The notes under the pieces are model-generated. The model was not told the origin of the DNA. It ran no database searches and saw nothing but the letters and a program-made list of their open reading frames with translations. Below are positions 1 through 64,000 of a DNA stretch of 64,000 nt, one piece after another. This DNA is from an uncultured Clostridia bacterium (lineage in GTDB: Bacteria > Bacillota_I > Bacilli_A > RF39 > UBA660). Made by a program: the position numbers and the translations under genes. The stretch lies in NCBI GenBank assembly GCA_947165135.1, contig CAMUZE010000003.1, positions 26,370 through 90,369 of the forward strand, given 5' to 3'. The number at the start of each line of letters is the position of its first letter. The stretch's first letter is position 1.

Positions 1-874
1 GTTCTATTTTCATTATTTGTTTTTTAACTAAATCTTTATCTAAATTTTCTAAATAACAAACAGTTATAACAGATAAAGCATTAAGAAGTAGATGATCTGC
101 ATTAAATGGGAAAGTAACATTCATATATTTTTTTCCTTTAATAAATACATCAGCAATAGTATTATCATTTTTATATTCTATATTTTTTAAAGTAACATCA
201 TTATTATCATTGAATCCATAAAATAATACTTCTTTATTTGTTTTAATTTTTCTTGTATTAGAATCATCTCCACACATTATTACAATGTTTCTTGCTTTAT
301 TTGCAAATTCATTAAACGCATCTATTACATCATCTAAATCTTTATAATAATCTGTATGATCAAGTTCAATATTAGTTATTATTGCATAATATGGATTATA
401 TGATAAGAAATGTCTTTTATATTCACATGCTTCTAGGGCAAAGTAATTATTTCCTTTATTAGCAAAACCAGTTCCATCTCCAATTAGATAATTAACTCCA
501 AAAGGTTCTAAAACATATTTAAACATTGTTGTTGTACTCGTTTTACCATGACAACCAGATATTGCTATTAGTTTAGTGTTATCAGTTATTTTTGCTATCA
601 TTTCTTGATATGTATATATTTTAAGATTTAATTCATTTGCTCTTTTTACCTCTTCATTTTCAATGGTAAATGCATTTCCTTGAACAATTGTCATTCCTTC
701 TTTAATATTATCTTTGTTAAATTCAAATATTTTAATATTTCTTTCTATTAATTGTTCTTCAGTAAAGAAATGATCAGGTTTATCACTTCCCATAACAATA
801 TATCCTAAATCATGCATAATACATGCAAGTGAACTCATTCCACTACCTTTAATACCAATAAAATAATATATCAT
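1..874 (-). CDS. murC: UDP-N-acetylmuramate--L-alanine ligase (partial, C-terminus outside window)
   Basis: This is the first cytoplasmic Mur ligase of peptidoglycan synthesis, adding L-Ala to UDP-MurNAc with ATP. The reverse-strand translation starts MIYYFIGIKGSGMSSLA (glycine-rich nucleotide-binding start), continues with MGSD, and carries the ATP P-loop GCHGKTST near residue 110, followed by a Mur ligase central domain (NIELDHTDYY). The start at 874 has a GGTGAA ribosome site about 8 bases upstream. The gene runs off the left edge, so about 291 of the usual 430-450 residues are visible. It was absent from the ORF track because it is open-ended. Confidence 0.93.
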   Translation of the reverse strand, partial: MIYYFIGIKGSGMSSLACIMHDLGYIVMGSDKPDHFFTEEQLIERNIKIFEFNKDNIKEGMTIVQGNAFTIENEEVKRANELNLKIYTYQEMIAKITDNTKLIAISGCHGKTSTTTMFKYVLEPFGVNYLIGDGTGFANKGNNYFALEACEYKRHFLSYNPYYAIITNIELDHTDYYKDLDDVIDAFNEFANKARNIVIMCGDDSNTRKIKTNKEVLFYGFNDNNDVTLKNIEYKNDNTIADVFIKGKKYMNVTFPFNADHLLLNALSVITVCYLENLDKDLVKKQIMKIE

Positions 875-966
875 TTATATTCACCCTAAATTAATTATAC
901 AATAAATATTATTATAGACAAAGTATTTATTTTGAATTATAATAAATCTTATATTCTGGGGGAAAT

Positions 967-2343
967 ATGGAAAATAAAGAAACATATAATATTAATTATG
1001 GATATACTACTTTTTTGGCTTTTTTAATGTATTTAAGATATAATAATAGTAGAAAAATTGAAATAGAAATACTATTAAAATACCCAGAATTACTTTTAGA
1101 AACTTTAAATGAATCAGAAAAAGAAAATTATAATATTATTATGGGTATAGATGATAATAGTTTTTATGACTTTTTAAAGCTAAATAAAGAGATTTTTACT
1201 ATAGATGATAAATATGTTTGTTTAAATGAAAAAGTGTCTATAAATGACTTAAATAGAGTATTAGAGACATATAATTTTCCATTCACCAGTTCTGCTATAC
1301 ATGTAATAAGATTTGATAATAGTTTAAAAGAGTCATTAAAATTAAATGGCATTAGAGATACTCTTAATAAATTTTATAATGTTGAAGATAAAATAAAATC
1401 ATATTATCTTTCATATGCTTATGGGTTAGATAAACCAAATTATCCCGAAAAAATAAAAATTTTATTAGAAAAAAGAAATGATTTTTATTCTAAACTAGCA
1501 TTAAGAAGTAAAGATTATGTTGGAGATTGTCATAGTGAAGTAAGTACTATTGATAGAGAAAATCCATTTGAGTATTTTTATCCAGTTGATAATGAAATTG
1601 ATTACGATGAAATGTTTCCAGACGCTATTAATTTGGTGGATGAGGTATTAAATGATGTTTATATGTTTACTATTTTTATTGAAACTAGTAATCCTAGTAA
1701 ATATAGAATGTATGAAGATGTTAATGGGCTTGATTTAAAATATGCGTATAATATTGATGCTGGTACTAATGATGAATATAGAAGAGAGTTTAAAAAAAGT
1801 GTAATGAAGAACTCTATTCAAACTGGTAAATTAATATTTACTCCAAGAACTAGAAGTCAAATGCTATTCTATCTTGGATATATTAAATGTATAAATGAAT
1901 TATTAGATAAACTTGGTGATAATGAAGAATTAAAATTAATTAAATATAAATTGATATACTTACTTGATGATAATTCATTAAATTTAATTAATGAAGATAA
2001 TATTGATAGAGAATATGATAGATTATATAAAAAATATTTAGAAGAAAAACAATATAGTAAAGAAGAGGCATATGAAACATTTGATGAATATGATGATATT
2101 AATATTGATCCATTTGAATTAGATTGGTTTCAAGTATTAATAAAAGCATTTATAATTGATCTATTTGATGGTGAATTATATGATGAAATGCTTACATATA
2201 AAAAACTTGCAATGATAAGAAATTATTATCAAATTACTAAAGATGAAGAAATAATGAATTTAATGAATAAATATTCAGATCATCCAAAGTTTTGGGAATA
2301 TATGAAATATATAAGAAGTGGTAAACAACTAATAAAAAAATAG
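967..2343 (+). CDS. Hypothetical protein, 458 aa
   Basis: I do not recognise this family. The start follows a strong GGGGGAA site. The protein is soluble, rich in Asp/Glu/Tyr/Asn and predicted largely helical, with no signal peptide, membrane segment or obvious catalytic motif. The middle (about residues 195-215) is acidic and the C-terminal third has long charged helices (YDRLYKKYLEEKQYSKEEAYE). It is divergent from murC and convergent with the next gene, sharing a palindromic terminator with it, so it is probably a single-gene transcript. Confidence 0.8.
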   Translation: MENKETYNINYGYTTFLAFLMYLRYNNSRKIEIEILLKYPELLLETLNESEKENYNIIMGIDDNSFYDFLKLNKEIFTIDDKYVCLNEKVSINDLNRVLETYNFPFTSSAIHVIRFDNSLKESLKLNGIRDTLNKFYNVEDKIKSYYLSYAYGLDKPNYPEKIKILLEKRNDFYSKLALRSKDYVGDCHSEVSTIDRENPFEYFYPVDNEIDYDEMFPDAINLVDEVLNDVYMFTIFIETSNPSKYRMYEDVNGLDLKYAYNIDAGTNDEYRREFKKSVMKNSIQTGKLIFTPRTRSQMLFYLGYIKCINELLDKLGDNEELKLIKYKLIYLLDDNSLNLINEDNIDREYDRLYKKYLEEKQYSKEEAYETFDEYDDINIDPFELDWFQVLIKAFIIDLFDGELYDEMLTYKKLAMIRNYYQITKDEEIMNLMNKYSDHPKFWEYMKYIRSGKQLIKK

Positions 2344-2366
2344 TTTCAAATTTGAAACTATTTTTA
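2335..2366. terminator. Bidirectional intrinsic terminator
   Basis: The near-perfect palindrome AAAATAGTTTCAAATTTGAAACTATTTT, flanked by A and T runs, lies between convergent genes. It can terminate both the plus-strand 458-aa gene and the minus-strand 224-aa gene. Confidence 0.75.
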
Positions 2367-3041
2367 TTATAGAAAATGAATTGTATAACTATTTGATAAA
2401 CTTCTTTTTTTGCCTTTCTTAAGTTTTCCATCTTCACATAATTTATGAAATTCATTACTAAATTTAGTAAGTTCTTCTATATCTTTTTTACTTGGCATTT
2501 CATTAACAGAATTTTTTTTGTTGCTTTTTGAATTAAATATAGCCTGTGCTTTTTCTAAGTAAAGCATAAATTGTTGCACTTGTAGATCATCTTCTAAATC
2601 AAAACCAGTTTTATCTGCAACATACATAATTGTACCTTCAGTATCCTCTGCAAATCCAACTAAAAATCCATAAATCATTTTTGCTGTTGGTTCGATAGTC
2701 ATAGTAACATTTTCAGTTTTACATTTATTTTTTAATTTATTAATTATATCTATAAATAACTTAATGCCATCATTTTCTTCAAATGGTATTTCTTTAACTG
2801 TGCCATCAGATAATCTATTCATTAAAGACATCATATCAAAAGTAATACTATATAATGCTTCAGCTAAATTAAGTTCATCGTAATTTTTAGGATCTAATAA
2901 TATTTCTAATGTTCTCTTAGCATTTTCATCGATATTTTCTTTATTATCATCTATTAGTTTATTCAAAACCCAAATATTTTTTCTTAACTTACTAAAATAA
3001 TTCTGTTTTCTTTTATTAAATACTTCTGCATAACTTTCCAT
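2367..3041 (-). CDS. Hypothetical protein, 224 aa
   Basis: Family not recognised. The start has a good AAAGGAGTG ribosome site. The protein is soluble and mostly charged helix, opening MESYAEVFNKRKQNYF, and the C-terminus is Lys/Ser rich (KLKKGKKRSLSNSY). No signal peptide, transmembrane segment or catalytic motif is visible. It is monocistronic by context, with a terminator on one side and about 90 bases to the next minus-strand gene on the other. Confidence 0.75.
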   Translation of the reverse strand: MESYAEVFNKRKQNYFSKLRKNIWVLNKLIDDNKENIDENAKRTLEILLDPKNYDELNLAEALYSITFDMMSLMNRLSDGTVKEIPFEENDGIKLFIDIINKLKNKCKTENVTMTIEPTAKMIYGFLVGFAEDTEGTIMYVADKTGFDLEDDLQVQQFMLYLEKAQAIFNSKSNKKNSVNEMPSKKDIEELTKFSNEFHKLCEDGKLKKGKKRSLSNSYTIHFL

Positions 3042-3098
3042 ATATTACACTCCTTTGATAGTTATATATGATATATTATTTAAAAGAAATTGTCAAGT

Positions 3099-3130
3099 TA
3101 AAACCATACTTTTTTGAAGTATGGTTTAAA
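3099..3130 (-). terminator. Intrinsic terminator after the PT-rich lipoprotein gene
   Basis: An 11-bp inverted repeat (AAACCATACTT / AAGTATGGTTT) with a short loop starts three bases past the lipoprotein stop codon. The following T-run on the minus strand is short, so efficiency is uncertain. Confidence 0.6.
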
Positions 3131-3132
3131 AA

Positions 3133-4113
3133 TTACATATGTAGTGTTAAAGTTTTTTCTCTTTTAACTACTTTTCCTGGTAGTTTTACATCTTCTTCAA
3201 CTAAAATAGGTTGTTCATTAGCAAAGAATAGTACTACTTTTCCGGAAGATTTCACTTCACCAACATTAGTATTATTTTCTAAATCAATTGCACCAAGTAA
3301 AGTATATCCATCTGGAATTTCAAATTTAAAGTTTCCATAATTATCAAATATTTCAGAATAATCACATGAATAATATATTACATGTGAATGTGGCTTATAA
3401 AAATTATCTCCATACATATTTTCAAATTCAGAATAATCTTCAGTATTTTCATATACTTTTCCAAAAGATCCATCAGACCAAATTTGATTAAGAGTTTCAT
3501 ATTTTTTCGTTTCTTGGTCTAATAATATGCTTTGCACATACATATCTGCTCGTGTATTAAGGTTTTTTTCAACCGGATCAACATTAAAATATATCCAAAC
3601 ATAAGGTTTGCTTTTATCTTCTTCATCAATTCCTACATATACATACCCATATCCTTCTGGCAAATATGGTACTATAACATTACCATTAGTCCATCCATCT
3701 TCTATGTTTTGATTGATTTGTCTTTCCGCTGAATTTATAACCATATGTACCCCTGGTTCAAGAATTACTGTTCGATTTAAATCATCCATATCGAATTCTC
3801 CTATTAAAGGTATACGTGGCATTTCATCTTTTGGTTCTGAAGTTGGCTCTATAGTTGGCGTTGCCGTTGGCTTTTCAGTTGGCACTTCAGTAGGTTCAAT
3901 AGTAGGTGTTGCCGTTGGCTTTTCAGTTGGTACTTCAGTAGGTTCTATAGTGGGTGTAGGGGTTACTATTTTGGTTGGTTCTGGTGTTTCTTCTAGAATA
4001 GTAGCAGTTACTTCTACATTTGAATTTTGTATTTTTTTATTATCTTTACATCCTCCCATTAGACCTAGTGATGCAATTATTGCTAATAAAGATGCTTTTA
4101 CTCTTGGTTTCAT
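3133..4113 (-). CDS. Lipoprotein with Pro/Thr repeat linker, 326 aa
   Basis: Predicted surface lipoprotein of unknown function. It has a signal peptide with lipobox LMGGC (Cys at about residue 22). A low-complexity Pro/Thr/Glu linker (about residues 45-95) contains two tandem copies of PTATPTIEPTEVPTEK. A globular C-terminal domain of about 220 residues follows, with no recognised motif. The linker probably lifts the C-terminal domain off the membrane or through the wall. The start has a strong AAAGGAGAG site, and a TATAAT box lies immediately upstream, which suggests its own promoter with a very short leader. Confidence 0.85.
   Translation of the reverse strand: MKPRVKASLLAIIASLGLMGGCKDNKKIQNSNVEVTATILEETPEPTKIVTPTPTIEPTEVPTEKPTATPTIEPTEVPTEKPTATPTIEPTSEPKDEMPRIPLIGEFDMDDLNRTVILEPGVHMVINSAERQINQNIEDGWTNGNVIVPYLPEGYGYVYVGIDEEDKSKPYVWIYFNVDPVEKNLNTRADMYVQSILLDQETKKYETLNQIWSDGSFGKVYENTEDYSEFENMYGDNFYKPHSHVIYYSCDYSEIFDNYGNFKFEIPDGYTLLGAIDLENNTNVGEVKSSGKVVLFFANEQPILVEEDVKLPGKVVKREKTLTLHM
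3851..3946 (-). repeat. Two tandem 48-bp repeats in the lipoprotein linker
   Basis: Units 3851-3898 and 3899-3946 are nearly identical and encode the 16-residue Pro/Thr/Glu unit. A partial third copy flanks them. Such repeats can expand or contract by slippage. Confidence 0.85.
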
Positions 4114-4203
4114 ACAATCTCTCCTTTAGGCATATTATACATTATTTAATAAATAATTGTAAATATTTTTCTTAATCTATTAGTAATATCATTTTTAATG
4201 TAA

Positions 4204-4230
4204 TAAAAAACAATTCATTATAGAATTGTT
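4204..4230 (-). terminator. Intrinsic terminator
   Basis: On the minus strand, ACAATTC-TATAAT-GAATTGT is followed by TTTTTT. It closes the candidate structured RNA or NUDIX transcript. Confidence 0.8.
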
Positions 4231-4231
4231 T

Positions 4232-4320
4232 TGCATTTACAAGTGGTGCCTGTAGCCGACAGCTACTGAACACAATAACCTCATTCCATTACAATTATGA
4301 TTCTACTCTTGTCCAAATAA
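4232..4320 (-). ncRNA. Candidate structured RNA (unassigned) ending in a terminator
   Basis: The 248-base gap has no gene. On the minus strand it contains an imperfect hairpin (GTGttCaGTAGC / GCTACaGgCAC) and a possible closing pair ACAAG/CTTGT. This is followed directly by a strong intrinsic terminator. The stretch is less AT-rich than its surroundings. It could be a small RNA, the 3' UTR of the upstream NUDIX gene, or a leader of the downstream lipoprotein gene. The lipoprotein's own promoter-like box argues against a leader. I cannot assign a family. Confidence 0.35.
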
Positions 4321-4361
4321 TAAGTAAACAAATTTGTAATAAAAACTTTCAAATTATTTAA

Positions 4362-4904
4362 CTAATTAAGTATCTTTCTTTTAACAGGCAATTTAGAATA
4401 TGTTTGTTTATAATATTCGAGAATAGTTAGTAATTCCTTCACAAAATATATATTTCTTGGATTAATAGTTTGATTATTTAAAACTAATTCTTCTAAGTTA
4501 TCAATAGAAATTAATTCTAATCTAAAGTTTCCTTTTTGTTCTTTTTCTGTTAAAGATTGTTTACTTGTACCTTTATATTTTCCAACAAAATAATGTGTCG
4601 TTATTAATCTATTTTGTAAATTACCATCTCTTTTTGGATAATTATTTTGATAGTATTTTAAGGTGTTTAAATATGTTAATTCGTCTAGATTATAATCAAT
4701 ACCAATTTCTTCTTTTAATTCTCTGATAATAGCTTCTTCGGTAGTTTCACCTTGATCTATAGAACCACCTGGTAGTAAAAAAGTATTGCCATAATTTGCA
4801 ATTAATATATTATTATTTTCATCTATAAGTAAAGCTCTTACTTTTGAATTAAATTCTTGTATTTCTTTTAATTCTAAATTATCCTCATTAATTATTAATT
4901 CCAT
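4362..4904 (-). CDS. NUDIX hydrolase
   Basis: Hydrolyses a nucleoside diphosphate linked to another moiety; the substrate cannot be read from sequence. The NUDIX box is complete: G-SIDQG-E, then seven residues, then RELKEEIGI. The ORF-track start at 4979 is unlikely because the extra 25 residues are translated through the tRNA terminator hairpin. The ATG at 4904 has a GGTGGTGGA ribosome site and gives a normal NUDIX domain of about 180 residues. It lies downstream of the two minus-strand tRNAs but is separated from them by a terminator. Confidence 0.88.
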   Translation of the reverse strand: MELIINEDNLELKEIQEFNSKVRALLIDENNNILIANYGNTFLLPGGSIDQGETTEEAIIRELKEEIGIDYNLDELTYLNTLKYYQNNYPKRDGNLQNRLITTHYFVGKYKGTSKQSLTEKEQKGNFRLELISIDNLEELVLNNQTINPRNIYFVKELLTILEYYKQTYSKLPVKRKILN

Positions 4905-4952
4905 ATATCCACCACCAACAAAATATTGATACTTATTATAACATAAAAATAA

Positions 4953-4976
4953 CAAAAAACGAACACAATGTGTTCG
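4953..4976 (-). terminator. Terminator of the tRNA-Ile2/tRNA-Leu transcript
   Basis: On the minus strand, CGAACAC-ATT-GTGTTCG is followed by TTTTTT, 13 bases past the tRNA-Leu CCA end. Confidence 0.85.
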
Positions 4977-4989
4977 CATGAAATCTAAC

Positions 4990-5074
4990 TGGTGCAGGTG
5001 AAGGGACTTGAACCCCCATGGATTGCTCCGCTAGATCCTAAGTCTAGTGCGTCTGCCAATTTCGCCACACCTGC
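4990..5074 (-). tRNA. tRNA-Leu (anticodon UAG)
   Basis: Type II tRNA of 85 nt with encoded CCA. The acceptor stem is GCAGGTG/CACCTGC and the anticodon stem CTAGA/TCTAG closes the loop CTTAGGA, giving anticodon UAG (reads CUA/CUN). The T-arm is GGGGGTTCAAGTCCC and a variable arm is present, as expected for leucine. Confidence 0.93.
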
Positions 5075-5083
5075 AAAATAAAG

Positions 5084-5160
5084 TGGTGGACCTTGTAGGA
5101 CTCGAACCTACAACCGCCCGGTTATGAGCCGGATGCTCTAACCAATTGAGCTAAAGGTCC
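5084..5160 (-). tRNA. tRNA with CAU anticodon, probably tRNA-Ile2
   Basis: 77 nt with encoded CCA. The acceptor stem is GGACCTT/AAGGTCC and the anticodon loop CTCATAA. The body GGACCTTTAGCTCA and T-arm GTAGGTTCGAGTCCTAC resemble, from memory, Bacillus tRNA-Ile2, whose C34 is converted to lysidine by TilS. It lacks the three G-C pairs of initiator tRNA. Elongator Met remains possible. It is co-transcribed with tRNA-Leu. Confidence 0.88.
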
Positions 5161-5171
5161 ATCGCTTATTA

Positions 5172-5200
5172 ATAATAACATAAAATATTTTCAAATTCAA
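5172..5200 (-). promoter_or_regulatory. Sigma-A-type promoter for the tRNA-Ile2/Leu pair
   Basis: On the minus strand a TTGAAT -35 box and a TATTAT -10 box are separated by 17 bases, just upstream of the tRNA 5' end. Confidence 0.6.
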
Positions 5201-5273
5201 TAATTTTTTTTAAATAGTTAATTATTTTAAAAAATATGATATATTATAATTGTTTAAGTAGAATAATATTAAT

Positions 5274-6518
5274 ATGACTATATTAAATTATAAATCAAAC
5301 TTTATAAAATTCATTATTTATATTAGTGCTTTTCTAATATTATTATTTGTTATGGTTAATATTGTTTATACTGAACCACAAAGAATTAAAAGCTCTATAA
5401 TTAATTCAAATATAAAATTTGTTGATGAAATTACAAATATTGATGTAAATTATCCAAGATTCAAAGATGAAAAAATAGATAAAATTATTTCAAATTATAT
5501 ATATAATTATGTAAGGATTTTTAAAGATAAAGAAGAAAATAAAACTCTTAAAATAGATTATGAAATATACTATCAAGATAATTACATAAATATAGTATTT
5601 AATTTAAATAATAGTTTGGATAATATTAAATATAAAAATATTTTATTAAACTTAAATACTAAAAATATAGAATATGTTTCTAATATATATGATAAAGAAT
5701 TTTTAGAAAAAAATATTAATGAAATAGTCTATTATAAATATGAATCTAAAATATATGATAAAGTAAAAGAATCTAATGTAAATAATCATACTTATATTAT
5801 TAATGAAAATAAAATGATTATATATTTTTATGATATAAAATTTGATGAAATAGATTATTATCCATATATTACTATTAATTTAACTGAAGATACTAGTAAT
5901 GAAATAACTGCTAATTATAAATATGATAAATATATTGCTTTTACATTTGAAGATGGACCTTCTAAATATACTGAAGAAATATTGAAAACTTTAAAATATA
6001 ATAATTCAACAGCAACTTTCTTTATGCTAGGTAATAGAATGAAATATAATAAAGATATTGTACTTGAAGTATATAATTCAAATAATGAAATTGAATCTCA
6101 TACATATTCTCATAAAAAATTAACAAAATTAAATAAAAATGAAATAGATAATGAAATAAATTCAACAGAAATAATATTTAATGAAATAACTGGAGATAAT
6201 TTTAAATATATAAGGCCACCATATGATAGCTATAATAAGACAATTACATCATTAAATTATCCTTTAATATTATGGAGTGTTGATTCTAAAGACTGGTTAT
6301 ATAAAGATAGTATAAAAGTATATAATGAAGTAATAAAAGATGTGTGTGATGGATGTATTGTTCGTTTACATGATATTTATTTTGAAACGATAGAAGCAGT
6401 AAAAAAATTAATACCATGTTTAAATAATCTTGGCTATAATGTTGTTAGTGTAGATGAACTTATGAGAATTAAGAATTATATTCCTAAAAATGGAGAAACT
6501 ATAAGAAAAATAAAATAA
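5274..6518 (+). CDS. Membrane-anchored polysaccharide deacetylase (PdaC-like)
   Basis: Probably deacetylates peptidoglycan or another cell-wall glycan at the outer face. There is an N-terminal membrane anchor (about residues 10-30). An extracellular region (about 35-215) resembles the domain that precedes deacetylases in PdaC-type proteins. A NodB domain starts near residue 220, with motif 1 TFEDGPS, motif 2 HTYSH, motif 3 RPPYDSYN and a late motif RLHDI. Motif 1 has Glu where the family normally has the first catalytic Asp (TFDDG), so activity may be altered. The ribosome site is weak, and a TATTATAAT box lies about 30 bases upstream. Confidence 0.85.
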   Translation: MTILNYKSNFIKFIIYISAFLILLFVMVNIVYTEPQRIKSSIINSNIKFVDEITNIDVNYPRFKDEKIDKIISNYIYNYVRIFKDKEENKTLKIDYEIYYQDNYINIVFNLNNSLDNIKYKNILLNLNTKNIEYVSNIYDKEFLEKNINEIVYYKYESKIYDKVKESNVNNHTYIINENKMIIYFYDIKFDEIDYYPYITINLTEDTSNEITANYKYDKYIAFTFEDGPSKYTEEILKTLKYNNSTATFFMLGNRMKYNKDIVLEVYNSNNEIESHTYSHKKLTKLNKNEIDNEINSTEIIFNEITGDNFKYIRPPYDSYNKTITSLNYPLILWSVDSKDWLYKDSIKVYNEVIKDVCDGCIVRLHDIYFETIEAVKKLIPCLNNLGYNVVSVDELMRIKNYIPKNGETIRKIK

Positions 6519-6593
6519 TAAAAAATTTCTTTATTTTTCTACATTTGTGTGCTATAATCATATCAATGAATTAATTTTAATTCATTTTTAACT

Positions 6594-6669
6594 GGACCGT
6601 TAGCTCAGCTGGTAGAGCAATCGACTCTTAATCGATGGGTCTAGGGTTCGAATCCCTAACGGTCCACCA
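6594..6669 (+). tRNA. tRNA-Lys (anticodon CUU)
   Basis: 76 nt with encoded CCA. The acceptor stem is GGACCGT/ACGGTCC and the anticodon stem ATCGA/TCGAT closes the loop CTCTTAA, giving anticodon CUU. The T-arm is TAGGGTTCGAATCCCTA. A TATAAT box lies about 40 bases upstream. Confidence 0.93.
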
Positions 6670-6678
6670 GTTGAAATT

Positions 6679-6701
6679 AAAGAGCATTTTTGCTCTTTTT
6701 A
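6679..6701 (+). terminator. Terminator after tRNA-Lys
   Basis: AAAGAGCA-TTTT-TGCTCTTTTT, ten bases past the CCA end. Confidence 0.85.
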
Positions 6702-6756
6702 TTTGATATTTCAAATAATATATGATATATTACATTATAACTTCGGAGGGATATTT

Positions 6757-7530
6757 ATGAATAAAAAAAGAATACGTGCTATAGCATTATCTGCAATATT
6801 ATCTGCTGGTTTGGCAGGTTGTATTCCACAAGAATTATCTGCAGATGTTAGTAATGTTGAAATATTAACCACTAATGATGAAGAAACTGGTAAAACATTA
6901 AATCAAGGTGTAGCACAAGAAAAAGATATACAGGGAGAAAAATTTAAATTATCAATTCATTATTTAAGTGGTGAAGATACTTGGAGGATTACATCAAATA
7001 AAAAATTATATTTTGAAATTAAAACATTAAATTTACCTGATAATTTAGCTGTATACATTGATAATATTCATATGGATACATCAATTGTTTCAACTAAAGC
7101 AGCATTTGATGGTATTATGCAAGACACTATGGATGATAGAATTCATAATTCATTAATGTTAGGTTTTCCAATAGATAATGAACGTTCATATTTTGGAGTA
7201 AATGAAATAGAAGGACAAAATGATTCTTTTATTAGTGGTTATAGTTATGGTAATGCATATTATCATGGTGGATCAGTATATCAAAGAAGATATTTAGAAT
7301 CAGATTATCTTGAAGATGGTGTTTGGGCAAATAAAGTTGATGTTGTTATTGACTTATTAATTTGTGATAAAACTACAGGTGAAGTTTTAAGACAAGTAAG
7401 TGTAGATTCTAATTTATTAATTGAAGTTAATGATAAAGTAACATTTTTAGAAAAAGGGGATTATGTTACTTATGATTATGATAGAGATGGAAGTAAAAAA
7501 GAAATTAAAAGAGTTAAAAAGAATGATTAA
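6757..7530 (+). CDS. Lipoprotein of unknown function, 257 aa
   Basis: Predicted surface lipoprotein. The ORF-track start at 6703 lies within or just past the tRNA terminator. The ATG at 6757 has a strong GGAGGG site and gives a clean signal peptide (MNKKRIRAIALSAILS) with lipobox LAGC. The mature region is probably beta-rich, with Tyr/Gly-rich segments, and has no recognised catalytic motif. The C-terminus is Lys/Asp rich. Nothing in the context fixes a role. Confidence 0.85.
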   Translation: MNKKRIRAIALSAILSAGLAGCIPQELSADVSNVEILTTNDEETGKTLNQGVAQEKDIQGEKFKLSIHYLSGEDTWRITSNKKLYFEIKTLNLPDNLAVYIDNIHMDTSIVSTKAAFDGIMQDTMDDRIHNSLMLGFPIDNERSYFGVNEIEGQNDSFISGYSYGNAYYHGGSVYQRRYLESDYLEDGVWANKVDVVIDLLICDKTTGEVLRQVSVDSNLLIEVNDKVTFLEKGDYVTYDYDRDGSKKEIKRVKKND

Positions 7531-7590
7531 TTAAATATTTCTACTAGAAGATAAATAAAATATATTGTATAATTTTATTGGAGGTAAGGA

Positions 7591-8043
7591 ATGAAAAAAC
7601 TATTTAAAGAATTTAAAGAATTTGTTCAAAGAGGAAATGTAATGGATATGGCAATTGGTGTTGTTATAGGTAGTGCTTTTGGCGCTATAGTAACATCAAT
7701 AGTTAATGATATCATTATGCCACTTGTTTCATTATTAACTGGTGGAGTTGATTTTACTAATTGGTTTGTTGCTCTTGACGGAAATAAATATGAAACTTTA
7801 GAGGCAGCTCAAACTGCTGGAGCAGCAACATTAAATTACGGTAATTTAATTTCAGTAGTAATTAATTTTATCATTGTTGCATTTTGCATATTCCTAGTAG
7901 TAAAAGCTATTAACAAATTAAAAGATTTAAAGAAAAAAGAAGAAGTAGCAAAAGAGGAAGAATCTCCAGTTAAATCTGATGAAGTATTACTTCTTGAAGA
8001 TATTAGAGATTTATTAAAAAAGCAAACTAAAAAAGAGAAATAA
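7591..8043 (+). CDS. mscL: Large-conductance mechanosensitive channel
   Basis: Homopentameric membrane channel that releases solutes under hypo-osmotic shock. It has the typical N-terminal helix ([20 protein letters not shown]), TM1 near residues 17-45 with the gate region, a short periplasm-equivalent loop, TM2 (about 88-108) and a charged C-terminal helix ([11 protein letters not shown]). The length of 150 aa is normal. The start has a TTGGAGGTAAGG site. Confidence 0.96.
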
Positions 8044-8057
8044 AAAATTCTCTTTTA
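8031..8057. terminator. Bidirectional terminator between mscL and the DUF4044-like gene
   Basis: AAAAGAGAA and TTCTCTTTT flank an A-rich loop and overlap the ends of both convergent genes. Confidence 0.7.
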
Positions 8058-8192
8058 ATTTGCAAATATTGCACTAAATACTATTGTAAATAAACTAGCC
8101 ACCATAGCAATTAACATTAACCATGCAACCACTTTAATCCAAAGTGGACCAGATTTCTTTTTCTTTTTTTGTTTTTCTTTTTCTTTTGCCAT
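8055..8192 (-). CDS. Small DUF4044-like membrane protein, 45 aa
   Basis: Missed by the ORF track because of its length. It encodes MAKEKEKQKKKKKSGP followed by one hydrophobic helix (WIKVVAWLMLIAMVASLFT) and a short tail. A basic N-terminus plus a single membrane segment is the pattern of the DUF4044 microproteins common in Bacillota, whose function is unknown to me. It is convergent with mscL and shares its terminator. Confidence 0.75.
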   Translation of the reverse strand: MAKEKEKQKKKKKSGPLWIKVVAWLMLIAMVASLFTIVFSAIFAN

Positions 8193-8258
8193 ACTTTATA
8201 CCTCATAACAATTATAATATATTGTAATAAAAAAATAAAGTAATAAATATAATTTAAT

Positions 8259-8834
8259 ATGAAAATAATTAGATCAAGAATATTTAAATTATTAATACTT
8301 ATATTAGTAGTTGGGTTTTTACTTGGAATAATTAGTTTTATTTTATCTGATAAGAAAGAAATAAATAGTGATGTTATTAACTATATAAGTTTAATTAAAA
8401 ATGGAGGATTTAATAAAATTTTAGGAATATATAATAGTATTACATCAAATATAAAATATAGTTTTTATATATGGATATTTGGAATACTATTTATATTTGT
8501 ATTTATTAATTTGTTTATAATAGTATATAAAGGCATATCACTTGGTTTTATGATCTCATCTATAATTTATACTTATAAATTAAAAGGAATAATATTAAGC
8601 CTAATATTGCTTATAAATAACATATTAAATATAACTATTTTTATATTATTAACATACTATAGTATTAATTTTGCAATAAAATCATATAACTCATTTAGAA
8701 ATAATAGATTAGTAAATTACAAAGACTTTTTTAAAAATTATATTTTATTATATTTAATATTTGTTTTTATGCTTATATTATGTAGTTTGTTTGAAATATA
8801 TATAAGTTCAAATTTAATAAAATTTGTAGTATAA
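8259..8834 (+). CDS. Multi-pass membrane protein, SpoIIM-like
   Basis: 191 aa with about five membrane segments and a central YKGISLGFMISSIIY motif resembling the conserved core of the stage II sporulation protein M / YqiX-like family. Homologues also occur in non-spore-formers, so sporulation is not implied. No good ribosome site precedes the start. It ends 27 bases before mnmA. Confidence 0.55.
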   Translation: MKIIRSRIFKLLILILVVGFLLGIISFILSDKKEINSDVINYISLIKNGGFNKILGIYNSITSNIKYSFYIWIFGILFIFVFINLFIIVYKGISLGFMISSIIYTYKLKGIILSLILLINNILNITIFILLTYYSINFAIKSYNSFRNNRLVNYKDFFKNYILLYLIFVFMLILCSLFEIYISSNLIKFVV

Positions 8835-8861
8835 TGTACATGTCGAAAGGAATGTATATTT

Positions 8862-9956
8862 ATGAAAGTAGTAGTAGGTATGAGTGGTGGAGTAGATTCT
8901 GCAGTAGCAGCACTTCTTTTAAAACAACAAGGATATGAAGTTGTTGGATTATTTATGAAAAACTGGGATTCTAACATAAATAATGATAAAGAAGGTATTA
9001 CTGATGGTGTTTGTCCTCAAGAATTAGATTATAGAGATGCTCAAAATGTCTGTGATGAAATAGGTATCCCTTTATATAGGGTAGATTTTATTAAAGAATA
9101 TTGGGATGATGTATTTAAATATTTCTTAAGTGAACTTGAAAAGGGTAGAACTCCTAATCCTGATATTATGTGCAATAAATATATTAAATTCGATAAATTT
9201 AAAAAAGAAGCTAAAAAATTGGGTGCAGATAAAATTGCTACTGGTCACTATGCTCGCATTGAAGGAAATAAATTATTAAGAGGGGTAGACAATAATAAAG
9301 ATCAAACTTATTTTTTAAGTCAAGTTACTCCAGAACAGTTAAAAGACGTAATGTTTCCAATAGGACATTTAAATAAAAGTGAAGTGCGTGAAATAGCTCG
9401 TAAAAATCATATTCCTGTTGCAGAAAAGAAAGATTCTACTGGTATATGTTTTATTGGTGAAAGAAATTATCAAAAATTTGTTGCTAATTACTTAAAAGGT
9501 AAAAAAGGTGACATTATAGATGTAGAAACTGGAAATAAAGTAGGGGAGCATAATGGACTTATGAATTACACTATTGGTCAAAGACGTAATGTAGGCCTTT
9601 CTGGTGATGCAAAAAGACATTATGTTTGTGGTAAAGACTCTAAAACTAATACATTATATGTAGCATATGGTGATGACTCTAAATATCTATTATCAGATGA
9701 AGCAATTATTGAAGATATAAATCATATTTCAGATAAATGTCCTACATTTGCAACAGCTAAATTTAGATACAGAAGTGAAGATATACCTGTTACTATAGAA
9801 TATCTAGATAATAACGAAATTAAAGTAAAGTATACTGATGGTAAAGCAGTAACTCCTGGACAAGCATGCGTTATATATTTAGGCGAAGAATGCATTATGG
9901 GTGGTATAATTAAACAAGTATTTAAAGATAATAAAGAATTATGGTATTTGAAGTAG
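8862..9956 (+). CDS. mnmA: tRNA-specific 2-thiouridylase
   Basis: Installs the 2-thio group on U34 of tRNA-Lys/Glu/Gln using persulfide sulfur and ATP. The PP-loop ATP site [15 protein letters not shown] is at the N-terminus. The first catalytic Cys sits in [12 protein letters not shown] (about residue 103) and the second in [12 protein letters not shown] (about residue 200). The C-terminal OB-like domain has [11 protein letters not shown] and TPGQACVIY. Length of 364 aa is normal. The start has a GAAAGGAA site. Confidence 0.97.
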
Positions 9957-9963
9957 CAAAATC

Positions 9964-9992
9964 TTGAAAAATAAGCGAATTTATGGTATAAT
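9964..9992 (+). promoter_or_regulatory. Sigma-A promoter for the riboswitch/lipoprotein unit
   Basis: TTGAAA (9964-9969) and TATAAT (9987-9992) are separated by exactly 17 bases. The expected transcript start is near 9999, directly before the riboswitch. Confidence 0.8.
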
Positions 9993-9999
9993 TAACATT

Positions 10000-10087
10000 G
10001 TTGAAAGGGAGTAGTTCCATCAATAGATGTTATAATTCAATAACACGGTTAATACCTGGATTATATGTAAAGAACAAGACTTTTATA
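10000..10087 (+). promoter_or_regulatory. Candidate yybP-ykoY (Mn2+) riboswitch
   Basis: The flanks match the hallmark halves of this class as I recall them: AAAGGGAGTAGTTC at the 5' side and GAACAAGACTTTT at the 3' side, pairing AAAG with CTTTT and TTC with GAA. Between them are a P2-like hairpin CATC-AATA-GATG and a P3-like stem ATAATTC/GGATTAT. The 3' strand of P1 (AAGACTTTTATA) is also the 5' strand of the following terminator, so ligand binding would favour read-through (an ON switch). The loop-3 consensus is not clearly seen, so the assignment is tentative. Confidence 0.55.
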
Positions 10088-10106
10088 GAAATATAAAAGT
10101 CTTTTT
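10076..10106 (+). terminator. Riboswitch expression-platform terminator
   Basis: A 12-bp stem, AAGACTTTTATA-gaaa-TATAAAAGTCTT, followed by TTT. Its 5' half overlaps the aptamer's P1 strand. Confidence 0.75.
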
Positions 10107-10128
10107 ATATTTCAGAAAGGAGAAAAAT

Positions 10129-10497
10129 ATGGAAAAGAAAAATATTAGAAAGGCAATAATGACAACTGCTTTAATTGGAGGACTTGCCTTTGCAACACTC
10201 GGATGTAGCTGTAATTATGATATGGTAGATTTTAAATATAATTTTAATAAAGCAATTATATTTAATGGTAATACGGCTACAATAGTTGAAATTGAAAAGT
10301 GGACTGATTATGATGGCGAACAACTTCAAATAGTTACAAAAGATGGAGCAATAATTATAACATCATCTTTTGATACAAAATTAATTAATGATATAAATTC
10401 CACAGTAAAAGCAGATGATATTGCTAGATCAATCTTAGGAGAAGATGCTGAAATTAATTATTTAGGTCAAGGAAAGCAATTAACTCTAACTCCTTAA
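10129..10497 (+). CDS. Small lipoprotein, 122 aa (first of a paralogous pair)
   Basis: Signal peptide with lipobox ATLGC (followed by SC). The mature part is a domain of about 90 residues containing KAIIFNGNTATIVEIE and DDIARSILGEDAEINYL. The next gene shares the same pattern, so the two are tandem duplicates. It follows the candidate Mn2+ riboswitch and has an AGAAAGGAG ribosome site. Function unknown; the riboswitch hints at a metal-linked envelope role, which is inference. Confidence 0.85.
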   Translation: MEKKNIRKAIMTTALIGGLAFATLGCSCNYDMVDFKYNFNKAIIFNGNTATIVEIEKWTDYDGEQLQIVTKDGAIIITSSFDTKLINDINSTVKADDIARSILGEDAEINYLGQGKQLTLTP

Positions 10498-10556
10498 ATT
10501 GACAAAATATACCAAATATAATACTTACAATTATTTAAAAGAGAGGTGAATATAAT

Positions 10557-10910
10557 ATGAATAATATTAAAAGAAGAAAAGCTATAATGGCAGCTGCTTT
10601 AAGCGGAATGCTTGCTGTTACATCTTTAACAGGATGCGGCAATAATAAACCTAATTATAAAGCAATTATTTTTGAAAATAATAGAGCAACAATAATTGAA
10701 ATTAATCGATATAATTATTCTACAGGAGGTTCTGTGATTTTGTACTTACCAAGCGAAGAAATAATTGTTACTTCGACAATTAATACTAGAATTATTACTG
10801 AAAGAGGTTCTATTACTGCAGAAGATATAGCAAAAAGTATAGCAGGAGATGATATAGTAATTAACTATTTAAATAGTGATGATCAACTATTACTTAAAAA
10901 AGGTAATTAA
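10557..10910 (+). CDS. Small lipoprotein, 117 aa (second of the pair)
   Basis: Paralogue of the preceding lipoprotein: lipobox LTGC, then KAIIFENNRATIIEIN and AEDIAKSIAGDDIVINYL in the same order. The start has a GAGAGGTGA site. It lies 59 bases after its partner with no terminator between, so the two are probably co-transcribed under the same leader. Confidence 0.85.
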   Translation: MNNIKRRKAIMAAALSGMLAVTSLTGCGNNKPNYKAIIFENNRATIIEINRYNYSTGGSVILYLPSEEIIVTSTINTRIITERGSITAEDIAKSIAGDDIVINYLNSDDQLLLKKGN

Positions 10911-10923
10911 TATTACCTTTTTT
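10896..10923 (+). terminator. Intrinsic terminator of the lipoprotein pair
   Basis: AAAAAAGGTAAT-TAAT-ATTACCTTTTTT overlaps the end of the second lipoprotein gene. Confidence 0.85.
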
Positions 10924-10937
10924 ATTTTATATTTTTA

Positions 10938-10967
10938 TTGACAAATAAGTGTAAAGTATTATACAAT
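10938..10967 (+). promoter_or_regulatory. Promoter of the HTH gene
   Basis: Consensus TTGACA (10938-10943) and TACAAT (10962-10967) with an 18-base spacer, about 35 bases before the start codon. Confidence 0.65.
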
Positions 10968-11002
10968 TATTATGTAAGATACAGAGTAGAGGAGAGTAAA
11001 CT

Positions 11003-11770
11003 ATGAAAGAATTAAATGCCTTATTAGGTGAACTTGGTATATCAAAAGTAAAATTAGCTAAATATTTAGGTGTTTCAAGACAAATGATATATAATTATTT
11101 GGAACTTGATTCATTAAATAAATGGCCTCAAGAAAAAAGAATATTATTATTAAAACTATTGGATATTGAAAATGGTGATGATGCAACTATTAAAAGTATT
11201 AATGTTAATAGTGAATATCTAGAAAATGTAGAAACAAGATTAAATCAAAATGTAAAAGATTTAAATTCTCAAGTATTTAATTATAAGAATCTAACTAAAG
11301 AAGAACAAGAATTATTAAATGATATTGTATTTTTAATTAAAGAAAAATTCACTGAAGAAAAAACAAAAGATACATATTATACATTCTTATATTTATATCA
11401 TGTATTACAATCAATTGATAATATTCCGGAAATTAAATATATATTTGGATATATATCTAAAAAGACCGGATTTACTAATCCAAATGAGTTTAAATTTAAT
11501 GAAACAAAGCAATTCATTTTAGAAAGTATTATCTATACTGCATTTAACTTATACAATAATGGAGGAGCATCCAGATCTAAACTTACTGAATCTCATAATA
11601 GATTTGTACAAGAAATTGAACAAGATAAAGAAGAAAAATTAAGTAGAACACAACAATTAAATACTGTTAAAATTCAAGCATTAAAAGAATTAGGATATAC
11701 AGAAATAACTAAAGATAATGCATCAGAAGTATTAAATAAAATGGCAGAAATAGAATCAAGAAAAGTATAA
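11003..11770 (+). CDS. Helix-turn-helix (XRE-like) regulator, 255 aa
   Basis: The N-terminal 55 residues form an HTH of the Cro/XRE kind (GISKVKLAKYLGVSRQMIYNYLEL). A helical, charged region of about 200 residues follows, with a coiled-coil-like segment near 65-95 (VETRLNQNVKDLNSQ) and another near the C-terminus. The effector domain is not recognised. The ribosome site is GAGGAG. It stands alone with its own promoter. Its target may be the flanking AT-rich gap or its own promoter; this is inference. Confidence 0.8.
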   Translation: MKELNALLGELGISKVKLAKYLGVSRQMIYNYLELDSLNKWPQEKRILLLKLLDIENGDDATIKSINVNSEYLENVETRLNQNVKDLNSQVFNYKNLTKEEQELLNDIVFLIKEKFTEEKTKDTYYTFLYLYHVLQSIDNIPEIKYIFGYISKKTGFTNPNEFKFNETKQFILESIIYTAFNLYNNGGASRSKLTESHNRFVQEIEQDKEEKLSRTQQLNTVKIQALKELGYTEITKDNASEVLNKMAEIESRKV

Positions 11771-12240
11771 TCATAGGTTATATACTACTTTTGATAATTT
11801 ATGTTATGTTAACTTCTTAATTAAAATTAGAATAATATATAAATAGAATATGTTATTCTTTTTTATTTATATTAATTATTATTCATATATATAGATAATA
11901 TTAAATTATAATATTTAATTAATTATAATTTATTTTAAAATATTATATTATGTATTTTGCATCGAATTATTAAAAATAATATTAATTATTTATTTCAATG
12001 AAGATATGTATTTTTATATTCTGCATCGAAATAAGATAAAATGAATAGTTATTCATCTCAAAGCAGATTTCTAATTATACTTACCCTCTTCATTTTAAAA
12101 AAATATGTAATAGGGAGACAATTTTATTTTTTTTATTATATTTTAAAATTTATTTGATTTTCTAATTTGCAACGAGATATTATTAGATGATTAATTATCT
12201 TATTAGATGCAAATTATAAATCATATATATTTTTGATTAC
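11771..12240. other. AT-rich 470-base non-coding gap
   Basis: No plausible gene on either strand. The sequence is extremely AT-rich, with two copies of a TATGTATTTT...TGCATCGAA pattern (about 11950-11970 and 12005-12031) and an inverted repeat at 12163-12216. No DnaA-box cluster, tRNA or recognisable riboswitch was seen. It may hold regulatory sites or a small RNA. Confidence 0.6.
12163..12216. repeat. Inverted repeat (TAATTTGCA ... TGCAAATTA)
   Basis: Perfect 9-bp arms at 12163-12171 and 12208-12216, with a further inner AGATA/TATCT pair. It lacks a T-run, so it does not look like a normal terminator. It could be an operator or a structured RNA end. Confidence 0.6.
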
Positions 12241-12241
12241 T

Positions 12242-12276
12242 ACTTCCCCTACCTTATTAAATTGGAAGTAGGGGTC
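12242..12276. terminator. Hairpin after the ZIP transporter gene
   Basis: CCCCTAC/GTAGGGG arms, with an alternative ACTTCC/GGAAGT register, lie just past the transporter stop. There is no strong T-run, so terminator function is moderate at best. Confidence 0.45.
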
Positions 12277-13019
12277 TATAATATAAATGATAGTATAAAA
12301 AATAACACTACCCCTACTATATATCCAATATAGCTATAATTAATTAAATTATATTTTTTTATTTCTTTGTAAATTTCATTAATGCTTAGTGAAATCATTA
12401 ATCCTGATACAAATATTAATATAAATGAAATCATAATATTACTTATATAATTTTTAAGGAATATATATGAAAGTAGTGCACCTATGGGTTCAGCAATACC
12501 TGAAATAAAAGTATATTTTAAAGAAAGTCCCCTACTTCGGCCACTATAATAGAGTGGGACTGCAATTGAAATCCCTTCTGGAATATTATGTAGTATTATT
12601 GCTAGAAATAATTTATACCCTACTCTTATATTTACATAACTACTCATAAATACTGCTATACCTTCTGGAAAATTATGCAGCATTAAAGATATCATGCTTA
12701 ATATTCCGATTTTATATAATGAAGACTTATATTTAATTCTATTTGTTATAAGATATATTGTTAAATAGCCTAATATAAAAGTTAAAATAATTAATAATAT
12801 TCCAAAATATTTACCATAATAACTAATCATATTTATTGATGAATTTGGTAATAAATCAAATATTGAAATAAGTACCATTATTGAAATTGAAAAAGATAAT
12901 GAAATCACAATAAACTTATTAATATTTTTTATTTTAATAAAAATAAATAGTCCTCCAATAAGAGTACTTAATCCTGCAATTAAAGATAATAATAAAGGAC
13001 CAAATATTTCCATTTTCAT
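12276..13019 (-). CDS. ZIP-family divalent metal transporter
   Basis: Imports Zn2+/Fe2+/Mn2+ across the membrane. It has about eight membrane segments and both family signatures: HNFPEGIAVF (TM4) and HNIPEGISIAVP (TM5), whose His/Asn/Glu residues line the metal site. An AEPIGALL motif follows in TM6. The length of 247 aa is typical of the GufA/ZupT branch. The substrate cannot be fixed. It is a separate minus-strand unit, not obviously linked to the riboswitch 2 kb away. Confidence 0.92.
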   Translation of the reverse strand: MKMEIFGPLLLSLIAGLSTLIGGLFIFIKIKNINKFIVISLSFSISIMVLISIFDLLPNSSINMISYYGKYFGILLIILTFILGYLTIYLITNRIKYKSSLYKIGILSMISLMLHNFPEGIAVFMSSYVNIRVGYKLFLAIILHNIPEGISIAVPLYYSGRSRGLSLKYTFISGIAEPIGALLSYIFLKNYISNIMISFILIFVSGLMISLSINEIYKEIKKYNLINYSYIGYIVGVVLFFILSFIL

Positions 13020-13080
13020 ATTAAAATATTATACATTTTAAAAATATTTATAACCATAATAATACTAGGTGGTGATAAAA

Positions 13081-13197
13081 TTGGCAAACGCTAGAAATAA
13101 TTCTAGATGTAAATCTAATGCTAGATCAAAATCTAGAAGTAATAGTAATGCAAGAAGCAATTCTAGAGCAAAAATGTCAAATTCTAGAAGTCGCTAA
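13081..13197 (+). CDS. Arg/Ser/Asn-rich microprotein, 38 aa
   Basis: Below the ORF-track size limit. It has a TTG start 8 bases after GGTGGTGA and is followed by a terminator. The product (starting MANARNNSRCKSNARSKSRS) is almost only Asn, Ala, Arg, Ser and Lys, with repeated N-x-R/S-R units, one Cys and a strongly positive charge. This suggests binding to nucleic acid or another polyanion, but no family is recognised. The start codon and its ribosome site support translation; composition alone would not. Confidence 0.6.
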   Translation: MANARNNSRCKSNARSKSRSNSNARSNSRAKMSNSRSR

Positions 13198-13205
13198 TTG
13201 TAAAG

Positions 13206-13234
13206 AAAAGATATTTCTAATGAATATCTTTTTT
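13206..13234 (+). terminator. Terminator after the microprotein gene
   Basis: AAAGATATT and AATATCTTT arms followed by TTTT, nine bases past the stop codon. Its presence supports a discrete small transcript. Confidence 0.75.
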
Positions 13235-13263
13235 AATTATGTTATAATTTATTTGGTGAAAAT

Positions 13264-14601
13264 ATGACAAGATACGTAAAAAAAAGAAGATTAAAAAGAT
13301 GGGTAAGAAAATTCTTAAGAAGATCTTTCTTATTATTTATAACTGTATTAACATTATTTATTATATATAAAATTGAATATAAAAAAGTATCAATTAAAGA
13401 TATATATTTAGAAAATAATAAATTATTTGTTAAATTTAATTCTAAAATAAATAAAGATATTATTTGTGCACTATCTAAAGAAGAAAATGATTCATCAGTA
13501 AAAGACACTGAATGGATTAAAATCAAAGATAAAGAATGTGTATTTGATTTTAATGATGATAACTATAATTTATTTATTAAAAAAAATGATAAACTTATAT
13601 ATTCTTCAAATGATAGTAAAGTATTAGATTTTGAATTTGATGATACAACTAAATATTATGCAGTAAATAATGAATATAATTTAAAATATAAATATAAATA
13701 TATTGGAAAAAATCCAAAAATTACATGGAAAAGTTCAAATGATAAAGTTGTTACTGTTGATGCTGGAACAATAAAAACAATTAGTGATGGTGAAGTATCA
13801 ATATTTGCAAATTTCGAAGGTAAATCTAAAACATTAGATATTACCTCTACTTCATTAATTGTTGCTAAGCCTAAAGAATATGATTTAAAGAAAAAATACT
13901 TACCATGTGATAAATATACAGAAGAAGAAAATGATAAATTAGATGAAATATTAGATTATAGAGTACATCAAGTTGGTTTTCAAACTAGAGCCTCAGCAGC
14001 TGAAGCAGCAAGATTCTTAACTTTAGAATTACCATATAGAATAAATTATTTCTATGAAACTGGAAGACTTACTCAAGCAAATAAAATAGATGGTGAAGGA
14101 AGATATTATCATGTTGGCTTATATTTAAATTCATCTAGATATAAAAGTATAAGTAAATCTACTTCTAAACCAAAGACTTGGGGATGTTCAATGTATGACA
14201 CACCTGTTCACAGGAATGTAGATAATGGGCTTGATTGTAGTGGATTCGTTTCGTGGGCTTTATTAAATGCAGGATTTGATGTTGGAGATTTAGGTGCTGG
14301 AGTAAGTAATGTTAAAAATCTATCTCAAAGTTTAGGCGAATTTAAGGATAGTTCTGTATCGTTAGCTAAGAAACTTAAAGTCGGTGATTTACTATTCAGT
14401 TATAAAGCCGGAGGACACATAGGTATATTAGTTGGTATAGATGATAATTATTTCTATACAGCTCAAGCGTTATGGACAGGACAAATTGGTGTTATTATCA
14501 CAAAAGCAACGGCAAGTGAACTAGCAAAAGAATTTCCTAAATTTGTACTTATGGATAAATTCTATAAAGAAGACGGAGAACTTACAAATATGTGGTACTA
14601 A
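13264..14601 (+). CDS. Membrane-anchored NlpC/P60 peptidoglycan endopeptidase with Ig-like domain
   Basis: Probably cleaves peptide cross-links in the cell wall. It has a basic N-terminus, one membrane helix (about residues 19-38), a BIG_2-like Ig fold (about 130-195; ITWKSSNDKVVTVDAG), and a C-terminal NlpC/P60 domain. The catalytic Cys is in LDCSGFVSW (about 323) and the His in GGHIGILVG (about 384). The YRINYFYETGR region before the domain probably belongs to its substrate cleft. 445 aa. A TATAAT box about 15 bases upstream overlaps the preceding terminator. Confidence 0.88.
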   Translation: MTRYVKKRRLKRWVRKFLRRSFLLFITVLTLFIIYKIEYKKVSIKDIYLENNKLFVKFNSKINKDIICALSKEENDSSVKDTEWIKIKDKECVFDFNDDNYNLFIKKNDKLIYSSNDSKVLDFEFDDTTKYYAVNNEYNLKYKYKYIGKNPKITWKSSNDKVVTVDAGTIKTISDGEVSIFANFEGKSKTLDITSTSLIVAKPKEYDLKKKYLPCDKYTEEENDKLDEILDYRVHQVGFQTRASAAEAARFLTLELPYRINYFYETGRLTQANKIDGEGRYYHVGLYLNSSRYKSISKSTSKPKTWGCSMYDTPVHRNVDNGLDCSGFVSWALLNAGFDVGDLGAGVSNVKNLSQSLGEFKDSSVSLAKKLKVGDLLFSYKAGGHIGILVGIDDNYFYTAQALWTGQIGVIITKATASELAKEFPKFVLMDKFYKEDGELTNMWY

Positions 14602-14630
14602 AAAAAGAAACTATTTAGTTTCTTTTTTTA
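14600..14630. terminator. Bidirectional terminator
   Basis: AAAAAAGAAACTA/TAGTTTCTTTTTTT palindrome between convergent genes. Confidence 0.8.
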
Positions 14631-15486
14631 TTGGATTAACATGAATAACTGCTAGATATATTTCATCTATTGTATCTATTATTTCATCTTCAAGTCTATC
14701 AGCTATTTCATGACTTTCAAAAGTAGATAAATTCCCATCTACAAATATTGTAAGCGATATTTGATATTTATACCCTACCGGTGTTGAATTGAAGTGATTT
14801 ACTTTTTTAATTTCATCATATTTTTTAATAATCTCTAATACTTTCTTTTGAGTATCAATTGATGCTGCTTTATCCATTAAAACATCATAACTTTCAATGA
14901 ATATTTTAATTGATGTATAAATAATCCATAAAGATATAATTATTCCAACTACCCCGTCTAAATAGAAAATATTAAATCTTGCTAAGATACATGATATTAA
15001 GTTAAGTGATGTGATTATCATATCATTGAAATGATCTTTAGAATTTGCTTTTACTAATAGATTATTATATCTTTTATATATTTTATTTGTATAAAGATAT
15101 AAAAACAACTTAACTAATATTGTTATAATACATACAACAATTAACCATATTGAATAATTATATTTTGTTTTATTAATTATAACTAGTAATGAATCTTTAA
15201 ATACATATAATGACATTAAAATCATTGATATACTTATTAATAATGAATATATATATTCAGCTTTCCCATGGCCTAAATTATGATCATCATCAGACGGTTT
15301 ATTAGCTATTTTATTTCCAATAAAAGTCATTAATGAAGAAAATATATCACCAGCACTATTAAATGCATCTGCAATCATAGATCTACTTCCAGATATAAAT
15401 CCTATTATAGATTTAATAATCAAAAGAAAAACATTACCTAAAATTCCAAATATACTTGAATTTTTAGTACTTTTATATCTTGACAT
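14611..15486 (-). CDS. Cation diffusion facilitator exporter, possibly Mn2+ type
   Basis: Exports divalent metal in exchange for protons. Six membrane segments are followed by a cytoplasmic dimerisation domain (about residues 205-290). TM2 carries ADAFNSAGD (Asn-x3-Asp), the loop carries DHNLGHGKAE, and TM5 carries DHFND (Asp-x3-Asp). The N-D/D-D set is what I recall for bacterial Mn2+ exporters such as MntE rather than the His-x3-Asp of zinc exporters. Specificity is therefore inference. Strong ribosome site TAGGAGG. Confidence 0.9.
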   Translation of the reverse strand: MSRYKSTKNSSIFGILGNVFLLIIKSIIGFISGSRSMIADAFNSAGDIFSSLMTFIGNKIANKPSDDDHNLGHGKAEYIYSLLISISMILMSLYVFKDSLLVIINKTKYNYSIWLIVVCIITILVKLFLYLYTNKIYKRYNNLLVKANSKDHFNDMIITSLNLISCILARFNIFYLDGVVGIIISLWIIYTSIKIFIESYDVLMDKAASIDTQKKVLEIIKKYDEIKKVNHFNSTPVGYKYQISLTIFVDGNLSTFESHEIADRLEDEIIDTIDEIYLAVIHVNPIKKETK

Positions 15487-15583
15487 AAGAATTCCTCCTA
15501 ATGATAAAATAATTATATAATATATTTATATAAAAATAAATAATTATGATATACTATTATTATGATATGAAAGGAAGTAAAAT

Positions 15584-17146
15584 ATGAAAAATAAATTAGT
15601 AATGGTAATAATGGATGGAGTTGGATATAGTGAAAATAGTAATGGTAATGCCGTTAAAAATGCTAATACCCCTACTCTAGATTTATTAATGAATAAATAT
15701 CCACATACATTAATTAATGCACATGGTACTTATGTAGGACTTCCAAGTGATGAAGATATGGGAAACTCTGAAGTTGGTCATAACGCTATGGGATGTGGTC
15801 AAATATATTCTCAAGGAGCAAAACTAGTAAATGAAGCAATAAATAATAAAACTATTTTTAATAGTAGAACATGGAAAGAATTAATAAATTATTGTAAAAA
15901 TAATACACTTCATTTAATTGGATTATTATCAGATGGTAATGTTCACTCAAATATTAATCATCTGTTTGAATTAATAAAAAGAGCCAAAGAAGAAAATATT
16001 AAAAAAGTAAGAATACATATATTATTAGATGGCAGAGATGTTCCAAAAACTAGTGCATTAATATATGTTGATGAGCTGGAAAATTTATTAAAAGAATTAA
16101 ATGATAATACATTTAATGCAAGAATTGCTTCTGGTGGTGGACGTATGAATATTACTATGGATAGATATGAAGCAAATTATAAAATGGTAGAAAAAGGATG
16201 GCATACCCATGTTCTTGGAGATGCAAGGCACTTTGAAAATACTAAAACTGCTATTGAAACAATGAGAAATGAAAACCCTGAAGTTATTGATCAAGACTTA
16301 GAACCATTTGTTATTGTAGAAAATAATATTCCAATTGGTACTATTGAAGATAATGATTCAGTTATATTCTTTAACTTTAGAGGAGATAGAGCTATTGAAA
16401 TATCAAGAGCATTTGATGAAGAAAATTTTGATAAATTTGATAGAATTAGATATCCAAAAGTATATTATGCCGGAATGTTAGAATATGATAGTGAGGCTAA
16501 AATACCAAAACATTTCTTAACTGAACCACCAATGATAAAAAATACTTTAACAGAAGAATTAAATAAATATAATATAAAAGAATATGCCATAAGTGAAACG
16601 CAGAAATACGGACATGTAACATACTTTTGGAATGGTAATAGACAAGACAAATTTGATGATAATCTAGAAACTTATGATATAGTACCAAGTGATATAATTT
16701 CATTTGATAAAAAACCTGAAATGAAATCATTTGAAATAACAGATAAATTAATTTCTGCTATTGAAAGTAATAAATATGATTTTTTAAGAATTAACTTCCC
16801 AAATGGAGATATGGTTGGACATACTGGTAATTATGAAGCAACTATTAAAGCTATGGAAGCAGTTGATAAAAATTTAAACAGAATACTTAATACTTGTCTT
16901 AAAAATAACTATATATTAATAGTTACTGCTGATCATGGAAATGCGGAAGAGATGTTTGATAAAAATAATAATACAAAAACATCACATAGTCTAAATAAAG
17001 TACAATTTATAATTGCTACAAATAATATTAATTTTAAAATAAAAGAAGGCAATTTTGGACTTGCAAATATTGCTAGTACAATTACTACCCTATTTGATAT
17101 ACCTAAAAATCCTTCTTGGAAAGAATCAATAATAGAAAAAGAATAG
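15584..17146 (+). CDS. gpmI: 2,3-bisphosphoglycerate-independent phosphoglycerate mutase
   Basis: Interconverts 3- and 2-phosphoglycerate in glycolysis through a phosphoserine intermediate with two Mn2+. It has an alkaline-phosphatase-type fold with IMDGVGY, the nucleophile Ser in DMGNSEVGHN, LLDGRDVP, SGGGRMNITMDR, and the second metal half (NGDMVGHTG, TADHGNAEEM). Length of 520 aa is normal. GAAAGGAAG precedes the ATG. It is monocistronic and closed by a terminator. Confidence 0.97.
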   Translation: MKNKLVMVIMDGVGYSENSNGNAVKNANTPTLDLLMNKYPHTLINAHGTYVGLPSDEDMGNSEVGHNAMGCGQIYSQGAKLVNEAINNKTIFNSRTWKELINYCKNNTLHLIGLLSDGNVHSNINHLFELIKRAKEENIKKVRIHILLDGRDVPKTSALIYVDELENLLKELNDNTFNARIASGGGRMNITMDRYEANYKMVEKGWHTHVLGDARHFENTKTAIETMRNENPEVIDQDLEPFVIVENNIPIGTIEDNDSVIFFNFRGDRAIEISRAFDEENFDKFDRIRYPKVYYAGMLEYDSEAKIPKHFLTEPPMIKNTLTEELNKYNIKEYAISETQKYGHVTYFWNGNRQDKFDDNLETYDIVPSDIISFDKKPEMKSFEITDKLISAIESNKYDFLRINFPNGDMVGHTGNYEATIKAMEAVDKNLNRILNTCLKNNYILIVTADHGNAEEMFDKNNNTKTSHSLNKVQFIIATNNINFKIKEGNFGLANIASTITTLFDIPKNPSWKESIIEKE

Positions 17147-17163
17147 TTTAACCTATTCTTTTT
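17136..17163 (+). terminator. gpmI terminator
   Basis: AAAAAGAATAG-TTTAAC-CTATTCTTTTT across the gpmI stop. It may serve the convergent gene too. Confidence 0.8.
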
Positions 17164-17633
17164 AATTGTTTTTGTTGTTTTTCTTGTAATAAATCATCAA
17201 TATCTCTATATTCCAAATTTAATTTTTTAAATATTTTTAGTATTTTTCCAAATGATACATGTTTATTATACCATTTAACAATCCTATTTTTATTGCAAAC
17301 ATTATTAAATAATTTACATTTGTCATCAATTATAAACAGATCAACTATAGGATGTTCTTCATAACCTGCGTAATCAGTTGGCTCTTTAAATCCATACTCT
17401 GGTAAAATCTCATCTAATATTTTAATGGTAGTTATTATTTTTTCTGGATCATCATTATCATATTTTACTCTCAAATAAACTCCTCTAAATAAATATGATA
17501 GTATTAAAAATGCATCTTTTTCACTCATATTATCAGGTAAAGTAAAACATTTACTAGGATATTCAATTGCATGTATTTTATCTTTGCTATATCCATAATT
17601 CCAGTAATAAAAAGCATAAACTTTCTTATACAT
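17148..17633 (-). CDS. Hypothetical protein, 161 aa
   Basis: Not recognised. The ORF-track start at 17642 is a GTG inside the GAGGTG ribosome site, so the ATG at 17633 is preferred. The protein is soluble, rich in Tyr/Lys/Asp, with a Lys-rich C-terminus (LLQEKQQKQLKRIG). It is the last gene of a long minus-strand run of small unrelated genes. Confidence 0.7.
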   Translation of the reverse strand: MYKKVYAFYYWNYGYSKDKIHAIEYPSKCFTLPDNMSEKDAFLILSYLFRGVYLRVKYDNDDPEKIITTIKILDEILPEYGFKEPTDYAGYEEHPIVDLFIIDDKCKLFNNVCNKNRIVKWYNKHVSFGKILKIFKKLNLEYRDIDDLLQEKQQKQLKRIG

Positions 17634-17662
17634 ATAATTCACCTCGATTAGGGATTATCCTA

Positions 17663-18349
17663 TCACATATTTAATAAATATTCAATCATATTGTTAATTT
17701 TATTATTATGAAGTAATTTAAACATTATTATAGCACCACTAATATTTAATAAATAATCATCAACATCAAATGTTCCTGATAATGTTAGAAATTGTGTTAA
17801 CTCAATAACACTAACAATTACAAACATAGTTATCAAAAATACTTTTAAATTATTTTCTTTTTTTAATAGTCTTGGTAAAAAGAATGCAAAAGGCATACAT
17901 ATAATAAAATTACCTAAAGTATTATTTATTAATAATGATAAAGTTAAGTCACCATCAAAATATTCAGAAAATAATTTAATTATCATTCTAAAAGGTATAA
18001 AATTTACAACATTATAATAATAATCATACAATACTACTTTATTCCATTTAACTAATAAAAATCCATTTCTAAAATAATATAAATCTAATAAAGTTATTTT
18101 AAAAAGAAAAATAACATATAAAATAAACCATATGATGAGATTTAGTCTATAAAATGTATTCTTATACTTATTATTATATTTTTTTCCAAAATAAGCCCCA
18201 AAATATGTTAAAACAACAACTAATAATAGTAATAATATTCTTATTATAGGACTATATGTATTTTTACTTAAAAATTCTATATAAAAATATAATTGAATTA
18301 ACAATATAGATAAAGAATATAAAATAATAGATATTACTTTATTTTTCAT
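17663..18349 (-). CDS. VanZ-like family membrane protein
   Basis: Four to six membrane segments with the VanZ-type pattern: NFIPFRMI in the first half, then NTLGNFIICMPFAFFLP, and SVIELTQFL...GTFDVDDYLLNISGAI near the C-terminus. Family members such as VanZ give low-level teicoplanin resistance, but most are of unknown role. Its start overlaps by ATGA the stop of a 25-codon ORF, which suggests translational coupling. Confidence 0.85.
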   Translation of the reverse strand: MKNKVISIILYSLSILLIQLYFYIEFLSKNTYSPIIRILLLLLVVVLTYFGAYFGKKYNNKYKNTFYRLNLIIWFILYVIFLFKITLLDLYYFRNGFLLVKWNKVVLYDYYYNVVNFIPFRMIIKLFSEYFDGDLTLSLLINNTLGNFIICMPFAFFLPRLLKKENNLKVFLITMFVIVSVIELTQFLTLSGTFDVDDYLLNISGAIIMFKLLHNNKINNMIEYLLNM

Positions 18350-18423
18350 ATTATTTCATCATCTACTATTTGATAGAACAAAAAAACTCTAACACTAAAA
18401 GATTCTTTTTTAATTAAATACAT
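18346..18423 (-). CDS. 25-residue small ORF coupled to the VanZ-like gene
   Basis: The ATG at 18423 follows a near-consensus AGGAGGTAC site. The peptide MYLIKKESFSVRVFLFYQIV ends DDEII, and its TGA overlaps the VanZ ATG (ATGA). It sits between the flavodoxin and VanZ-like genes. It could be a leader peptide, a real microprotein or the remnant of a larger gene. Confidence 0.45.
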   Translation of the reverse strand: MYLIKKESFSVRVFLFYQIVDDEII

Positions 18424-18431
18424 TGTACCTC

Positions 18432-18875
18432 CTACAGATTATCCAATTTAATTAGTTCATCATTATTAGATTTAGGTTCTTTTAAATTAATAACTTCTGC
18501 ATTATATTTTCTTTTTAATAATTCAGTTGCTTTATTTTCTTTACCACTTCCACTATATAAAACAAATGTAACATTTTTAGAAGTTAAATCAATTTTATCA
18601 AGTAAACTATTAATTGGGCTAGAAAGTTTACTATTCCATATAGGAGAACCAATAATAATTTTACCATATTTATTTAAATCAATATCTACTCTATCTATCT
18701 TATCTTTATAATTAATCATTGCTTTATAACCACCAACTAATATAGACAAAAATCTATTCTTTGGTAATTCTTCATAAGTAATAATTTTATATGTATCAAA
18801 ACCTATTCTTTTTAAATAAGAAGAAACTATATCTCCATTACCTGTAAAACTATAATATATAAATATTTTTTTCAT
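18432..18875 (-). CDS. Flavodoxin-like protein
   Basis: An FMN-binding flavodoxin fold is suggested by the N-terminal phosphate loop YSFTGNGD, then IIIGSPIWNSKLSSPINSLL and a final strand with VTFVLYSGSG. At 147 aa it fits the short-chain flavodoxin/NADPH:FMN-type proteins of Bacillota. An electron-transfer partner is not evident nearby. Its start overlaps the preceding gene's stop (ATGA). Confidence 0.75.
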   Translation of the reverse strand: MKKIFIYYSFTGNGDIVSSYLKRIGFDTYKIITYEELPKNRFLSILVGGYKAMINYKDKIDRVDIDLNKYGKIIIGSPIWNSKLSSPINSLLDKIDLTSKNVTFVLYSGSGKENKATELLKRKYNAEVINLKEPKSNNDELIKLDNL

Positions 18876-19285
18876 CTAACTAGCTCCTTTAATAATATTT
18901 CTAATTCATCTAGCATCTTATTTATATTACTATATTTAATTAACTTTATATTTTTATTTCCTCTTATCATTGCAGTTAAATTAGTATTTTCATCATATAT
19001 ACATATTATTTTTTTATTTAAACTTTCAGCATATGCAATTTCATAACCTACTCCTAATGAAGGAGTAGAAACTTCTGCTACTAAAGCATCACATTCTTTT
19101 ATCCAGTTAATATCTCTTATATAAATATCTTCTTCGGAATTATTTTGTTCTAATTCAAAAACATTAGGAGAAGCAACATGTTTATCTAACACATTTCCAT
19201 ATTTATTTAATAATTTATTAATTTCAATAAATACGCTTAATTTATCTCTACCACTTCTGATAGAACCTGCAAAATAAAATTTCAT
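18872..19285 (-). CDS. 2'-deoxynucleoside 5'-phosphate N-hydrolase-like (DNPH1/Rcl family)
   Basis: Predicted to split deoxynucleoside monophosphates into base and deoxyribose 5-phosphate, a nucleotide-pool cleaning step. It starts YFAGSIRSGR and carries DALVAEVSTPSLGVGYE, which holds the expected catalytic Glu, and a late MIRG, all close to the pattern I recall for DNPH1. The length of 137 aa is typical. A general nucleoside deoxyribosyltransferase is the alternative. It is translationally coupled to the flavodoxin-like gene. Confidence 0.82.
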   Translation of the reverse strand: MKFYFAGSIRSGRDKLSVFIEINKLLNKYGNVLDKHVASPNVFELEQNNSEEDIYIRDINWIKECDALVAEVSTPSLGVGYEIAYAESLNKKIICIYDENTNLTAMIRGNKNIKLIKYSNINKMLDELEILLKELVR

Positions 19286-19301
19286 ATTACTCTCCCAATA
19301 T

Positions 19302-19916
19302 TTAATTTTTTTGTACTAATCTTCTTTTTATAATATTTTCTGTAGTTATATCTTTAGGAACTTTTTTAATATTAATTGGTCTATAATGTACGAATTCTCT
19401 TTTACGATTTAATTCTTCTTTTCTATTTGATATAAAATATCCTATTGGTAGACGATAAATATTGTATTCAGTTTCACTTTCAAAAACTTCAGTTTGTGAT
19501 TTACATCCATTGTCTTCTGTACATTTCCAATCGCTATATTTATTTACTCCACCTATCCATTCTTCAATAGAGTATTCCATTTGTTCTAATAATTCCAAGT
19601 TAACAGGAAGTAATATTAATTCAAATATATCTTTTCCAAACTTACCATCTTCAATTCCTTTAGTGATTGTTAAGGACATATCAACAGGTTCAACACTAAT
19701 ATCATAATACATGTTAGGTTCATCTTTACTCATAAATCTATGAATTTCAGGTGTCTCTAAAGGATCATTTTCTTTTTGAAATTTAATTTCGTCTCTGATT
19801 TTAGTAATTGCTTCTTCAGGAATTCCCCTTAAAAATTCTAATATTTCCTTTCCTTGTTTTTTATCTGCTCTAACTATATACCATAGAGCAGTGTCATAAT
19901 CTTTGTCAAATATCAT
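19302..19916 (-). CDS. Hypothetical protein, 204 aa
   Basis: Not recognised. It is soluble with mixed charged content, starting MIFDKDYDTALWYIVRADKK, with two Cys near residue 135 and a basic C-terminus. The start has an excellent TTAGGAGG site. It sits in the accessory run, 16 bases before the DNPH1-like gene, so co-transcription is likely. Confidence 0.7.
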   Translation of the reverse strand: MIFDKDYDTALWYIVRADKKQGKEILEFLRGIPEEAITKIRDEIKFQKENDPLETPEIHRFMSKDEPNMYYDISVEPVDMSLTITKGIEDGKFGKDIFELILLPVNLELLEQMEYSIEEWIGGVNKYSDWKCTEDNGCKSQTEVFESETEYNIYRLPIGYFISNRKEELNRKREFVHYRPINIKKVPKDITTENIIKRRLVQKN

Positions 19917-19954
19917 ATTTAACCTCCTAATATAATTTTACAATAAATTGATTA

Positions 19955-20707
19955 TTAAATAAATAAAATCATTAATATATCAGATATTAAATGTGAAAAA
20001 CCATGTGATATCATTGCATATCCAATACCATATTTTCTATATAAATAACCAAAACATAATCCAAGTGCACCATTAAATAAAAAACATCTAAATACTAGTA
20101 GTGGTGTTAATGTAGTCATGGACATTGTACTTGGTATATGACCTACTGCAAATAACAAAGCAGAAATTATATTAGCAATAGCATATACTTTTGTCGGAAC
20201 TTCTTTATTTTTATAAAATAACTTAGATATAATAAATATTATTAATGACATAAAAAACAATCTCATCATTACTTCTTCAATAATTCCACCTACTAATAAA
20301 CCACTTATTACTTTACTAAAAGTAGGGACCGTATTATATAAATTATATACCCAACTATTAAAAGAACCAAATATTAATTTGTCAAATGGAAATAAAATTA
20401 ATGCTCCAATAATAGTGATGGTACATGTTATGATAACTGCTTTTTTATCATATTTAAATTCTTTCCATAAATCTATCTTTTTAGAAAAAATTATTCCAAA
20501 AAATGCAAGTACTACTCCATATAAAATACCATATTGAATCATAGTAGATATTGCTAGTATTTCTTTAGTAACGTTTTGTTCATTTAATTTTTCTATCATT
20601 TCTAAAGTTAGAGTATCATAATAATAATATCCTAAAAAATATCCTCCAATTAATCCTCCAATTAAAATGAACAATAAAAATTTCCAATGTTCTTTAATAT
20701 ATTCCAT
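19955..20707 (-). CDS. CPBP-family intramembrane metalloprotease
   Basis: A multi-pass membrane protein of the Abi/CAAX-protease superfamily. The catalytic signature is EEVMMR (EExxxR), followed by FAVGHIPS (second motif with His) and ISHGFSHLISD (third motif). In Bacillota these proteins are linked to bacteriocin self-immunity or envelope processing, but the substrate here is unknown. It is immediately downstream of a 127-aa hypothetical gene. Confidence 0.87.
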   Translation of the reverse strand: MEYIKEHWKFLLFILIGGLIGGYFLGYYYYDTLTLEMIEKLNEQNVTKEILAISTMIQYGILYGVVLAFFGIIFSKKIDLWKEFKYDKKAVIITCTITIIGALILFPFDKLIFGSFNSWVYNLYNTVPTFSKVISGLLVGGIIEEVMMRLFFMSLIIFIISKLFYKNKEVPTKVYAIANIISALLFAVGHIPSTMSMTTLTPLLVFRCFLFNGALGLCFGYLYRKYGIGYAMISHGFSHLISDILMILFI

Positions 20708-20710
20708 ATA

Positions 20711-21094
20711 TTACCTCACAATATTTCCATTCTTATATATACCATAATATAAATCATAAGCAAAATCATTTTCAGGTATTTCACCAAAATAAATATTAAA
20801 TTCTTTAATGTTTAACGTTTTAGATATTTCGTCTAAATAATTTAATGATTCATTTATTAATTTATCATCATATATAAAATTATCTTTATAAAATACCAAA
20901 TCACCATTTAAATAAAAGCCTCTAGTAATTTCATTAAAAGTATCTTTATTTATGCCTTTAGATGTGCAATATTCATAATGTGACATTAAACTATTATCTG
21001 GTAAAAATTCTAAAAATCCATTTAATATTATAAATGCTTTTCTTTGTTTATGAAAATCCCTACTCTTTTCATCTGTATTATATCTATAATCCAT
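20711..21094 (-). CDS. Hypothetical protein, 127 aa
   Basis: Not recognised. A small soluble acidic protein beginning MDYRYNTDEKSRDFHKQRKA, three bases upstream of the CPBP protease gene and so almost certainly co-transcribed with it. An AAGGAGAA ribosome site supports the start. Confidence 0.7.
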   Translation of the reverse strand: MDYRYNTDEKSRDFHKQRKAFIILNGFLEFLPDNSLMSHYEYCTSKGINKDTFNEITRGFYLNGDLVFYKDNFIYDDKLINESLNYLDEISKTLNIKEFNIYFGEIPENDFAYDLYYGIYKNGNIVR

Positions 21095-21162
21095 TTATGT
21101 TCTCCTTAATTTAATCTATTTAATAATTTTTTAATTTGAGGCTTATGTAATGTTGCTAAAGT

Positions 21163-21624
21163 TTAAAGACAATATCCTCTATAATATTTAATTCCACCTT
21201 CACTATATTCATTAGTTTCATAGTATCCATCAGTAATATGAAATTCTTCTTTAATATTTAAATAATTTTTACATTCATTTACACATCCTATTATTTCTTC
21301 TTTTGTTACTGTATTCCTCATAACAGTAAATTGAAAATTATCACCCCAAACAAATGGATCAATAAAATTACCATCCCAATTTTGAATAATAGAATTCCAA
21401 GGCCTAACAAATCTTTTATCATTTATTACAATTTGTATTTTAGTTTTTTGCTGTTTTTCAAGTAATTTACTGATATATATGCTTAACTATATTATTTTGT
21501 AATATTGTTCTTTTTTTTATGACATTAATTTACTATCAAATACATCAAAAGAAACGACATAATATTGTGCCTTAGGATTTTTTTGTGCAGATAAATATAA
21601 ATCTAAATATTCTTCATAAGCCAT
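21163..21624 (-). pseudogene. Disrupted 153-codon gene with two in-frame stops
   Basis: An ATG at 21624 with a GAGG ribosome site opens a frame that runs to a TAA at 21163 and would encode 153 residues, but it is broken by TAA after about 35 codons (next to an A8 run) and TAG ten codons later. The frame is the same before and after, and codon use is gene-like throughout (MAYEEYLDLYLSAQKNPKAQ ... DGYYETNEYSEGG). The family is not recognised. Both stops must be real for it to be dead; a sequencing error in the A8 run would not explain both. Confidence 0.7.
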
Positions 21625-21650
21625 AATTAACCTCATTTTCAAATAATTCG

Positions 21651-22640
21651 CTATAATTTATTATCTACTTTTAATTTTCTAATATATTCTCTTTGTGTTT
21701 CAAGATACTTTTCTTTATTTTTTAATAATTTTCTTATCTCTTTTAAAAATTCTTCATATTGGCTATCTTTAAAATAAAATTTAGCATATCCTTTTTCTCC
21801 AAATTTATTAACAAGTACATCATATGCTCTTAAAAATAACTCTTCATCAGTCGCATTTGGATTTAGTTTTTTACCATATGTATAAGTTCTTCTTAAACAA
21901 TCTTCTACTTTATTATTTCTATCTGCAGATGAAACTATTCTTCCATATATACTCCTTGGATCATCTTTCGCTGAAGCTCTATGATCTTCAATAGCTTCTT
22001 TAATTATTACTAATTCTTTATCACTAAAGAACATAGATAAATTTTTATCTTTTGACATAATATCAGCAGAAATAATTTCGTGAGTTTTAGAATCTATATG
22101 ATGTCCTATGTCATGATAAGCAGCTATAACGTATACCATATTTAAATTTACATCCAAATTATTTTCCTCAACTAATTCAAAACTTCTTTTTATAACATCT
22201 TTGATATGCTCTATTCCGTGACCAGATTCATTTTTAGAATATTCTGGAAAAACATTATTTTCAATATACTTTTTTAATTCAGAATTTATATTCATCATAC
22301 TTTTTTCAATAATAAATTCTTTTGTATTAATCATTTTCTCCTCCTCTTTTGTTAATGGCTCAACTCTATGTGTTTGTCCAAATTCATTTTGTTTATCTTT
22401 ATCTAACTCCACATAAAAATCATCTATTTCTCTTGCGAATAGCATTTTATTAAAAATATTCAAATATATAACCAAATTAGTAGCTTTACTAACATCATTA
22501 CTACCTGTGTATTCAATATTACTGTCTAAATCTTTACCTTTATTATTTAAAGAAATAATTCTATATATATTTTTATCAATTAATCTTTTTCCTTTAAAAT
22601 GCTTATATAGAGAACCTATTTTAATTATATCATCAATCAT
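21651..22640 (-). CDS. DUF1653-HD phosphohydrolase fusion
   Basis: The N-terminal ~90 residues match the DUF1653 pattern (GSLYKHFKGK, YRIISL, FYVEL, final HRVEPL). The C-terminal ~200 residues form an HD metal-dependent phosphohydrolase: HGIEHIKDV, AAYHDIGHH (His-Asp pair), then SADRNNK. The second domain probably acts on a nucleotide or phosphorylated metabolite. The ATG at 22640 has a GAAAGGAAG site and overlaps the NUDIX gene end by 8 bases, so it is preferred over 22682. Confidence 0.82.
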   Translation of the reverse strand: MIDDIIKIGSLYKHFKGKRLIDKNIYRIISLNNKGKDLDSNIEYTGSNDVSKATNLVIYLNIFNKMLFAREIDDFYVELDKDKQNEFGQTHRVEPLTKEEEKMINTKEFIIEKSMMNINSELKKYIENNVFPEYSKNESGHGIEHIKDVIKRSFELVEENNLDVNLNMVYVIAAYHDIGHHIDSKTHEIISADIMSKDKNLSMFFSDKELVIIKEAIEDHRASAKDDPRSIYGRIVSSADRNNKVEDCLRRTYTYGKKLNPNATDEELFLRAYDVLVNKFGEKGYAKFYFKDSQYEEFLKEIRKLLKNKEKYLETQREYIRKLKVDNKL

Positions 22641-23109
22641 TGTCTTCCTTTCTTGTATATGCTCCATCAGTTTTACAATCATATGTTTTAATGGTTTTAT
22701 CTTCTAAAAATGCACCCTCATAATTAATAAATGGTTTAGGTAAATTATTAATATCAGCCCAAATTAATTCATCACATTTATCAGTTTCTATTATTTTAGG
22801 AGTGCCTTTATATTCTTTAATTTCAAAATAATAATCAATGTATGGTTCTAATAATGTACCATTTATTTCAAAAAAATTTCTTCTAAGTACAACATAACTA
22901 TTTATTATTTTTTTAATATCGATTTTTATTCCTAATTCTTCTTTCGCCTCTCTTATTAAAGCATCATATTGGTTCTCTCCTTCATCAATATGACCAGCAG
23001 GTAAAGCATAATATCCTGACCATAATTTAGTTCCTTTTCTTTTTTGTAATAATATTTTATTATTTTTATATATTATCATATGTACTGCACTTTTAAAAAT
23101 AGCTTTCAT
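22633..23109 (-). CDS. NUDIX hydrolase (second copy)
   Basis: A complete NUDIX box (GHIDEGENQYDALIREAKEE then LGI) in a protein of 158 aa whose start LQKRKGTKLWSGYYALP resembles the MutT/8-oxo-dGTPase-type group. The true substrate is unknown. It overlaps the DUF1653-HD gene by 8 bases, so the two are translationally linked. The pairing of two nucleotide-directed hydrolases suggests a shared clean-up job. Confidence 0.87.
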   Translation of the reverse strand: MKAIFKSAVHMIIYKNNKILLQKRKGTKLWSGYYALPAGHIDEGENQYDALIREAKEELGIKIDIKKIINSYVVLRRNFFEINGTLLEPYIDYYFEIKEYKGTPKIIETDKCDELIWADINNLPKPFINYEGAFLEDKTIKTYDCKTDGAYTRKEDND

Positions 23110-23127
23110 ATATTACTTCCTTTCTAA

Positions 23128-23553
23128 TTAATTCAAATTTTTACTTTTATATCGTATTTTTAACTCTCTTACTTGACCATCAACCTTTTTTGAATCTATA
23201 TGTATATCTATAATTTCATAATCTTTTAAGTTGTTAATTGTGTCTTCTGTCATTTTGCTTCCCACTTCAAAATACATATTTCTAATAAATGATTTTTGTG
23301 CGTCTGTAAGTAATTTCCAATTTGCTTGTATTGAATAGCCATGATCAAAAAATGTACTATATCCCATCCTACACCATCCCATACATATCAATATTTCATC
23401 ATAAACTGATGATTTAGTTTTTGATTTACAATATTCTTCAATCAATTTCTTTGATAAATCATCATGCCCATATCTATCACAGGTGAAAAAATTACCATCC
23501 GGTGCTAACCAACCAATATATTTATTAAAATCATTTTCTGCTTCTTCATTCAT
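23128..23553 (-). CDS. Hypothetical protein, 141 aa
   Basis: Not recognised. It begins MNEEAENDFNKYIGWLAPDG, with ICMGWCRMGYS in the centre, and is soluble and compact. The upstream GAAAGGAA(A/G)TAATATATG is nearly the same as that of the NUDIX gene 19 bases further on, which suggests one operon. Confidence 0.7.
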   Translation of the reverse strand: MNEEAENDFNKYIGWLAPDGNFFTCDRYGHDDLSKKLIEEYCKSKTKSSVYDEILICMGWCRMGYSTFFDHGYSIQANWKLLTDAQKSFIRNMYFEVGSKMTEDTINNLKDYEIIDIHIDSKKVDGQVRELKIRYKSKNLN

Positions 23554-23556
23554 ATA

Positions 23557-24741
23557 TTATTTCCTTTCTAAAAGACAAATAGACTCAATATGTTTAGTTT
23601 TATTAAACATATTTATACATTCTAATTTCTTTAATGAGAAATTACTTAATAAATTAATATCCCTTTTTAATGTTTTAGGATTGCATGATACATAAATAAT
23701 TTTTTTAGTATTCAAATTATTTAACAAATTAATCACTTTATTAGATAGACCACTTCTAGGTGGGTCTATTATAACTACATCATAATTATCTTTTTTTAAT
23801 AAACTAGCATCCCCACATATAAAATGAATATTATTTATATGATTTAATGATTTATTAATATTAGCATTAAATATTGATTCTTTATTTATTTCAATGCCAG
23901 TTATTTCTTTAAAATTATCCTTTAAATATATTCCAATTGTTCCAGTACCACAATATAAATCTAAAAGTTTATTTCCAGTACCTGCATATTCTTTAACTTT
24001 ATCATATAAAAGAATCATATTTTCATAATTAATTTGAAAAAATGCATTAGGATATATACTATATTTAATACCATTTATTTCTTCAATTATATAAGCATTT
24101 CCATATATTAATTTATCATTTAAATATAATGAACTAATTTTATATTTTTTAATTAAATTATTATAATCAATTTTAGATATATTTCCATTAATTATAATCA
24201 TTGTTTCATTACTAGTAACTCTTATTATTATTTCATCTATTTTATTTAAATTTGAACCTTTAAAATAGTTATAAATTGAATTTATTCTATCATCTAAAAG
24301 TAAACAATCAGAAAACTCAACTATATTATTAGATTTTTCATCATAATAACCTATTTTATTATCTTTTACATGAAAAGTTGCTTTATTTCTATAATTATAT
24401 TCATTATTAGTTAATACTTCTTTAATATTTGAATTAAATAATTTATTTATTTCATTTAATTTTAATTCTTTTTCATTATGAAAAGTTGTGTGCAAAAAAC
24501 TACATCCGCCACATTTATTATAGCAAGGACATTTAATTTCACATCTTAATTTGCTAGGTTTAATAATATTAATTATTTTAGCATTAGCAAATCTTTTGTT
24601 AATACTAGTTATTTCTATCTCAATTTCTTCATTTTTTAATGCATATGAAACAAATACTACAAAATTATTTATTCTTGTAATTCCATTTCCATTTGAATCA
24701 TTATCATCAATAATTACTGTATATTTGTTTCCAATTTTCAT
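23557..24741 (-). CDS. 23S rRNA/tRNA uracil-5 methyltransferase (RlmCD/TrmA family)
   Basis: SAM-dependent m5U methyltransferase, in Bacillota usually acting on 23S rRNA. It has an N-terminal TRAM-like segment, a Fe-S cluster motif CPCYNKCGGC (about residues 70-80), SAM motif DLYCGTGTIGIYL, catalytic loop IDPPRSGLS and SCNPKTL with the nucleophilic Cys. The ORF-track start at 24753 is a TTG overlapping the GGGG ribosome site; the ATG at 24741 is the likely start. The exact target uridine cannot be read. Confidence 0.92.
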   Translation of the reverse strand: MKIGNKYTVIIDDNDSNGNGITRINNFVVFVSYALKNEEIEIEITSINKRFANAKIINIIKPSKLRCEIKCPCYNKCGGCSFLHTTFHNEKELKLNEINKLFNSNIKEVLTNNEYNYRNKATFHVKDNKIGYYDEKSNNIVEFSDCLLLDDRINSIYNYFKGSNLNKIDEIIIRVTSNETMIIINGNISKIDYNNLIKKYKISSLYLNDKLIYGNAYIIEEINGIKYSIYPNAFFQINYENMILLYDKVKEYAGTGNKLLDLYCGTGTIGIYLKDNFKEITGIEINKESIFNANINKSLNHINNIHFICGDASLLKKDNYDVVIIDPPRSGLSNKVINLLNNLNTKKIIYVSCNPKTLKRDINLLSNFSLKKLECINMFNKTKHIESICLLERK

Positions 24742-24765
24742 AATATACCCCAAAATAATTATACA

Positions 24766-24792
24766 ATAAAAAACTAGTTTTCACTAGTTTTA
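24766..24792 (-). terminator. Terminator of the pilin-LRR gene
   Basis: AAAACTAGT-GAAA-ACTAGTTTT followed by TTATTG on the minus strand, overlapping the stop codon. Confidence 0.8.
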
Positions 24793-26394
24793 ATTTGAAC
24801 CTTCCCAAGTAATACATCCATTAGTAACATTGCTTGTATTATCTTTAACGCATGTTACACCAGATGCCCATTCCCAACCAGGAGTATATGTAGTAAATTC
24901 ACTTGATGATGATTTTCCTTGAATGGTTACGGATGTTAATTGATTATTTGAAAAAGAATTCATTATAATTATAACATTACTTGGTATTGTTACGGATGTT
25001 AATTGATTATTTTGAAATGCACTATTTAATATTGAGATTACATTATTTGATATTGTTATGGTTTTTAATTTATTATTAGAAAAGGCATTATCTCTTATAT
25101 ATTTAACAGTATTTGGCAATATAACAGAAGTTAATTGATTATCAGAAAAGGCATATCTTTCTATGGATGTAATACCACTTGGTATTGTTATGGACGTTAA
25201 TTGATTATTTCGAAATGAATGTTCACCTATTGAAGTGACACTACCTGGTATTGTTACGGATAATAATTGATTATTATAAAAGGCATGTTTTCCGATTGTT
25301 GTAACACTATTTGGAATCACAGGATTTTTATTTACTCCACCATAACTTACTATAGTTGTATTATCAATTCCACTAGATGTTCTTTTATATATAAACGATT
25401 GATTATCAGGCAATTGATTGTTATTAAACGCTGATGCACCTATTGATGTAACACTATTTGGTATTGTAATGGAAGTTAATTTGTTAGCATAAAATGCACT
25501 TGCTCCTATTGAAATGACACTATCTGGTATTGTTAATGATGTTAACAGATTACTCTCAAATGCATGATCTCTTATATATTTAACACTATTTGGTATTGTG
25601 ACTGATGTTAATTTGTTACTTGCAAATGCAGAAATTCCTATTGATGTGACACTATTTGATAATGTTACAGATGATAATTGATTAATTGAAAAAGCTCGTT
25701 CCCCTATTGATGTGACACTATTTGGAATTATTACTGATGTTAATTGATTGCTCGGAAATGCATAACTTTCTATTGTTATAATACTATTTGGAATTATTAC
25801 TGATGTTAATTGATTACTTTCAAAAGCTCTGTAACCTATTGATGTAACTGGTTTCCCTTCAATTGTTGATGGTATAATTACATCTCTAGTGCAACTATTA
25901 TAATCAGTAATTTTAACTTCATCATTTGATATTGTATAAGTAAAACATGATACATCAGTTGGTTCGGCAGAAGTGTCAGTAAGTGATATTACAAGTATAT
26001 TATTAGTATCTAATTCACTTATTGTTTCTACATCTTCTACTTTTGCATTATCAATTGTTCCTTCTTTATTATATTGGTAAGTACCATTTGTTACTTGTAT
26101 TTTTGTAATTACTCCATTACTGTCAGTCACTATTTTATATTTTAAATTTTTTCCACCAGTTATCTTTAACGCTTTAGGACTCCCTGTTATATTAGAATAT
26201 GTTTGAGAAGTACCACCATCAAATAAATACTGCTGTCTAGTAGTTCCTATTAAATTATTTACTTCATTTACAAATGAATTTCTTCTTGCATCATTATACA
26301 TTTTTAATACATTTGGAAGTGCTATTATAACTAGTATTGCTAAAATTGCTATTACTGCTAGTAATTCTACTAATGTAAAGCCAAGTTTTTTCAT
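24790..26394 (-). CDS. Type IV pilin-signal protein with BspA-like leucine-rich repeats, 534 aa
   Basis: An unusual fusion. The N-terminus is a classical prepilin signal, MKKLG|FTLVELLAVIAILAI, to be cleaved after Gly by prepilin peptidase, plus the N-terminal alpha-helix of a pseudopilin (to about residue 60). After a linker, about 330 residues consist of about 23-residue LRR_5/BspA-type repeats (core LTSVTIPNSVTSIGxxAF). The C-terminus carries two Cys. It is likely displayed at the cell surface, either in a pilus or retained in the membrane; adhesion is inference. Ribosome site AGGTGAT. Confidence 0.85.
   Translation of the reverse strand: MKKLGFTLVELLAVIAILAILVIIALPNVLKMYNDARRNSFVNEVNNLIGTTRQQYLFDGGTSQTYSNITGSPKALKITGGKNLKYKIVTDSNGVITKIQVTNGTYQYNKEGTIDNAKVEDVETISELDTNNILVISLTDTSAEPTDVSCFTYTISNDEVKITDYNSCTRDVIIPSTIEGKPVTSIGYRAFESNQLTSVIIPNSIITIESYAFPSNQLTSVIIPNSVTSIGERAFSINQLSSVTLSNSVTSIGISAFASNKLTSVTIPNSVKYIRDHAFESNLLTSLTIPDSVISIGASAFYANKLTSITIPNSVTSIGASAFNNNQLPDNQSFIYKRTSSGIDNTTIVSYGGVNKNPVIPNSVTTIGKHAFYNNQLLSVTIPGSVTSIGEHSFRNNQLTSITIPSGITSIERYAFSDNQLTSVILPNTVKYIRDNAFSNNKLKTITISNNVISILNSAFQNNQLTSVTIPSNVIIIMNSFSNNQLTSVTIQGKSSSSEFTTYTPGWEWASGVTCVKDNTSNVTNGCITWEGSN
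24950..25850 (-). repeat. Tandem ~69-bp LRR-coding repeats
   Basis: Repeated blocks encode N-(K/Q)-L-T-S-V-T-I-P-x-S-V-x-S-I-G-x-x-A-F. Around a dozen copies are visible, some degenerate. Internal homology makes copy-number change likely. Confidence 0.8.
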
Positions 26395-26440
26395 CTAATA
26401 TCACCTATAATAATTATAAATAAATCTAAAAAATATATCA

Positions 26441-26468
26441 ATAAAAAATAGATATTTCTATCTATTCT
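26441..26468 (-). terminator. deoB terminator
   Basis: On the minus strand, AATAGATA-GAAA-TATCTATT is followed by TTTT, overlapping the deoB stop codon. Confidence 0.8.
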
Positions 26469-27622
26469 TTTTTTAAATCATTAAATATTGACTCACCAAT
26501 TCCAATTGTATTTTCAATTCCAAAGTTATCTAGTATAGTAGCACCTACATCTGCAAATGTTCTTCTATCTGGAAGATGTTTACCTTTTTTAAATAATGGA
26601 TTATATATTAATATTGGTACCATCTCACGTGTATGATCTGTTCCTTTAAATGTAGGATCATTACCGTGATCAGCTGTTATAATTAATAAGTCATCATTTT
26701 TAAGGTTTTTAAGTAATATTGGTAAATAATAATTAAATTCTTCAAGTGCTTTTAAGTATCCTACTCTATCTCTTCTATGACCATATAACATATCAAAATC
26801 ATTTAAGTTAGCAAATAATAATCCTTTAAATTCACCTTTTGCAAAATCAATTAATTTCATCATACCATCTATATTATCTTTAGTTTTAATTTTAACAGCA
26901 ATACTCTTATTATTAAATATATCTGATATTTTACCAATAGCAATGGTTTCAACACCATTTCTATCAAGTAAATCAAGTACATTAAGTGGTGGATCTAATG
27001 CATAATCATGTCTTTTTGGAGTTCTTGTAAAAGAACCAGGTCTTCCTATAAATGGTCTTGCAATAATTCTTGCAATCTTATATTCATCACCTTTAGTAAG
27101 TTCTCTTACAGTTTCACATATTTTATATAATTCTTCTACTGGAATAACATCTTCATGTGCTGCGATTTGTAAAACTGAATCAGCTGATGTATATATAATA
27201 AGAGCTCCAGTTTTCATATGCATTTCACCAAGATCTTCAATTATTTGTGTTCCACTTGCAGGTATATTTCCAATTACTTCTCTTCCAGTTGCTTGTTGTA
27301 TTTTAGATATTAATTCAAGTGGAAAACCATTTGGATAAGTTTTATATGGAGTCTTTTGAACTGCACCCATCATCTCATAATGACCATTTAAAGTATCTTT
27401 TGCTAAATTAATAGGTTTAGCTCTCATATATAGGCCTCTTGTATTTTCTACATGTTTTCCAACTAATTCTGTCATTCCTAATCTTTCTAATACATCTAAA
27501 TTATATGCATCTCCAATAGTATGTAAAAATGTATTAGAACCAACATCATCATATTTTTCTGCATCTGGTGCTTCTCCAATCCCTACACTATCAAGAACAA
27601 CTAAAAATACTCTTTTAAACAT
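26462..27622 (-). CDS. deoB: Phosphopentomutase
   Basis: Converts ribose-1-phosphate (or deoxyribose-1-P) to the 5-phosphate in nucleoside salvage. It is an alkaline-phosphatase superfamily metalloenzyme: VLDSVGIGEAPDA with the metal-binding Asp, GSNTFLHT, ASGTQIIEDLG, and ITADHGNDPTFKGTDHTRE. 386 aa is normal. It overlaps the upstream recombinase gene by 8 bases. The xerD-deoB order matches B. subtilis ripX-drm. Confidence 0.97.
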   Translation of the reverse strand: MFKRVFLVVLDSVGIGEAPDAEKYDDVGSNTFLHTIGDAYNLDVLERLGMTELVGKHVENTRGLYMRAKPINLAKDTLNGHYEMMGAVQKTPYKTYPNGFPLELISKIQQATGREVIGNIPASGTQIIEDLGEMHMKTGALIIYTSADSVLQIAAHEDVIPVEELYKICETVRELTKGDEYKIARIIARPFIGRPGSFTRTPKRHDYALDPPLNVLDLLDRNGVETIAIGKISDIFNNKSIAVKIKTKDNIDGMMKLIDFAKGEFKGLLFANLNDFDMLYGHRRDRVGYLKALEEFNYYLPILLKNLKNDDLLIITADHGNDPTFKGTDHTREMVPILIYNPLFKKGKHLPDRRTFADVGATILDNFGIENTIGIGESIFNDLKKE

Positions 27623-28526
27623 TTAAATCACTCTCCTTAGTACTTCTATTAAAATACTCATTATAACTATCTTTAACAAATTTATTAGCAAGATGTGTAT
27701 ATACTTCAGTAGTAATTACATTTTCATGTCCAAGTAATTCTTGAACACTTCTTATATCTGCTCCACATTCAATCATATGAGTTGCAAAACTATGTCGCAG
27801 GGTATGTGGTGTAATATCTTTATTAATTTTTTTGCTTTTAGCAATCTTACCAATTATTTTATATAATCCTTGTCTTGTCATTTTTGACCCATGATTATTT
27901 AAAAATAAAGTATCACATACTCTTTTTCCTTCTACAAATAACATTGGTCTATATATATTAATATACATATCAAGATAGTTAACTGCTATTTTAGATAATG
28001 GAACGATTCTTTCCTTGCTTCCTTTTCCAAATACATTTACTACCATATTAACAAGATCAATATTACTTACATCTAAATTTATAAGTTCACTAGCACGTAT
28101 TCCACTACAATACATAAGTTCAAGTATTGCTTTATTTCTATAATCAAATGGTGTTTCTAAATCTATATCTAATAATTTATCAACTTCTTCAATTGATAAA
28201 TATTTTGGAAGAACTTTTTTTCTTTTTAAACATTCAATATCTTCACTAACATTTATAAATCCTTTAAATGAGAACAAATATTTATAAAATCCTTTTATAC
28301 TAGATATAATTCTATTAACTGAGTTTTCATTATATTTTGGTAATATCTCTGTAATATATTTTTCTATATCTTTTTTATCAATATTAATTATATTTTTATT
28401 TACATAATCCAAAAAACATCTTATATCTCTTATATAAGATTCAACTGTGTTTTCTGAATAGTTTTTATCAATATTAAGATATCTACTATAATCATTTACA
28501 TATTCTTTATTATCAATATCTATCAT
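27615..28526 (-). CDS. xerD: Tyrosine recombinase XerD-like
   Basis: Site-specific recombinase that resolves chromosome dimers at dif. It has an N-terminal SAM-like core-binding domain (NYSENTVESYIRDI) and a C-terminal catalytic domain with the Arg in CSGIRASELINL, HTLRHSFATHM (His-x2-Arg), LGHENVITTEVYTH with the catalytic Tyr. 303 aa. Synteny with B. subtilis ripX (xerD)-drm supports XerD over XerC. No strong ribosome site is seen. Confidence 0.88.
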   Translation of the reverse strand: MIDIDNKEYVNDYSRYLNIDKNYSENTVESYIRDIRCFLDYVNKNIINIDKKDIEKYITEILPKYNENSVNRIISSIKGFYKYLFSFKGFINVSEDIECLKRKKVLPKYLSIEEVDKLLDIDLETPFDYRNKAILELMYCSGIRASELINLDVSNIDLVNMVVNVFGKGSKERIVPLSKIAVNYLDMYINIYRPMLFVEGKRVCDTLFLNNHGSKMTRQGLYKIIGKIAKSKKINKDITPHTLRHSFATHMIECGADIRSVQELLGHENVITTEVYTHLANKFVKDSYNEYFNRSTKESDLNV

Positions 28527-28564
28527 ATTATCACAATATAATTATATAATAATTAATATATATT

Positions 28565-29599
28565 TTAAATGTTATCTGTATCTTCTTTACACATTCTAGC
28601 CTTTTTATTGTCAATTATGTTAAATATTATTCCACCAAGTATCATTGGAAAATAGTAAGAAATAAATCTCCATAGTATTAAACTTGTAAGAACAACATTT
28701 TCTGGAACAAATAATATATAATAATTTACATATGCATATTCTATACCTACACTACCACCAGGTATCGGTACGAATGTTGAAGCTACATATATTAACATAG
28801 TTAAAACTATTGTATAAAACATATTAATATTAACACTACTATCTATAGCAAGTATCATAAAATATGGAACTAATGCATAAAATATAAAATTTATTATGTT
28901 TAATATAACACATTTAAATATTAATTTTTTATTATTAACTATATCTTTAAAACCATTTGAATATTCATTACATTTGTTATACCAACTATCTATAGTTTTT
29001 TCTTTGTTTTTTACTATTTTAATTTTATTTAAAAAAGTAATAATTCCTGATCCTATTCTTTGTGCCGCATTTATTTTCACTGAAACAAATATTGCAATTA
29101 AAAGACCAATTGAATTAAATATAAGTCCAAATATTGTTAATCCCCATAAAAAATCACTTGGATTAATATTTAATATATATTTAAATAACATTGATATCAA
29201 AACTAATATTATTAACGATATTTCATGTATTATAAACATCTCTGTAACAACTAACACTCCATCAGTTACTTTAACATTATCTCTTGATAATTGATATACT
29301 TGTAATGGTTGTCCACCTAATGAAAAAGGTGTAATCCCATTAAAAAATTTTGACATTATATTTAATAACAAAGATTGCTTCAATGTATAATTTTTATTAT
29401 GTTTATTTATTAGTAACTTTAAAACAATTGCTTCTGCTAAAAAATATAAAAACCACACTAATAGTGCTAATAATAAAAATAATAAATTTGATGAGAATAA
29501 TAAATTAACTGACTCAAAAAAATTATCTTTTAAAATGTAATATAGCAAGAATGCAGTTAATAAAAACATAAATGTACTTCTAAAAACTATTTTTTTCAT
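28565..29599 (-). CDS. LPG-synthase-type/flippase-like integral membrane protein
   Basis: 344 aa with about eight membrane segments. It matches the membrane domain of lysylphosphatidylglycerol synthases (LPG_synthase_TM/UPF0104), with the conserved ITPFSLGGQPLQVY and PGGSVGIEYAY motifs. There is no C-terminal synthetase domain, so it is a stand-alone lipid-translocase-like protein of unknown substrate. It is separate from deoB/xerD, 38 bases upstream of xerD in the same direction. Confidence 0.85.
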   Translation of the reverse strand: MKKIVFRSTFMFLLTAFLLYYILKDNFFESVNLLFSSNLLFLLLALLVWFLYFLAEAIVLKLLINKHNKNYTLKQSLLLNIMSKFFNGITPFSLGGQPLQVYQLSRDNVKVTDGVLVVTEMFIIHEISLIILVLISMLFKYILNINPSDFLWGLTIFGLIFNSIGLLIAIFVSVKINAAQRIGSGIITFLNKIKIVKNKEKTIDSWYNKCNEYSNGFKDIVNNKKLIFKCVILNIINFIFYALVPYFMILAIDSSVNINMFYTIVLTMLIYVASTFVPIPGGSVGIEYAYVNYYILFVPENVVLTSLILWRFISYYFPMILGGIIFNIIDNKKARMCKEDTDNI

Positions 29600-29695
29600 A
29601 TTTATCTTCCTTGTATGCTACTTAATTATATCACATAAATTAAATATATAGTATTTTATTTAAAAATTTGATACAATAGATTATGGTGTTTAAAA

Positions 29696-30892
29696 ATGGA
29701 ATTATTACAAAATAAATTAAGACCAACTTTACTTAAAGATGTACTTGGACAAGAACATTTAATTGGAAAAGGAAAAGTACTTACTAATTTAGTAAAGAAT
29801 AAAATGTTATTTAATATCATTTTCTATGGTAATAGTGGTTGTGGTAAAACTACTGTTGCTCTAGCACTTGTTAATGAACTTAAAATGAGATACAGAATGT
29901 TAAATGCAACAATTAATTCAAAAAAAGATTTTGAAGTAGTAATTGAAGAAGCTAAATTATATGGAAATATGATATTAATAGTAGATGAAATTCATAGAAT
30001 GAATAAAGATAAACAAGATATATTACTTTCTTATATTGAAAGTGGTCTTGTTACTTTAATTGGTCTTACAAATTCAAATCCATATCATTCAATTAATCAA
30101 GCTATAAGAAGTAGATGCCAAATAATTGAATTAAAAGCATTAAATGAAAAAGATATTGAAACTGGTATTAAAAGAGTAAAAGATGTATTACCAGATATTG
30201 AAATAGATAATAAAGTAATTAAATATATTGCTAAGCTATCTAATGGTGATATTAGATATGCATATAATTTAATAGAGTTTGCTTATTATGGATATGATAA
30301 AAAAGTAACGATTGATAATATTAAATTATATAATAACACTCCTTCATTTTTTACTGATAAAAACGAAGATGGACATTATGATATGTTATCAGCATTTCAA
30401 AAAAGTATTCGAGGAAGTGATGTGGATGCATCTTTGCACTATCTTGCAAGATTAATAGTTAGTGGTGATTATGATTCAATTTATAGAAGAATGATTGTAA
30501 TTGCATATGAAGATATAGGCCTTGCTAATCCTGGGATTGGTCCTAAAGTTATTGCAGCAATTGAAGCAAGTGAAAGAGTTGGATATCCTGAACTAGTAAA
30601 ACCATTATCAGTAGTAGTAATTGAAATGGCATTAAGTCCAAAAAGTAATTCAGCAGATCAAGCAATTAATGAAGCAATTAAAGATATTAATGAAGGTAAT
30701 GTTGGAAGAATTCCAAATCATATAAAAACAACTTCGCCTGATTATAAATATCCTCATAATTATCCTAATTATTGGGTTAAACAACAATATTTACCTGATA
30801 AATTAAAAAATAGAAAATATTATTATCCAAGAAAAAATAAATATGAAACTGAAATGACTAATTTTAATAATAAAATTAAGGAGGAAAAATAA
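29696..30892 (+). CDS. rarA: AAA+ ATPase RarA/MgsA (replication-associated recombination protein)
   Basis: Clamp-loader-like AAA+ protein acting at stalled replication forks. Walker A is GNSGCGKTT (about residue 48), Walker B IVDEIHRMNK, sensor 1 GLTNSNPY, the Arg finger region AIRSRCQ, and the C-terminal MgsA tetramerisation domain has YRRMIVIAYEDIGLANP. 398 aa, normal. It overlaps the next gene by one base (TAATG). RarA next to TcdA matches B. subtilis yrvN/yrvM. Confidence 0.95.
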   Translation: MELLQNKLRPTLLKDVLGQEHLIGKGKVLTNLVKNKMLFNIIFYGNSGCGKTTVALALVNELKMRYRMLNATINSKKDFEVVIEEAKLYGNMILIVDEIHRMNKDKQDILLSYIESGLVTLIGLTNSNPYHSINQAIRSRCQIIELKALNEKDIETGIKRVKDVLPDIEIDNKVIKYIAKLSNGDIRYAYNLIEFAYYGYDKKVTIDNIKLYNNTPSFFTDKNEDGHYDMLSAFQKSIRGSDVDASLHYLARLIVSGDYDSIYRRMIVIAYEDIGLANPGIGPKVIAAIEASERVGYPELVKPLSVVVIEMALSPKSNSADQAINEAIKDINEGNVGRIPNHIKTTSPDYKYPHNYPNYWVKQQYLPDKLKNRKYYYPRKNKYETEMTNFNNKIKEEK

Positions 30893-31644
30893 TGTGTGAT
30901 GTACAAGCAACACCAAAGGCAGTAGATTATTCTACAGAGGTAATAAGTGATATAGAAGAAAGAATTAGAAATGGTGAAAGTGTTACTGATAATGAAGTAG
31001 AACTTTTACTAAATTATATTTGTTATAGTGTAAGACAAAAACTATCTGATGATATGTATAAAGCTACTTTCAAAGGAAAAGATTTAGAAGCAGCATCAAT
31101 AGTATGCAATTATCTAAAAGATTTAAATGTAAATGCAAAAGTATTAAATACTAAAACAACTATAGATTATAATGCTACTAATAACAATTTTGTAATTGCA
31201 GCTATCAAAGTAAATATGTATGGAATTGAAGATGTTTTATATTATCTAATAGATCCTACATTTAAACAATTTTGTTTATTTGAAAAGAAAGATGCAAACA
31301 AATTAAAAATAAGAGACGGAATAATATATGAAAAACCTAGTATTGGACATTATATAAATCCAGAAGATGCTGAATTTGTTGCCGATTTTTTATACTTTGG
31401 ATATATGTATTTAGATTCAGATGCTGCATCTGTATATGGAAATGCATTTTATGATTCAAGAGTACCTGAAAAGATATCTGATACAAAAAAATGTGCTATA
31501 CCAGGAATGGTATATTATGAAAAATTTATATCTGCTGAACCTAGTCCAATGTATTCTAAAAAAGAATTAGAAGATAAAAATATATTACTCGAACCAATAA
31601 AACAGAAATCTTTACAATTTAAAAAAGATGTAACTAGCGCATAG
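30892..31644 (+). CDS. Hypothetical protein translationally coupled to rarA, 250 aa
   Basis: Begins at the ATG in TAATG of rarA, after GGAGGA, so it is tightly coupled. Not recognised with confidence. The block SIVCNYLKDLNV ... YYLIDPTFKQF faintly recalls transglutaminase/papain-like folds (Cys then a distant Asp), but the expected His is not seen, so I do not call it. It is soluble with no signal peptide. It is convergent with tcdA, with the two stop regions overlapping by 11 bases. Confidence 0.75.
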   Translation: MCDVQATPKAVDYSTEVISDIEERIRNGESVTDNEVELLLNYICYSVRQKLSDDMYKATFKGKDLEAASIVCNYLKDLNVNAKVLNTKTTIDYNATNNNFVIAAIKVNMYGIEDVLYYLIDPTFKQFCLFEKKDANKLKIRDGIIYEKPSIGHYINPEDAEFVADFLYFGYMYLDSDAASVYGNAFYDSRVPEKISDTKKCAIPGMVYYEKFISAEPSPMYSKKELEDKNILLEPIKQKSLQFKKDVTSA

Positions 31645-31657
31645 TTACATCTTTTAT
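31621..31657. terminator. Bidirectional terminator
   Basis: AAAAGATGTAACTA-GCGC-TAGTTACATCTTTT across the overlapping ends of the hypothetical gene and tcdA. Confidence 0.85.
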
Positions 31658-32311
31658 TATATAATTTGTTATTAATAATCCAGCAACTCCTGGAACAAAA
31701 GCAGTTGATCCTAACATACTACTATTGATTGCTTTTTCAGTTGATGTTACTACTACTACATCTTTCATATATTCTCTATATCTAGATAATTCATGTCTTA
31801 CTTTTTTAGCAAGCGGATCAGTTTCAGTTTTATCAAGAGTAGTAATTATTAATTTGGTTGCATCAAATTTATTAGCAGTTCCCATGGAAGAAACTAGCTT
31901 TATATTTCTATCATGACATTCTTTAACTAATCTTACCTTTACTTTAGTAGTATCACATGCATCAATTATATAATCATATTGTTCACCAAATAGAAGTTCA
32001 AAATTATCATCAGTAATATATGTGTTTATTATATTAACGATAGCATTTTTATTAATCTTTTTAATTCTTTTTTTCCATTCTCTAGTTTTATATTTATTAT
32101 TATTCTTTGAAGTTGCTATTAATTGTCTATTAATATTGCTAGGTTTAATTGTATCACCATCAACAAGAGTAATATTTTCAACACCACATCTAACAAGTGA
32201 TTCAATTGCATATCCCCCTACACCACCAAGTCCAATAATTAGTACTTTTAATTTTTTTATCTTATTTAAATTTTCTTCACCAACTATTGCCTCTAGTCTA
32301 TCTAGATTCAT
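31634..32311 (-). CDS. tcdA: tRNA threonylcarbamoyladenosine dehydratase
   Basis: ThiF/E1-like enzyme that converts t6A37 to its cyclic form (ct6A) with ATP. The glycine-rich nucleotide loop GLGGVGGYA is near residue 28, followed by DGDTIKPSNINRQ, which positions the adenylation Arg, then DACDTTKVK. 225 aa, close to the usual ~250. Strong AAAGGAGG site. In B. subtilis the same gene (yrvM) sits beside rarA and the 6S-1 RNA gene, as here. Confidence 0.92.
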   Translation of the reverse strand: MNLDRLEAIVGEENLNKIKKLKVLIIGLGGVGGYAIESLVRCGVENITLVDGDTIKPSNINRQLIATSKNNNKYKTREWKKRIKKINKNAIVNIINTYITDDNFELLFGEQYDYIIDACDTTKVKVRLVKECHDRNIKLVSSMGTANKFDATKLIITTLDKTETDPLAKKVRHELSRYREYMKDVVVVTSTEKAINSSMLGSTAFVPGVAGLLITNYIIKDVTMR

Positions 32312-32349
32312 AATTTGCCTCCTTTAAAGGTAGGAATATTTTACCATAA

Positions 32350-32520
32350 AAAAAGCCTAGTGTAAATACAGTGTAATAAAGCTCGCGTTCCCGCAAGTGG
32401 TAGGACACATAATATATTCGGGATCTTGCACAATGGCAATATTCAACGCCCTATATTAATTAGTCCCCCTATAATATTACATAGCCGAGATTATATCCAT
32501 ATTTATCATCTAGGTTAATT
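32350..32520 (-). ncRNA. ssrS: 6S RNA (6S-1/BsrA-like)
   Basis: A ~170-base RNA on the minus strand. The two ends pair: CCTAG...TAAATA with TATTTA..CTAGG, then TAATcTCG with CGAG...ATTA, leaving an interior bubble and a long rod-like arm (GGGGGAC... GTGTCC; TATAGGG/CCCgaATATA). There is also a GGAA-capped hairpin CTTGCG-GGAA-CGCGAG. The 3' end is a TTTTTTT run. Its place upstream of tcdA (yrvM) and rarA matches B. subtilis bsrA. 6S RNA binds the sigma-A holoenzyme and tempers transcription. Sequence homology itself was not checked. Confidence 0.72.
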
Positions 32521-32591
32521 ATATATTATCACAATTATATTTATTTGTCTATAATGTTAACAAAACTTGACACTTTGTCTGTATAAGTATT

Positions 32592-33614
32592 TTAATTTAT
32601 AAAATGACCATACTTAGAAGTTTCATAATAACACTTATTTAATAAATCTAAATCTTTAATTATATTTTCTGGCATACATTCTTTGTATAATCTATTATCA
32701 ACATTAATATTTCCAATATTAGAATTAATCATTATTGATAATGGTTTCTTTACTCCAATAGCATAACTAATAGATACAGTGCACCATTTCAAATTATATT
32801 TTTTTAAATAATCTACTGCAATTAATCTTGCTTTATAAGCTGCAGATCTATCAACTTTAGTTGGATCTTTCCCAGAAAATGCTCCACCTCCAACCTTAGA
32901 AAAAGTATGATAATTATCAATAAGTAACTTCCTTCCAGTAAGTCCGGCATCACCTTCAAATCCACCTATTTCAAATCTACCAGTTGGATTTATTAAAAAT
33001 TTTTCTACTTGAATATTATATTTATCACATATTTTTTTAACTAGATATTTAATTATTCTATCGGTTTTATTTCTTTCAAATTCAGAATTTTGATAAGATA
33101 TTGTAAAATACTTTATTTTAATTAAATTCATATTATTATCATAATATCCAGTTATTTGAGCTTTACCATCACTTTTAAATCTAGAATCTGTTTTTCTAAG
33201 TAAATCATATTCCATAGATAATTCTTGTAATATTACCATTGCGGTTGGTAAATATTTATCTGTTTGATTACATGCATATCCAAACATAATGCCTTGATCT
33301 CCTGCTCCTAAATTAGAGCTGCTAGTACCAAGAGCAATATCCATACTTTGAACTCCAAGATTATTAATTATTTCATAATTTGTATTATATCCTATATCAC
33401 ATAATACATTTTTTACTACTTTTGAAATATTTACCTTAGCTTTAGATGTAACTTCTCCTGTTATAAAAATTTTTCCTTTTCCTCCCATTACTTCAATTCC
33501 ACATCTTGAATTTTTATCTCCTTTTAAGTATTCATCTAATAATGCATCACTTATTTGATCACATACTTTATCAGGATGTCCTCTAAAAACAATTTCATTA
33601 CTGTATAATTTCAT
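32592..33614 (-). CDS. metK: S-adenosylmethionine synthetase, short variant
   Basis: Makes SAM from methionine and ATP. It carries GHPDKVCDQISDALLDE, LGAGDQGIMFGYA, NPTGRFEIGGFEGDAGLTGRK, GGGAFSGKDPTKVDRSAAY and a C-terminal YGHF. At 340 aa it is clearly shorter than the usual 380-400. The active-site gating loop (QSPDINQGVD region of the E. coli enzyme) is missing between ALGTS and GAGDQG, and the C-terminal tail ends at once after YGHF. A SAM-I riboswitch precedes it, which supports true SAM synthetase function. Confidence 0.9.
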   Translation of the reverse strand: MKLYSNEIVFRGHPDKVCDQISDALLDEYLKGDKNSRCGIEVMGGKGKIFITGEVTSKAKVNISKVVKNVLCDIGYNTNYEIINNLGVQSMDIALGTSSSNLGAGDQGIMFGYACNQTDKYLPTAMVILQELSMEYDLLRKTDSRFKSDGKAQITGYYDNNMNLIKIKYFTISYQNSEFERNKTDRIIKYLVKKICDKYNIQVEKFLINPTGRFEIGGFEGDAGLTGRKLLIDNYHTFSKVGGGAFSGKDPTKVDRSAAYKARLIAVDYLKKYNLKWCTVSISYAIGVKKPLSIMINSNIGNINVDNRLYKECMPENIIKDLDLLNKCYYETSKYGHFIN

Positions 33615-33650
33615 AAATTTCCTCCCTTCAGTAATATTACCTTAGAAAGA

Positions 33651-33679
33651 AAAAATACCTAAGATAACTTAGGTATTAA
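33651..33679 (-). terminator. SAM riboswitch terminator
   Basis: On the minus strand, AATACCTAAG-TTAT-CTTAGGTATT then TTTTTT, between the aptamer and metK: the OFF-state expression platform. Confidence 0.9.
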
Positions 33680-33683
33680 TAAG

Positions 33684-33770
33684 CTATCCTTATCCATCTG
33701 GGTTTACCACCTAACTAAAAAGGTTGGTGTGACCTGTGAGCCAGTCTCTAAGTCACTCTTTATAAGGTAA
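33684..33770 (-). promoter_or_regulatory. SAM-I (S-box) riboswitch controlling metK
   Basis: On the minus strand, P1 pairs CCTTAT with ATAAGG. Between are the S-box core blocks GAGACTGGCTCACAGGTCA (as GACTGGC..GAAACC), CACCAACC, AGGTGGTAAACCCAG and GGATAAGG. A competing hairpin ATAAG-GATAG-CTTAT can use the 3' P1 strand as an antiterminator. SAM binding should stabilise P1, free the terminator and switch metK off. Confidence 0.85.
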
Positions 33771-33799
33771 TTTTAAATTGTTTGCCCATCGGCAATTAA

Positions 33800-33827
33800 A
33801 TTATAACATAAATATTATTATTTGCAA
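33800..33827 (-). promoter_or_regulatory. Promoter for the SAM riboswitch/metK unit
   Basis: On the minus strand TTGCAA and TATAAT are 16 bases apart. The -35 box lies within the last codons of the upstream lipoprotein gene. Confidence 0.6.
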
Positions 33828-34210
33828 GTAAAGCCTTCTTCTTCTGCAGTTTTTAATACATCTTCTTTACTTTGACCAACTACTTTTTCAGAGTCTTCTT
33901 CTTCCTCATCTTCAAAAGCATCTAAGTCTTTGATTGTAATTTTTGTACCAGAACAAGATATATTATCTTTTTGGTCTGATTCTTTAAATAGATTACAGAA
34001 AGTTTCAGCTAAAGTTTTATCTTCAAAATCATACACCATAGATGCATTAGTAGCTTTATCACTGCTATCAAAATCAACTGTTACTTCTACTGTCATTTTT
34101 TGACCTTCTTCTTCTGCAGTTTTTGAGCAAACAACTTGATTCTTTTTGCCACATCCAGTAACTACTAATAACATAACAGCGCAGCACAAAAATATAACTA
34201 ATTTTTTCAT
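33818..34210 (-). CDS. Small lipoprotein, 130 aa
   Basis: Signal peptide MKKLVIFLCCAVMLLVV with lipobox VTGC. The mature part is acidic, with a poly-Glu segment (DEEEEDSEK) and a paired-Cys C-terminal region ending EEEGFTCK. The ATG at 34210, not 34216, is at proper spacing from AAGGAGG. Similar small acidic lipoproteins are common in this group of bacteria, but I cannot assign a role. The metK promoter overlaps its 3' end. Confidence 0.82.
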   Translation of the reverse strand: MKKLVIFLCCAVMLLVVTGCGKKNQVVCSKTAEEEGQKMTVEVTVDFDSSDKATNASMVYDFEDKTLAETFCNLFKESDQKDNISCSGTKITIKDLDAFEDEEEEDSEKVVGQSKEDVLKTAEEEGFTCK

Positions 34211-34265
34211 AGGCATCCTCCTTTATTTAATTTTACCATTATATAATAATTAACACAATTATTTA

Positions 34266-35240
34266 TTATTTTGATAATTCAATTTTTTTCTCTTTTTTTA
34301 AAATTGCTTCTTTAATTAAATTTAAAATGAATAATGTTTCACTATTAAGAGGCATACCAGCAGCTTTTAAATGTCCTCCACCTTCTTTTGTAAAACTTTT
34401 TGCTATTTCACCTACATTAATATCATCTCTTACTGTTCTAAAAGAAAACTGATTTCTCTGGAAATTAAGTATTAAAATAAAATCTAATTCATCTTTATAT
34501 TTTTTTGATAATTCATTACCAACTATACTTCTATAAGATTCAGAAATTGAAACTCCAACTTTATATCCATTTAAATTAATTCTAATTAGATTTTTATCAC
34601 AAACATCAACATATTCGCGTCTTCTTTCTAATTCTAAATTAATTAATTCTCTATCTTCTGGTGTAATTGGATCTTTTCCATTTTTAATTCCGTTACAAAA
34701 TCTATTTATAAAATTATCAATGCCAAGTATTCCATATAACATAACCAAAGTACAACCATACTCATTACCGCAAAATGGTCCTTTTGTATCATAACTTCTC
34801 ACAGCTTCTAAATACTTATCTAAATATTCACTTTTATATTTAAAATCCTTTTCTATATGTTCATAAAATAATGTTGTTCCACATTCAAGTCTTCCATTTC
34901 TTTCATTAACAATGTTTACAAATGGATACTTATTCATTACATCAACTTCTGATAAATGATGATCGAAATGTCTAATTCTTTTTTTAAGTTCTTCATTTGC
35001 ATCAATAATCTTTATTGCAGATGGTCTTAAAGATATATCTGTTATAAATATTTCATCATATTTTTTATATAAATCATTCTTTACTAACTTATTTAATAAT
35101 TCTTCTAATTCAGAAAATTCAACTAAACAATAATCAATATTTTCATAATGTAATTTAGCAAGTATAACAGAAGATAATCCATCTACATCAGCAATATGTG
35201 AAATAATAAGTTTTTTTCCGCCATTATAATGTTCTTTCAT
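34266..35240 (-). CDS. DHH-family phosphoesterase (NrnB-like)
   Basis: Likely a nano-RNase or cyclic/oligonucleotide phosphodiesterase using Mn2+. N-terminal motif SHIADVDGLSS, then ITDISLRP, the defining DHH in HFDHHLSE, and the C-terminal DHHA1 substrate motif GGGHLKAAGM. 324 aa fits the NrnA/NrnB type. It follows a 186-aa hypothetical gene and is presumably co-transcribed with it. Confidence 0.87.
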   Translation of the reverse strand: MKEHYNGGKKLIISHIADVDGLSSVILAKLHYENIDYCLVEFSELEELLNKLVKNDLYKKYDEIFITDISLRPSAIKIIDANEELKKRIRHFDHHLSEVDVMNKYPFVNIVNERNGRLECGTTLFYEHIEKDFKYKSEYLDKYLEAVRSYDTKGPFCGNEYGCTLVMLYGILGIDNFINRFCNGIKNGKDPITPEDRELINLELERRREYVDVCDKNLIRINLNGYKVGVSISESYRSIVGNELSKKYKDELDFILILNFQRNQFSFRTVRDDINVGEIAKSFTKEGGGHLKAAGMPLNSETLFILNLIKEAILKKEKKIELSK

Positions 35241-35279
35241 ATTTTAACTCCATATCAAAATTTCAAATAATACATAAAA

Positions 35280-35840
35280 TTATTTATTAGTCTTTTTTAA
35301 AGAATTTTGTTTATTAATTATTTTTTCTCTAATAACTTCAGGGTTGGAAAATATTTTTCTAAACTCGTCAACTATTTCATCTTTATCACTTATTTTTTCA
35401 GTTTCAAATATAGCATCTGGAAGAAAGTATAACTCTCTAAAATTTGTAAATAACAAATTATTATTATTCTTACCAAATTTCTTTTCATAAATATATTTCA
35501 TATTTTCTAATGCTTCAGCATCATAAAAATAATAACAGATTTTATTCATACCAAATATACAACGTGCATAATATACACCATCTGGAGTCAAAAGTCTAGC
35601 TTCAACAATTTCTCCATAATATCTAAAAGAAAAACCTTCATCATTATATTTGATTTCATCTCCATCAATCAACACTTTACCATTTGGATTAGTTAAAACA
35701 ATATGTGGAATGTTGCCATTTTTATAAGATATACTTATATCTTTTGGCTTACAATAATCCCCAAACATTTTTACTGCAAAATCAGCAGCATTATCACCAA
35801 CATGACTATCAACTAAACAAGTTTTTAAATCAAATTTCAT
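35280..35840 (-). CDS. Hypothetical protein, 186 aa
   Basis: Not recognised. Soluble, with a beta-rich middle (GKVLIDGDEIKYNDEGFSF) and a charged helical C-terminus rich in Lys/Asn. The start has a GGATG-type ribosome site. It is 39 bases upstream of the DHH phosphoesterase gene in the same direction. Confidence 0.72.
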   Translation of the reverse strand: MKFDLKTCLVDSHVGDNAADFAVKMFGDYCKPKDISISYKNGNIPHIVLTNPNGKVLIDGDEIKYNDEGFSFRYYGEIVEARLLTPDGVYYARCIFGMNKICYYFYDAEALENMKYIYEKKFGKNNNNLLFTNFRELYFLPDAIFETEKISDKDEIVDEFRKIFSNPEVIREKIINKQNSLKKTNK

Positions 35841-35932
35841 TCTATCACATCCTTAACTCTATATATTAAATGTATTTCTATTCTTTGTCAATAAAAAGAA
35901 TAATTTATAATTAAAATATCATATAATTTATT

Positions 35933-37234
35933 ATGTTAAAACAAATAAAAGATAACTTATTTATTAAATCTACACTAATATTATTATTTGGTGGAGTTTT
36001 AGGAAAATTAGTTGGTTTTATATTAAGAATTATAATTACAAGATATCTAGGTACAGAAGGAATGGGACTTTTAAGTTTACTATCCCCTACTGTTTCTCTT
36101 CTAACAGTAATTGCTACTTTTTCATATCCAACTTCAATTTCAAAAGTAATATCTGAAAGAAGTACAACTCCAAAATCAATAATCATTTCTTTAATACCAT
36201 TATCATTACTTATGAGTCTACTTATTATTTTAATTGTTATTCTTTTTGCACCTATTTTATCTACATATTTACTTAAAAATTCAACTTTATATTTTCCCTT
36301 AATATGTATTTCAATAACAGTTCCATTTATAAGTGTATCTTCAATTATAAAAGGATATTTTTGGGGAAGACAAAATATGTTTCCATATATGATGTCAAAT
36401 TTTATTGAACAAATAGCTAGGCTTATATTAATAACATTATTTATAAATAAATTTTTACAAATGGGTATAATCCAAACAATATGTTTTATTATTTTAGTAA
36501 ATGCAGTTGGAGAAGTAATATCTCAACTTGTAATGATATATTATTTTCCAAAAAATAGTATAAAATTTGATAATTTAAATATTAATAAAAATGACATAAG
36601 AAAAGTAATGGATATAAGCGTTCCAGCAACATCAAGTAAAATAATTGGATCAATTTCATATTTTTTAGAACCAATAATACTTACAAATATTTTATTATAT
36701 GTTGGATATACAAAAGAATATATAGTTTATGAATATGGAATAATTAATGCATATGCTTTATCACTACTTTTAATGCCTCAGTTTTTTACTCAAAACATGG
36801 CTTCATCTTTAGTCCCAGAATTATCTAAGTATTATAGTCAAAATAATAAAGATATGTGTAAAAAAAGAATAAAACAAATAGTTTTATTCTCTTCAGTTAT
36901 TGGAGGAATTTCAACTTTAATAATAACAATATTTCCAAATTTCTTTTTAAATATTTTATATCATACTAATGAGGGAATAGATTATATAAGATTATTAAGT
37001 CCATTTGCCATACTTTTTTATATAGAGTATCCTTTAATAAATGCTCTTCAAGCACTAGGAAAAAGCAAGTCAGCCATGAAATGTACAATTATTACTTCAA
37101 TAGTAAGATTAATATCTATAGTGGTATTTTCTTTATTAAAATTTGGAATGTATAGTTTAGTTATATCAATTATAATTAATTTAGTATTATCAACATATAT
37201 GTATTATAGAGAAATTAAAAAAACATTATCTTAA
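35933..37234 (+). CDS. spoVB: MOP-superfamily lipid flippase, SpoVB-like
   Basis: 433 aa with 12 or so membrane segments. It opens STLILLFGGVLGKLVGFILR, ITRYLGTEGMGLLSLL, the pattern of the SpoVB/MurJ-like polysaccharide and lipid II flippase family. In spore-formers SpoVB acts in cortex synthesis, but many non-spore-formers keep such proteins for wall precursors. The block spoVB-like / DUF421 / yrzE-like / tgt / queA matches the B. subtilis order. No strong ribosome site is seen. Confidence 0.85.
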   Translation: MLKQIKDNLFIKSTLILLFGGVLGKLVGFILRIIITRYLGTEGMGLLSLLSPTVSLLTVIATFSYPTSISKVISERSTTPKSIIISLIPLSLLMSLLIILIVILFAPILSTYLLKNSTLYFPLICISITVPFISVSSIIKGYFWGRQNMFPYMMSNFIEQIARLILITLFINKFLQMGIIQTICFIILVNAVGEVISQLVMIYYFPKNSIKFDNLNINKNDIRKVMDISVPATSSKIIGSISYFLEPIILTNILLYVGYTKEYIVYEYGIINAYALSLLLMPQFFTQNMASSLVPELSKYYSQNNKDMCKKRIKQIVLFSSVIGGISTLIITIFPNFFLNILYHTNEGIDYIRLLSPFAILFYIEYPLINALQALGKSKSAMKCTIITSIVRLISIVVFSLLKFGMYSLVISIIINLVLSTYMYYREIKKTLS

Positions 37235-37876
37235 TATTTCATTTCTTTTAATTACATATATCTTACTATTTTTATAAAACGCATAAAAAACTTCATTGAT
37301 ATCTAATTTATTTTTATCCAAATAATCATTTAACCATTTTTCATCTTTTTCTATATATTCCAATGTATCTTTTTGAATAACACCATCTAATATTAAAGGA
37401 AAAGGATTAGTTGTTCTAGAAACAATAAAATCATACTTAAATATATTTAATTTACCACTATTTTCTAATATAGCATATTCTACATCTTTTAAATTTTTAA
37501 TACCATTATTTCTAAGTTCTAATAATAAATCATCTAAATTATATCTTTGTTTTAACATTTCTTTATAATTAATAATTCCTTTATTTATTATTAAAGATGG
37601 TTTACCATCCATTAAATTTCTAAATTTATTAAACTTTAATGATAAAAATCCTACAGATAATTCAAAAAATAAAAGTATTATTATAGGAATAACTGTAAGT
37701 AACATAGAATCTTTATAATTTTCAATACTTATTGCTACTAATTCCGCAATTAAAAGACTAACTACTAAATCTTGTATAGATAATTGACCTACTTCTCTTT
37801 TACCCATAATTCTAAATATTATTAGTACAAATATATAAAAGAAAACTGTTCTTAAAATAACTAATATTAAATCCAT
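37226..37876 (-). CDS. DUF421 membrane protein (YetF/YrbG-like)
   Basis: 216 aa with three N-terminal membrane segments (RIMGKREVGQLSIQDLVVSLL is the family hallmark) and a cytoplasmic C-terminal domain (PSLIINKGIINYKEMLKQRYN). The function is unknown in general; paralogues are linked to spore or cell-surface processes. Its place beside SpoVB- and YrzE-like genes matches B. subtilis yrbG. It overlaps the spoVB-like gene end by 9 bases in convergent orientation. Confidence 0.88.
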   Translation of the reverse strand: MDLILVILRTVFFYIFVLIIFRIMGKREVGQLSIQDLVVSLLIAELVAISIENYKDSMLLTVIPIIILLFFELSVGFLSLKFNKFRNLMDGKPSLIINKGIINYKEMLKQRYNLDDLLLELRNNGIKNLKDVEYAILENSGKLNIFKYDFIVSRTTNPFPLILDGVIQKDTLEYIEKDEKWLNDYLDKNKLDINEVFYAFYKNSKIYVIKRNEILR

Positions 37877-37949
37877 TATATCACCTAATATTATTATGTA
37901 ATATTCATATTATTTTTAAACATAAATATAATTAATTAGGTGAATATAT

Positions 37950-38306
37950 ATGAATAAAATAATTAATTATATTAAAAGTATATCTTTATTTCTATTAATT
38001 TTTATTATTTATTTATTAATAATATCTTTAATTTCATATTTTGAATTATTATCATTTAAAACTATAGGAATAATTAATTATATAATGATTTTATTATTAT
38101 TTTTTATACTTGGTTTTAAAACATCACATTTAGAGCAAAATAAAGGCTATTTAAATGGATTTATAGTTTCATTAGTATTAATTATCATATTTACAATAAT
38201 AACTCTTATAATTGATAAAATTGACTTTTCAAAATTAGTATATTTTCTTACTTTAATAGCATCTTCAGTTACAGGTGGAATAATTGGAGTAAACAAAAAA
38301 CACTAA
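37950..38306 (+). CDS. Small membrane protein, YrzE/TIGR04086-like
   Basis: 118 aa with four hydrophobic segments and the pattern LGFKTSHLEQNKGYLNGFIVS and VTGGIIGVN, as in the TIGR04086 family of Bacillota. Function unknown. It lies between the DUF421 gene and tgt, as yrzE does near spoVB/yrbG in B. subtilis. Good TTAGGTGA ribosome site. Confidence 0.72.
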   Translation: MNKIINYIKSISLFLLIFIIYLLIISLISYFELLSFKTIGIINYIMILLLFFILGFKTSHLEQNKGYLNGFIVSLVLIIIFTIITLIIDKIDFSKLVYFLTLIASSVTGGIIGVNKKH

Positions 38307-38316
38307 ATTGTGTTTT

Positions 38317-38317
<1 letters not shown>
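38294..38317. terminator. Bidirectional terminator
   Basis: AAAAAACAC-TAAATT-GTGTTTTTT between the YrzE-like gene and the end of tgt. Confidence 0.8.
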
Positions 38318-40478
<2,161 letters not shown>

Positions 40479-40537
40479 AATATCCACTAGGAAAACAGCC
40501 TAGCGATTCACCTCTTTTTTCGATTAGATTATAACAT

Positions 40538-40563
40538 AAAAAAAGAGTTTTTAAAACTCTTTT
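40538..40563 (-). terminator. Terminator of the Cys-rich pilin gene
   Basis: AAAAGAGTTTT/AAAACTCTTTT arms followed by TTTA on the minus strand. A TATAAT box for queA follows directly. Confidence 0.8.
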
Positions 40564-41269
40564 AATATAACTCATGAGATGGAGGCGTAATTGGAGTGAT
40601 TGGTTTAATTGATCCACAGAAAGTACACATAGTTGCGCCTTCGTCACTACAAAAATTAACACCACATGGTGTACATGCTTGATTACCAGATACTGTTTTA
40701 TACGTATTAGCAGGACATGGCATACATTTACTAGTTCCACTATCTTCAACTAAATATTTACCTGGTTCACATCCTAAATCAGTTTCACTACCAGATTCAT
40801 ATCTTTCGTATGCTTCTTCTTCAACTTCTAAGATATTAATTATATCCACATCTTCAAGTTCTGAAATTCTGTCTAAATAATCAAGTTCATTTATATCTAA
40901 TTTACTTCCAAATAAACTAACAAATGCTGTTTGGAAAGTACCATCAGTAACATAAAAATTTAATACCTCACCTGAAGTATTAAATTCAATAAAGTAATCT
41001 ATATTCTCTCTTCCACTTAATGAAAGTTGAGTACTTTGACATCCATCACATCTAGCATAAAATATTTCTGCATCACCATTTGTCATTGAATCTAATAGCC
41101 ATTGTTGTAAAGCTGTCTTATAAATATTTTTTGCTTCATTAATAAAACTTGCTTCTTTAGCATCATTATATGTTTTAATAATATTTGGTAGTGCAATAAT
41201 TACTAATATTGCTAGTATTGCTATTACGGCTAATAATTCTACTAGTGTAAATCCCTTTTTATTTTTCAT
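40562..41269 (-). CDS. Type IV pilin-signal protein with Cys-rich C-terminal domain, 235 aa
   Basis: Prepilin signal MKNKKG|FTLVELLAVIAILAI plus the hydrophobic helix and pseudopilin N-domain. The last ~75 residues form a Cys-rich repeat resembling GCC2/GCC3 or TNFR-like modules (CEPGKYLVED, CMPCPANTYKT, ACTPCGVNFC, CTFCG). It then ends in a short Ser/Pro tail. The pilin part would be processed by prepilin peptidase; the Cys-rich part may bind a ligand. It shares almost identical first 25 residues with the LRR pilin at 24790-26394. Confidence 0.85.
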   Translation of the reverse strand: MKNKKGFTLVELLAVIAILAILVIIALPNIIKTYNDAKEASFINEAKNIYKTALQQWLLDSMTNGDAEIFYARCDGCQSTQLSLSGRENIDYFIEFNTSGEVLNFYVTDGTFQTAFVSLFGSKLDINELDYLDRISELEDVDIINILEVEEEAYERYESGSETDLGCEPGKYLVEDSGTSKCMPCPANTYKTVSGNQACTPCGVNFCSDEGATMCTFCGSIKPITPITPPSHELY

Positions 41270-41322
41270 ATGCTCACCTACTATATTAACATTATATAAT
41301 TATTTATAAAAAAAAGCAATTA

Positions 41323-42108
41323 TTATTGTTTTTTAAATTTTTCATGATTTTTTCTTCTTCTAAGAATGGGCTTTTTATTATCTTGACTTTTAGTAGCATC
41401 TTCTTTTTCACGTCTTAAATATGATATTTTTTCTTTAGTATTCATTTCATTGTATGGTATCGATTTATTATTATTTTGTGTTTGATTTAGTTCCTCAGAT
41501 GCTTTTCTTAAATATTCTAGTTTCTCACTATCACTCATATTATTAAAATTAGGATCGATATTATAACCACTATAAAATAGATGTTCATATAATTTTAATG
41601 TTTCTCCAACCATTTTACTTAAATAACTATATTTTTCACTATTGCACATTTTATCAAAATCAGGGTCTACTTCATATCCATGATCTTTTGCAAATTCATA
41701 CATTTCTAAAATATCAACTGCTTGTTTTAATTGCTCTTTTTCATTTTCGTTAGCGCCTATTACTTCACCAAAAGTAAGTATCATATCTCTAATTTCATCA
41801 GTTTCATTCTGTTTTTTTCTACTATATATTTGATCTTTTAGTAACATTTTCATTTTATTATCAGCATAAGACCTTTTAAAATTAATTACTCTGATTATTC
41901 CTTTTAAACCTTTTAATATATTTATTACTGGAAATAAACATACAAATAGATTTTTTCCTATATCTTTTAAATCACAAAAAACACTATAGTTTTTATCATT
42001 ATAATTATATCCATCTTTATTTAATTTAATTTGAGTTAACGTTCTTTCAGTCATATATGGAACAAAGCCAAATATAACAGAGGCTAAATACATCATTTTC
42101 AAATCCAT
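41323..42108 (-). CDS. Hypothetical protein, 261 aa
   Basis: Not recognised. It starts MDLKMMYLASVIFGFVPYMTE (one hydrophobic helix) and has a second hydrophobic stretch near residue 50. The rest is charged helix with three repeated PDFxxMxxSEKxxYL-type units (about residues 155-235), ending in a basic tail. Possibly membrane-associated. It is 2 bases downstream of the 150-aa ORF, so co-transcribed. Confidence 0.7.
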   Translation of the reverse strand: MDLKMMYLASVIFGFVPYMTERTLTQIKLNKDGYNYNDKNYSVFCDLKDIGKNLFVCLFPVINILKGLKGIIRVINFKRSYADNKMKMLLKDQIYSRKKQNETDEIRDMILTFGEVIGANENEKEQLKQAVDILEMYEFAKDHGYEVDPDFDKMCNSEKYSYLSKMVGETLKLYEHLFYSGYNIDPNFNNMSDSEKLEYLRKASEELNQTQNNNKSIPYNEMNTKEKISYLRREKEDATKSQDNKKPILRRRKNHEKFKKQ

Positions 42109-42110
42109 AA

Positions 42111-42530
42111 TTATTCACCATTTTCACTATTTATAATATTATTCATTCTTTTTCTAGTAGCATTTAAACTTCTTACTGCTTCATCTGCATAATTTAAATG
42201 CATTGATATTAAAGGAACATATTTATTTAATATATTTAAAACAAATTCTCTATATAAATGATAATCTCTTTCTTTTTCTTCAGGTGTGATTGAAAAAATT
42301 AAATCTAGGTTTTCTTTATCACTATTTTTTAATTCTCCATAAAAAGTCTTATACCATTCAAATAGTTCTTCTAAGGTTGCCATATCATACATAACTTTTT
42401 TAAATAATTCTAGATTTGAAATAACTGAATTAATATAACTATTTAAATACTGCCAATGCATTATATAATCCGTATCTTCATATTCTTTTTGTGAATACAA
42501 ATCAATGTTTCTATTTCCCATTTTATCCAT
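42111..42530 (-). CDS. Hypothetical protein, 139 aa
   Basis: Not recognised. The ATG at 42530 has AAGGAG at proper spacing, better than the ORF-track start at 42563. Soluble, acidic, predicted helical (YNSYINSVISNLELFKK region). It forms an operon with the following 261-aa gene. Confidence 0.7.
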   Translation of the reverse strand: MDKMGNRNIDLYSQKEYEDTDYIMHWQYLNSYINSVISNLELFKKVMYDMATLEELFEWYKTFYGELKNSDKENLDLIFSITPEEKERDYHLYREFVLNILNKYVPLISMHLNYADEAVRSLNATRKRMNNIINSENGE

Positions 42531-42600
42531 ATGATACTCCTTAATTAAGAAGTATGATATCAAAATACAAACTTATTGTCAAATTAAAAAGTTAGAAAAA

Positions 42601-42894
42601 TTATAACTTATCAATTATATCTTCTAACTCTTCTTTTGGTGTAAATCCAACTAATTCTTTTTTTACTTCTCCATCTTTAATAAATTTCAATGCTGGTATG
42701 CTCATAACACCATATTCACGGGCTAATTCTTCATGACTATCAACATTTACTTTAATAATATCTATTTTATCATCTAATTCATCTAATACAGGTCCCATCA
42801 TCCTACAAGGACCACACCAATCAGCATAAAAATCAACCAAATGATTTCCTTTACTAATTAGCTCCTTAAAATTTTCTTTTTCTAAATATATCAT
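42601..42894 (-). CDS. trxA: Thioredoxin
   Basis: Reduces protein disulfides. Active site WCGPC in DFYADWCGPCRMMGP, cis-Pro in SIPALKFIKDG, 97 aa without a signal peptide, hence cytoplasmic. It overlaps the cvpA-like gene stop by one base and is presumably co-transcribed with it. Confidence 0.95.
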   Translation of the reverse strand: MIYLEKENFKELISKGNHLVDFYADWCGPCRMMGPVLDELDDKIDIIKVNVDSHEELAREYGVMSIPALKFIKDGEVKKELVGFTPKEELEDIIDKL

Positions 42895-43562
42895 TAATCC
42901 AATTTTCCTTTCTCTCTTAATAATTCTACATTTTCTTCGTTTATTATATCATATTTTATAAACAGTTTAATAGCTTCTTCGTTAAATAGTTTTTTATCTG
43001 TTTTATATGTTTCTTTTAGTTCATACACATCTGTTATTGCAGATCTTGTATTTTTAATTGTTTCACTCATAATAGGAGTTGAATCTAGTATTTTATTCCC
43101 TAGTTTTGAATTAGAAAGTCCACTAATGTTTAAAAATGGCTGACTAGTTACAAATAAGAAAACAAATACTAACAAATACGCTTCTATAAAGCCCACTATA
43201 GCACCACCTATTTTAGATATAATTCCAAGTATAATTGTTATTTTTAATAGTAATTCAATTAATCCGGTTATTTTTAATATAATTCTTAATATTAAATAAA
43301 CTACAGAAAATATAACTAAAAAAGCAATCATTTCATATAACAAAATATTTAATATCGGAATACCACTATAAACACCTTTAAATGAAAAAAAAGGTAAATT
43401 TTTATATAAGAATGTCGCTATAGGAGTTCTTAATTTAAACGATATAATTAATGCTAGTACTAGTCCTACAAGTAACACTACTTCTTTTATTAATCCTCTT
43501 TTTAAACCAGCCATTACTCCTATAATTAAACAAACTATAATAATTGCATCAACAATATTCAT
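42894..43562 (-). CDS. CvpA-family membrane protein
   Basis: Four membrane segments, starting NIVDAIIIVCLIIGVMAG and then KRGLIKEVVLLVG, as in CvpA. In Bacillota, CvpA proteins are widespread and of uncertain envelope function, despite the colicin V name. The ATG at 43562, preceded by GGAGGA, is a better start than 43574. It is adjacent to the 474-aa surface protein gene, 12 bases past its stop codon. Confidence 0.87.
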   Translation of the reverse strand: MNIVDAIIIVCLIIGVMAGLKRGLIKEVVLLVGLVLALIISFKLRTPIATFLYKNLPFFSFKGVYSGIPILNILLYEMIAFLVIFSVVYLILRIILKITGLIELLLKITIILGIISKIGGAIVGFIEAYLLVFVFLFVTSQPFLNISGLSNSKLGNKILDSTPIMSETIKNTRSAITDVYELKETYKTDKKLFNEEAIKLFIKYDIINEENVELLREKGKLD

Positions 43563-43573
43563 TAATTCCTCCA

Positions 43574-44998
43574 TTAGTAAACTACATAAGGTGAAATAGT
43601 ACTTCCACTGCCAGATTTTACTCTAACATTATTTTTTAATGTTATTACGGGTCTTACACCATGTTTTTCACTTACATTATGTTGAGATAGTTTTCCATCT
43701 TTTATAGTAAAATTATATGCATTGACTCCATTAAAATATGCGGGACTCATAGTCCAATAACTATCTTCTGAATTTAAATAATTATCTGATATTCTCTCAT
43801 CGTTAATACCAGCATATATTGCTTCATCAGATGTTAAAAGTCCTAAAGGATTAGATAATATATCGACATATAATTTATCATTACTTAGATCACATTTATA
43901 AGTATTAATATTATTGATATATCTATACATAGAATCATATCCAGTATTATCATTCTTATATCCATTAGTACCATAAATTACTTTTCCATAAGTAAATTTT
44001 GATGTTTTTCTATTATTACAATATGTTGAATTAGCAATAATAGATGAATATTTATTTAAGTTATTAGAATAATATGTATCTAAATACATTTTAATTTTAC
44101 TAGAATTAATATTTTGATGTTCTTTTTCATATGTTCCGCTATTAGCAGTACCATACATAAATCCCACATATGCATTATAATTAGATTTAGAATTATATTC
44201 ACTTTCACCAATTATGTTGTAAGTTCCATCGCATTCCCCATTATTAATTTCCCCATTATATATAACTCTTATACCATCATCTTCCGTAGTTCTAATAATT
44301 TTATAACATGTTTTATCAATTAATACATTATTATTTAAACTATTACTTCCTCTAAAGAAATAAACAGTTTTTCCTTCATTAGTATTATTGGTATAATATA
44401 AACCTTCTGTATATTGATTTTCTTCTATATTTTTTAAACTTTTAATACTATTATTATGTAATATTTTATATCCAAGTGTACCCTCTTCGAATGTAGAATA
44501 TTCATCATTAACTTTTACATTTATATTTGTAGAAAAAGTAGTATTATCTTTTGTATTTTCATTAACAATAATATTTAAATTATATTGATGTTCCTCTTTT
44601 GCATTTAATTTAATATTTGATGCTATAACATCACTAGATAGTGGCATATATGAATTACTTATATATGCACCAGTTTTATTTCCAATTAATGAATAAAATA
44701 TATCTTTATTATCCTTATAATTATTAACTAAATTAGTAAATTCAATATTGTAGTATAATATTTTATCTGTAGTATTTTTAACAACAAAATTTTTATTAAT
44801 TTTATCGCCTTTTTGTGCATTAACTAAAGCAATACTACTATTATCATTAAAAATAACGCTAACTCTATTTTCTTTATCATTATTACTAATCTTATTTCCA
44901 TAATTAAAATATGCATAGGTAGATACAATCATAAATAAAACAACAAAAAAAATTAAAATAAATAATATAATAGTTTTAGCACTTAATTTACTACTCAT
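43574..44998 (-). CDS. Membrane-anchored surface protein, 474 aa
   Basis: N-terminal membrane helix (about residues 10-29). A region to about residue 170 is beta-rich and contains VVKNTTDKILYYNIEF, reminiscent of TasA-like or Ig-like modules. The C-terminal ~280 residues follow a pattern (TVYFFRGSN, WTMSPAYF, GVRPVITL) that I have seen in DUF6273-like or FISUMP-like domains of gut-bacterial pilin fusions. This is a resemblance, not a firm match. Exported, extracellular by topology. Confidence 0.7.
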   Translation of the reverse strand: MSSKLSAKTIILFILIFFVVLFMIVSTYAYFNYGNKISNNDKENRVSVIFNDNSSIALVNAQKGDKINKNFVVKNTTDKILYYNIEFTNLVNNYKDNKDIFYSLIGNKTGAYISNSYMPLSSDVIASNIKLNAKEEHQYNLNIIVNENTKDNTTFSTNINVKVNDEYSTFEEGTLGYKILHNNSIKSLKNIEENQYTEGLYYTNNTNEGKTVYFFRGSNSLNNNVLIDKTCYKIIRTTEDDGIRVIYNGEINNGECDGTYNIIGESEYNSKSNYNAYVGFMYGTANSGTYEKEHQNINSSKIKMYLDTYYSNNLNKYSSIIANSTYCNNRKTSKFTYGKVIYGTNGYKNDNTGYDSMYRYINNINTYKCDLSNDKLYVDILSNPLGLLTSDEAIYAGINDERISDNYLNSEDSYWTMSPAYFNGVNAYNFTIKDGKLSQHNVSEKHGVRPVITLKNNVRVKSGSGSTISPYVVY

Positions 44999-45100
44999 TT
45001 TATCACCTATTCTAAAAATATTATATAATTATTATACCAATTTTTCAATAAAATTTGAAATAATAAGGATTATTTGATAAAATATTCCTCGGAGGGGCAT

Positions 45101-45652
45101 ATGATAAAAGAATGTGATATTTTAACTGAGAAAGATAATAAAATATTAAGAAAAACTAGTAAAGAAGTTAAATTTCCAATGTCAGAAGATGATATATATT
45201 TAATAAATAATATGATTATGTATTTAAGACTTAGTCAGGATGAAGAATATGCTAAAAAAAATAATATAAGAGCTGGTATGGGTCTTGCTGCAATACAGTT
45301 AGGAATAGAAAAAAGATTCTTTGTAATATCATATAAAAAAGAAGATGGAACATTTGAAGAATATAAAGTAGTAAACCCAAAAATAATTTCTCATTCAGAA
45401 GAAGAAATATATGTAGAAGAAGGAGAAGGATGCTTAAGTGTTACTAGATATGTTGAAGGTATTGTTCCAAGATATGCAAGAATTACTGTAGAATATTATG
45501 ATGAATTTGGAAACAAACAAAATAAAAGAGTTAGAGAAGAAATTGCTGTAGCATTTCAACACGAAATAGATCACTTGAATGGCATATTATTTACAGATAA
45601 AATTGATAAGAAAAATCCATATAAAAACCAAGAAAATATGAGAGCTATATAA
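45101..45652 (+). CDS. def: Peptide deformylase
   Basis: Removes the formyl group from nascent N-terminal Met using Fe2+/Zn2+. The three motifs are GMGLAAIQLG, EGCLSV (metal Cys) and FQHEIDHLNG (HExxH-type). At 183 aa it has the insert of type 2, the Gram-positive kind. The ATG at 45101 follows GGAGGGGCAT and is preferred over the ORF-track start at 45074. Confidence 0.95.
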   Translation: MIKECDILTEKDNKILRKTSKEVKFPMSEDDIYLINNMIMYLRLSQDEEYAKKNNIRAGMGLAAIQLGIEKRFFVISYKKEDGTFEEYKVVNPKIISHSEEEIYVEEGEGCLSVTRYVEGIVPRYARITVEYYDEFGNKQNKRVREEIAVAFQHEIDHLNGILFTDKIDKKNPYKNQENMRAI

Positions 45653-45680
45653 GTAAGCATTATTTGTTTACTTTTATTTT
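45650..45680 (+). terminator. def terminator
   Basis: AAGTAA/TTACTT arms then TTTATTTT, immediately past the stop. Confidence 0.6.
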
Positions 45681-45746
45681 AATAAAAAGATTTACATAAT
45701 TAGATAAAAATTGTAAAATAGATATGTAAATAATATAGGAGAAAAC

Positions 45747-46679
45747 ATGGAAAAAGGGAATAAAATTAGATTTATAGTTTGGGGTTTTATATGGATTATT
45801 ATATTAGTTGCTTCATCATGTGGAATTTATTCGTACTATAATGGCTATGGCAAAAGTGGAAAACTAAGAAAAGAATTAATGCCTATAATTACAGAATTTA
45901 ATAATTTAATAGCACTAGAGCAATATAAAAAAGCTGGTGTTAAAGTTGAGGCGTCACTAATCAATAATGGAATTAAAGTAATATTTAATACAAGCATGTC
46001 AAATTTAACATTTACATTTGATTATGAAATAGTTGAAGATGAAAAGGTATTACATACAAAATATAATAAAGTTGATGAATCGACTGGAGTACTTGTAGTA
46101 ACTTCTATGTTTGATGCTGTTTCACTAATTAATAATCATTACGAAGGAGATTTGTTTGAAAGATTTGGCTATGGTGATTTATATAATACATCTATTAAGC
46201 AAGGAGGAAAAATAATAGTAGATTCAAACACAACTCATGCTTATATTAATATAAACACTACTTTACTTGATACAATAACAGACGAAGTATTAGATACATT
46301 ATATATTAAGGAAGAAGATATTACATCAATCAATGAAAACTTAAAAGATGATGGGGTATTTACTTTTACAAAATCAGAAACAAAATTATTTGTTGAAACA
46401 ACAGGGAATAAATATATACTTTACTTAAGAAATGGAAAATACGATAATAATTTGTATAAATCAATTAAATCGATAATCAATTCATTAGAAGTTGATAATA
46501 ATATTAAAGAAGAGTTTGAGCATAGTTATCCAATGATAAATAATTCAACAGAATTTGGACATTATATTATTACAATAGATGCTGATGTTAGTACAATGTC
46601 ATTCTTTGATAAAAAAGATAATGTAGTTAAAATTGAAATAATAAAAGAAAAATCAGGAGAAATATCTGAAATATCCTGA
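45747..46679 (+). CDS. Membrane-anchored hypothetical protein, 310 aa
   Basis: N-terminal membrane helix (about residues 10-28), then an extracellular, beta-rich acidic region with no recognised motif. Ends in TGA, a clear demonstration that TGA is a stop codon here. AGGAGAA ribosome site. Its terminator is shared with smc. Confidence 0.75.
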   Translation: MEKGNKIRFIVWGFIWIIILVASSCGIYSYYNGYGKSGKLRKELMPIITEFNNLIALEQYKKAGVKVEASLINNGIKVIFNTSMSNLTFTFDYEIVEDEKVLHTKYNKVDESTGVLVVTSMFDAVSLINNHYEGDLFERFGYGDLYNTSIKQGGKIIVDSNTTHAYININTTLLDTITDEVLDTLYIKEEDITSINENLKDDGVFTFTKSETKLFVETTGNKYILYLRNGKYDNNLYKSIKSIINSLEVDNNIKEEFEHSYPMINNSTEFGHYIITIDADVSTMSFFDKKDNVVKIEIIKEKSGEISEIS

Positions 46680-46688
46680 TTTTTTTAA
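46648..46688. terminator. Bidirectional terminator
   Basis: AAAATCAGGA ... TCCTGATTTTTT, overlapping the stop codons of the hypothetical gene and smc. Confidence 0.75.
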
Positions 46689-49618
46689 TTATCTAATTTA
46701 ACACTTACCACTTTAGATACGCCACTCTCTTGCATTGTAATACCATATAATTTGTCTAAAAATTCCATTGTTTTTTTCTTATGTGTAATTACAAGTAATT
46801 GCGTTTTATTTTTATAATTCTCTAAATATTGCCCAAAAATAGTGGCATTATTTTCATCAAGAGCACTCTCAACTTCATCTAGAATGACAAAAGGTACTTT
46901 TTCTAAATTCATTATTGAAAATAATAAACTAATCGCGGTCATTGTTCTTTCACCACCAGATAATAAACTTAACGGTTTTTCATTCTTACCAGGTGGAATG
47001 GCAATAATATTTATTCCTGTTTCAAGTATATTGTTTGGATCGGTTAGTTCTAAATGAGCACTACCACCTTTAAATAGTGTTTTAAATACTTTTCCAAATT
47101 CATTGTTAATATTATTAAATGTGTTTTCAAATCTGTCTTTCATAACTTCATCCATATCATTAATAATATTAAGTAAGTCTTCCTCACTCTTTTCCAAATC
47201 AATCTTCTGTTTATTTAAGAAATTAACTCTCTTAGATACTCTTTCATATTCTTCGATACTTCCTAAATTAACTTCTCCTAAAGACTTAATCTTTCTTCTA
47301 AGTGATGTTACTTTGCTTCTAGCAACATCTTCATCTATTTCTAAGATATATTCATTCTTAGCTCTTTCATATCCCAAATTATAATCTTCAGAAAGTCTAT
47401 TTAATAAATTATCAAGAGACATATTTAATTTAGTAATATCAATTTCTAATGAATTAATTTCATTATTAATTCTATTATATTCACTATTCATTTTTTTAAT
47501 AGACGTTTCTAAAGTAGAAAGATTAGAACTTAGTTCTATTTTTTCTTTATTAAATACTTCTAAATTATGTTCAAGTTCAAGTTTCTTTTGCTCATGTTTA
47601 TAATAATCTTCTATAACATTATTTAACTCATTATCAAGAGATTTATCACTTAGATTATCAATTTCATTGCTTACCATAGAAAGTTCATTATTAAGGCTTT
47701 CTAATTCTCTATTTTTGCTATTTAATAATTCATTATTTTTAATATTATCAATATTTAATTTATATATTGTATCTTTAATAATATTCAAATCATTATCATA
47801 AGTATTAATTTTATTTTCTAAAGATTTTATTTCTTCAATCATAGAATCAATAGATAGTTTTAATCTTTCAAGTTCATATTTATCACTTATATAAGAATTA
47901 TTAGTCTTAAAACTACCACCAGTCATAACACCACCAACATGTATTATTTCTCCATCAAGTGATATTACTCTATATCTATGATTAATCTTTTTACTAATCG
48001 CAATTGCTGTATTTATATTATCAGCAACAATAATATTTCCAAGTTGATTCATAACAATATTATAGTATTTAGAGTCATATGTTACCAAAGACGATGCTAT
48101 ACCAATATAACCAACAATATTACTGATATCTCTTAATATTTCTGGTTCAATACTCTTTGGCTTAATAACATTTAATGGGAAAAAAGTTGCTCTACCTTTA
48201 TTATGACTTTTTAAGTATTCGATTGCTTCTTTAGCACATGCTTCATCATCGACTACTATATTATTAGAAGATGCCCCTAAAGCGACATCTAACATTGTAG
48301 CATATTCTTTTTCTGTATCAATTAAAGATCCTAAAATATTATGTATTCCTCTTAAAGTTGGACTTTCTAATATACTTCTAACGCTATAAGGTACTTTATT
48401 CATTGAATTAATATTATTTTCAAGTACCTCAATTTCATTTTTACTATCAAGTATTTTTTTCTTTTTAGTATTTAATGTAAATTCTACTTTATATTTTTCA
48501 CTATTAATAGAATTATATTCATTATTAATAGAAGATAATCTCTCATTAATACCATTTATTTGTTCATTTAAATTCTTAATATCAAGTTCAATTAATGATA
48601 TAGAATTTTTAAGTTCACCTTCTCTATTTTTTAAATTAATAATATTATTTTTAACAGTATCAGATGTTTTGTCATATTTATTACGTTCAGTTAATAAAGT
48701 TTTTTTATTACTTAATTCGATTAATGTTTCATTTAATTTAAATATTTCATCACTAGTAGACTTAATTTTATCATCAATTGTCATAATACTGACTTTAAGT
48801 TTTTCTACTTCAGTATTATCAGAAGTACCTTCAGAATCAATTTTAATTATTTCTTCTTCTAGTCTTTCTTTTTTAGATTTTTTATTTTCTAATAAAGAAC
48901 TATACTCTGTAATGTCTTTAGCTATTAAAGCAATCTCAACACTTTCAAGTTCAGTTAATGATTCTTTATATTCATACGCTTTTTTAGATGCTTCTTCTAA
49001 AGGTAATAAATTTTCAGAGTTTTCTTTAATAATCAAATTTATTCTATCTATATTTTCATGAGTATGATTTAATTTAGATAAACTTTCCTCTTTTCTCTTT
49101 TTATATTTTAATACTCCTGCAGCATCTTCAAATATTATTCTTCTTTCTTCAGGCTTTTCGCTCAATATTTGATCAATTTTATTCTGTGGAATAATATTAA
49201 ATGATTCTTTACTTGATTTAGAATCCATAAATAAATTAGTAACATCTTTTAATCTACATTTTTCATTATTGATATAATATTCATTTTCTCCAGTATTATA
49301 GACTATTCTTTTAATTACAACTTCATTAAAATCAATATTAAGTGTCCTATCACTATTATCAAATGTAATAGATACGGAGGCAAAATTTGCTGGGTTTCTG
49401 CTTGTCGAACCAGTAAAAATAACATCAGTCATATTATTAGAACCACGTAATGATTTAATACTCTGTTCGCCTAAGACCCATTTTATGGCATCAACTATAT
49501 TGCTCTTACCGCTTCCGTTAGGCCCAACTATACCAGTAAATGATTGATCAAGTTCAATTGATATTTTATCTGCAAAACTTTTAAAACCCTGCATTTTTAT
49601 TTCTTTAATGTACATCAT
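46685..49618 (-). CDS. smc: Chromosome segregation ATPase SMC
   Basis: Condenses and segregates the chromosome with ScpA/ScpB. The N-terminal head has GPNGSGKSNIVDAIKWVLG (Walker A), the hinge is near residue 400-510 (TLRGIHNILGSL, GGVMTGGS), and the C-terminal head carries the signature LLSGGERTMTAISL and Walker B FVILDEVESALDE. Long coiled coils join them. At 977 aa it is about 200 residues shorter than B. subtilis SMC (1186), with both coiled-coil arms reduced. Not adjacent to rnc/ftsY in this window. Confidence 0.95.
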   Translation of the reverse strand: MMYIKEIKMQGFKSFADKISIELDQSFTGIVGPNGSGKSNIVDAIKWVLGEQSIKSLRGSNNMTDVIFTGSTSRNPANFASVSITFDNSDRTLNIDFNEVVIKRIVYNTGENEYYINNEKCRLKDVTNLFMDSKSSKESFNIIPQNKIDQILSEKPEERRIIFEDAAGVLKYKKRKEESLSKLNHTHENIDRINLIIKENSENLLPLEEASKKAYEYKESLTELESVEIALIAKDITEYSSLLENKKSKKERLEEEIIKIDSEGTSDNTEVEKLKVSIMTIDDKIKSTSDEIFKLNETLIELSNKKTLLTERNKYDKTSDTVKNNIINLKNREGELKNSISLIELDIKNLNEQINGINERLSSINNEYNSINSEKYKVEFTLNTKKKKILDSKNEIEVLENNINSMNKVPYSVRSILESPTLRGIHNILGSLIDTEKEYATMLDVALGASSNNIVVDDEACAKEAIEYLKSHNKGRATFFPLNVIKPKSIEPEILRDISNIVGYIGIASSLVTYDSKYYNIVMNQLGNIIVADNINTAIAISKKINHRYRVISLDGEIIHVGGVMTGGSFKTNNSYISDKYELERLKLSIDSMIEEIKSLENKINTYDNDLNIIKDTIYKLNIDNIKNNELLNSKNRELESLNNELSMVSNEIDNLSDKSLDNELNNVIEDYYKHEQKKLELEHNLEVFNKEKIELSSNLSTLETSIKKMNSEYNRINNEINSLEIDITKLNMSLDNLLNRLSEDYNLGYERAKNEYILEIDEDVARSKVTSLRRKIKSLGEVNLGSIEEYERVSKRVNFLNKQKIDLEKSEEDLLNIINDMDEVMKDRFENTFNNINNEFGKVFKTLFKGGSAHLELTDPNNILETGINIIAIPPGKNEKPLSLLSGGERTMTAISLLFSIMNLEKVPFVILDEVESALDENNATIFGQYLENYKNKTQLLVITHKKKTMEFLDKLYGITMQESGVSKVVSVKLDN

Positions 49619-49654
49619 ATCACCACTATTCTATTACTAAATAATTATATCAAA

Positions 49655-49682
49655 ATAAAAAGAATGTCTCAAGACATTCTTA
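49655..49682 (-). terminator. Terminator at the end of the TasA/SipW locus
   Basis: AAGAATGTCT-TG-AGACATTCTT followed by TTTATTTT on the minus strand, after the DUF5305 gene. Confidence 0.85.
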
Positions 49683-49683
49683 A

Positions 49684-50823
49684 TTATTTCTCATCTTTTT
49701 CTTTCTTTGTTAATGCAGCTTTATCAAGAGTAAATTTGTATAAAGTTTTGTCATTCGTTACTACAAAGAAACTCAATTCTCCAGGTATAACTTCATAGAA
49801 TAAAATTGGTAATGATAAATTTTCAGCAGCATCAACTAATTCTTCAAATTTTTCAATTTTAATTATATTATCAAATTTAGTTTCGTCAATATTTGTATTT
49901 TCATATGAACCATTTATCACTAGCTTATCATATTCATTAATAAATTTATTTAATGTAATATAATAAATGTTTCTTCTTTTAAATTTAATATATAATCTAA
50001 TACTTGTGATTAATAATAATAAAACTAATCCTAATGACACTAAAGCAACTACAAATAGAAGAATATTACTTACTGTTATTTTGCCCTTCGCAAATAACAA
50101 TCCATTATTATTAATTTCTTCGGTATCAATAGATATTCTAATAGTTTGTTCTGATAATGGAATACTAGCTTGTAATGTCCTATTAATAAACATTTGATCT
50201 TCATTATTTGAATGTTTACCAACAATATTAATATCCATATTAATTACTAATTTACTATAAGCACTAATTCCAAAATCCTTCTTATATCTATTAACTAAGC
50301 TATTATATTCATCATAATCAATAATTAAGTTTTCAGAAATAGTTAAATTATTTGAATTAACTACCTTTACATCTTTCTTAATCAAATCAAATGTCCTTGT
50401 ATATAATGGTTGACTATCACTGTCTTTAGATATTAATAATGTAGCAGTAATTTTATATGCATATGACATGTCTAGATTATCAGTAGCATGTATTTCATAT
50501 CTAAAATCTGGATTAATAGTATTTATGATATTAGCGACATACTCCATGCCTTCACCTAAATACTTTTCTTTATAGTAATTGTTTTGTTTTAAATAAACCT
50601 TATAGTCTACATCACCTTTTTCAACATACTCAACAATTACTTCTTGTTTCTTTAAATCCAATGATTTAATCAATAAAGATTCAGCAAGAGGCAATAATAT
50701 AATGGCAAGAACCATTAAAATTAATAACCACTTTTTAGTATTAAGTATTTTCTTTTTCTGCATTACATACAATTTATCATTGTCACTAATGTAACTTACA
50801 GATCCTTTATCCTTTTTATTCAT
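49684..50823 (-). CDS. DUF5305-like membrane protein
   Basis: 379 aa with an N-terminal helix (about residues 30-52), an extracellular domain (about 55-245) and a second membrane segment (about 250-280), then a small cytoplasmic C-domain. The pattern (VDYKVYLKQNNYYKEKYLGEG, and SIPLSEQTIRI) fits the DUF5305 family, which I recall as accompanying SipW-type peptidases in Bacillota and archaea. Last gene of the locus, 5 bases after the peptidase gene. Role unknown. Confidence 0.72.
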   Translation of the reverse strand: MNKKDKGSVSYISDNDKLYVMQKKKILNTKKWLLILMVLAIILLPLAESLLIKSLDLKKQEVIVEYVEKGDVDYKVYLKQNNYYKEKYLGEGMEYVANIINTINPDFRYEIHATDNLDMSYAYKITATLLISKDSDSQPLYTRTFDLIKKDVKVVNSNNLTISENLIIDYDEYNSLVNRYKKDFGISAYSKLVINMDINIVGKHSNNEDQMFINRTLQASIPLSEQTIRISIDTEEINNNGLLFAKGKITVSNILLFVVALVSLGLVLLLLITSIRLYIKFKRRNIYYITLNKFINEYDKLVINGSYENTNIDETKFDNIIKIEKFEELVDAAENLSLPILFYEVIPGELSFFVVTNDKTLYKFTLDKAALTKKEKDEK

Positions 50824-50827
50824 TATT

Positions 50828-51967
50828 CTACGCTCCTTTTGATAGTAAATTATGTAACCAAACTGATGGTAATCCTAAATATTTAATTTTATATTCTACT
50901 CTTCCTACTATATCATCTTTGACAACTACCCAACTATCTTCAGCATTGTCTTTATAATCACCTTTTGTTCTGATATAGTAATTATTATTTTTTTCAAGAA
51001 TACTTATTATTCTATGGGTATAAAGGGTATTCTTAACTTTAAACACTAGTACATCACCAACAACAAGTTCAGAAGGATTATCAGCATACCATTTATCTAT
51101 CACAACTATGTCACCGACTTCAATTGTAGGAGACATACTTCCAGATGCAATAGTCGCAACCCAATATCTAAACAAGTTACTGTAAATGCATACTAAGAAA
51201 ATTAAGAATAATACGCATAGAGTAATAAATATTTTAGAACCAATATGTTTATCTCTTGAATCTTTTCTCTCTCTTTTTCTAAAGTAAAAATTAATAAATT
51301 GCATATTAAATAATGGCATTAATATATTCATAATAGATGTTAAATATTCATCATAATTAGGTGTTATAGGAACAATATATTCATATATGCCCAATATCAA
51401 TGTATATACTAATGTAACAGCATATCCATAATTTTTACTATAAATACTCATTACTACATTTTTACTTATACTTGGAATTACAATTAAACAAACAAACTCC
51501 AATAGTACAAAATTATCAACAAAGTCATAAAAACTCATTGAATACATGATATCAATTAATACAAGTACAACAACAGATAAAATTATATTTATCAAATTCT
51601 TTTCACTACAAAATTGATATCTTAATAATTCCATCGGTACAATAATAAGAACTACAGGAATAATGTTCATTAACATACCGAAGATGTTTTTAGTATATGG
51701 AGACCTTACAAATCCACCAATAAAACCAATAGCATATGTTAAGAATAATATAGCTATTGTTATTACAGCAACAGTTATAATTATTTTTTTATTCTTAGCT
51801 ATCTTGTCCTTTTTAAATCCAATTAAGTATATTGACGCACCAAAACCTGCAAATAAAATTAAGCTTAATAAATATTCATTAATTTTAATGCCAAATATAA
51901 TGCATAAAGAAGCAAAAAGGATAAATATTATCTCTAAAAACAATATTTTCTTAGCATTACCCTTCAC
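50828..51967 (-). CDS. sipW: SipW-type signal peptidase I with membrane N-domain
   Basis: The C-terminal ~110 residues form an ER-type (Ser-His) signal peptidase I: catalytic Ser in SGSMSPTIEVGD (about residue 277) and His in THRIISI (about 318), with RTKGDYKDNAED. The N-terminal ~250 residues have about seven membrane segments, unlike the single helix of normal SipW. GTG start at 51967 after GGAGGA. Predicted to cleave the signals of the three TasA-like proteins immediately upstream. Confidence 0.85.
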   Translation of the reverse strand: MKGNAKKILFLEIIFILFASLCIIFGIKINEYLLSLILFAGFGASIYLIGFKKDKIAKNKKIIITVAVITIAILFLTYAIGFIGGFVRSPYTKNIFGMLMNIIPVVLIIVPMELLRYQFCSEKNLINIILSVVVLVLIDIMYSMSFYDFVDNFVLLEFVCLIVIPSISKNVVMSIYSKNYGYAVTLVYTLILGIYEYIVPITPNYDEYLTSIMNILMPLFNMQFINFYFRKRERKDSRDKHIGSKIFITLCVLFLIFLVCIYSNLFRYWVATIASGSMSPTIEVGDIVVIDKWYADNPSELVVGDVLVFKVKNTLYTHRIISILEKNNNYYIRTKGDYKDNAEDSWVVVKDDIVGRVEYKIKYLGLPSVWLHNLLSKGA

Positions 51968-51979
51968 TTTTTATCCTCC

Positions 51980-52588
51980 TTATCCCATTTGTACTTGCTC
52001 ATATAAAATTACAGCTTCAATATTTGTTATAAGTACATCATTTTTAGGAAGTTCAGATGCATTAATATTATTAGAATAAATCAATGACATCTTTAATTTT
52101 TTATTATTATCTCCTAAAATTTTATCATTTGATGAATATAAAATATCTCCTGGAATTATTTCTTTTCCATCATCATAAGTCAAAGCATATCTGACATGCT
52201 TTAATACATTTCTGCAATCACTGTCAGACCCAATACATGTAGGATTAGTAACTTGAATAGAACTAACCATTGCATTAAATGTTCCTTTATTTTCAACATC
52301 AAATGTATATGATATTGAGTCTCCAGGTGCATAAAATGTTGTTTCAAAATTTGCTATTGTAGTAGCAGATTTTATATATGGAGAACCTTCAGGTTTTGCA
52401 TTACCAGAAATGTTAGGATCGGAAATATTATCAAATACAATTTCCCATTTTTCTCGAGAACCATCTTCTGAATCAGAAAACTGTATATCCAATGTATGAG
52501 TTAATGAAGCATACGCAAAAGAAATGGCAACAATAGATACCATTAAGCATAACATGCCAAACACTCTTACATCTCTAGACCTTTCCAT
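51980..52588 (-). CDS. TasA/camelysin-like secreted protein 3
   Basis: Signal peptide MERSRDVRVFGMLCLMVSIV with likely AYA cleavage, then a beta-rich domain with APGDSISYTFDVENKGTFNA, the hallmark stretch of the TasA/camelysin-like family. 202 aa, a divergent paralogue of the next two genes. It lies 13 bases before sipW. Expected to be an extracellular, possibly fibre-forming protein. Confidence 0.78.
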   Translation of the reverse strand: MERSRDVRVFGMLCLMVSIVAISFAYASLTHTLDIQFSDSEDGSREKWEIVFDNISDPNISGNAKPEGSPYIKSATTIANFETTFYAPGDSISYTFDVENKGTFNAMVSSIQVTNPTCIGSDSDCRNVLKHVRYALTYDDGKEIIPGDILYSSNDKILGDNNKKLKMSLIYSNNINASELPKNDVLITNIEAVILYEQVQMG

Positions 52589-52615
52589 TTTATCTATTCT
52601 CCAATTTAATAATTA

Positions 52616-53221
52616 TTATAATACTGCTGTACCTTCTTGAGTATATGTAAGTGTAATACCAAGGCCACTAACATTTACATCGGCAGTTGGTAATTGTGCA
52701 GCTGTTGTTGTATCTTTATAAGTTAAAACAATTTTTAAATGTCTAACTCCTGTTTTAGCAGCAAGAACAGCATTATCTGCAGCAGTTAATTCAGTATTAG
52801 ATGTTGTATCATATAATTTATATGTTAAATTATTACATACAACACTTGCTTCACTAGTTTTTGTACTTGAACAACTAGGTGTACCTATTGTAAGACCTGT
52901 TAATTTGGCAGCAAAGTTACCAGCATTAACAACATCAAAAGTATAAGATACACTATCGCCAGGTGAAGCTAATTGCACTACATAATCGCCAATACTTGTT
53001 GCACCACTTTTAATTGTAGGTGCTGTGATTTCACTTCCAGTTCCAGTAGTAACTGCAGTACCTAAATTTGCAAAATGTACATCCCATTTAACAGTTTTAA
53101 CAGTACCACTACCATTAATAGTTAATGTTTGAGTAAATCCTGCATATGCAAGAGATACAGCTACTAATGACACAACTAATGCTAAAATACCAAATACTAT
53201 ATAATTTTTAGATTTTTCCAT
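52616..53221 (-). CDS. TasA/camelysin-like secreted protein 2
   Basis: Signal peptide with GILALVVSLVAVSLAYAG, where cleavage after AYA is probable, then a ~170-residue beta-rich domain with SPGDSVSYTFDVVNAGNFAAK. Close paralogue of gene 1. Two Cys may form a bridge. A strong hairpin separates it from gene 1, so its expression may be lower. Confidence 0.82.
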   Translation of the reverse strand: MEKSKNYIVFGILALVVSLVAVSLAYAGFTQTLTINGSGTVKTVKWDVHFANLGTAVTTGTGSEITAPTIKSGATSIGDYVVQLASPGDSVSYTFDVVNAGNFAAKLTGLTIGTPSCSSTKTSEASVVCNNLTYKLYDTTSNTELTAADNAVLAAKTGVRHLKIVLTYKDTTTAAQLPTADVNVSGLGITLTYTQEGTAVL

Positions 53222-53261
53222 TTTTATCGCCTTTCTAAAGTATAATTAATAATTGATTATA

Positions 53262-53292
53262 ACGGTATACTCCCATAAAGGGAGCATACCGT
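53262..53292 (-). terminator. Strong intercistronic hairpin (partial terminator or processing site)
   Basis: ACGGTATaCTCCC/GGGAGcATACCGT, 12 pairs with one mismatch and a 5-base loop, but with a poor T-run. Lies between fibre genes 1 and 2. Confidence 0.6.
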
Positions 53293-53336
53293 ATTATATT
53301 CAAAAATCAATTTATTTTCAGATAACTAACTTAATA

Positions 53337-53927
53337 CTATGGTTGAACATAGTTACCATCTTGAGAATAAGTAAATTGTACACCCAATCCACCGATTGTT
53401 ACATCAGATCCTGGAAGAACTGTACTATCTGCTTTATAAGTTAATGTTAAAACATAAGTTTGAGTTCCAGTATAAGCATCTAATATTGAGTTATCAGCAG
53501 CAGTTATTGCAGTAGAACTTCCTTTTTTAGTTAATGTATAAGTGATTTGATTACATAAGAAGTTTGTATCACCACTACATGTTGGAGTTCCAACAGTAAG
53601 ACCAGTTAACTTAGCATTAAATGATCCAGTATTAACTACATCAAATTCAAAACTTGCAGATTGTCCTGGAGTATTGAATGTTACATTGTAATCACCAATT
53701 TGAGTTGTATTTGATTGAATTACTGGTTCAGTTACCCAACTAGCACCTGTAGATACGCTCTTATTTGTAAGATTAGCAAAATGTACATCCCAACTAGCAG
53801 TTTTAATAGTAGCAGTACCATTGATATTTAGTGTTTGAGTAAATCCTGCGTATGCAAGAGATACAGCAACTAATGATACAACTAATGCAAGTACTCCAAA
53901 TACTACATAATTTCTTGATTTTTCCAT
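53337..53927 (-). CDS. TasA/camelysin-like secreted protein 1
   Basis: First gene of the fibre operon. Signal peptide MEKSRNYVVFGVLALVVSLV...AYAG with the SipW-type cleavage area, then the family domain (TPGQSASFEFDVVNTGSFNAK). 196 aa. It has its own consensus promoter, 5' UTR with a hairpin, and a GGGAGA ribosome site, so it is probably the most abundant of the three. Major-subunit role is inference. Confidence 0.84.
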   Translation of the reverse strand: MEKSRNYVVFGVLALVVSLVAVSLAYAGFTQTLNINGTATIKTASWDVHFANLTNKSVSTGASWVTEPVIQSNTTQIGDYNVTFNTPGQSASFEFDVVNTGSFNAKLTGLTVGTPTCSGDTNFLCNQITYTLTKKGSSTAITAADNSILDAYTGTQTYVLTLTYKADSTVLPGSDVTIGGLGVQFTYSQDGNYVQP

Positions 53928-53971
53928 CTTAAATCTCCCTTCTGTATATTTTGTAAATTACGCAACAATAC

Positions 53972-53990
53972 ACACTACTTTGCTTAGTGT
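53972..53990 (-). promoter_or_regulatory. 5' UTR hairpin of the fibre operon
   Basis: ACACTA-AGCAAAG-TAGTGT stem in the ~80-base leader; could stabilise the mRNA 5' end. Confidence 0.45.
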
Positions 53991-54019
53991 CTATTATCTA
54001 TAACCTACTTTACTATTTA

Positions 54020-54048
54020 ATTATAATATTTATAGAATTTTATGTCAA
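54020..54048 (-). promoter_or_regulatory. Consensus promoter of the fibre operon
   Basis: On the minus strand TTGACA and TATAAT are exactly 17 bases apart, matching sigma-A consensus on both boxes. It lies just inside the prepilin peptidase stop region. Confidence 0.85.
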
Positions 54049-54055
54049 TAAATTA

Positions 54056-54820
54056 TCACAAAATTTCATTAGATAATTGCATAATATTTATGAAATTATT
54101 TATATATAAAATTGATAAAGCACCTATAATTAAAAATGGACCAAATGGTATAATTCCGTCTTTATTTTTTCTTATATAGAATAATGAGAATAATAATCCA
54201 GTAATAGATGCTATAAATAATGCAAAAAATGAGTTATACATTCCTATAGCAAGAGCAATAACCGCCATTAATTTAATATCTCCATCGCCTAAAGATTCTT
54301 TCTTAAATACCATATTTCCAATTAATTTAATTATATACATAAATCCAAACATAACAGCAGCAGACAATATGTACTTAAATGCATCTGTTTTTAAAAATGT
54401 AAACTGAAATATTATTAATAATATAGTACTAATTACAATTACTCTATCGGATATATAATAATATAAGAAATCACTAACTATTGTAACTATTAACACACAA
54501 GTAAGAATGGTAGATATATAAAACTTTAATGTAAATCCAAATACTAAATAATTTATTACAAACAGAACAGCAGATAATAATTCAGTTAAAAAATATATTG
54601 AATTTATCTTTTTATGACAATAAGCACATTTTCCTTTTAAAAAAGTATATGAAAGAAGCGGTATATTCATATACCATTTTAATTCTTTCTTACAATTTTC
54701 ACAGTAACTATTAGGATAAGTAGTTTTTATTTTATTTGGAATTCTATACCCCATACATCCTAAAAAACTTCCTATAATAGATCCTAATATAAACAATATA
54801 ATATAAATAAGTATTTCCAT
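54056..54820 (-). CDS. Prepilin peptidase/methylase (PilD family)
   Basis: Cleaves the leader of prepilins and N-methylates the new N-terminus. 254 aa, several membrane segments, a Zn-binding CxxC...CxxC loop (YCENCKK, CAYCHKK), and the two catalytic Asp in IVSDFLYYYISD and GDGDIKLM. The ATG at 54820 follows GGGGGAAA, while the ORF-track start at 54874 would run into gspF, so 54820 is chosen. Substrates include the LRR and Cys-rich pilins of this window. Confidence 0.92.
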   Translation of the reverse strand: MEILIYIILFILGSIIGSFLGCMGYRIPNKIKTTYPNSYCENCKKELKWYMNIPLLSYTFLKGKCAYCHKKINSIYFLTELLSAVLFVINYLVFGFTLKFYISTILTCVLIVTIVSDFLYYYISDRVIVISTILLIIFQFTFLKTDAFKYILSAAVMFGFMYIIKLIGNMVFKKESLGDGDIKLMAVIALAIGMYNSFFALFIASITGLLFSLFYIRKNKDGIIPFGPFLIIGALSILYINNFINIMQLSNEIL

Positions 54821-54836
54821 TTTTCCCCCTATACAT

Positions 54837-56651
54837 CTATTTAATTGTTTGATAAATTCCAAACATTGGAACAACTATAGCAACAAGTATAAATCCAACA
54901 ATAACTGCTAAGAAAACAATCATAATTGGTTCAATAAAGGTTTTAATTTGATTAACGCTATTTCTTTCTAGTTTATGATAATAGTCTCCAACTTTATCAA
55001 GCATCTCAGCAAGTTCTCCTGTTGATTCACCTGTCAATATCATATAATAAGCAACTTCTGGTACTGCCCAATGATCTTTAAAAGATACACTCATTTTTTC
55101 ACCTTTAAGTAAATTGTTAATTGTTTTAAGCATTATTGCTTTATATATTTCATTACTAGTAATTTTAGCAAGAATATCTATACTATCAGTTAACAAAACA
55201 TTATTCTTATTTAAAGTAGCAAAAGTTCTTGCAAATAATGCCATTTCTTTAGAAATAATTAAATTTCCAACAACAGGTAATTTCATAAATAATGTTTGAT
55301 TTAACGTTCTAAATAATTTAATTTTCTTATATGCAAGAATATATAGAGAAATAACAAGAACAATAAATCCAATAATATTCATATATTTTGTTTTAATATA
55401 TGCTGAAATATTCAGTGTAATTTGTGTAACAGGATTCAATTCTGCCTGCATAGATTCATATACACCTACAAATTGAGGAACTATATATACAAGCATAAAT
55501 ACTACAATACCTATTGCAAATATTAATACTATTGATGGATATGTAAGTGCACTTATAATTGCCTTTTTAGTATCTTCTATTTCTTGATAATAATTACTCA
55601 TTTCATCAAGAGTATCCTCAATATTACCTATCATTTCAGCTGATTTAATCATATTAACAAGTAATGCTGGAAAAGAGTTTCCTTGTTTTTTTAATGCTTC
55701 ACTAAATGGTTCTCCCATTGTAAGTTCATATATAATTGAATCATATATACCTTTATATTTTCTTCTTTTATCTTGCTTTGCTAAAACTTTGACAGCATCT
55801 GTAAGAGGAATACCACTTCTAACATAAGTGGATATTTGAGCAAGCCAGAATATTAAATCTTTATTCTTCATTCTTCTCTTAATACTAGATGATTCAGTAT
55901 GAAAGAAATTAATTGCCCAAGATGTATTTATTTCATATACTGTCATACCTTTATCAATCAAATATGAATAAACATCTAATTTAGATTGAGCAGCAAAATA
56001 TCCCTCTTCTAATACACCGTCTTTATTCCTAGCTATATATTTATATGTCTTCTTTTCATTTGTTTTAACAACATCATCACTATTAGGATCTATTGACATA
56101 ACTTTAAGACTTGCTTCTTTTTTGGCTTGGGCTGCTTTAACAGATGGAATCTCATTATATTTTTTATTAATATATTCTCTTACTGTTTGAGTAAATGTTT
56201 TACCACTTTCTTGCTCTGCAGCACTTTTCTTTTTAATCTTATTTATTGATTCTTTGGTTTTATAATATGTACTAATGATTGGTTTGCTAAATTTTCTATA
56301 TAAATAGGTTGGAAAACCTATAAATAATAATTCCAAAACGTATGCAGTTCCATTATAAAATGCTTTAAATAATTCATATATCTCTATAAAAGGTCTTCTA
56401 AAAAGAATTTTATATATTGCTTTAAAAACTAAAAAGATATAAGAAAAAAAAGATAAAATAAAAGAAAAGAAAAAATCAAATACTTTAAATAATGGATTAC
56501 TAGATTTCTTAGTAGTTACATTTTCACTAGCCTCTACTGCTTTTGCCTGCTTTGCAGTAGGAGAACTAGTATTATTAGTTACATTAACCGTATTTGTCTT
56601 TTCAGTCTTATTTTGTTTTTCTACTTCTAATGCTGCACTTTTTTGACCCAT
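54837..56651 (-). CDS. Type IV pilus/type II secretion inner-membrane protein GspF/PilC with long N-extension
   Basis: 604 aa. The C-terminal ~380 residues form the GspF domain twice (LAQISTYVRSGIPLTDAVKVLA; LFARTFATLNKNNVLLTDSID) with three membrane helices. Before it lie about 220 extra residues: a Lys/Thr/Asn-rich start, a hydrophobic segment (about 55-110), and a RKYKYIARNKDGVLEEGYF-like segment seen before PilC domains. No PilB/PilT ATPase, PilM/N/O or secretin is in this window, so the partner motor must lie elsewhere. Confidence 0.88.
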   Translation of the reverse strand: MGQKSAALEVEKQNKTEKTNTVNVTNNTSSPTAKQAKAVEASENVTTKKSSNPLFKVFDFFFSFILSFFSYIFLVFKAIYKILFRRPFIEIYELFKAFYNGTAYVLELLFIGFPTYLYRKFSKPIISTYYKTKESINKIKKKSAAEQESGKTFTQTVREYINKKYNEIPSVKAAQAKKEASLKVMSIDPNSDDVVKTNEKKTYKYIARNKDGVLEEGYFAAQSKLDVYSYLIDKGMTVYEINTSWAINFFHTESSSIKRRMKNKDLIFWLAQISTYVRSGIPLTDAVKVLAKQDKRRKYKGIYDSIIYELTMGEPFSEALKKQGNSFPALLVNMIKSAEMIGNIEDTLDEMSNYYQEIEDTKKAIISALTYPSIVLIFAIGIVVFMLVYIVPQFVGVYESMQAELNPVTQITLNISAYIKTKYMNIIGFIVLVISLYILAYKKIKLFRTLNQTLFMKLPVVGNLIISKEMALFARTFATLNKNNVLLTDSIDILAKITSNEIYKAIMLKTINNLLKGEKMSVSFKDHWAVPEVAYYMILTGESTGELAEMLDKVGDYYHKLERNSVNQIKTFIEPIMIVFLAVIVGFILVAIVVPMFGIYQTIK

Positions 56652-56765
56652 AAACCTTTCCCTCTTATTCTATACAAAGAAATTATATCATATATTTCAA
56701 CAAATAAAAAGATTAAATTAACATTTTAATTATTAACTAATATAATATTATAGGTGATAATTCAA

Positions 56766-57008
56766 ATGAATTTAAGTATACTAGAATTATTCAAAAAGCT
56801 TAGTTTATCAAATATAATTTCTAATACAAATAAAACACTTGGAATTATTAAAAAAACTATACCAGTATATAGACAAGTTAAACCTTATATGACACATGAA
56901 AAATCACTATTTAAAAAAGATGATTCTAACATAATAAAAGAAAGTAAGATATTAAAAGATGAACATACAAGAACAAATTTTAATGATACTCTTACTTTCT
57001 TTAAATAA
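56766..57008 (+). CDS. Hypothetical protein, 80 aa
   Basis: The ATG at 56766 follows AGGTGAT; the ORF-track start at 56754 is a GTG inside that site. Helical N-terminus and a basic/acidic tail. IKKTIPVYRQVKPYMTHEKS faintly recalls the YqfQ-type small proteins of Bacillota, not firm. Convergent with lepA. Confidence 0.55.
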   Translation: MNLSILELFKKLSLSNIISNTNKTLGIIKKTIPVYRQVKPYMTHEKSLFKKDDSNIIKESKILKDEHTRTNFNDTLTFFK

Positions 57009-57009
57009 A

Positions 57010-58794
57010 TTATTCTTCACTATCAGTGCTTAATATTGATAAGAATGCTTCTTGTGGTATAGATACACTACCTACTTGTTTCATTCTTTTTTTACCTTCT
57101 TTTTGTTTTTCTAATAGTTTTCTTTTACGTGAAACATCCCCACCATAACATTTTGCAAGAACATTCTTTTTTAATGCACTAATATCTTCTCTAGCAATTA
57201 CTTTTGATCCTATAACTGCTTGTATTGGAACTTGAAACATTTGTTTAGGAATTATTTTCTTTAAATTTTGGCATATTATTTTACCACGATTATATGCAAA
57301 ATCTTTATGAACAATTAAACTTAATGCATCAACTATTTCACCATTTAGTAGTATATCCATTTTTACAAGTTTACTTTCTTTATTACCAATAAACTCATAA
57401 TCAAACGATGCATAACCTTTTGTATAACTTTTTAATTTATCAAAAAAATCGTAAACAATTTCAGATAAAGGAAGTTCATATACAATATTTACTCTTGTCT
57501 CGTCTATATATGACATATTTTTATATATTCCCCTCTTATTTTGGCAAAGTTCCATAATCGAACCAACAAATTCACTTGGAACATATATATTACAATTAAC
57601 ATATGGCTCTAATATCTTAGATATTTTAGTAGGATCTGGCATTTTAGATGGTGCATCTATATTTATACTACTTCCATCATTTAATAAAACCTCATAAATA
57701 ACAGATGGACTTGTTGCAATAATATCTATTCCAAATTCTCTTTCTATTCTCTCTTCAATTATTTCCATATGAAGAAGTCCTAAAAATCCACATCTAAATC
57801 CAAAACCAAGTGCGATTGATGTTTCTGGTTCAAATACTAAAGATGCGTCTGATAGTTTTAATTTTAGTAATGCTTCTTTTAAAGTATTGTATTTTGAACT
57901 ATCTATTGGGTAAATACCAGAATATACCATAGGTAACATCTTTTTATAGCCAGGCAGAGCTTCAACATCTTCGTTAACAAGACATATAGTGTCCCCTACT
58001 TCTACTTCTGTTATGCTTTTAATAGATGCACTAATAAATCCAACTTCACCAGCAGAAAGAGAATCTTTTTTTATTTCATGAGGTGTATGTTTCCCAAGTT
58101 CTAATACTTCATATTCTGCTTTAGAATTTATAAATTTAATTTTGTCTCCAACCTTTACTTTACCATCCATTATTCTAACTAATACTACTACGCCTTTATA
58201 TGGATCAAAATAGCTGTCAAATATTAATGCTCTAAATTTATTAGATTCACTTTTAGGTGGATCTATTCTTTCTATTACAGCATCTAATAGTTCACTAACT
58301 CCTTCACCTGTTTTACCAGAACATAATAATATTTCTTCCTTAGTAAATCCAATTGTGTTTATTAATTCATTTGTTACTTTTTCTGGATCAGCATTTGGTA
58401 AATCTATTTTATTAATAACTGGAATAATTTTTAAATTTGCATCAAGAGCTAAATACAGATTAGCAAGAGTTTGAGCTTCAATTCCTTGAGTAGCATCTAC
58501 CACTAATATTGCACCTTCGCAAGCCGCTAAGCTACGACTGACTTCATAACTAAAATCTACATGTCCTGGTGTATCTATCAAATGTAATGTATACCCTTTA
58601 TATTTAAGTTCAACAGCATTTAATTTGATTGTAATTCCACGTTCACGTTCAAGATCCATAGAGTCAAGTATTTGTTCTTTACGTTCTCGTTCACTTACTG
58701 CACCACAAACATCGAGTATCCTATCAGCTAGTGTACTCTTACCATGATCTATATGTGCTATAATACAAAAATTTCTTATTCTTTCTCTTTCCAT
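57010..58794 (-). CDS. lepA: Elongation factor 4
   Basis: Ribosome-back-translocating GTPase. N-terminal GTPase domain: [13 protein letters not shown] (P-loop), [29 protein letters not shown]. The LepA-specific C-terminal domain is present, ending [19 protein letters not shown]. 594 aa is normal. It stands alone on the minus strand between the pilus locus and the surface-protein genes. Confidence 0.97.
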
Positions 58795-58819
58795 AAAAAT
58801 AATTTTAACACAATTTATG

Positions 58820-58846
58820 TTAAAAAAGAAGAAATAATTCTTCTTA
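58820..58846 (-). terminator. Terminator of the 260-aa gene
   Basis: AAGAAGAA/TTCTTCTT arms followed by TTTTTTAAC on the minus strand, between the 260-aa gene and lepA. Confidence 0.6.
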
Positions 58847-59626
58847 TTTACTTAATAACTCTGTAGAATACCAATAATATTCTCCACTTTTACTCTTCTT
58901 ATATGTATGCTTATATGTATATAGATAATCATTATAGTTATCTTCAACAAATTTATAATCAATAAAATTATCATTTGGAGAAGTATATATTATTTTTCCA
59001 GATGCATACTTATCATATAAATTTTTGCCATCTGAATAGAAAACATTTTCATATAAATAATATTCATCATTATTTTTTTCAGCATTTATTAATTTATATA
59101 GTGGTTCGTTATCAAAACTATTATTACCGTTTAAAGTCCAAATACACATTTCAGCCAAATCACATATTATTTGATAATATCCAGTTACTTCTCTTAAATC
59201 AAAGCTTACTGGAATAATACAATCATTATTATCTGGCGAACATTTATCAGCATATTCAATTATAGCATTATCTTGTATATTGAATACTTTCATTATATTG
59301 CTAGAAAACATATTCTTATTATACATATCTATAGATGCATTTTCTTTATTTAACTCATAAAATACATTTCTGAGTATGGTGTTTTTTGTAAGATCACTAT
59401 ATTTTATTAATTTATCTTGATAAACTGTTTTATAATTATCAAACATAGTATATAGTTTATTATCATGCAAATAATTATATAATTCTTTAACAGTTACATC
59501 ATTAATATCTACTACTGAATCATTGTTAGGAGTATTAGAATTTGGCTTAGGCTTAGATGAATAATAATATCCCAATATAACTAGTGACACTAATATTACT
59601 ATTAAAAACGCTAATATCTTCTTCAT
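58844..59626 (-). CDS. Membrane-anchored hypothetical protein, 260 aa
   Basis: N-terminal membrane anchor (residues 1-24), then an Asn/Asp/Tyr-rich extracellular region with no recognised motif. It lies 10 bases after the InlB-repeat protein gene in the same direction, so the two are probably one operon, and it may belong to the same surface apparatus. GGAGGAAA ribosome site. Confidence 0.72.
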
Positions 59627-59636
59627 ATTTCCTCCT

Positions 59637-62537
59637 CTACATATTTTGCCAACTACCGCAATTATATTTTATTTTTCTAGTACAATTTGGACTATTTGCA
59701 TTACCTTGTCGATTTTGGCATGCAGCAGCAGCTGCACTTGCACAATTACCATAGTCTGAGCAAGCAGTCCAAAGCGAAGTGGAGTACACACCATTATTAC
59801 AATTAACAGCAGTGACAAATTCCCAGCCATATATAGTATCACAGCTACAACTTGCATCAGTTACAGTTACAGAATATGTTTTATTTGCAGCATTATTATA
59901 ATTTGTTGTATCTGTAGGTGTGAATGCAACTGTTATTGTTGCACTTCCTGCAGCAACACCTTTTACCGTAACAGTGTTATTTGTATTTGCTGCAATTTCA
60001 TTTGAACTTGCTTGACTTACTGTTGCTTTACCAGTCGCACTACTTGTTACTGTAAATTTACCTTTTACACTAGCTTTCTCATTATATGTTAAATTTGTTC
60101 CGATAACTGTTGTTCCACTTGTTGAGCTTAACGTTATTGTAGGTGTTGCTTTTGGTAAGTAACATGTAAATGTTTTATTTCCTGTTGTATTATCACTCCA
60201 TCTATAATCACTACTTGATAAAGTTGCAGTTATTGTATATCCACTAGTATTTACATTTGTTTGTGAATATCCACTTAATGTATATCCTGTTCCACTTGTC
60301 GCTGTTGTTAATGTTTGTGCACTTCCTGTATATGCAAAACTGCTATAACCACTTCCACATGTTGTCATTCCTGTACATTTGCATAAACTATTTGTCGGTA
60401 TTGGTACTTGAGTTAACCACCTTGCATATATAGTATGTGCAGAAGCAGTTGACATTGAACTACTAGATGTTATTGCATTTCCTCCTGAACTTTGTGCTGT
60501 ATTCCATTCTTTAAAAAAATATCCATCGCGTGTAACTGTTGGTAAGGTACCATATGTAGATCCAAAATTAATTTGTTTTGTTGCAGTTTTAGAGTCACCA
60601 GATTTTGTCCAGCCAGATGCATTAGATATAGTTCCACCATTAGCATCGGCAGTAATAGTAAATTCTCCAGCTCCCCAACTTGCAGTTAGAATTACAACCC
60701 CATTAGAAGTAGTTGATAAGTTTTTAAAATATGTACTTTTATTTAAACCATTCCAAAGACTTGTAGGATTATTTGTGGTTCCATGTCTTGCTGTAGAAGT
60801 ATCTATATCTCCGCTTGCTATCCATCCACCAAAATCATATCCACTACAAGTTGGATTAACAATAGCAGTTGATTTTATTAAATTTCCATAACTTATATTA
60901 GAAATTTGATCGTATGTTGTTGTATTTAATGGACATTCACTATTAGACTGAAATTTAACTGAATATTTTTTAACTGTCCAGTGTGCTTCTAAAGTGTGGT
61001 CTGCATTGGTATTTAATATTGAAATATTTGTTATTTTTGTACTATTTAAATACCAACCATCAAAAGTATATCCATCTTTAGTTGGAGTAAGTAATGTTCC
61101 GTACTCCACTCCATAAGTTAATTTCTTAATTGCCTTTACTTCATCATTATTCAATTCTTCACGAACACAATTTCCTGATCTATATGTTCCAATATGATTT
61201 GCATCGCAAGATGTAAATTCTGTAGGACACTCATATGCATTTTCAACAAGATTAGCAGAAATGATACCATAGGTGCCATCTGCTATCTGTCCACACACTT
61301 TACTTTGATAACTATATAATACATTAAGAAGTGTCCATCCATCGGAAGCAGTTAATAGTCCACCTTTTGCATCTAATGTAACGGTATATTTTCGTGCTCC
61401 CCATATTGCATAAACTGTTCTATTTCCATCTACAATACTATTTTCAGTAATTTTATTACCCGTTCCATCTGTTTTTGTATTCCATTCAACAAATGCATAG
61501 CCATCTTTGCTTGGAGTACATAATGTTCCCCAAGGAGAATCATAATATCCTTTTTTATTAGTGCACCCACTTCCACCATTGTTATCATATGTAAGAGTGT
61601 ATTCATCGGCTTGCCAATGAGCATATATATCTAAAGCATTTCTCATTATAGTATTTTCATCTATTTGACTTCCACCAGTAATATCTGTAAACCAACCTGC
61701 AAATGTATAACCAGTCTTTGTTGCTACTGGTAAAGTTGAAATTTTTTCTCCATATGAAATCTCTTTAGAAGCAGTTTTAAAATCTGATGATAATGTCCAA
61801 CCACTACTAGAACTCAAACTACCACCATTTGCGTGTACTACTAATTCATATCCTACAGCACCATCTTCAACATTACATATAATGTCACTTGTAACATTTT
61901 CAACTGTTAATTTACCATCTGAATATATAGCACCACAATCATTGCTTAAATATCTATATCCAGCACTACTACTTACCATTACTGGTTTAGTTCTTCCCTC
62001 TTCATCAGCAACCACACTATTAGGAGTAATAGTTAATCTTTCATCATTGTAACGAAATTGAACATTATATTTAGAAATAATTGTCCAAGGATTAACACTA
62101 CTTCCAGTTCCATTTAATTTAACAGAGTTTTTAATATAATTAGTCACTCTAATACCGCTACTATCATTAATAGTTAATTCATTTAAATTATTTTCTTTAT
62201 CTGGATCTATTGTAATAATTTTTCCATTTCTTGTTGACATAGTAAAAAATTTTAGTCCATTAAATAAATAAGTACTATTACCAACACTCTTTGATATTGA
62301 ATATTCATCTAAATTTAAAAGTCCACCAGTTTTAAAATCATTAGATCCATTATCAATTATTCCATCTTTAAAACCATATCTAGTGTTTTCAGTGACAATA
62401 TATCTTTGATAATTATCATATTTCTTTATATAGTCATTTGCAAATTTTGGTACTTTCTTATATATAGTATTAGCATCCACATGTACCATACAAACAAAAA
62501 ATATAAATATGTAAATTATAATCCTAAACTTCTTCAT
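59637..62537 (-). CDS. Large secreted protein with InlB B-repeats and Ig-like domain, 966 aa
   Basis: Signal peptide (about residues 1-22). Then several Listeria-Bacteroides/InlB B-type repeats of about 65-80 residues in the range 230-710 (cores DGYTFDGWYLNSTK, GYTFAGWFTD, EWNTKTDGTG). After that comes a BIG/Ig-like domain (about 800-900) and a Cys-rich C-terminus (about 905-966). No LPXTG or other wall anchor. Probably a secreted adhesin; the attachment mechanism is unknown. Confidence 0.88.
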   Translation of the reverse strand: MKKFRIIIYIFIFFVCMVHVDANTIYKKVPKFANDYIKKYDNYQRYIVTENTRYGFKDGIIDNGSNDFKTGGLLNLDEYSISKSVGNSTYLFNGLKFFTMSTRNGKIITIDPDKENNLNELTINDSSGIRVTNYIKNSVKLNGTGSSVNPWTIISKYNVQFRYNDERLTITPNSVVADEEGRTKPVMVSSSAGYRYLSNDCGAIYSDGKLTVENVTSDIICNVEDGAVGYELVVHANGGSLSSSSGWTLSSDFKTASKEISYGEKISTLPVATKTGYTFAGWFTDITGGSQIDENTIMRNALDIYAHWQADEYTLTYDNNGGSGCTNKKGYYDSPWGTLCTPSKDGYAFVEWNTKTDGTGNKITENSIVDGNRTVYAIWGARKYTVTLDAKGGLLTASDGWTLLNVLYSYQSKVCGQIADGTYGIISANLVENAYECPTEFTSCDANHIGTYRSGNCVREELNNDEVKAIKKLTYGVEYGTLLTPTKDGYTFDGWYLNSTKITNISILNTNADHTLEAHWTVKKYSVKFQSNSECPLNTTTYDQISNISYGNLIKSTAIVNPTCSGYDFGGWIASGDIDTSTARHGTTNNPTSLWNGLNKSTYFKNLSTTSNGVVILTASWGAGEFTITADANGGTISNASGWTKSGDSKTATKQINFGSTYGTLPTVTRDGYFFKEWNTAQSSGGNAITSSSSMSTASAHTIYARWLTQVPIPTNSLCKCTGMTTCGSGYSSFAYTGSAQTLTTATSGTGYTLSGYSQTNVNTSGYTITATLSSSDYRWSDNTTGNKTFTCYLPKATPTITLSSTSGTTVIGTNLTYNEKASVKGKFTVTSSATGKATVSQASSNEIAANTNNTVTVKGVAAGSATITVAFTPTDTTNYNNAANKTYSVTVTDASCSCDTIYGWEFVTAVNCNNGVYSTSLWTACSDYGNCASAAAAACQNRQGNANSPNCTRKIKYNCGSWQNM

Positions 62538-62582
62538 ATTCTCACCTATTATAATTATAAATATTTACAATATTTAAGTCAA

Positions 62583-62607
62583 TAAAAAAAGTAGGAATAA
62601 CCTACTT
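62583..62607 (-). terminator. rpmF terminator
   Basis: AAGTAGG-TTATT-CCTACTT followed by TTTTTT on the minus strand, across the rpmF stop. Confidence 0.85.
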
Positions 62608-62820
62608 AGCTTCTTCTTCAGCTTTAATCTTAATTGCTTCTTTACCTTTATAAAAGCCACATTTAGTACAAGCTCTATGAGGTGCAACTACAGCGCCACA
62701 ATTACTACAAGTAGTAACAGTAGGAGCAGTTTTCTTTAAATGAGTTCTTCTTTGTCTTTTAGCTGTTTTACTAATTCTTCTAAATGGTAATGCACCAAAT
62801 AATGTAATATTTAATTTCAT
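62602..62820 (-). CDS. rpmF: 50S ribosomal protein L32
   Basis: Large-subunit protein with one zinc finger: CSNCGAVVAPHRACTKCG. The core PFRRISKTAKRQRRTH matches L32. The ATG at 62820 has AAGGAGG at good spacing; the ORF-track start at 62886 is unlikely. This gives MKLNITLFGALPF, a slightly longer N-terminus than the usual MAVPF. C-terminal Lys/Glu tail. Divergent from tmcAL, as a ylbM/rpmF neighbourhood in B. subtilis would suggest. Confidence 0.94.
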   Translation of the reverse strand: MKLNITLFGALPFRRISKTAKRQRRTHLKKTAPTVTTCSNCGAVVAPHRACTKCGFYKGKEAIKIKAEEEAK

Positions 62821-62923
62821 TTTTATTCCTCCTTCGGTATGTCTCTTTATTAAACCCTTTTTTGCTTTGCTAAAGTATTTTCTCATAAAAGCGCAAAAAT
62901 ATCAAGTATATTTTTCTATTTTA

Positions 62924-62951
62924 TTGAAAAAAATATATATTTTGCTATAAT
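62924..62951 (+). promoter_or_regulatory. Promoter of tmcAL
   Basis: TTGAAA (62924-62929) and TATAAT (62946-62951), 16 bases apart, 25 bases before the start codon. Confidence 0.7.
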
Positions 62952-62975
62952 TTAACATTAGAAAGGAAGAATATT

Positions 62976-64000
62976 ATGCAAAAAATAATAGGTATTGTAG
63001 CTGAATATAATCCGTTTCATAATGGACATATATATCAACTTAATAAAATAAAAGAAAAATATAATGATTCTATTATAATTGTTTGTTTATCTTCATCATT
63101 TACTCAAAGAGGAGAATTATCTATATTAAATAAATGGGAAAAGACAGAAGCAGCCTTATTATATGGTGCAGATATTGTAATAGAACTTCCATATGTATAT
63201 GCAACACAAAGTAGTGATGTTTTTGCAAAATATTCTATTCAATTATTAAATACTCTTCATATAAATACATTATGTTTTGGTACAGAAAAAGAAAATATGA
63301 ATGATATAATTAATGCAGCTAAAATACAAATAAATAATTTAAAATATGATAATTTAGTTAAAAAATATTTAAAAGAAGGTATTAACTATCCTACAGCATT
63401 AAATAAAGCATTAAAAGAACTATCGGGTATTGAAATAAATGAACCAAATGACTTATTAGCACTTAGTTATATAAAAGAAATATATAAAAATAACCATAAT
63501 ATAGAACTATTTAATATAAAAAGAACGTCTAAATATCATGACACTTTATCAAATGATAATATTGTTTCAGCACAAAATATTAGATATAAAATACTAAATA
63601 ATCAAGATTATAAAAATAGTGTTCCAGAATTTGTATATAATAAATTAAAAAACAAAAAAATGAATAATAAATATTTTGAATTATTAAAATATAAAATAAT
63701 AAGTGATTCTAATCTTGAAAAATACTTAGATGTTGATGAAGGAATAGATTTAAGAATTAAAAAAGTAATATCAAAGTCTAATACATTAGATGAGTTAATA
63801 AATAATATTAAATCAAAAAGATATACTTATAATAAAATAAGTAGAATGTTAAATCATATATTATGTTCATTTACAAAAGAAGAAAATAAATTAGTTAGTA
63901 ATCTAGAATATATAAGAATATTAGGTTTTAATAAAAATGGTCAAGAATATTTTAATCCTGATTTTGATTGTACAGCTGCTGATAAAAAGGAACAAGAAGA
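62976..64000 (+). CDS. tmcAL: tRNA(Met) cytidine acetate ligase (partial, 3' end outside window)
   Basis: Forms N4-acetylcytidine at the wobble position of elongator tRNA-Met using acetate and ATP (YlbM family). The nucleotidyltransferase start GIVAEYNPFHNGHIYQL is intact, followed by SSSFTQRGELSILNKWEK, ALLYGADIVIELP and RYKIL. About 341 residues are visible before the window ends; the family is about 400 aa. AGAAAGGAAG ribosome site. Confidence 0.95.
   Translation, partial: MQKIIGIVAEYNPFHNGHIYQLNKIKEKYNDSIIIVCLSSSFTQRGELSILNKWEKTEAALLYGADIVIELPYVYATQSSDVFAKYSIQLLNTLHINTLCFGTEKENMNDIINAAKIQINNLKYDNLVKKYLKEGINYPTALNKALKELSGIEINEPNDLLALSYIKEIYKNNHNIELFNIKRTSKYHDTLSNDNIVSAQNIRYKILNNQDYKNSVPEFVYNKLKNKKMNNKYFELLKYKIISDSNLEKYLDVDEGIDLRIKKVISKSNTLDELINNIKSKRYTYNKISRMLNHILCSFTKEENKLVSNLEYIRILGFNKNGQEYFNPDFDCTAADKKEQE

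Follow-up and report, generated by a model that had tools for sequence, protein, structure and literature searches.

Gene organization of the locus

The window analyzed here is a stretch of 64,000 bp from contig CAMUZE010000003.1 of an uncultured Clostridia bacterium (GTDB lineage RF39; UBA660). An ORF of the window, running from TTG to TAA, encodes a 38-residue microprotein, M ANARNNSRCKSNARSKSRSNSNARSNSRAKMSNSRSR. The ORF and the features around it are as follows.

12276..13019, minus strand: divergent zupT-like ZIP transporter gene, syntenic with the microprotein gene in most genera
13033..13037, plus strand: putative -35 element ACATT (G[ACT]AT[TG] in other genera), first base off consensus in the window genome
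13055..13061, plus strand: putative -10 element CATAATA of the sigma-G type, conserved, with an exact 17-bp spacing to the -35 element
13067..13075, plus strand: ribosome binding site (RBS) AGGTGGTGA, 5 bases 5' of the start codon, conserved within and outside the genus as RGGTGGTGAT
13081..13197, plus strand: CDS of the Asn/Ser/Arg/Ala/Lys microprotein, supported by homologues in at least 11 genera, pN/pS and alignment of the start
13204..13235, plus strand: AT-rich hairpin resembling an intrinsic terminator and followed by a T-run
13264..14601, plus strand: neighboring gene with an NlpC/P60 domain, genus-specific and probably not functionally tied

The first-pass annotation of this DNA had described a 38-residue ORF with a TTG start, a good ribosome site and a terminator, and these details were confirmed. 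The hairpin (z = -2.7) lies just downstream of the ORF and similar hairpins were found 3' of the gene in homologues. According to the same annotation the ORF was missed by the ORF track because of its length. The ORF list offers a 42-aa version with a GTG start, and that GTG overlaps the RBS. Of 36 homologues, 32 have an ATG aligned with the TTG, which is thus the conserved start and taken as the true one.

The product had been noted as consisting almost only of N, A, R, S and K, and these account for 29 of 30 consecutive residues. The maximum elsewhere in the window was 21 of 30, and 20 of 30 was the highest value in 60 first-order Markov resamples of the window. The composition of the ORF is far beyond chance. 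A product this tiny, repetitive and positively charged would be missed by automatic gene finders, and ordinary annotation does not see the gene.

Homologues and selection

A first protein search with the 38-mer gave matches that were only partly above noise, which is to be expected of 38 low-complexity residues. In the loci found in this way frame and start were the same, and a conspicuous box, CATAATANTANNRGGTGGTGAT, lay upstream. With one mismatch allowed, the box was present once each in 14 of 18 congeneric genomes, every time followed by the microprotein ORF. It had no other occurrence in 40 relatives, and a reversed control pattern had no match. The exact -10/RBS box gave 23 matches in 84,980 species genomes, of which 22 were followed by a microprotein of the same type. 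A motif match in Ca. Aphodocola (L075) was rejected, since the 120-aa protein behind it is unrelated.

A profile of 22 members led to further genera in which the box differs slightly (CATAATAATAGTGGGAGGTAAG, CATACTATTTGTAGGAGGTAAT). Altogether 36 distinct proteins of 31 to 61 residues were collected. The family of uncultured gut Bacilli to which they belong is probably RF39, and at least 11 of its genera have homologues. A weak match in another genome (G041, L010) was antisense within a long coding ORF and was taken as chance. With a pattern based on composition only, DTG(DVN)x30 with one mismatch, the number of matches in each of 309 genomes ran from several to more than 200, and the pattern was of no use. 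No Pfam or NCBIfam model matched any of 22 members at E ≤ 0.1, and the 38-mer of the window had no match in Pfam.

At most loci the gene adjoins zupT and/or xerD, and the keeping of this place argues for one origin of the family. The downstream neighbor is an NlpC/P60 protein in most genomes of the window's genus and deoB or xerD in other genera. A general partnership with NlpC/P60 was rejected, as this neighbor is genus-specific.

The pN/pS ratio was 0.19 to 0.40 in all six comparable homologue pairs, and the other reading frames contained stops in 12 to 36 of the 36 homologues. The frame is therefore under purifying selection. The first-pass annotation had named the lack of same-frame homologues or of a translation signal as refuting; neither outcome occurred, and frame, RBS and purifying selection were all found. 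The DNA itself is of low complexity, and the composition of the window copy leaves a second frame open, as would be expected of a DNA or RNA element in which the ORF is incidental. The pN/pS values speak against such an element, and so does the fact that 36 homologues keep start and frame although the intervening sequence drifts and varies in length. No Rfam match was found at 12,900 to 13,400 with E up to 1, and an RNA element was rejected. An incidental ORF is scarcely credible, and it is virtually certain that the microprotein gene is real.

Composition of the protein family

Across the 36 members the composition is N 28%, S 24%, R 17%, A 15% and K 8%, with four aliphatic or aromatic residues in 1,593. 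Arg and Lys follow one another at a spacing of four residues in 64.7% of cases compared to 24% in shuffled sequences (z = 20), and the periodicity is also visible at 8 and 12. The repeat unit is roughly X-N-[AS]-[RK]. Net charge ranges from +7 to +13 and charge density from +0.2 to +0.3 per residue. A single Cys, the position of which varies, is present in 26 of the 36 members, and the C-terminal residue is K or R in 33. The sequence drifts fast across members while composition and spacing are kept. The version of one congener (G009; L056 / L014) is an almost perfect RSNNSS hexapeptide repeat with no Cys, indicating that the family tolerates rewriting of the sequence if composition and regular Arg spacing stay. 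The earlier description of the product as basic and protamine-like has held up well, being conserved in homologues and in agreement with both composition and charge. The microprotein is probably a disordered, basic protein of the spore core.

No signal peptide or hydrophobic segment was found in the family. This argues against a secreted peptide, or a peptide binding the cell wall or surface and working with the NlpC/P60 neighbor, a role suggested by that gene being the next one in most genomes of the genus. The neighbor differs in other genera (deoB, xerD) and the promoter is of a forespore type, so that such a function is very unlikely.

Promoter

The sigma-G consensus used as a yardstick was GHATR-17/18-CATWMTA. 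Measured back from the start codon, most genera have G[ACT]AT[TG], 17 bp and CATAATA (or CATACTA) with the RBS right behind. A large part of the genus of the window has ACATT at the -35 place. In the family's alpha/beta SASP genes the sequence is GTATG-17-CATTCTA, and 21 to 25 bp separate the -10 element from the start. One true SASP gene of the family (L125, G301) has the leader AATAATAATACAAGGTGGTGAT-ATT-ATG, which is nearly the same as the microprotein leader. Clostridial and Bacillus sigma-G promoters are alike and all SASP genes are sigma-G dependent (PMC3789822).

The promoter of the window genome scored 10 out of 12, a value reached by about one third of shuffles and not above chance alone, and the case rests on conservation across genera. 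In the spo0A, sigG and spoVA neighborhoods of the genus no second CATAATA/RBS box was found, and spoVAC of the genus has at best a weak version of it. Judged by its sequence, the upstream box is built like a forespore sigma-G promoter. Predicted control of the microprotein gene by sigma-G is strongly supported by this likeness and by the exact co-occurrence with sigma-G described below, and expression in the forespore is very probable.

The -10/RBS box is also carried by DUF421/YetF genes of the family. DUF421/YetF proteins are a spore inner-membrane family (PMC10126465). The window has one such gene at 37226..37876 (minus strand), with CATAATAATATTAGGTGATATA directly 5' of its start, and this is probably a second forespore gene with the same promoter type. 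At two loci of another genus (g62; L110 and L111 in G081 and G214), CATAATATTACTAGGTGGTAAT precedes a 63-aa protein (MSRISSMYKTRNFIYKD...), possibly another small forespore protein.

Co-occurrence with sporulation genes

Sporulation has been predicted for Bacilli of the RF39 type, and Erysipelotrichales have next to none of the Bacillus reference SASPs (PMC10868615). The genomes compared here are mostly metagenome-assembled and incomplete, and all co-occurrence p-values are nominal as related genomes are not independent. Spore sigma-G (E < 1e-80) was detected in 14 of the 18 congeneric genomes, and these were exactly the 14 microprotein carriers (Fisher p = 3e-4). Spo0A was present in 16 of 18 and SpoVAC in 14 of 18; three of the four non-carriers were without SpoVAC. 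Neither alpha/beta SASPs (PF00269) nor the SASP-degrading protease GPR (PF03418) were found in any of the 18 congeneric genomes. SASPs of PF00269 were present in most other examined genera with sigma-G.

The analysis was extended to a family sample of 309 genomes from 150 genera, with SASP in 180 genomes and GPR in 219. It includes 22 carriers, identified by box or profile. SASP was found in 0/22 carriers compared to 180/287 other genomes (nominal p = 1e-9) and, by genus, in 0/11 carrier genera compared to 96/139 others (nominal p = 6e-6). A GPR with E < 1e-45 was likewise found in none of the 22 carriers (nominal p = 6e-10), the gene being absent or very diverged in all of them. The microprotein gene and the SASP/GPR pair are mutually exclusive in this sample. 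A strongly diverged GPR (E 1e-22 to 1e-39) was present in 34 genomes, carrier genera included, and all 34 were without SASP (nominal p = 7e-15). The one diverged GPR that was read, on the complement strand of a genome that is not a known carrier (G029; L216, C22), has lost its terminal parts and keeps the Asp in the GDSLGP, IDSL and TDTG motifs, which are likely to be catalytic. This is compatible with a possible re-targeted protease.

Many SASP-less genomes of the family had no microprotein match in searches that are limited for such short sequences. This would mean a lack of sensitivity, or else that some SASP-less sporulators do without the gene. Of the SASP genes that were read, nearly all adjoin a ThiI-like gene and none was beside zupT/xerD. 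The SASP locus was considered as the birthplace of the microprotein gene and rejected, as the gene is not a positional descendant of it.

Comparison with known proteins

The microprotein resembles several known proteins in the way it is expected to work and is a member of neither the SASPs nor the protamines. Like the alpha/beta SASPs (SspA/SspB family) it is very small, has a sigma-G-type promoter with the same 17-bp spacing, and would be expected in the spore core on DNA, and the two exclude each other across the family. Unlike them it is of low complexity, has no sequence similarity to them, no PF00269 domain and no SASP-like GPR cleavage site, and lies beside zupT/xerD instead of thiI.

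Animal sperm protamines are short, Arg-rich, low-complexity proteins with 50 to 70% Arg+Lys that condense DNA in a dormant cell. Shared with them are the short length, low complexity, Arg richness, occasional Cys, and a fast-drifting sequence with conserved composition. The microprotein differs in its bacterial origin, its Asn richness, its Arg+Lys content of about 25% (Arg 17%), a charge density far below theirs and the lack of homology. Arg does not reach the half or more of residues by which protamines are recognized. The Chlamydia proteins HctA and HctB are Lys/Ala-rich, histone H1-like, basic and disordered, are made late and condense the chromosome of the dormant form. They are comparable in being basic and disordered, with a late, condensing role in a dormant form that for the microprotein is a proposed one. 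They differ in being longer, rich in Lys and Ala, without homology to the microprotein and not spore proteins.

Gamma-type SASP (SspE) and the minor SASPs (SspN, SspO, Tlp and others) are also small, N-rich, forespore-expressed and narrowly distributed. Their models match 0/22 members, and the microprotein differs in the strict 4-residue spacing of Arg and Lys. A storage protein of this kind, serving as a forespore amino-acid reserve that is degraded in outgrowth and has no DNA role, would fit the forespore-type promoter, the low complexity and the Asn/Ser richness equally well. A reserve has no need for exact Arg/Lys spacing or for a constant net charge. The mutual exclusion concerns the DNA-binding alpha/beta type, and the genus lacks the SASP-digesting protease. 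This role is considered unlikely.

No protamine-like spore protein of a bacterium turned up in the literature collection that was searched. SASPs are described as sigma-G dependent and DNA-binding (PMC3533761, PMC3789822). SASP-less genomes are on record in one of these, with no replacement proposed in the part consulted (PMC3533761).

Proposed role

The microprotein is probably a forespore-expressed, protamine-like protein that replaces the alpha/beta SASPs as spore chromatin protein or DNA coat, as judged from gene sequence and distribution. The first-pass annotation had named DNA, RNA or the cell wall as possible targets. DNA is the best supported of the three, on account of the sigma-G-type promoter and the mutual exclusion with DNA-binding alpha/beta SASPs. 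Binding to DNA is inferred from the comb of charges and from this exclusion. The earlier interpretation is thus partly supported; the link to sporulation, the promoter and the loss of SASP and GPR had not been seen in it.

Basic disordered segments rich in N, S and R also bind RNA, and the promoter type tells only the compartment. The protein could then bind RNA or ribosomes in the forespore, or act as a packing or glass-forming factor of the dry core, and not be primarily a DNA coat. The exclusion with alpha/beta SASPs points instead to a DNA role, and no link to RNA genes was seen at the locus. These functions are improbable, a little more so than a storage role.

For the protamine-like DNA coat the following sequence of events is proposed. 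Sigma-G in the engulfed forespore would transcribe the gene from GHATN-17-CATAATA with a very short leader; the form of this promoter is given by its sequence and its likeness to SASP promoters, and its activity is presumed. The strong RBS would then yield large amounts of a protein whose length, net charge and placing of Arg/Lys at every fourth residue can be read from the genes. The Arg/Lys comb would attach to the phosphate backbone largely regardless of sequence and protect DNA as protamines and SASPs do. In place of the lost alpha/beta SASPs, the microprotein would thereby coat and neutralize the spore chromosome. The single Cys of most members might, speculatively, give disulfide dimers as in mammalian protamines. 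A GPR cleavage site of the SASP type is missing from the microprotein, and its removal at germination would therefore need another protease or a re-targeted GPR; GPR is lost in the genus and strongly diverged in several other carrier genera.

On a broader view, it is reasonably likely that a lineage of endospore-forming gut Bacilli swapped alpha/beta SASPs for an unrelated, disordered, protamine-like protein and re-tooled or dropped GPR. This would be the bacterial analogue of the switch from histones to protamines. Living genera would show its intermediate stages, first SASP loss with a diverged GPR and then loss of GPR too.

Textbooks explain the resistance of spore DNA to UV and heat by alpha/beta SASPs, and these have served as a genomic marker for spore-forming bacteria. 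A replacement not homologous to them, if true, would explain DNA protection in SASP-less sporulators and correct predictions of which uncultured gut bacteria make durable spores. With 31 to 61 residues it would be a minimal system for asking whether Arg spacing alone is enough for DNA protection or a defined fold is required. It would also make it testable whether the spore photoproduct forms only with the SASP fold or whether a DNA coat in a dry core is sufficient.

Other features of the window

Two tandem paralogous small lipoprotein-like genes are located at 10129..10910 (plus strand) and are also present in the nearest relative. Three regions on the minus strand (24790..26394, 40562..41269 and 54056..56651) together hold pilin-like N-termini (GFTLVELLAVIAILAILVIIALPN), one of them joined to a leucine-rich BspA-like repeat region, and prepilin-peptidase-like and GspF-like genes. 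Recognized by eye, these suggest a type IV pilus-like system in a member of the Bacilli with a small genome. Three tandem TasA/CalY-like proteins, also identified by eye, are encoded at 50828..53927 (minus strand) and adjoin a signal-peptidase-like gene.
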